Source: Methanomicrobiales archaeon
GTDB taxonomy: Archaea > Halobacteriota > Methanomicrobia > Methanomicrobiales > Methanoculleaceae
Length of the DNA stretch: 21,726 nucleotides
Assembly (NCBI GenBank): GCA_012510295.1
Contig: JAAZID010000182.1
Span: 1-21,726 of the forward strand
Direction of reading: 5' to 3'
Shown here: piece by piece, positions 1-21,726 of the stretch
Layout of the letters: the number at the start of each line of letters is the position of its first letter
Numbering within the stretch: position 1 is the first letter of the stretch
The notes under the pieces: generated by a model
Told to the model about the DNA's origin: nothing
Databases searched by the model: none
What the model saw: only the letters and a program-made list of their open reading frames with translations
Position numbers and translations under genes: made by a program

Positions 1-33
1 CGCACCAGATGAGGGGACGCCCGGCCGGGCACG

Positions 34-42
34 CGTTTTATC
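34..42 (+). promoter_or_regulatory. TATA-box promoter of the tRNA methyltransferase gene
   Basis: The sequence CGTTTTATC is the only TATA-like, AT-rich element in a GC-rich leader. It is centred about 23-29 nt before the two candidate ATG codons (62 and 68), which is the archaeal TATA-to-transcription-start distance. There is no Shine-Dalgarno sequence before either ATG, so a leaderless mRNA is likely. Inference from spacing only. Confidence 0.4.
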
Positions 43-61
43 ACCGCGCCACGCCAATACC

Positions 62-1021
62 ATGGAGATGAAACTCCTCTTCGAGCTCTCCGGTGAGCAC
101 CCGGATCTCCCGATCGCGGAACTGGAGTGTGTGGGCAGGGTCCTCAATGCCCGACCCCAGGTGGCGGTCGCTGAGTCTCCGGACCCCGGGACCGCCGGGC
201 GCCTTGCCCTGGCGCATGTGGTGATGGAGTACCTCGGGGAGTGCGAACCGACGATAGAGGCGTTCTCGGCACTCCTCGCCGACCTCGCCATCACGTCCAC
301 GAAGCCGTTTGCCGGGAGGGTGAAGAAGGTCCAGGGGAGCCGGATGGCGGCCTCACAGCTCGACCTGGAGCGGTTGATCGGGAGCCGGATCGACGGTCCG
401 GTATCGCTCAAGAGGCCGGTAGAGGAGTACCGGGCAGTCGCCTCGGAGGACCGCTGCTACTTCGGCCGCGTCCTCCTCCGGATCGACCGGGGGGGGTTTG
501 AGTTCCGAAACCCCATGCGCCGGCCGTTCTTCCATCCCGGTGTTATGATGCCCCGGATGGCCCGGGCGCTCATAAACATATCCCTGATCCGGCCCGGAGA
601 ACGGATATTCGACCCCTTCTGCGGCACCGGCGGTATCCTCCTTGAGGCACGCGAGATCGGTGCCCGGATCCTCGGGAGCGATTTTGACCCCCTGATGGTC
701 GCCGGCTACCGGCAGAACCTCCCCGGGGCGGATGCGATGATCGCCGATGCCACAGCGATCCCACTCTGTGATCACTCCCTCGACGCGGTCGTGACCGATC
801 TCCCCTACGGTCAGTCGGTCCGGATCCGTGCAGAGAGCATGAATGAACTCTATGACGGTTCGCTCGCCGAGATCCGCCGTATATTGCAGCCCGGGAGGCG
901 CGCGGTCATCGTCACGCACCGCGATATCACCGATATCGCCGCCCGGCACTTCACCATACTGCAGGCACACGAGCAACGGGTGCACAAGAGCCTGACCCGC
1001 CGGATCCTGGTCCTCGCCTGA
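62..1021 (+). CDS. trmG10: tRNA (guanine(10)-N2)-methyltransferase, Trm-G10/Trm11 family
   Basis: Predicted AdoMet-dependent enzyme that methylates N2 of G10 in tRNA (Trm-G10/Trm11 family, cytoplasmic). The N-terminal ~130 residues have the length and place of the substrate-binding THUMP region. A Rossmann-type methyltransferase domain follows. The segment RRPFFHPG (153-160) just before it is typical of the family. Motif I is FDPFCGTGG (183-191), the acidic ribose-binding end of strand 2 is near SDFDP (206-210), and motif IV is DLPYG (246-250), the variant of the (D/N)PPY amino-methyltransferase motif with Leu at its second position. Length 319 residues, about the usual size for archaeal members. 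Start: ATG 62 or ATG 68 (giving MKLLFELSG); both fit a leaderless transcript from the TATA at 34-42. Family assignment is firm; G10 specificity is inferred from family. Confidence 0.88.
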   Translation: MEMKLLFELSGEHPDLPIAELECVGRVLNARPQVAVAESPDPGTAGRLALAHVVMEYLGECEPTIEAFSALLADLAITSTKPFAGRVKKVQGSRMAASQLDLERLIGSRIDGPVSLKRPVEEYRAVASEDRCYFGRVLLRIDRGGFEFRNPMRRPFFHPGVMMPRMARALINISLIRPGERIFDPFCGTGGILLEAREIGARILGSDFDPLMVAGYRQNLPGADAMIADATAIPLCDHSLDAVVTDLPYGQSVRIRAESMNELYDGSLAEIRRILQPGRRAVIVTHRDITDIAARHFTILQAHEQRVHKSLTRRILVLA

Positions 1022-1031
1022 CGATTCATCA

Positions 1032-1101
1032 GGTGCCGGAACTCTGATAATCCGGCCTCCCCTGCCCGGGAGAGGAGGCCTGGTAGCCGGCACCAGATTT
1101 T
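1032..1101 (+). terminator. Nested inverted repeat plus short T-run after the methyltransferase gene
   Basis: GGTGCCGG (1032-1039) pairs perfectly with CCGGCACC (1087-1094). Inside it, GGCCTCC (1054-1060) pairs with GGAGGCC (1074-1080). The outer stem is followed by TTTT at 1098-1101. It starts 11 nt after the stop codon, so a transcription terminator or 3'-end-protecting structure is the simplest reading. The T-run doubles as the likely TATA element of the next gene. Confidence 0.5.
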
Positions 1102-1104
1102 ATG
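1096..1104 (+). promoter_or_regulatory. TATA-like element before the 122-residue membrane protein gene
   Basis: GATTTTATG is centred about 27 nt before the ATG at 1128, and no Shine-Dalgarno sequence precedes that ATG. A leaderless transcript is therefore likely. The element sits directly on the 3' flank of the preceding terminator-like hairpin. Confidence 0.4.
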
Positions 1105-1127
1105 ACAGGAACCGGTAAATTTCATTC

Positions 1128-1496
1128 ATGAATGTAAATATTAAGCGCTACGGCCTCTACCTCATCCGGTGGCAACTCTCGACGCCGATCCTCGCCGGCG
1201 TCCTCTACCTGCTCGCGGGCCTCGGAGCGCTCACCGCCACGGTCATAGCAAACCTCATCGGCGGTCTCATATTCTTCTGGGTCGACCGGTTCATATTCAC
1301 CTCGCAGGCGCTCGCCGCCCAGTGGGAGGTCCGGGAAGAGGTCAGGTGCGTGGACTGCGGCACGGTCGCCCGGGGCTACCGGCTGGTCAGGGCGAAGGAC
1401 TACGACAGGACGGATGACCCGAAACCCGAGTTCCGCTGTGAAATGTGCTCGAAGAAGAAATCGGAAGATCTCAAGCGGCGCGGTGTCGAGCATTGA
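1128..1496 (+). CDS. Small membrane protein with C-terminal zinc ribbon (GtrA-like N-terminus)
   Basis: Function unknown; 122 residues. Two hydrophobic segments (about 18-33 and 35-52) are followed by a soluble tail. The second segment, ending in FFWVDRFIF (49-57), resembles the last membrane helix of GtrA-family flippase-associated proteins, so the N-terminus looks like half of a GtrA domain. The tail carries two CxxC knuckles (C74/C77 and C104/C107), which should form one zinc site with the tail in the cytoplasm. The start at ATG 1128 is supported by the TATA 27 nt upstream. It stands alone between the methyltransferase gene and a long gene-free stretch. The frame is convincing from its hydrophobic and Cys pattern, but no role can be assigned. 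Confidence 0.75.
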   Translation: MNVNIKRYGLYLIRWQLSTPILAGVLYLLAGLGALTATVIANLIGGLIFFWVDRFIFTSQALAAQWEVREEVRCVDCGTVARGYRLVRAKDYDRTDDPKPEFRCEMCSKKKSEDLKRRGVEH

Positions 1497-1682
1497 CGAC
1501 CCTGCAGGAGAAGCGCCGGGGATCCGGGTGGGGCGGTGGATTTACCATCTCTCCCGATGACCTCCCTGAGGCAGTCGGATGGAGCGCTTGCCGGGCCTTC
1601 CGATCCAGGCTCCCATATCGCTCTGGTTGTATTTCTCCTCTCTGCACAGGGATCTATTCCCGTGTATGCGCTGTTACCTGGC

Positions 1683-1699
1683 GCTGTTTAATAAACAGC
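1683..1699. repeat. 17-nt palindrome
   Basis: GCTGTTTA and TAAACAGC are perfect reverse complements around a single central A. An adjacent half-copy, GCGCTGTTA, lies at 1668-1676. The arrangement is typical of an operator for a dimeric helix-turn-helix regulator, but it lies about 270 nt before the nearest downstream gene start, so its target is unclear. Confidence 0.4.
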
Positions 1700-1742
1700 A
1701 AGCGGCGTTGACCCCTGCAACATAACTTACCTCAATACAGAG

Positions 1743-1809
1743 GTGCACGATACCCATGCATGGTCCGACCCCAATAGATTCCTCACGGAAGCATGGGTAC
1801 CCGGTGCAC
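1743..1809. repeat. Interrupted inverted repeat (possible long hairpin)
   Basis: GTGCAC (1743-1748) is mirrored by GTGCAC (1804-1809), and TACCCATGC (1751-1759) by GCATGGGTA (1791-1799). The two paired blocks are separated by 2 nt on the left and 4 nt on the right, with a 31-nt loop. Fifteen base pairs in register are unlikely by chance in so short a stretch. A structured RNA, a regulator site or a relic of mobile DNA are all possible. Confidence 0.45.
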
Positions 1810-1925
1810 TTCAGGATCTTCAGGGATCTTCTCCCGGCATACTACCCCCGGATGGCGGGATCAGATCCCCACAGAGGTCAGAAGCATATATCCAGTCCGC
1901 CTCGGTCTAGAGCAAAACAAATGAA

Positions 1926-1935
1926 TATAAATAAA
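1926..1935 (+). promoter_or_regulatory. TATA-box promoter of the MinD-type gene
   Basis: TATAAATAAA follows an A-rich BRE-like stretch. Expected transcription start is near 1955, leaving a leader of only about 13 nt before ATG 1968. This makes ATG 1968 a better start than the upstream TTG codons at 1950/1953. Confidence 0.65.
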
Positions 1936-1967
1936 AGTGCTACAACCTATTGTTGAGTCGGTTTCAG

Positions 1968-2750
1968 ATGATCAGGGCCTACACCATTACTTCTGGAAAA
2001 GGCGGAACGGGAAAGACAACCGTCACCGCAAATCTCGGAACGGCACTGGCCCAATACGGCAGGGAGACCTGTATCATCGATACAGATATGGGTATGGCCA
2101 ATCTCGGACTGGTCATGGGGCTTGCGGAGACACCGGTAACACTCCACGAGGTTCTGGCCGGGAAGGCGAGAGTCCAGGATGCGACCTACGAAGGACCATA
2201 TGGCCTGAAGATCGTGCCAAGTGGCCTCTCACTCAAGGGGTTTCGGGATGCAGACCCGAAACGGCTCAAGGACGTTATGCACGATCTCACCGACCGGTGC
2301 GAATTTCTGCTCCTCGATACCCCTGCCGGCATCGGTAGCGATGTCGTCATGCCGCTCACGGTTGCAGATGAGGTGATACTGGTTGTGAACCCTGAGATCT
2401 CCTCACTTGTGGATGCGCTGAAGATCAAGATCCTGACGGAGATGATCGGCGGCACCGTCGGGGGAGTGATTCTCAACCGGGCGACACTGGAGGGCAACGA
2501 TACGAGTTGGAGAAAGATCGAGAAGACCCTCGGTGTGCCGATCATCGATACGATCCCCGAGGACGCGCATGTGCGGAGAGCGGCGGCAGCCAGAACGCCG
2601 GTCTCCGTGAAATTTCCCGGATCCGAATCGTCAAAAGCATTCAGGAGGATCGCGGCTACGATGGCAGACATTCCTGCCCGGGAAGATCCCGAAACAGTAC
2701 AGGAAGGATTTATTGAACGATTCGCGCGCGCACTATTCAGGAGAGAATGA
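1968..2750 (+). CDS. minD: MinD/ParA-family P-loop ATPase with C-terminal membrane-targeting-like helix
   Basis: A deviant-Walker-A ATPase of the MinD/ParA class, 260 residues. The signature KGGTGKTT (11-18) has the extra lysine typical of the family. IIDTDMGMANL (36-46) and DTPAG (117-121) are the switch and Walker B regions. Such proteins dimerise with ATP on a membrane or DNA and are released by a partner that triggers hydrolysis. The last ~15 residues (from about EGFIERF to the end) can form an amphipathic helix with aromatic/aliphatic residues on one face and Arg on the other, like the MinD membrane-targeting tail. The downstream one-pass membrane protein begins 2 nt after the stop. Methanogens carry several MinD paralogues, and no MinC/MinE is visible, so a role in division is not implied. 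Start at ATG 1968 chosen from the TATA position. Confidence 0.85.
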   Translation: MIRAYTITSGKGGTGKTTVTANLGTALAQYGRETCIIDTDMGMANLGLVMGLAETPVTLHEVLAGKARVQDATYEGPYGLKIVPSGLSLKGFRDADPKRLKDVMHDLTDRCEFLLLDTPAGIGSDVVMPLTVADEVILVVNPEISSLVDALKIKILTEMIGGTVGGVILNRATLEGNDTSWRKIEKTLGVPIIDTIPEDAHVRRAAAARTPVSVKFPGSESSKAFRRIAATMADIPAREDPETVQEGFIERFARALFRRE

Positions 2751-2752
2751 TA

Positions 2753-2950
2753 ATGGACATGAATGCGATCATGATAGTCTTGCTCTCTGTGACCATCATC
2801 TGTCTGCTGTTTATCATGTACGTGATGTACGTGCGCATCCAGCAGCTCCTCACAGAGGTCGATTCACTGACGGGCAGAATGGAGATTACCGATAATGAAC
2901 TCGAACATCTGACACGGAGCGTCGAAGAGTACAAAAGAACGCGTGTATAG
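2753..2950 (+). CDS. Small one-pass membrane protein with coiled-coil tail
   Basis: Unrecognised protein of 65 residues. One hydrophobic helix (about residues 4-27, rich in Ile/Leu/Val/Met) is followed by a charged segment with heptad-like spacing (from about IQQLL to the end) that should form a short coiled coil. The motif GGAG at 2740-2743 lies 9 nt before ATG 2753. An alternative ATG at 2747 overlaps the MinD stop codon as ATGA but is only 3 nt from that motif. Tight linkage to the MinD-type ATPase suggests co-translation and possibly a physical partnership, for example as membrane anchor or activator; this is inference from context. Confidence 0.7.
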   Translation: MDMNAIMIVLLSVTIICLLFIMYVMYVRIQQLLTEVDSLTGRMEITDNELEHLTRSVEEYKRTRV

Positions 2951-2976
2951 CCTCGCCGCACCCCTCCTGAAGCGAA

Positions 2977-2999
2977 GATATATGTGTGATTCAGTCACA
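2977..2999 (+). promoter_or_regulatory. tRNA-Pro promoter with overlapping inverted repeat
   Basis: GATATATG (2977-2984) is a TATA element centred about 31 nt before the tRNA 5' end, giving an expected start near 3006. Immediately after it, TGTGA (2985-2989) and TCACA (2995-2999) form a perfect inverted repeat with a 5-nt spacer, lying between TATA box and start site, where a bound repressor would block transcription. Confidence 0.5.
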
Positions 3000-3011
3000 T
3001 AGTATGAGGGA

Positions 3012-3084
3012 GGGGCCATAGGGTAGCCTGGCATCCTAGGAGACTGGGGGTCTTCTGACCTGCGTTCGAATCGCAGTGGCCCCA
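3012..3084 (+). tRNA. tRNA-Pro(GGG): tRNA-Pro (anticodon GGG)
   Basis: A complete 73-nt cloverleaf can be folded by eye. The acceptor stem is GGGGCCA with TGGCCCC, discriminator A3084. The D stem is GGGT with ATCC around a loop containing the invariant GG. The anticodon stem is GGAGA with TCTTC and loop CTGGGGG, putting anticodon GGG at 3046-3048. The T stem is CTGCG with CGCAG around TTCGAAT. The 3' CCA is not encoded, as is usual in archaea. There is no intron. Anticodon GGG reads CCC and CCU (Pro). Confidence 0.95.
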
Positions 3085-3092
3085 TCGTACCA

Positions 3093-3097
3093 TTTTT
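3093..3097 (+). terminator. T5 run after tRNA-Pro
   Basis: A run of five T lies 8 nt past the tRNA 3' end, followed by TC-rich sequence. Archaeal RNA polymerase stops at such T-runs without a hairpin. It is the only T-run between the tRNA and the next gene. Confidence 0.5.
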
Positions 3098-3125
3098 CTC
3101 ATCCCCCGATCCAGTTAACTGCATC

Positions 3126-3983
3126 ATGAGACTTCAACCGAGCTGCACAGATTGTCTGATCTCCCGTGTCGAGTACGAAAGCCGGCTCTGCATCGATGAT
3201 GAGGCACGCATCCAGGAGATCGTCAACGCGTGCCAGAACCTGCTCAAGCGTATCCTCGAAGACCCGGTGCCCGCTCCTGTCATAGCGAGTCGGGTGCACC
3301 GCCTCGCGTACCAGATGATCGGCGATAACGACCCCTACCGCGCCTTAAAGAGAGCGAACAACGAGGATGCGATGGCAGTCTGCCGGCAGGTGCGTGGCGA
3401 TCTCTCAACATTCCGCGACCTCGCGCTCGCGGCGGTCATCGGGAATACGCTGGATTATGGGTCAAAAGCCCACACCGTCACCGATAACTTCGTCGAGTTC
3501 TTCCGCAAGGAGTTTGCAGCGGGATTGACCGTTGACGATACCACATCCATAGAACCCCTCACATCCCGCGTGGTCTATCTCGCCGACAACTGCGGAGAGA
3601 TCGTCTTTGATGCGCTCCTCGCGGATCACCTCACCAGAAATGGATCTCACGTCACCTTTGCCGTCCGGGGCGCACCCATCTTAAACGACGCGACCCTTGA
3701 GGATGCACTGGCGGTCGGACTCGATCGTCGCGTGGATCTGCTCACCACCACAACAGACGGGATTGCCGAACTCGGTCTCAACCGGGATATGGTCCCGCCG
3801 GTCCTTGCCGATGCCCTTGACCACGCGACACTCATCATCGCCAAGGGGATGGCCAACTACGAATCACTCTCGGATTGCCGCGACCTCCCCCCCATCGCCT
3901 ATATGATGTCGGTCAAGTGCGGCCCGATCGGGGCCGATATCGGGATTCCGGTCGGTTCCCGGGTTGTACTCCTCCAGGAGTGA
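3126..3983 (+). CDS. DUF89 family metal-dependent phosphatase (damage-control phosphatase)
   Basis: A 285-residue DUF89/ARMT1-like protein. Members are metal-dependent phosphatases thought to remove phosphate from damaged or surplus phosphometabolites. Visible family features: an N-terminal CxxC (C7, C10), typical of the subfamily found in archaea; GNTLDYG (106-112); the metal-binding motif DNCGE (154-158); RGAPILND (181-188) with a conserved Asn-Asp pair; and KGMANYESL (230-238). All expected metal and phosphate contacts seem present, so it should be active. It lies 41 nt after the tRNA with no Shine-Dalgarno sequence at ATG 3126. The downstream stretch has no linked gene, so its substrate cannot be inferred from context. 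Confidence 0.85.
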   Translation: MRLQPSCTDCLISRVEYESRLCIDDEARIQEIVNACQNLLKRILEDPVPAPVIASRVHRLAYQMIGDNDPYRALKRANNEDAMAVCRQVRGDLSTFRDLALAAVIGNTLDYGSKAHTVTDNFVEFFRKEFAAGLTVDDTTSIEPLTSRVVYLADNCGEIVFDALLADHLTRNGSHVTFAVRGAPILNDATLEDALAVGLDRRVDLLTTTTDGIAELGLNRDMVPPVLADALDHATLIIAKGMANYESLSDCRDLPPIAYMMSVKCGPIGADIGIPVGSRVVLLQE

Positions 3984-4044
3984 ACCCGGCAGGAAGCGCG
4001 GGTCCCGGCAATCCACCGATGCACCCCATCAGATAGAGATCCTG

Positions 4045-4052
4045 TATATAAA
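4045..4052 (+). promoter_or_regulatory. Strong orphan TATA box
   Basis: TATATAAA followed by GG is close to the archaeal TATA consensus. The predicted start near 4075 is not followed by any plus-strand gene; the next gene (pgk) is on the other strand. The transcript would be non-coding or antisense to the end of pgk. An eight-codon frame begins at 4071 but has no ribosome-binding site. Confidence 0.4.
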
Positions 4053-4102
4053 GGAACCGATCATTTTTTTATGCTTTTCAGGAGAGATAACGGCTAAAAA
4101 AC

Positions 4103-4152
4103 ATATTTGGAGGGATATTTTACTATTATAAGTATTATAATCAACCAAATAT
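4103..4152. repeat. AT-rich inverted repeat
   Basis: ATATTTGG (4103-4110) pairs perfectly with CCAAATAT (4145-4152) across a 34-nt AT-rich loop. It lies just downstream of the orphan promoter start. Confidence 0.35.
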
Positions 4153-4166
4153 TTACTGGAAAATAT

Positions 4167-4174
4167 TATATAAT
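4167..4174 (+). promoter_or_regulatory. Second TATA-like element in the gene-free region
   Basis: TATATAAT lies at the 3' end of the AT-rich block. It would direct transcription from about 4195 into the GC-richer, repeat-bearing half of the region, where no gene is present. Being nearly symmetric, it could also serve the minus strand. Confidence 0.25.
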
Positions 4175-4211
4175 CATCATTATAGAAACTGGATCGGGGT
4201 AAGACCACACC

Positions 4212-4251
4212 CAGCGATCATCAAATATTCGATTCCAGTCAGTGATCATCA
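4212..4251. repeat. Direct repeat CAG(C/T)GATCATCA
   Basis: CAGCGATCATCA (4212-4223) and CAGTGATCATCA (4240-4251) match at 11 of 12 positions and start 28 nt apart. A shorter relative, CAGTGATCA, is at 4336-4344. Confidence 0.4.
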
Positions 4252-4304
4252 CAACCTACCACAAAAACACCTACACCCACCAGGCATCATACAACCATTC
4301 GGCC

Positions 4305-4333
4305 GGGGGCGGTCCACAATATGCGACGCCCCC
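4305..4333. repeat. GC-rich hairpin
   Basis: GGGGGCG (4305-4311) pairs with CGCCCCC (4327-4333) across a 15-nt loop. No T-run follows directly, so it is more a structural element than a classic terminator. Confidence 0.4.
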
Positions 4334-4335
4334 AC

Positions 4336-4356
4336 CAGTGATCAGTGTTCAGTGGA
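4336..4356. repeat. Three tandem 7-nt CAGTG units
   Basis: CAGTGAT, CAGTGTT and CAGTGGA follow each other without gap directly after the GC-rich hairpin. Units of 7 nt are too short for replication-slippage arrays to be certain; a regulator-binding array is another reading. Confidence 0.35.
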
Positions 4357-4455
4357 TTACAACCAGGCCACGAAGTTCCGGGTGTGGCGCCCCCCACCTC
4401 ACGCTTTTTCGTCACACCTGAGCACCATCCTCGGTGAGACACAATACAGGGCGGG

Positions 4456-4460
4456 AAAAA
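4456..4460 (-). terminator. Minus-strand T5 run after pgk
   Basis: The minus strand reads TTTTT here, just over 50 nt past the pgk stop codon. It is the first T-run met by polymerase leaving the ATP synthase/pgk operon and is a plausible stop site. No stable stem precedes it. Confidence 0.3.
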
Positions 4461-4512
4461 CAACGATCAGCACCCCGACCACCTCGTAGAAGAGGAAAGG
4501 GCACAGTGGCAC

Positions 4513-5727
4513 TCACCCAAAGATCTCCCGCGATAGCTCCAGCGCCTCGATGGCAGGCATCTTCTTCCCGGTCAAAAACTCGATAGCCGCTCCACCACCG
4601 GTGGAGATATGCGAGAACCGGTCCTCAAGACCGAGTCGCTCGATCGCTACGCCCGAGTGCCCGCCACCCACCACAGAGAACTCCACGGTGGAGGCGGCCC
4701 GCAGGAGGTCATAGGTGCCGATGGCAAACTCCTCCTCCTCAAAAAGCCCGGCAGGACCGTTCACCACAACCGTCCCGGACTCAGTGATCTCCTCGGTGAA
4801 GTTCCTGATCGACTCACTCCCGATATCCAGCACCTGGGCATCACCAGGGATAGCACTAACCCGGTACTCCTCCCGCTCCCCATCCTCACGGACGGCGACC
4901 GAGCGCGGCAGAGATATCCGGTCGCGGTAGACCTCGAGGAGCTCGCCTGCGCGGGCGACCTCGTCCCGGTAGCCCAGGTGATCGATGAGCTGGATCGAGG
5001 GCTGACCGATATCGTAGCCGGCCGCGAGCAAAAAGACGTTCCCCACCACACCGACGATGATCACCCGGTCGGCGGTCCCCCGCTCGAGGACATTCTTCGC
5101 GACAGCTATCGAGTCATCCACCTTCGTCCCACCGAGGACAAAGGTGATCGGACGTGGAGCGCCCAAAAAGACCCGGGAGAGGTTTGCGACCTCCTTCTCC
5201 ATCAGGAGACCGGCCACCGACGGAAGCGCGAGAGGCATCCCCACGATCGATGGTTGAGACCGGTGCGCTGTGCCGAAAGCGTCGTTGACGTATGAATCGG
5301 CCATCGACGCCAGTCTCCGGACAAGGATGGTCTTCTTCGCCTCCTCAGGCTTTAAGGTCAGATTCTCCTCAGCAGAAAACCGGAGATTCTCAAGCATCAG
5401 GACATCCCCACGCTTCGCATTCCGGATAGCTTCCCGGGCGCACCGCCCGAAGATATCATCCACATACGTCACCGGGCGGCCGAGTAACCGTTCCAGTTTC
5501 GCCGCATGCGCTTCAAGCGTCGTGTAGTCCTTCTTGCCAGGCCTGCTCTGATGCGTCAGGACGACAAGCCGGGCATCCTCGAGCGCCTGCACCGTCGGCA
5601 GGTGCTCGCGGAACCGCTTGTCATCCAGTATCTGGTTCGATGAGGGATCGATGGGTGAGTTGAAATCCACCCGTAACATCACCGTTCCCGTCAATTTACC
5701 CGAAGCAGCAAGCGTACCGATCTCCAC
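4513..5727 (-). CDS. pgk: Phosphoglycerate kinase
   Basis: Interconverts 1,3-bisphosphoglycerate + ADP and 3-phosphoglycerate + ATP in the cytoplasm; in methanogens it serves mainly gluconeogenesis. 404 residues, the usual archaeal size. Visible signatures: LRVDFNSP (18-25) for substrate binding, HQSRPG (59-64), MLENLRF (111-117), NDAFGTAHR (148-156), VLGGTKVDDS (197-206), the nucleotide-binding GGGHSGV (354-360) and TGGGA (376-380) near the C-terminus. The start is GTG 5727, supported by the strong Shine-Dalgarno sequence AGAGGTGATC ending about 4 nt before it. The gene starts 22 nt after the atpD stop on the same strand with no promoter between, so it is probably the last gene of the ATP synthase transcript, coupling a phosphoryl-transfer enzyme to the ATP-making complex at the level of expression. 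Confidence 0.95.
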   Translation of the reverse strand: MEIGTLAASGKLTGTVMLRVDFNSPIDPSSNQILDDKRFREHLPTVQALEDARLVVLTHQSRPGKKDYTTLEAHAAKLERLLGRPVTYVDDIFGRCAREAIRNAKRGDVLMLENLRFSAEENLTLKPEEAKKTILVRRLASMADSYVNDAFGTAHRSQPSIVGMPLALPSVAGLLMEKEVANLSRVFLGAPRPITFVLGGTKVDDSIAVAKNVLERGTADRVIIVGVVGNVFLLAAGYDIGQPSIQLIDHLGYRDEVARAGELLEVYRDRISLPRSVAVREDGEREEYRVSAIPGDAQVLDIGSESIRNFTEEITESGTVVVNGPAGLFEEEEFAIGTYDLLRAASTVEFSVVGGGHSGVAIERLGLEDRFSHISTGGGAAIEFLTGKKMPAIEALELSREIFG

Positions 5728-5749
5728 CAGGGATCACCTCTACCCCTGA

Positions 5750-6376
5750 TCAGGCGCTCCTTGCCTTAATCTTTTTCAGGCGGAAGAGTTCTTCACGTTC
5801 CATCTCGTCGAGCCGCATCTTGATGAAGTCACTGGCCTCGGTGAGTTCCGGGATCACCTTGAACTCGAGCGCATTCACGCGCCGCTTGGTGCTCTCGATC
5901 TCATCGAGCAGTCGCTTCATGGTTGTCTCGATCTCAGCTGCCTCGATGACGGCCTCGACCAGTTCCTCAAACGCCTCCGCGGCCTCATCGATGACGGCAG
6001 ATGTGCCGAGCATCCCGTAGCCGCGGTCGAGCACGCCCTTCCGCACCGAGGACGCCTCGATCTTGGGGACGACAACGCCCATGATGTTCTTGCTCGCAAC
6101 CGATATGGCGGGGATGTCGGCCGTTGAGAATGCAGCGGCCTTCACCCCGATAGCACCCTCGACGGTCTCCGCGAGGGCGATCATCTCCATAGCGTGCTCG
6201 TAGCGCTCCACAAGTGCGCCACGGCTATCTTTTGCCTGTTGCAGAACCTTGAAGAACTCCAGGATCAGCCCATCGCGCTTCATCTTTAAGATGTTGTAGC
6301 CGCGCTCCGAGAGCTTGATCCGTCTTTTCAGGGCGATCAGCTCGGAACGGGTCGGCTTTATATCTCGTAGCGCCAT
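5750..6376 (-). CDS. atpD: A-type ATP synthase subunit D (central stalk)
   Basis: Central rotor-shaft subunit of the A1 part, equivalent to gamma of F-type and D of V-type enzymes. 208 residues, a normal length. The N-terminal segment around IKPTRSELIALKRRIKL (6-22) is the family's hallmark, and both ends are long charged helices that form the antiparallel coiled coil inside the A3B3 head. ATG 6376 lies 7 nt after the atpB stop, with a purine-rich GGGGTAAG just upstream. Last ATP synthase gene in the operon; followed by pgk. Confidence 0.95.
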   Translation of the reverse strand: MALRDIKPTRSELIALKRRIKLSERGYNILKMKRDGLILEFFKVLQQAKDSRGALVERYEHAMEMIALAETVEGAIGVKAAAFSTADIPAISVASKNIMGVVVPKIEASSVRKGVLDRGYGMLGTSAVIDEAAEAFEELVEAVIEAAEIETTMKRLLDEIESTKRRVNALEFKVIPELTEASDFIKMRLDEMEREELFRLKKIKARSA

Positions 6377-6383
6377 CGGACTC

Positions 6384-7769
6384 TTACCCCTGTGCGGCTT
6401 TTCGGTACTTCGGGTGGTACTTCTGGATCAGTTCGCGGTCGATACGCACGAGCTGCTCTTCGGGCAGCGTCGCGAGGAGCTTCCAGCCGAGATCGAGCGT
6501 CTCCTCGATCGACCGGTCTTCATACAGGCCCTGCCTGACGAACTGGTCCTCGAAGAGGTCAGCGAACTCAAGGAACGTCTGGTCACGCTCGGAGAGAGCA
6601 TCCTTCCCGACGATGGCCACAAGACCCCGGAGGTCGTTCCCCTCGGCGTATGCCGCGTAGAGCTGGTCCGATACCTTCTTATGGTCTTCACGGGTGTGCC
6701 CTTCACCGATACCGAGGTTCATCAACCGGGAGAGCGAGGGCAACACGTTGATCGGTGCGTATATACCCTTCCGGTGCAGCTCACGGTTGACCACGATCTG
6801 ACCCTCGGTGATGTAGCCGGTCAGGTCGGGGATCGGGTGCGTGATATCGTCACCCGGCATCGTCAGGATCGGGATCTGGGTCACCGAACCCTTGACGCCC
6901 TTGATGATACCGGCACGCTCGTAGATGCCCGCAAGGTCGGTATACATGTACCCCGGATACCCACGCCGTCCCGGCACCTCTTCACGAGCCGCGCCGATCT
7001 GACGGAGCGCCTCACAGTAGTTGGTCATATCCGTCAGGATGACGAGCACGTGGTACCCGAGTTCGAACGCCAGGTACTCCGCCGTGGTGAGCGCGAGACG
7101 CGGCGTGATGGTCCGCTCGACGGCCGGATCGTCTGCAAGGTTTAAGAAGACGACCGAGCGCTCGAGGGCACCGGTCTTCTCGAAGTCGGCCATGAAGTAG
7201 TTGGCCTCTTCCCGGGTGATACCCATGGCAGCGAATACCACGGCGAACTCCTCGGTTGAACCGGGCACCTTTGCCTGCCGGGCGATCTGGAGCGCCACAT
7301 CGTTGTGGGGCAGACCCGACCCTGAGAAGATCGGGAGCTTCTGACCACGGACGAGGGTGTTCGTCCCGTCGATCGTCGAGATCCCCGTCTGGATGAAGTC
7401 CTCAGGGGATGCCCGGGCGTAGGGGTTGATGGCTGCGCCGGTGATCTCGAGCCGCTTTTCAGGCACGATCTCCGGGCCGCCGTCGATCGGCTTCCCGCCG
7501 CCGGAGAGGATACGACCGAGCATATCCTTCCCGACCGGCATCTTGATCGTCTCACCGGTGAAGCGGACACCTGAATCCCTGCCGATACCTGCCGTAGTCT
7601 CAAAGACCTGGACGACCACGATATCATCGCTCGTGTCCAGTACCTGACCACGCTTAACTGTGCCATCGGCGGTCACGATGTTAACAAGCTCGCTGTACCC
7701 CACCGGCTCAGTCTTCTCGACAAAGACCAGGGGGCCCGCGATCTGTGTTATCGTTCTATACTCCTTCAT
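6384..7769 (-). CDS. atpB: A-type ATP synthase subunit B (non-catalytic)
   Basis: Non-catalytic nucleotide-site subunit alternating with A in the A3B3 head; paralogous to F-type alpha. It lacks a Walker A lysine: the P-loop place holds SGSGLPHND (149-157), the normal state for B subunits. 461 residues. Start: ATG 7769, 2 nt after the atpA stop. A GTG two codons upstream (7775) overlaps the stop as GTGA and has a GAGGG motif close by, so it cannot be excluded. The product is otherwise complete. Confidence 0.95.
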
Positions 7770-7771
7770 GG

Positions 7772-9526
7772 TCACGCCGCCCTCATTGCATCAAATTCAG
7801 CTTCCATGTCCTTCAGGATCTTCTCGAGCGCCGGCTCGTAGTCCTTGATGAACTTGATCTGCGGAAGGTCATTTTTGCTCTTCACGGTGACGATCTGCTG
7901 CGGGGTTGCACCGCTCGCCTGAGCGACACGTGCGAGGTCGGCGTATGCCCGAATCGCTTTCATCATGTCATACTGCTTGGACATAGAGCAGTAGGTATCC
8001 ACCGCATCGTAGGCGTTCTGTTGCAGGAAGACCTCACGGATCAACCTTGCCACCTCGATGGTGATCTGCTCCTCATCCGGCAGAGCGTCGGAGCCGACCA
8101 GCTGGACGATCTCCTGGAGCTCAGCCTCCTTCTGGAGGATAGCCATCGCCCACGCCCGGAGCGGATTCCACTCAGGCGAGACCTCGGTATCGTACCATTC
8201 GGTGAGCGAGTCGAGGTAGAGCGAGTAAGAGTCCAGCCAGTTGATCGCCGGGAAGTGCCGGCGCTGGGAGAGCTTCGCATCCAGTGCCCAGAAGACCTTG
8301 ACGATACGCAGGGTGTTCTGGGTGACCGGTTCTGAGAAGTCGCCGCCCGGAGGCGAGACCGCACCGATAACGGAGACCGAGCCTTCGACACCGTTTAAGG
8401 TCACGACACGGCCTGCCCGCTCATAGAACTCAGAGAGGCGTGCCGCAAGGTATGCGGGGTAGCCCTCCTCGCCGGGCATCTCCTCAAGACGGCTTGAGAT
8501 CTCACGCATCGCCTCCGCCCACCGCGAGGTGGAGTCGGCCATAAGCGAGACATCGTAGCCCATATCCCGGAAGTACTCGGCGATCGTGATGCCCGTATAC
8601 ACGGACGCCTCACGGGCCGCCACCGGCATGTTCGATGTGTTTGCGATCAGGACCGTCCGCTCCATAAGCGGTTTGCCGGTCTTCGGATCTTCAAGCTCCG
8701 GGAACTCGGTCAGCACCTCGGTCATCTCGTTGCCGCGCTCGCCGCAACCGATGTAGACGACGATCTCGGCATCGGACCACTTCGCGAGCTGCTGCTGGGT
8801 GACCGTTTTTCCGCTCCCGAACGGGCCCGGGATGGCCGCGGTTCCGCCTTTTGCGATCGGGAAGAGACCATCCAGGATCCGCTGACCGGTGATCAGCGGT
8901 ATATCCGGGTTGAGTTTCTCCTTCGTCGGACGCGGTACACGGACCGGCCAGCGCTGGAGCATCGTGATCTCGGTACCATCCTCAAGGGTGCAGACGGTCT
9001 CATCAACCGTGAAACTGCCGGCCGCGATCTTCTTGATCGTGCCTCCCTTCGAGTTCGGTGGAACCATCACTTTATGGACGATATTCGTCTCCTGGACGGT
9101 GCCGAGGACATCGCCGGCTTTGACGACATCGCCTGCCTTCGCCGTGGGTACGAACTCCCATTTTTTCTCGTGAGAGAGGCCCGGGGCCGAGACGCCGCGC
9201 TCGATGAAGTCTCCCATCTTTTCGACGAGCACCTCGAGCGGCCGCTGGATCCCATCATAGATACTGGTCAGCAACCCGGGCCCGAGCTCGACAGCGAGCG
9301 ACAGACCGGTGTTCTCCACCGGTTCGCCGGGCCTGATGCCTGCGGTATCCTCGTAGACCTGGATGATGATATTCTCACCCTGGATCTTGATGACCTCCCC
9401 CATCAGTTCCTCATGGCCGATCTTCACCACATCATACATGTGTGCGTCGAGACCGACGGCAGTGACAACCGGCCCTGAAATTCGTTTCAGGACCCCTTGA
9501 GTCCTGCTTTCTGTTCCTTTCTTCAT
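7772..9526 (-). CDS. atpA: A-type ATP synthase catalytic subunit A
   Basis: Catalytic subunit of the A1 head; makes ATP using the proton or sodium gradient. 584 residues. The P-loop GPFGSGKT is at 234-241, the family-specific form of Walker A with Phe, at the same place as in well-studied archaeal A subunits. The A-specific insertion (non-homologous region) lies between about residues 110 and 190, ahead of the P-loop. GERGNEM and the SRWAEAMRE region further along are conserved nucleotide-site parts. No intein interrupts the P-loop, although archaeal atpA is a known intein site. Start: ATG 9526, whose A is the last base of the atpF stop (TAATG). An in-frame GTG at 9535 is an alternative. Confidence 0.96.
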
Positions 9527-9828
9527 TACTTCCACAGATCAACACCCACCGATCTCTTGATTCTCTCTCTCATCGACAGGCCGCCCTCCTCTCCGCCGAT
9601 GGCGATCACCGTCGGCCTGACAGAGTTCTCGAGGGTGGTGCGAAGCCGCAGGGGGATCCGCTCCATGTCGCTACCCTTCAGCACGAGGATGCCAACATCC
9701 GTATCCGCAAGCACCTGATTGATCTGCTCGACCAGTCGCCCATCGGTCTCGACCGCATAGGTCTTCCTGACTCCAGCAAGCCGGAAACCGAGAACAAATT
9801 CACTGGTACCGATAACTGCGATCTCCAT
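9526..9828 (-). CDS. atpF: A-type ATP synthase subunit F
   Basis: Small central-stalk subunit (100 residues, normal size) that binds subunit D and modulates catalysis. The N-terminal alternating strand/helix pattern ([18 protein letters not shown]) is the typical CheY-like start of the family, and the C-terminus is the flexible charged tail. ATG 9828 follows the atpC stop after a single base, and its own stop overlaps the atpA start, so it is translationally locked between the two. Confidence 0.93.
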
Positions 9829-9829
9829 G

Positions 9830-10888
9830 CTACATCACCAGGTAACCGTGTAACCGCTCACCGGGAAGGTTGGCTTCCTTGCCCCTGGCAAGGGCCCGAA
9901 GGTTCGCGACTTCGTACTTCTTCTCCTCCAGGTATACGAGGACCGGGAGAACCGAGAACGGATACCTCTTTGACATCCGCTCCATCTGATCCAGCTGGAC
10001 CCGGGTCAGCGCAACCTCAATCTCGTGGAGGTGCTCCTTGCCCCGGATCGCCTCAAGCGCGTTCAGGAGGGGGAGCGCTTTCATCTGCTTCTTCAGGGTG
10101 TCGATGAACTCATCCCGCTCCGTAATCCCTGAGAGCCGTTGCAGTTCCTCAACCGAGAACGAGCCGCCGGGGATCATCAGTTCCCGCACATCTTCATGGA
10201 CGTGGCCGGCCCGGAGCCGGAAGAGGTTCTGAATATTCCTTATATCGATCTCAAGTTCGATATACTTCAGGAACATCTTCCCACCCTTGATACCTGCCCG
10301 GGCGTCGGCAATGAGCTGTGCATAGTAACCCTTGTAGAGCTCGTTCTCCAGGTGGGCAAACGATCCCGTTTCAAGTGCACCGGGAAGCTCCGCCTCAAGA
10401 ACCGGATAGATTGGCTCCCCCTTGAGCGCCTCGACAACCCGTTCCGGTGACTCTTCAGTAAGGAGGCGGTCGAGAGCAACCTTATCCAACCTTCCGGCCG
10501 GAACCAGAACCTCTTTGATCCTGTCAGATCGCTCACTCTGCATCTTGCCACGCAGGATGGTGACGACGTTCTGTATATCCCAGCGGCGCAGGTAGCTGGC
10601 AGTGAAGTACTCCAGTTCCCCGGGCACAAGCTTCAGGATATTCTGGTACTCCTTGGCCAGGTTCCAGCTCAAAGCCACCTCGACGAGGTTAATACCGGAG
10701 AAGGAGGTAGCAAGTTCATCGATCTCAGACCGGTAGTAGGTATCGCCGATGAACCGGGTAATCTCAGGCAGGCCCATATTCAGCATCCGGAGATAGTCTT
10801 CGCGCGGAATCAACCGTGACCTCCGTACACGCATGCGGGTGCAGGCGTAGATGTAGTTGGTCGTGATTCCGCTACTTATCCCTGCCAT
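9830..10888 (-). CDS. atpC: A-type ATP synthase subunit C
   Basis: Funnel- or socket-like subunit linking the central stalk to the K ring; equivalent to V-type subunit d. 352 residues, almost entirely helical with no membrane segment, as expected. The N-terminal [17 protein letters not shown] and the motif [11 protein letters not shown] are typical of the family. ATG 10888 is preceded by GGGAG about 8 nt upstream, located just after the atpE stop (10901). Confidence 0.93.
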
Positions 10889-10900
10889 GTATGAACTCCC

Positions 10901-11509
10901 TCACCCAAACAGGATGTCTGACGCATCTTTCAGGCCAGATTCCCAGATCTCATCCAGGAATGTGCGGTAACTGTAATCAACCATCAATTCGCCGTCTGTG
11001 CTCTCAGCGATGATACCACCAGGTATATCGACCGGCGCACCCGTAGTGTAACCCGATAAGGTCTTTTCCCGGGAGATGATCTCTTTGATTACCGGAGTAT
11101 CCCGCGCGTTCGCGTGCACGACACCCTCTTTGATCTCTCCTGCCACCTTCTTCAGCAGTTCCGTGAGTGCTTCCCTGTGGAACTCAGCAGGCAGATCACC
11201 GACTGCAGCGAGCGAGGCCAGGTAAACCTGATCCAGGAGCGTCTTCTGGGCATTCAAGACCTGCCGTTTCACGACAAGGTTCGCTGCCGAGACCTCCTGG
11301 TTGATGATGTGGGTAGCCGCCCGATCTGCATCAGTCTCGGCTGCCATCTTGATCCCGGCAGCCCGTTCCTGTGCATCCCGGAGGATCGCTTCAACATCGA
11401 TCCGGTTCTCAGCCCGGATCGCATCGGCCTCCCTTCGCCCTTTCTCCTGGATCTCCTTGATGACCGCCTCGAGCCCTTTGGATCCCTCGAGTCCCATGGT
11501 TCGCTCCAT
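10901..11509 (-). CDS. atpE: A-type ATP synthase subunit E (peripheral stalk)
   Basis: Peripheral-stalk subunit pairing with H; holds the head still against the rotor. 202 residues: an N-terminal alpha-helical coiled-coil half (about 10-110, rich in Glu, Arg, Ala, with few breaks) and a globular C-terminal half containing VDYSYRTFLDEIWE near the end. Start: ATG 11509 shares its A with the atpK stop (TGATG). ATG 11497, with GGAG 10 nt upstream, would shorten the protein by four residues and is a fair alternative. Confidence 0.93.
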   Translation of the reverse strand: MERTMGLEGSKGLEAVIKEIQEKGRREADAIRAENRIDVEAILRDAQERAAGIKMAAETDADRAATHIINQEVSAANLVVKRQVLNAQKTLLDQVYLASLAAVGDLPAEFHREALTELLKKVAGEIKEGVVHANARDTPVIKEIISREKTLSGYTTGAPVDIPGGIIAESTDGELMVDYSYRTFLDEIWESGLKDASDILFG

Positions 11510-11757
11510 CAGAACAGAAGCAGTAGCGCAACCACAAGACCAAAGATTACAATGGTTTCGGGAATAACAGTCAGGAGCAGCACCAGACCGAATACATCAC
11601 GGTTCTCGGCCGTCGCCCCGACTGCGGCAGAACCGACTGTCATCTCTGCAATACCGGATGCAATACCGGTAAGACCGACGGCAAGGGCTGCGCCGATCGC
11701 TTTCATTCCCATCTGCGATGCTTCTACCATTTCAAGGGTCATACCAACATCTACCAT
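11509..11757 (-). CDS. atpK: A-type ATP synthase subunit K (membrane rotor ring, proteolipid)
   Basis: Ring-forming proteolipid that carries the coupling ion. 82 residues forming one helical hairpin (about 18-50 and 56-82), so it is the simple two-helix form, not a duplicated one. The conserved ion-binding carboxylate is E67 in PETIVIFG (66-73). E38 in helix 1 and T68 next to E67 are polar residues of the sort found at ion sites, so the coupling ion cannot be settled by eye. Glycine-rich helix 1 (GAALAVGLTGIASG) is typical. ATG 11757 is served by GGAGG at 11765-11769, embedded in the last codons of atpI; the exceptionally good ribosome site fits the high copy number of K. Confidence 0.94.
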   Translation of the reverse strand: MVDVGMTLEMVEASQMGMKAIGAALAVGLTGIASGIAEMTVGSAAVGATAENRDVFGLVLLLTVIPETIVIFGLVVALLLLF

Positions 11758-11759
11758 TT

Positions 11760-13748
11760 TTATTCCTCCATAAACTTAGATTTCATTCCAAACGGGTTGT
11801 ACTTCTTGCCTCCACCTTTGTAGAACTTGGTGAAGAACTCAACGTAGTGAAGACGAATTGAGTGCAGACCGCCTCCGAGAAGGCCGAGCGCCGTGTTCAG
11901 CGCGTGCCCTATGAAGAGGACGAGAATGCCCATAATTATCGCGATCACGCCGAACGGTGTGATCGCCTCAAGCTGGGGGCCTATGATCATGCCGATCGCG
12001 ATGTAGTTGACCACCATCGCGATAGCGACTGAGGATAGGCCCACCGCCACAAGACGGGTGTATGATAATACGTGACTGATGATCGTGGGAACCTCGACCA
12101 GCTCAAGTGCATTCTCCTGAGCGACGCCAAGGACACCTGCCAAAAGGACGACGATGCCCAGCACTGCGGCGGCGTTCAGTCCCATCACAACAACAGGAAG
12201 ACCTGTCAGGTCAGGCATCATCGGGAGAGCATAGAACGCCCAGATCAGGAGGAGAATTCCCCACATCGTCGCGATCCATCCTGCGTTCGCGATCATCGCC
12301 TGGGTCGCATGCTTCCCACGATGAAGTTTTCGGGCGTTGACCATGCCGATGATGCGCCCGAGCGTGACATGCAGTATACCGATCCAGATTGCAAGGATCA
12401 TGAGCTCGCTGATCTGAGGGGCATGCCCGGTCGCGGTTCCAATGTTCAGGTGCCGGTTAAAGAACAGCGCCGGAACCTCGATCCATCCGGTGATCCATGG
12501 GACCTTGAGCACAGAACCGAATATCTCGCTGTAGAGTACTCCAAATATGATGCTCGATACGCCTGCGTAACTGAGCACTTTAAGAAGCATCCTCCCCTCG
12601 TCGCCGGTAAAGAACTTCCGGAGCGCGAGGCTCAGGACAAGCAGGATTGCTCCGTAACCCACGTCACCGAGGATCAGGCCGAAGAAGATAGGGAACACGA
12701 TGGCTACCATCAGCGTCGGGTCAACCTCCGAGTACCGGGGTCTTGAATAGATATCGATGAGCACCTGGGTCGGTGTTGCGAACGCTAGGTTATCGTACTC
12801 CACTGGAACCTTGGTATCATCCTCGATCTCCAGTTCCTCAATGTAGATCCGTCCCCCGGCCGCTCTCTTCAATGCTGCCTGGATACTCTCCGCGTGGTCA
12901 TCGGGCACCCATCCTTCAGTGATGAAGGTCTCTTCCGTGGTAGCAAATCGCAACGGGGCTTCCGCCCGCTCTACATCAGCCGTGAGTAGTTCATCGCATG
13001 CTACCAGGAAATCGGTATACCGGTCCCGGATCTTCGCAATCTCCCCGTTTATCCGGGAAATTCCTTCGCCGGCCAGTCTGACCTCTTCGGCAGAGACCTT
13101 CAGGTTTTCCGCTGGAGTTCCATTCCCCTCGGGGACCGAAACTGCCTGGAATCCGGCGTTGAAAAGCGTCCGTTCAGTCTCATCGCGGTGCTCGTTGGGC
13201 ACCACGACGACGATCATGTTACCGGTCACCTGGTCAGAGAAATATTTCTCATGTGGGACATCGATGGATACATCGCGCGAAATATGTCCGGTGAAGATAG
13301 TAAACCAGGAATATCCGCGATAGGATTCCAGATCCATCGGGAAAGCGGCGAAGGGCTCAAGCTCCCTCAACCGTTGTTCGTGCTTTTTCTGAGAAGATTC
13401 AAGATCCGAACGCTCCGCGACGAGATCTTTCACCGTCTTCTGGATGGTGGGAAGATCCTCCTGGATCATATCCCTGACCTTCGATGCGGGAATCTTTTCC
13501 CCGACTCCGACGCTATCGGGTTCTATCCCGCACACCTTCTCAATGGCCCTGACATCGATGAGCGCCGTGGCTGCATCGCCTGCTCCCGGGAGCGGGTGGC
13601 CGATCGATAACCATTCCGGGGACTCGCTCTCCGGCACAAAATCTTCAATATGATAGACATTGTGGCGATAGAGTTCCTTGATGATGGCATCGATCTCACC
13701 CTTCGGGGCCGCGATGAGCAGACGGCGCATCTGTTCAGGCCTTAACAT
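11760..13748 (-). CDS. atpI: A-type ATP synthase subunit I (membrane stator, a-subunit homologue)
   Basis: Membrane stator subunit forming the ion half-channels with the K ring. 662 residues: a cytoplasmic N-terminal half (about 1-330, with coiled-coil arms) and a membrane C-terminal half with seven to eight helices. VFPIFFGLILGDVGYG marks the first helices. SYTRLVAVGLSS carries the essential ion-path arginine. The C-terminal segment around LHYVEFFTKFYKGGG is the family's conserved tail. Start: ATG 13748 is chosen because AAGGAG lies 7 nt upstream, making the gene overlap atpH by 14 nt. ATG 13775 has no such site, and ATG 13730 is possible. Confidence 0.94.
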   Translation of the reverse strand: MLRPEQMRRLLIAAPKGEIDAIIKELYRHNVYHIEDFVPESESPEWLSIGHPLPGAGDAATALIDVRAIEKVCGIEPDSVGVGEKIPASKVRDMIQEDLPTIQKTVKDLVAERSDLESSQKKHEQRLRELEPFAAFPMDLESYRGYSWFTIFTGHISRDVSIDVPHEKYFSDQVTGNMIVVVVPNEHRDETERTLFNAGFQAVSVPEGNGTPAENLKVSAEEVRLAGEGISRINGEIAKIRDRYTDFLVACDELLTADVERAEAPLRFATTEETFITEGWVPDDHAESIQAALKRAAGGRIYIEELEIEDDTKVPVEYDNLAFATPTQVLIDIYSRPRYSEVDPTLMVAIVFPIFFGLILGDVGYGAILLVLSLALRKFFTGDEGRMLLKVLSYAGVSSIIFGVLYSEIFGSVLKVPWITGWIEVPALFFNRHLNIGTATGHAPQISELMILAIWIGILHVTLGRIIGMVNARKLHRGKHATQAMIANAGWIATMWGILLLIWAFYALPMMPDLTGLPVVVMGLNAAAVLGIVVLLAGVLGVAQENALELVEVPTIISHVLSYTRLVAVGLSSVAIAMVVNYIAIGMIIGPQLEAITPFGVIAIIMGILVLFIGHALNTALGLLGGGLHSIRLHYVEFFTKFYKGGGKKYNPFGMKSKFMEE

Positions 13749-14064
13749 GCAGCTGCTCCTTAAATCGTGAAACAATAAAGTCTACAGCTTTTGCGTGGTT
13801 CTTACTTCCCTGTGCTTTCAGCGCTTCTGCGCGCACTTCACCCTCCCTGACAATCTCTGCGTACCTGTTCTGCGCCTCGGCTCGTGCATCGATCAGACGC
13901 TGGCTCCTGTAATCCTCGGCATCTTTCTGTGCCTTCTGGATCAGGTTCTCAGCCTCCAGCTCAGCATCGGAGAGGTTTTTCTTCCTCTCAGCCTGCGCAT
14001 CACGGATCATTACTTGATACTCTTCTTCAGTCTCCCTGATGCTTTTCAGGACATCGGTCTTCAT
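13735..14064 (-). CDS. atpH: A-type ATP synthase subunit H (peripheral stalk)
   Basis: First gene of the operon. 109 residues, almost wholly one long alpha-helix rich in Glu, Ala, Arg, Lys and Gln without prolines, which forms the right-handed coiled coil with subunit E in the peripheral stalk. The start at ATG 14064 rests on the strong Shine-Dalgarno sequence AAGGAGGG (14069-14076). An upstream in-frame ATG at 14088 would place that site inside the coding region and coincides with the predicted transcription start. Its stop lies inside the beginning of atpI. Confidence 0.9.
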   Translation of the reverse strand: MKTDVLKSIRETEEEYQVMIRDAQAERKKNLSDAELEAENLIQKAQKDAEDYRSQRLIDARAEAQNRYAEIVREGEVRAEALKAQGSKNHAKAVDFIVSRFKEQLHVKA

Positions 14065-14068
14065 CAAA

Positions 14069-14076
14069 CCCTCCTT
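14069..14076 (-). promoter_or_regulatory. Shine-Dalgarno sequence deciding the atpH start
   Basis: AAGGAGGG on the minus strand ends 4 nt before ATG 14064. It is one of the best ribosome sites in the window and selects ATG 14064 over ATG 14088. Confidence 0.7.
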
Positions 14077-14110
14077 CTCACGGCTCATGAATAATTGATG
14101 AAAATAAGCA

Positions 14111-14120
14111 TATATTTATT
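14111..14120 (-). promoter_or_regulatory. TATA-box promoter of the ATP synthase operon
   Basis: On the minus strand the box reads AATAAATATA. Expected transcription start is near 14089, giving a leader of about 25 nt that carries the atpH Shine-Dalgarno sequence. The box overlaps the stop codon of the upstream gene (TAA at 14116-14118), so the operon is separately promoted even though the upstream gene reads in the same direction. Confidence 0.65.
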
Positions 14121-14655
14121 GTTGTTTGTCTGTTGGGTAATTTTCGGGATTTACGTGTTCTATCACCACCCCGGGAGGCAGGTTTTTCATCATAACACCG
14201 CCGGAAATCCCAGTAAGCGAGAGCCCGGAGAGCTCCATCGACGAACATATGAGGTGCTGTTCTGGATGAGTTCCCCGCTGAATGTCGCAAGCGAGCAGGA
14301 TCTCCGGTGCAACTGATACAACCATCGAGAGTCGTTTTGATCCGGGATGGCCTTTTGGGAGGACGACGAGCGGGATATGGTACTGCCGGATCAGTTCAAG
14401 CATCATGCGCGCCTGTCCAACCGGACCACCCTCCGGCATGGAGACGATGATCAGGTCATCGGGATCGACTGCCTGGCAGTACTCATCATCAGGGGTCTCG
14501 ATACAGAGAGGAAACCGCGAACCGGCCTTTCCTACGAGCAAAAAAGAGTTTTTCCCCCTGATGATCAGGAGATCTTCCTTGAGAGGGATGGCTACCCCGC
14601 TCGCTCCACCTGAAAGAGGCTTCCCGGAACCGTCATCCTCAGGCTTTTTCGACAT
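14116..14655 (-). CDS. Conserved-looking unknown protein, 179 residues
   Basis: I do not recognise this protein. After a charged Gly/Ser-rich N-terminus it shows alternating strands and helices: LLIIRG, SFLLVG, then DDLIIVSMPEGGP followed by a helix QARMMLELIRQ and a second strand IPLVVLPKGHPG. This suggests a Rossmann-like alpha/beta fold with a glycine-rich loop, but no clear catalytic motif. The start at ATG 14655 overlaps the end of the zinc-ribbon gene by 17 nt in another frame; a longer start at 14715 would lie deep inside that gene. It ends within the ATP synthase promoter. Tight linkage implies co-translation with the zinc-ribbon protein; a role linked to ATP synthase is only suggested by position. 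Confidence 0.75.
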   Translation of the reverse strand: MSKKPEDDGSGKPLSGGASGVAIPLKEDLLIIRGKNSFLLVGKAGSRFPLCIETPDDEYCQAVDPDDLIIVSMPEGGPVGQARMMLELIRQYHIPLVVLPKGHPGSKRLSMVVSVAPEILLACDIQRGTHPEQHLICSSMELSGLSLTGISGGVMMKNLPPGVVIEHVNPENYPTDKQQ

Positions 14656-14791
14656 CTTCAGACTGGCAGCTCGGACACATGGGCCGCTTTCCAAGGCCCT
14701 TGAACCGCTCGCCACACTCTTTGCAACGGTAATTCTCGCCTTTCACCCGCTCATCAAACTCGATATCGACAGGTCCACCGACTGTACACAT
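14639..14791 (-). CDS. Small zinc-ribbon protein, 50 residues
   Basis: Two CxxC knuckles (C23/C26 and C39/C42), in CKECG and CPSCQ, spaced 12 residues apart with a basic stretch (FKGLGKR) between, form a classic small zinc ribbon, which often binds RNA or a protein partner. The ATG at 14791 is chosen because a TATA box lies about 40 nt upstream and GGTGAT lies 7 nt before the ATG. An open frame continues upstream to 14899 but crosses the TATA box and is probably not translated. No further function can be given. Confidence 0.75.
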   Translation of the reverse strand: MCTVGGPVDIEFDERVKGENYRCKECGERFKGLGKRPMCPSCQSEDVEKA

Positions 14792-14827
14792 GGGGTTTAT
14801 CACCAGAGGAGCTATCTGGGCGGGGCG

Positions 14828-14835
14828 ATATAAAA
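14828..14835 (-). promoter_or_regulatory. TATA-box promoter of the zinc-ribbon gene pair
   Basis: The minus strand reads TTTTATAT here. The expected start near 14806 gives a leader of about 15 nt containing the GGTGAT ribosome site. It shows that the zinc-ribbon/179-residue pair is its own transcription unit, separate from the TadC-like gene that ends at 14921. Confidence 0.6.
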
Positions 14836-14920
14836 CCCTATCGTAGCACCCCGGGAAGAGCCGATAAGGCCCCACAATGGCGCGATCAGCCGACAACAAA
14901 CCCCCACCGCCCTGCTAACC

Positions 14921-16861
14921 CTACAGAAACACGGCAAACACTACAAACGCTATGACGATCATCGCTGCGGCGTGTTTGACGCCTGCCCGGAGCGAAGCCT
15001 CCCCCATCGCGCCGGCGATCAGCCCCGAGAAGAACGCCTGGATGAGGCATGCGTGGTAGAGGAGGCGCTCGAACGCCACGATAGCGATATTCTTGATGGG
15101 TCCCGAACCGGTCACGCCGGTGAGAGTGGGGGCATCGATCATGGTCACCATCGAGAGGAACCGGGTATCTATGACGATCACGACGAAGAGGAATACGATG
15201 AAGACCAGGTAGACGATGAGGGTATAGATGAACATCTCTGCCTGCCGTTCGCGCTTGAGAACCTCCGACATCGTCGCATCACGGGCCGCTATCGCGAGCA
15301 CATCCCCGATATCACTGGTCATCAGGCTCGCTTTCGTGATCAGGGTGACCGTCCGGGCTATGGCGGGGGTGCGTATCCTCTCTTCGAACCGGATGAGCGC
15401 CTCCTGGATGCTCACACCCCACTCGAGATCACGTTTGATCTTCCTGATCTCGTAGGAGAGCATACCGAGGTTTGCCCGCACCAGGATCGTTATCGCCTGC
15501 ACGAGCGTCAGGCCGACCTGGTTAATGCCAGCGAGACGATCCAGGAAGTCGGGGATACCCGCCTCGATCGCCATAGCCCTCTTCTGCCAGAGGTAGTGAA
15601 AGATGCCAAAAGGTATGAGGACGATCAGGAGCGCAATGACCAGGTGATCGTCCAGAATGTCGATGAGAACCTCAGGGTCGGGGTAGGCCGGGATCACAAA
15701 GAGGGTGAAGGCGATGTACACAAGCGCGATCGGAACTGTCACGTAAAATGTCCGGTTTGGTTCAACGAGGAACGCCTGAAGGGGGTGGCGCAGAAAGAAC
15801 CTGATGTTCCTGACCCGGTCGTAGCGGAGCAGTTGCCGCGCGAGGGGATCCTCACCTTCCTGCTCGCTGACCCTGACGTCCTCGAACGTGCGGAGCTGCT
15901 TGATCACCGTGTAGCGCTCGACTTCTCCCGTTTTGATGGAGATCGCATCGATGAAGAGGATAAAGAAGAGCGACCCTGCCGGGATAAGGAGATAGATGAT
16001 AGCCGAGAGGTACGTCACGGACGTGTCGCTTACAAGCCCCATGACGAGCATAACGATGATGATGAAGAGCGGACCGGCGACAAAGAGTGTCACATAGACC
16101 TCGGCCGCCATCTGGAGCGTATTTAAAAAGCCCTTCTGCTCGAACCGCGCCTCTTCCTGGTACATCCGTACCCGGACATCGAGGAAACCGGTCACATCCC
16201 CACCACTCTCGACCACAGAGATGAGATCCTGGAGGAAGTCACGCAGTTTATCTGATGGGGTCGTCTCCTGCAGGTGCCGGATCGCCGAGATCATGTCGTA
16301 GCCGAAGTAGTCGGTATCCCGGACAACGCGCCGGAACTCGTGGGCGACCTCACCATAAACCCGGGTCTCCCGGGCCACAGACCGGAAGATCTCCATCACC
16401 TCTGTCCCGCCCCGCCGCATGGCATAGATGTAGGCGACGGCGTTGTGGAGCAGAAGGTTAATCTCGGCGGCCCGGTTCTTCTTCAGGAGGGAGGGGTATA
16501 CCCTGAAGAAGAAGAGAGTCGCGTAGGCGGCGATCACAAATATAACAACGCTTTCGACGATATTCAGGATAAGGACCGATGTATCGGTCAGGACGAACGC
16601 AGGCAGCCGGACGGCAAATACGTTATGAACCCTGATACTGATTCCCGGGAAGGTGGAGAAGCGCATCGCAAGAAACCCCGCAACAGCCCAGATGAGACCG
16701 AAGAGTGTGGATGTGAGGAGTGCCCGTATGACATAACAGTCGAGGGTAACCCCCATGTTCACCGCGATCAGGTCATCGCGGAGATTATGGTACTGCACCG
16801 GATTGCGCGCTATCCACCAGCGAGCGAATCTATTGAGCCGCGCACAGGGGTATGGTGTCAC
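14921..16861 (-). CDS. TadC/ArlJ-type membrane platform protein with two T2SSF domains
   Basis: Inner-membrane platform of an archaeal type IV pilus-like/secretion motor. 646 residues with two copies of the GspF/TadC (T2SSF) module. The first cytoplasmic domain spans about 136-250 and is followed by paired membrane helices (about 251-305). The second spans about 436-545 with helices after it (about 546-566 and 597-646). Extra membrane helices lie at about 43-66, 90-120, 371-392 and 405-423. The conserved bundle motif recurs as FRSVARETRVYG and in the segment around QVGLTLVQAITI. Starts at GTG 16861, overlapping the ATPase gene by 4 nt (GTGA), so the two are made together. No prepilin, prepilin peptidase or minor pilin gene is in the window, so substrate and function (adhesion pilus, secretion or DNA uptake) are unknown. 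Confidence 0.88.
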   Translation of the reverse strand: MTPYPCARLNRFARWWIARNPVQYHNLRDDLIAVNMGVTLDCYVIRALLTSTLFGLIWAVAGFLAMRFSTFPGISIRVHNVFAVRLPAFVLTDTSVLILNIVESVVIFVIAAYATLFFFRVYPSLLKKNRAAEINLLLHNAVAYIYAMRRGGTEVMEIFRSVARETRVYGEVAHEFRRVVRDTDYFGYDMISAIRHLQETTPSDKLRDFLQDLISVVESGGDVTGFLDVRVRMYQEEARFEQKGFLNTLQMAAEVYVTLFVAGPLFIIIVMLVMGLVSDTSVTYLSAIIYLLIPAGSLFFILFIDAISIKTGEVERYTVIKQLRTFEDVRVSEQEGEDPLARQLLRYDRVRNIRFFLRHPLQAFLVEPNRTFYVTVPIALVYIAFTLFVIPAYPDPEVLIDILDDHLVIALLIVLIPFGIFHYLWQKRAMAIEAGIPDFLDRLAGINQVGLTLVQAITILVRANLGMLSYEIRKIKRDLEWGVSIQEALIRFEERIRTPAIARTVTLITKASLMTSDIGDVLAIAARDATMSEVLKRERQAEMFIYTLIVYLVFIVFLFVVIVIDTRFLSMVTMIDAPTLTGVTGSGPIKNIAIVAFERLLYHACLIQAFFSGLIAGAMGEASLRAGVKHAAAMIVIAFVVFAVFL

Positions 16862-18519
16862 CAGGACAACCCGCCCGGGTCGGAGAGGGCGGCGAGCACC
16901 CGCCCGGGATCGACCGCGTAGGTCTGGATGACCCGAGATACCTCGCGGTAGTCCCGGATGCCCTGCTCATGCATAGCAAGGAGGATACGCTTCCGCCTCT
17001 CAAGCTCGGTCTCAAGGTCTCTCTGACTCCAGCCGCGGTACTCCATGATCTCATCAAATACCCGGGATCTCCCGGTGTACGAGAATGTATCGGCTACAGG
17101 GTCGTACTCAAAGACGGTGTTCACCAGGAGGTTGTTGGTGATCGGGTCGATTCCGGTGATCTCGACGATCTCCCGACATCGCCTCACGCGGTCCCGGCCG
17201 CGATACGTCAGCGACTGAACCGACATGATGTCCAGCGCCCTGAGCATGTTCCGGGGCACGTTGAGTGGTTCGTTCTCCAGGCGGTGGATCGCCGCATCGA
17301 TACCACCGGCGTGCATGGTGGAGAACGTCGTGTGCCCGGTGTTCATCGCCTGGAAGAGCGTCTGGGCCTCACTCCCCCTGACCTCCCCGACCAGGATGTA
17401 CTCAGGCCGTTGCCGCATAGCCGCCTTGAGGAGATCGAACATACCGATAGGAGCGCTCGTCCCCTCCGATATCCGGTCACGGGTAACGCTCGCGACCCAG
17501 TTATCGTGGTGGAGCGTGATCTCCCGTGTATCCTCAATGGAGACGATTTTCGCAAGCGGCGGGATGAAGTGAGCGACCGCGTTGAGCGATGTGGTCTTCC
17601 CCGATGCGGTGCCACCGATGAAGAGCAGACTTTTGTTGTTCTCGATCGCCATCCAGAAATAGGCCATCTGATCGACACCGAACGTGTTCGATTCTATCAG
17701 CTCGACAGGTGTAAACGGCTCTTCGCGGAATTTTCGGATCGTAAACGACGTACCTCGCGTGGTGATCTCATCCCCGAACGTGAGCTGTAGCCGGGATCCG
17801 TCCGGAAGGGTCGCATCCACAAGCGGGCTCCCGATCGAGACGTGTTTTCCCGAACGCTGGGCGAGCGTTATCCCAAGCGAGAGGAGCGCGGGCTCGTCGA
17901 ACTCGATGTTCGTCCCGATGTTCCGATACCTCCGGTGGTAGAGGAAGATCGGAACACGGGTGCCATCGCATGATATATCCTCGATCCAGGGATCGTTCAT
18001 CAGTGCATCGATACGAGACCAGCCGAGGAAGTTGCGCCTGAGGTAATACTGGAGTTTGAAGAGAGAAGTCTCCTCAAGGGATAACCCGTACTCGGTAAGA
18101 AGCGCCTGCATCTTTCGGGAGAGGACGATCTGTGGGTCGGAATCCATGTCATGGTCATCCAGGATCAGGACATCGCGGAGGTCTTCAAAGAGCCGCTCAA
18201 GGAGTTCGTACTCAAACTCAGAGAGTATCGGCTCGAAAAGAAGATATTCAGCGAGATAGGTCTGCGTGTTCTGGGCGATCACGACAAGCGAGAGACCTTC
18301 GGTGACCCAGTAGCTGTCGATCTCCTGGTAGTGGGGAGGGACTTCCGCGACAACGAGGGGGCCGTGTTCGGCGAGGTCGTACTCGTCGGGGAGGTCTTCA
18401 TACTTCCGTGAGAAGCGCAATCGCCCGAGAATGCGGGAGAGACGTGGCCGGGCACCACCAGATGTATCCGTTCCGCCGGCAGAACCCTGGCCCTTCCCAA
18501 TACGTTCTCTGATGGCCAT
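16858..18519 (-). CDS. GspE/TadA/ArlI-type secretion ATPase
   Basis: Hexameric motor ATPase that drives pilus assembly or secretion together with the platform protein. 553 residues. A low-complexity basic N-terminus (1-40) is followed by an N-terminal domain and the RecA-like core: Walker A GGTASGKTT (302-310), the Asp box around IEDTREI (328-334), Walker B YILVGEVRG (374-382) and the His box GHTTFSTMHAGG (395-406). All catalytic motifs are intact. Close to the archaeal family that includes ArlI and pilus ATPases; which branch cannot be told by eye. ATG 18519 is supported by GGAGGT 10 nt upstream. Divergently transcribed from the KaiC-like pair. Confidence 0.92.
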   Translation of the reverse strand: MAIRERIGKGQGSAGGTDTSGGARPRLSRILGRLRFSRKYEDLPDEYDLAEHGPLVVAEVPPHYQEIDSYWVTEGLSLVVIAQNTQTYLAEYLLFEPILSEFEYELLERLFEDLRDVLILDDHDMDSDPQIVLSRKMQALLTEYGLSLEETSLFKLQYYLRRNFLGWSRIDALMNDPWIEDISCDGTRVPIFLYHRRYRNIGTNIEFDEPALLSLGITLAQRSGKHVSIGSPLVDATLPDGSRLQLTFGDEITTRGTSFTIRKFREEPFTPVELIESNTFGVDQMAYFWMAIENNKSLLFIGGTASGKTTSLNAVAHFIPPLAKIVSIEDTREITLHHDNWVASVTRDRISEGTSAPIGMFDLLKAAMRQRPEYILVGEVRGSEAQTLFQAMNTGHTTFSTMHAGGIDAAIHRLENEPLNVPRNMLRALDIMSVQSLTYRGRDRVRRCREIVEITGIDPITNNLLVNTVFEYDPVADTFSYTGRSRVFDEIMEYRGWSQRDLETELERRKRILLAMHEQGIRDYREVSRVIQTYAVDPGRVLAALSDPGGLSW

Positions 18520-18529
18520 GCTTGACTCA

Positions 18530-18535
18530 ACCTCC
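18530..18535 (-). promoter_or_regulatory. Shine-Dalgarno sequence of the secretion ATPase gene
   Basis: GGAGGT on the minus strand, 10 nt before ATG 18519. It indicates a leadered transcript for this gene, in contrast to the leaderless-looking genes at the left end of the window. Confidence 0.6.
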
Positions 18536-18615
18536 CGGGTTTTGCTGCAGCCCTCCGGCGATCCATCGATACCCGGGTAGATGCATTTAGATCATACGAG
18601 ATGTGGCGGGCTGCG

Positions 18616-18624
18616 CTTATTAAT
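18616..18624 (-). promoter_or_regulatory. Candidate TATA box of the secretion ATPase operon
   Basis: ATTAATAAG on the minus strand follows an A8-containing purine stretch. Expected start near 18594 leaves a leader of about 75 nt to the Shine-Dalgarno-served ATG 18519. It is the best minus-strand candidate in the divergent intergenic region. Confidence 0.35.
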
Positions 18625-18710
18625 CTACTTTTTTTTAAATCCGGGGATGAACATCCAGCAGAGATTTATTTTCTGTCACAATGCCTCACTTGAGAGGAAG
18701 AACCAGAACG

Positions 18711-18736
18711 CTTTAACCGGTGGCTCCTTATATTAA
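18711..18736 (+). promoter_or_regulatory. Candidate TATA boxes of the KaiC-like gene pair
   Basis: Two candidates overlap the start region. CTTTAACC (18711-18718) is about 31 nt before ATG 18746 and would give a nearly leaderless mRNA. TTATATTAA (18728-18736) is a better TATA match but would start transcription near 18758, leaving only the in-frame ATG at 18770. The two alternatives imply different N-termini. Confidence 0.35.
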
Positions 18737-18745
18737 GATATACTT

Positions 18746-19582
18746 ATGCGTGATCGTCTTCGACAACGGATGCCGACCGGCATCGCCTCGCTCGACCCGG
18801 TGCTGGACGGTGGTGTCCCGACGGGATCGGTGGTGCTCCTTCTCGGGGAGCCGGGCGCCGGTAGTGTCGAGTTTGTGCAGACGTCGATCATCCGCCTCCT
18901 GGCGCTGAGGCGGGGTGGGGCGGGCGGAGAGCACCGCCTCCTCCCGGACGAGATATCATATGTGACGCTCACCCGGATGCGGGAGGATATCCTCCAGGAG
19001 ATGGTCCTCTCGTTCAACCCCGAGATCTACGACCACCTTGCAGAAGAGGTCGCTTTCCACGATCTCTCGGAGATCTACTTTGATGCAAGCATCGTCCCCC
19101 CGGGCTGGTACGGGGGAGGGAACATCGTCGAGCGGTTGCAGAAGAAGCAGCGCAGTGAGAGAGGCGATGTCCTCGCAGAGATCGCCAGGGTTCTCGGCAA
19201 GGTACCGGAGAACAGCCTGATCATCGTGGACTCGCTGACGGATATCGCCCCGCCGCTCGCAGAGGGAGAGGGGTGGCATGCATTCATCGCTCTCCTGCGC
19301 GGGCTGCAACGGGTATCGAAACGCTGGAAGACCACCATCTACCTCCTGCTCACATCCGGTATACTGGAGCAGTCCAGAGAGATCGAGATCATCGATAGCG
19401 TCGATGCCGCTATCTTCTTTCGCTGGGAGGACACCGGCGCACAGCGCCGGCAACGAGTCATGTATTTTGAGAAATTCCAGGGCGTGATGCCCTACCTTGA
19501 GGATAAGAACCTGGTGAAGTTCGCAGCGAAGATATCGGCGGCAGGAGGATTTGAGGTGCAGAATATACGGGTGATCATATGA
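18746..19582 (+). CDS. KaiC/RecA-superfamily protein with degenerate Walker A
   Basis: A 278-residue RecA-fold protein of the KaiC/RAD55/ArlH type. The N-terminal TGIASLDPVLDGGVPTG (11-27) is the typical KaiC-domain opening. The phosphate loop reads GEPGAGSV (34-41): the glycines are kept but the essential Lys is Ser40 and the next Thr is Val41, so normal ATP binding and hydrolysis are unlikely. A Walker B-like strand SLIIVDS (157-163) keeps its Asp (D162). An insert with basic, charged character (about 128-142) lies before it. Overlaps the next gene by 4 nt (ATGA). Probably a non-hydrolysing partner of the intact KaiC-like protein, possibly regulatory for the divergent motor. Start at ATG 18746; ATG 18770 is an alternative. 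Confidence 0.82.
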   Translation: MRDRLRQRMPTGIASLDPVLDGGVPTGSVVLLLGEPGAGSVEFVQTSIIRLLALRRGGAGGEHRLLPDEISYVTLTRMREDILQEMVLSFNPEIYDHLAEEVAFHDLSEIYFDASIVPPGWYGGGNIVERLQKKQRSERGDVLAEIARVLGKVPENSLIIVDSLTDIAPPLAEGEGWHAFIALLRGLQRVSKRWKTTIYLLLTSGILEQSREIEIIDSVDAAIFFRWEDTGAQRRQRVMYFEKFQGVMPYLEDKNLVKFAAKISAAGGFEVQNIRVII

Positions 19583-20274
19583 TGAGAGAACGGGTGAAGT
19601 TCGGCGTCGAGGGGCTGGATGCGATGCTCTCGGGGGGCCTCCCCCGGGAGAGCATCTGTGCGATCATCGGCACATACGGGACAGGGAAGACGACATTTGC
19701 TCTCCAGTTCGCATATGAAGGGCTCTCGCGCGGCGAGAATGTTATCTACATCAGCCTTGAAGAGCGGGAGGAACTCCTCCGCGCCACCATGGCGCAGAAG
19801 GGGTGGGAGACGGAGGCGTTCGGCGACCGGTTCTATCTTCTCCGGCTGGACCCGACCGACTTCAACCTCGCGATCAGCAGCATCAAGAGCGAACTTCCCC
19901 AGCTCATCGAGAGCGTCGGGGCATCGCGGGTCATCATCGACCCGATATCGCTCTTTGAGGGGCTCTTCCTGGATGAAGCGGCCCGGCGACAGGAGGTATT
20001 CAGGTTCATCGAGGTGATGCGTGACGAGAACTGCACGCTCGTATTGACAAGCGAGACCGATACGTCAAACCCGGATGGGAGCAGGTACGGCCTCATCGAG
20101 TACCTGGCAGATACGGTGATCCTCCTGCGCTACATCCGGTCGGAGAAGCTCACCGAGGTGCACCTCGCCCTCGAGGTCGTGAAGATGCGCCGCTCGCCCC
20201 ACTCCCGGGAGATAAAGCCTTTCGAGATCCTGGAGAACCAGATCATGGTCTACTCTGAAGCGAGCCTGTTTTAG
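19579..20274 (+). CDS. KaiC/RAD55-family ATPase, intact nucleotide site
   Basis: A single-domain KaiC-like ATPase, 231 residues. Opening RVKFGVEGLDAMLSGGLPRE, Walker A GTYGTGKTT (31-39), catalytic Glu pair E61-E62 in SLEEREE, and Walker B VIIDPIS (118-124, D121) are all present. Relatives act as ATP-dependent switches, including archaellum ArlH, which controls the ArlI/ArlJ motor, and signalling KaiC-like proteins of archaea. ATG 19579 overlaps the preceding stop by 4 nt (ATG 19582 is possible), so it is expressed with the degenerate partner and a mixed complex is plausible. Role in the motor is inferred from neighbourhood only. Confidence 0.88.
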   Translation: MMRERVKFGVEGLDAMLSGGLPRESICAIIGTYGTGKTTFALQFAYEGLSRGENVIYISLEEREELLRATMAQKGWETEAFGDRFYLLRLDPTDFNLAISSIKSELPQLIESVGASRVIIDPISLFEGLFLDEAARRQEVFRFIEVMRDENCTLVLTSETDTSNPDGSRYGLIEYLADTVILLRYIRSEKLTEVHLALEVVKMRRSPHSREIKPFEILENQIMVYSEASLF

Positions 20275-20278
20275 AGAG

Positions 20279-20301
20279 AAAAAAGAGGGGCGGGATGCCG
20301 C
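20279..20301 (-). terminator. Hairpin plus T6 terminator of the BofA-like gene
   Basis: On the minus strand, GCGG (20298-20301) pairs with CCGC (20290-20293) around a 4-nt loop, followed after a C-rich pentamer by six T (20279-20284). It begins 3 nt after the BofA-like stop codon. It lies in the 30-nt gap between convergent genes and may insulate them. Confidence 0.55.
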
Positions 20302-20304
20302 TTA

Positions 20305-20571
20305 TCAGAGCGTGATCCCAAAGATATGGAGCAGGACGATGACCAGGGCACCCGGGAGTCCGCCGAGGGCACATATGATAACCGTCACAAGGTTGATCTG
20401 GACGTCGGGGACGCCGAATAACCCCGATAGAACGTCAAAGGTGTTCAGGAGCCAGAGCGTGACGAGTCCGGCGATGGCGTTGATGAGGAGGGTCGTGGCC
20501 TTCTTCATGAGGTAGTATATCGCCGCCGCTATCGCCACTGCCACGAGAATTGCGATGAGCGCTTCCATCAT
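20305..20571 (-). CDS. BofA-family small membrane protein
   Basis: An 88-residue, strongly hydrophobic protein with three probable membrane segments (about 3-21, 28-45, 60-86). The pattern matches the pro-sigma-K processing inhibitor BofA family (pfam07441), known from sporulating Bacillus but also common in methanogens, where there is neither sporulation nor sigma factor. In Bacillus, BofA inhibits an intramembrane protease; the archaeal role is unknown. The start codon shares a base with the stop of the TldE-like gene (TAATG); a second ATG follows immediately. Ends at a hairpin/T-run terminator. Confidence 0.78.
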   Translation of the reverse strand: MMEALIAILVAVAIAAAIYYLMKKATTLLINAIAGLVTLWLLNTFDVLSGLFGVPDVQINLVTVIICALGGLPGALVIVLLHIFGITL

Positions 20572-21726
20572 TATTTACCAATTATCTGCTGGTTATTTAA
20601 GCGTATTGATGGAAGAGTCAGCCGCCCTATCCTTCGATCGTCCATTCCGAACCCCTCGATCTCACGGAGCATCTCAAAGACGTTTCCTGCAAGCATCGCG
20701 GTCCGGAGGGGGCGCGTCGCCTCCCCGTCCTCTATCCAGAAGGGGTTTGATATCTCCACCGAGAAGTCACCGGAGAATGGGTTTGCGGTGTGCGCACCGA
20801 CGACCGAGTGGACTGAGATCGCTCGCCCGTAGCCCATATCCGATCTCCGCAGCCCGTCGATGACGAGATTATGGACCCCGATGCCAGGCTCCCCGGCCCC
20901 TTCGCGCACAGCGCTTCCCGTGCTCTCTTCGCCGTAGCGGTAGCCGGTCCTGAGATCGTAGGCGAATCGCTCAAGCACACCCTGATCCACGAATACCAGG
21001 TTCTCTGTGGGGACACCGTCTCCATCCCAGGCGGTGCTCCCCCTGCCGGGGGAATGGGGGTCGTCGTAGACCCTGAGGGTCTCGTCAAAGACCTGATCCC
21101 CGAGTTTATCGGCGAGGAACGACCGGCCTGCCTTCACGTTCCGGCCGGAGAGCGCCGGGATGAGGATATTTCCTATGAGGCTTGCGGCGGCGATGGGGGA
21201 GAGGATGACGTCGTAGCGCCCGGTATCGACCCGGTCGCCACCGAGGGAGCGGTAGGCAAGCGAAGCCGCCGCCTCCCCGACCGCCCGGGGGTTGATGTCG
21301 GCGAGGAATGGGGAGGCGTCGAACTCGTAACCCGTGGACTGCTCCCGGATCGCCTCAAGGGAGACCGCCGCGATCGTTCTCTCCATGTTGTATGCGACGC
21401 CGTTTGTGTTTGCAAGCTCCCGGTGTGATCGGCCGAGGTCGACCCCGCCGCCGATGATATCCACCGGGTGTTCCGCTGCGCCGGCGAGGAGGTCTTCGAC
21501 CATGCCAACCGCATTCCCGATATCTACAGCGAGATCCAGGTCCGCCGAGGGTGCAGAGAACATCGCCGTATCCGGGACCGGAAGCCCGCCCCACTCCTGT
21601 GCTGTGGCGATCCTCCCACTCGCAAGCGCCGCATCGAGGCACTCCATCCAGCGGTCAGGGTCGCCGGTGCTCGATGACCCGATCCGCCCGTCCCGGATGG
21701 TTCGGATGGTCATACTCCAGGACTCC
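20571..21726 (-). CDS. pmbA: TldE/PmbA-type protein, 5' end outside window
   Basis: Member of the TldD/PmbA (TldE) family, which forms a heterodimeric metalloprotease acting on unfolded peptides or modified-peptide precursors. The HExxxH zinc motif of TldD is absent, so this is the TldE/PmbA-type partner without the metal site. The segment RDGRIGSSST near the visible N-terminus aligns with the middle of the usual first domain, and SPIAAASLIGNILIPALSG and SVHSVVGAHTANPFSGDFSVE are family landmarks. About 50 residues appear missing: the frame has no stop between ATG 21713 and the window edge, so the real start is probably beyond 21726. The catalytic TldD partner would be expected upstream. Confidence 0.88.
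   Translation of the reverse strand, partial: ESWSMTIRTIRDGRIGSSSTGDPDRWMECLDAALASGRIATAQEWGGLPVPDTAMFSAPSADLDLAVDIGNAVGMVEDLLAGAAEHPVDIIGGGVDLGRSHRELANTNGVAYNMERTIAAVSLEAIREQSTGYEFDASPFLADINPRAVGEAAASLAYRSLGGDRVDTGRYDVILSPIAAASLIGNILIPALSGRNVKAGRSFLADKLGDQVFDETLRVYDDPHSPGRGSTAWDGDGVPTENLVFVDQGVLERFAYDLRTGYRYGEESTGSAVREGAGEPGIGVHNLVIDGLRRSDMGYGRAISVHSVVGAHTANPFSGDFSVEISNPFWIEDGEATRPLRTAMLAGNVFEMLREIEGFGMDDRRIGRLTLPSIRLNNQQIIGK

Follow-up and report, generated by a model that had tools for sequence, protein, structure and literature searches.

A divergent four-gene block in Methanomicrobiales linking a PilB3-like pilus motor to a degenerate and an intact KaiC protein

The window, a stretch of 21,726 nucleotides, corresponds to contig C59 of a draft genome in 451 contigs, estimated at 80% completeness; among named organisms, Methanoculleus is nearest to it. 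Four genes are arranged in it as two pairs that read away from each other. The reverse strand carries a TadC/PilC-type membrane platform protein (14921–16861; 646 residues, two T2SSF modules, GTG start as listed) and a PilB3-type assembly ATPase (16858–18519; 553 residues) with an intact Walker A motif, GGTASGKTTS. The forward strand carries a pseudo-KaiC, here called dKaiC (18746–19582; 278 residues), which has a KaiC fold with serine in place of the P-loop lysine, and an intact CI-like KaiC of the KaiC_arch_3 type, iKaiC (19579–20274; 231 residues), with the P-loop GTYGTGKTT and a catalytic glutamate pair. The two genes of each pair overlap by 4 nt, and the pairs are separated by 226 nt (18520–18745), in which no convincing promoter was found. 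The coordinates confirm the layout given in the initial annotation, namely two overlapping pairs diverging from a 226 nt gap.

To the left of the block are the small genes Zn86 and u199, followed by A-type ATP synthase genes (the latter named by eye); to the right are a BofA-family gene and then PmbA. The genes for the BofA-family membrane protein (52.9 bits) and the PmbA/TldD metallopeptidase directly adjoin each other (together 20305–21713, reverse strand), and the two are found together in many Methanomicrobiales loci. No match to u199 was obtained in Pfam or NCBIfam at E 0.1; u199 and a zinc-ribbon protein (14116–14899, reverse strand) remain with the A-type ATP synthase genes where the motor block has been lost. 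A gene for a FleN/MinD-like ATPase (1950–2750, forward strand) is located 12 kb away from the motor genes. Relatives of it are present in five of the six inspected loci that lack the block, in one of them split in two pieces, and a passage of PMC4858521 considers proteins of this family likely to regulate archaeal pili.

The platform protein matched PF00482 (T2SSF; Pfam) in two stretches with 106.9 bits (cut-off 25.2), and the ATPase matched T2SSE (Pfam) with 111.7 bits, in agreement with the earlier identification of a pilus-type motor with a two-module TadC. The ATPase also scored 29.8 bits on PilB3_C (Pfam), over the cut-off of 27, and 16.5 bits on PilB3_N, under the cut-off of 27; neither model was listed for the real ArlI of the same genome. 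On the ArlI equivalog the window ATPase reached 395.1 bits (cut-off 550) and the genome's own ArlI 738 bits; the latter is encoded together with a real ArlH (268 bits) on contig C140 (L137). TadC reached 74 bits on the ArlJ equivalog (cut-off 550), and dKaiC and iKaiC reached 27.0 and 45.9 bits, respectively, on ArlH (cut-off 215). The initial annotation had described the genes as an ArlH–I–J-like set, a description that these scores and the separate arl genes do not bear out. The closest solved relative of the ATPase is 2OAP/2OAQ (504 bits), with FlaI (4II7) at 277 bits.

Comparison of the ATPase with ArlI in a tree had been proposed as a check. Such a tree, comprising 45 rows chosen from those found and rooted at the midpoint, went against the ArlI-like reading: the seven ArlI rows formed one group (support 100/100) apart from the window ATPase, which was grouped with 16 other block ATPases from Methanomicrobiales (95/88). 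Block ATPases of the Methanoperedens type fell outside the Methanomicrobiales group and nearer to paralogous PilB, with weak support (89/83), and the placement of those of L211 and L214 was unresolved. The window's genome encodes a second, paralogous PilB, 46–47% identical to the window ATPase (among the matches listed), on contig C424, where the sole prepilin peptidase match of the genome is located as well. Several features expected of a clade 2 (PilB3-type) euryarchaeal pilus are present, namely a PilB3 terminal domain, an ATPase apart from ArlI, an adjoining TadC and, elsewhere in the genome, pilin and prepilin peptidase genes. Judged by its sequences, the motor is pilus-type (PilB3-like) and not ArlI/ArlJ.

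The two proteins of the opposite pair both show the KaiC fold. On the Pfam KaiC model dKaiC scored 27.7 bits, barely over the cut-off of 26.6 and across residues 10–41 only, whereas iKaiC scored 185.4 bits over nearly its whole length, in agreement with the earlier reading of one degenerate and one intact KaiC. The P-loop lysine is missing from dKaiC and present in iKaiC. Its loss extends to every dKaiC sequence in two sets (21/21 and 19/19), and in the same sets a glutamate two residues past the lost lysine is invariant (21/21 and 19/19). As far as sequences can establish it, the P-loop degeneration of dKaiC is real and family-wide. Of 392 genomes from the phylum, 191 have members matching a dKaiC profile; a pseudo-KaiC that is spread so widely and keeps its P-loop glutamate invites work on its structure and partners.

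iKaiC was assigned to TIGR03880 (KaiC_arch_3) with 307.3 bits (cut-off 249.45), and its P-loop lysine is present in 11 of 12 aligned rows. Its best alignment is to the CI domain of cyanobacterial KaiC. The Ser–Thr pair of KaiC CII is the phospho-acceptor pair; iKaiC has Glu–Tyr at the aligned place. By score, neither protein belongs to RadA or RadB, so one of the refuting outcomes named in the initial annotation did not occur: dKaiC reached 18.5 of 259 bits on RadA and 18.0 of 278 bits on RadB, and iKaiC 27.3 of 259 bits and 34.1 of 172.4 bits, respectively. Two altered copies were seen in genus g20 (the taxon names attached to g20, to f2 and to the GC-rich families were arrived at by inference). 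In L038 (8022–8681, forward strand) arginine replaces the P-loop lysine of iKaiC and the glutamate pair is missing, so both KaiC proteins may be degenerate there. In L041 of G042 the dKaiC copy (7558–8397, reverse strand) has one in-frame TGA; dKaiC and motor are separated in much of g20.

A Pfam scan of ten window proteins revealed no pilin, archaellin or peptidase. The genome contains four Pilin_N matches (three over the cut-off, all on other contigs), one Peptidase_A24 match (contig C424) and two archaellin matches; the arl locus L137 has one archaellin-family gene. The lack of such genes reported in the initial annotation holds for the locus; pilin and peptidase genes are on other contigs of the genome. 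In related loci candidate subunits do occur. An archaellin lies between TadC and Zn86 in six of 99, probably from Methanomicrobiaceae (PF01917, 78–104 bits in three tested), and an archaellin like it is kept in the block-less genomes G087, G091 and G127, the last two being <90% complete, which speaks against a strict tie between this gene and the block. A pilin-like gene lies behind TadC in all four Methanoperedens-type loci (weak Pfam scores in two tested), and in the g20 locus L044 a PF07790 pilin (47 bits) adjoins the ATPase. Two g20 genomes have an ORF of 152–153 residues between the ATPase and dKaiC (L038, 6397–6858, reverse strand; L039, 6610–7068, forward strand), without a Pfam match and with an N-terminus that is pilin-like by eye. 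Section 11 of PMC4858521 describes published PilB3-type loci that are also without pilins and are thought to use pilins in trans. Missing pilins are thus ordinary, and are a property of the locus rather than one shown for the whole system.

dKaiC was present in 99 of 150 Methanomicrobiales genomes and iKaiC, at E 1e-35, in 86. All but one of the 13 dKaiC genomes with an iKaiC under this cut are of genus g20 (12/13), in which a diverged iKaiC still adjoins dKaiC in L038, L039, L041 and L043; none was found beside dKaiC in L040. Among the matches listed, the orthologous ATPase is present in at least 97 genomes, all 97 of which have dKaiC, and in 88 of these the two genes are divergent neighbours with gaps of 121–3052 nt (median 346). 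This count takes one ATPase orthologue per genome, down to 519 bits, among the matches listed; four matches of about 521 bits and 46–50% identity were excluded as paralogues (G107 C172, G026, G131 C40 and G077 C100), and the last of them (L234) lies inside the paralogue clade of the tree. The nine exceptions (among the matches listed) comprise two genomes with the genes on separate contigs and seven of genus g20, where dKaiC and the ATPase are far apart or on different contigs in seven of 12 genomes; the orthology of these seven far-apart ATPases is tree-based for two (L042 and L044). Two draft genomes, G090 and G131, have dKaiC without a typed ATPase among the matches listed, although G090, counted as lacking it, seemingly has an ATPase fragment at a contig end (L093).

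All four genes were found in identical order and on identical strands in 62 of 79 named loci; in 17 a contig end precedes the missing gene, and no other gene order was seen. In L117 and L123 the 2142 and 1593 nt, respectively, from the 5' side of dKaiC to the contig end are without an ATPase. The per-genome and per-locus counts are not independent, since the named loci and the genomes overlap, but both answer positively the earlier suggestion that conservation of the neighbourhood be examined; separation of the two pairs in related genomes, which would have refuted the initial annotation, was not the outcome. The flanks AhaH/u199/Zn86 and BofA/PmbA are both present in 44 of the 79 named loci, many being cut by contig ends, and much of the synteny falls in a region whose flanks are conserved too.

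In the genus of the window, dKaiC is present in 17 genomes and absent from 12. Six loci without the block were inspected, five from those 12 genomes and one from another genome of the same family. In all six genomes the four genes are gone, and BofA–PmbA and Zn86–u199–AhaH are still consecutive. The spacing between Zn86 and BofA is 113 and 235 nt in two and about 1.0–1.4 kb in four; in G022 this stretch contains an ORF resembling, by eye, the membrane ORF that lies between iKaiC and BofA in six loci with the block. Both states were also found within g14, g16, g20 and g31, some of the absences being in incomplete genomes. Joint loss with the flanks kept places Zn86, u199, BofA and PmbA outside the unit and the four genes inside it. 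Because the block is retained or lost as a whole among related genomes, control of the motor by the KaiC pair is suggested.

The divergent four-gene block also occurs outside Methanomicrobiales, in Candidatus Methanoperedens (L130 and L133), a Methanoperedenaceae genome (L132) and an uncultured archaeon (L134), and again in L211, L214 and L218; all seven are without the ATP synthase and PmbA flanks. A hand-chosen, non-random set of 19 dKaiC places in the phylum was opened. The motor adjoins the KaiC pair in four of them, one of which (L212) is apparently L133 again; the pair is without an adjacent motor in three (L210, L213 and L217), and dKaiC stands alone in all 12 GC-rich, probably haloarchaeal, loci. 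In 11 of the GC-rich loci (L203, L205–L209, L215 and L219–L222) dKaiC is followed by a conserved gene of about 294 residues, and a gene for a TFS-like zinc protein is present too (by eye), giving a possible different partner of the pseudo-KaiC in GC-rich genomes. Pairs without a motor and dKaiC without its partner indicate that the KaiC pair is older or wider than the link to the motor, and that dKaiC has or had a role beyond an adjacent motor. As the Methanoperedens-type ATPases fall outside the Methanomicrobiales group, the pair may have been recruited to more than one PilB lineage.

The four genes probably constitute one functional unit, and on balance we favour, with somewhat less assurance, a model in which a PilB3-like/TadC pilus motor has a dedicated two-protein KaiC regulator that docks on the PilB ring. 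The PilB3-like ATPase and the PilC/TadC platform would assemble a type IV pilus from subunits supplied in trans. The products of the overlapping genes, dKaiC and iKaiC, would come together in one ring or in stacked rings, with iKaiC alone turning over ATP, and the complex would dock on the PilB ring from the cytosolic side and switch or time PilB activity. Regulation would resemble that of ArlI by ArlH, but the KaiC proteins would be of a separate lineage and would act by hydrolysis instead of autophosphorylation. Hydrolysis is the likelier switch because iKaiC has the glutamate pair and is without the CII Ser–Thr pair. According to a part of PMC8978795, ArlH is a KaiC-like protein that binds ATP as well as ArlI, which it modulates, and its autophosphorylation breaks the contact. 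Argued by this analogy, direct docking of the KaiC complex on the motor is a little short of an even prospect. Counting against the model are the KaiC pairs and lone dKaiC genes found away from any adjacent motor, the g20 genomes in which dKaiC and the ATPase have separated and iKaiC has diverged, the tree placement of the Methanoperedens-type ATPases, the stretches without an ATPase in L117 and L123, the archaellin kept in block-less genomes and the conservation of the flanks. A more specific version is put forward only tentatively: a split asymmetric KaiC machine in which the pseudo-ATPase assembles with the hydrolysing CI-like KaiC, docks with it on a PilB-type motor and, driven by ATP, times or switches pilus assembly. 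If true, KaiC would be coupled to a type IV motor in a second way, distinct from ArlH; since the pair exists without a motor and beside different PilB lineages, such coupling was possibly recruited more than once.

The alternative that survives best, although we consider it unlikely, is that the two KaiC proteins make up a general signalling unit, acting through partners on transcription of the divergent motor operon and of other targets, with no contact with the motor. Regulators typically lie divergently beside their targets, and the pair is found away from the motor in three loci. In the portions of the literature consulted, the Haloferax KaiC homologue CirA is suggested to fine-tune the regulator CsmR through post-translational modification (PMC13286277), and cirA lies among flagellar genes, divergent from its neighbours (PMC3941300). 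Against this, neither window KaiC protein matched a DNA-binding domain at E 0.1 (Pfam), and the loss of all four genes together is easier to reconcile with a dedicated partner than with a global regulator. It is improbable that the two pairs are neighbours by history only, in a slowly rearranging stretch of the Methanomicrobiales chromosome: the conserved flanks would be expected, but the four genes are lost with those flanks kept, the block is found in other contexts, and none of the 97 ATPase-bearing genomes (among the matches listed) is without dKaiC. An archaellum-related motor of the ArlH–I–J kind is already largely refuted and very improbable, for although the superfamilies are shared, the KaiC fold is equally near FlaH and an archaellin adjoins TadC in the six related loci, all four proteins fall under the arl cut-offs, the real ArlI and ArlH are on contig C140 and ArlI forms its own group in the midpoint-rooted tree. 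What remains of the initial reading is one conserved, jointly lost four-gene unit, without the ArlH–I–J frame. The preferred model, a pilus motor with its own KaiC regulator, bears on a wider question, as on/off switching of archaeal pili is described as little known in section 16 of PMC4858521. In the parts of the literature consulted, ArlH is the one KaiC-type motor partner treated as established; a conserved, jointly lost KaiC pair beside a PilB motor adds a second case that is compact and open to testing, and strains of the same genus that lack the block serve as natural deletions.

Systems of this kind are already known. Section 16 of PMC4858521 (2016) links the KaiC families arCOG01172 and arCOG01173 to archaeal pilus loci in Methanomicrobia and other groups; the window proteins resemble them in taxon and in VirB11/TadC operon linkage, the two points on which they were compared. 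The joint loss, the Methanoperedens copies and the invariant-glutamate P-loop were not found in sections 7, 8, 11 and 16 of that article. Added here are the precise delimitation of the four-gene unit, its loss as a whole, its occurrence beyond Methanomicrobiales, the P-loop signature shared throughout the family and the case against an ArlH–I–J set. A passage of PMC5847659, citing a 2017 mBio paper, describes divergent, possibly inactivated 'inactivated KaiC' domains in archaeal signalling; unlike these, dKaiC is a stand-alone protein with an active KaiC as its conserved partner, joined in some lineages by a pilus motor. The locus shares with the haloarchaeal PilB3/PilC3-type euryarchaeal type IV pili (clade 2, as treated in parts of PMC4858521) a PilB3_C ATPase, a two-module TadC and pilins outside the locus. 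It differs in the divergently linked KaiC pair, and its ATPase is described here as PilB3-like rather than as PilB3. iKaiC resembles the CI domain of cyanobacterial KaiC in its intact P-loop and glutamate pair, but it is a single-domain protein, has Glu–Tyr where CII has Ser–Thr and is partnered by a separate pseudo-KaiC. With ArlH–ArlI–ArlJ the block has in common an assembly ATPase of the same superfamily, a TadC-type platform and a KaiC-fold partner; here, however, there are two KaiC proteins, one of them without the P-loop lysine, and all four proteins score under the arl cut-offs.
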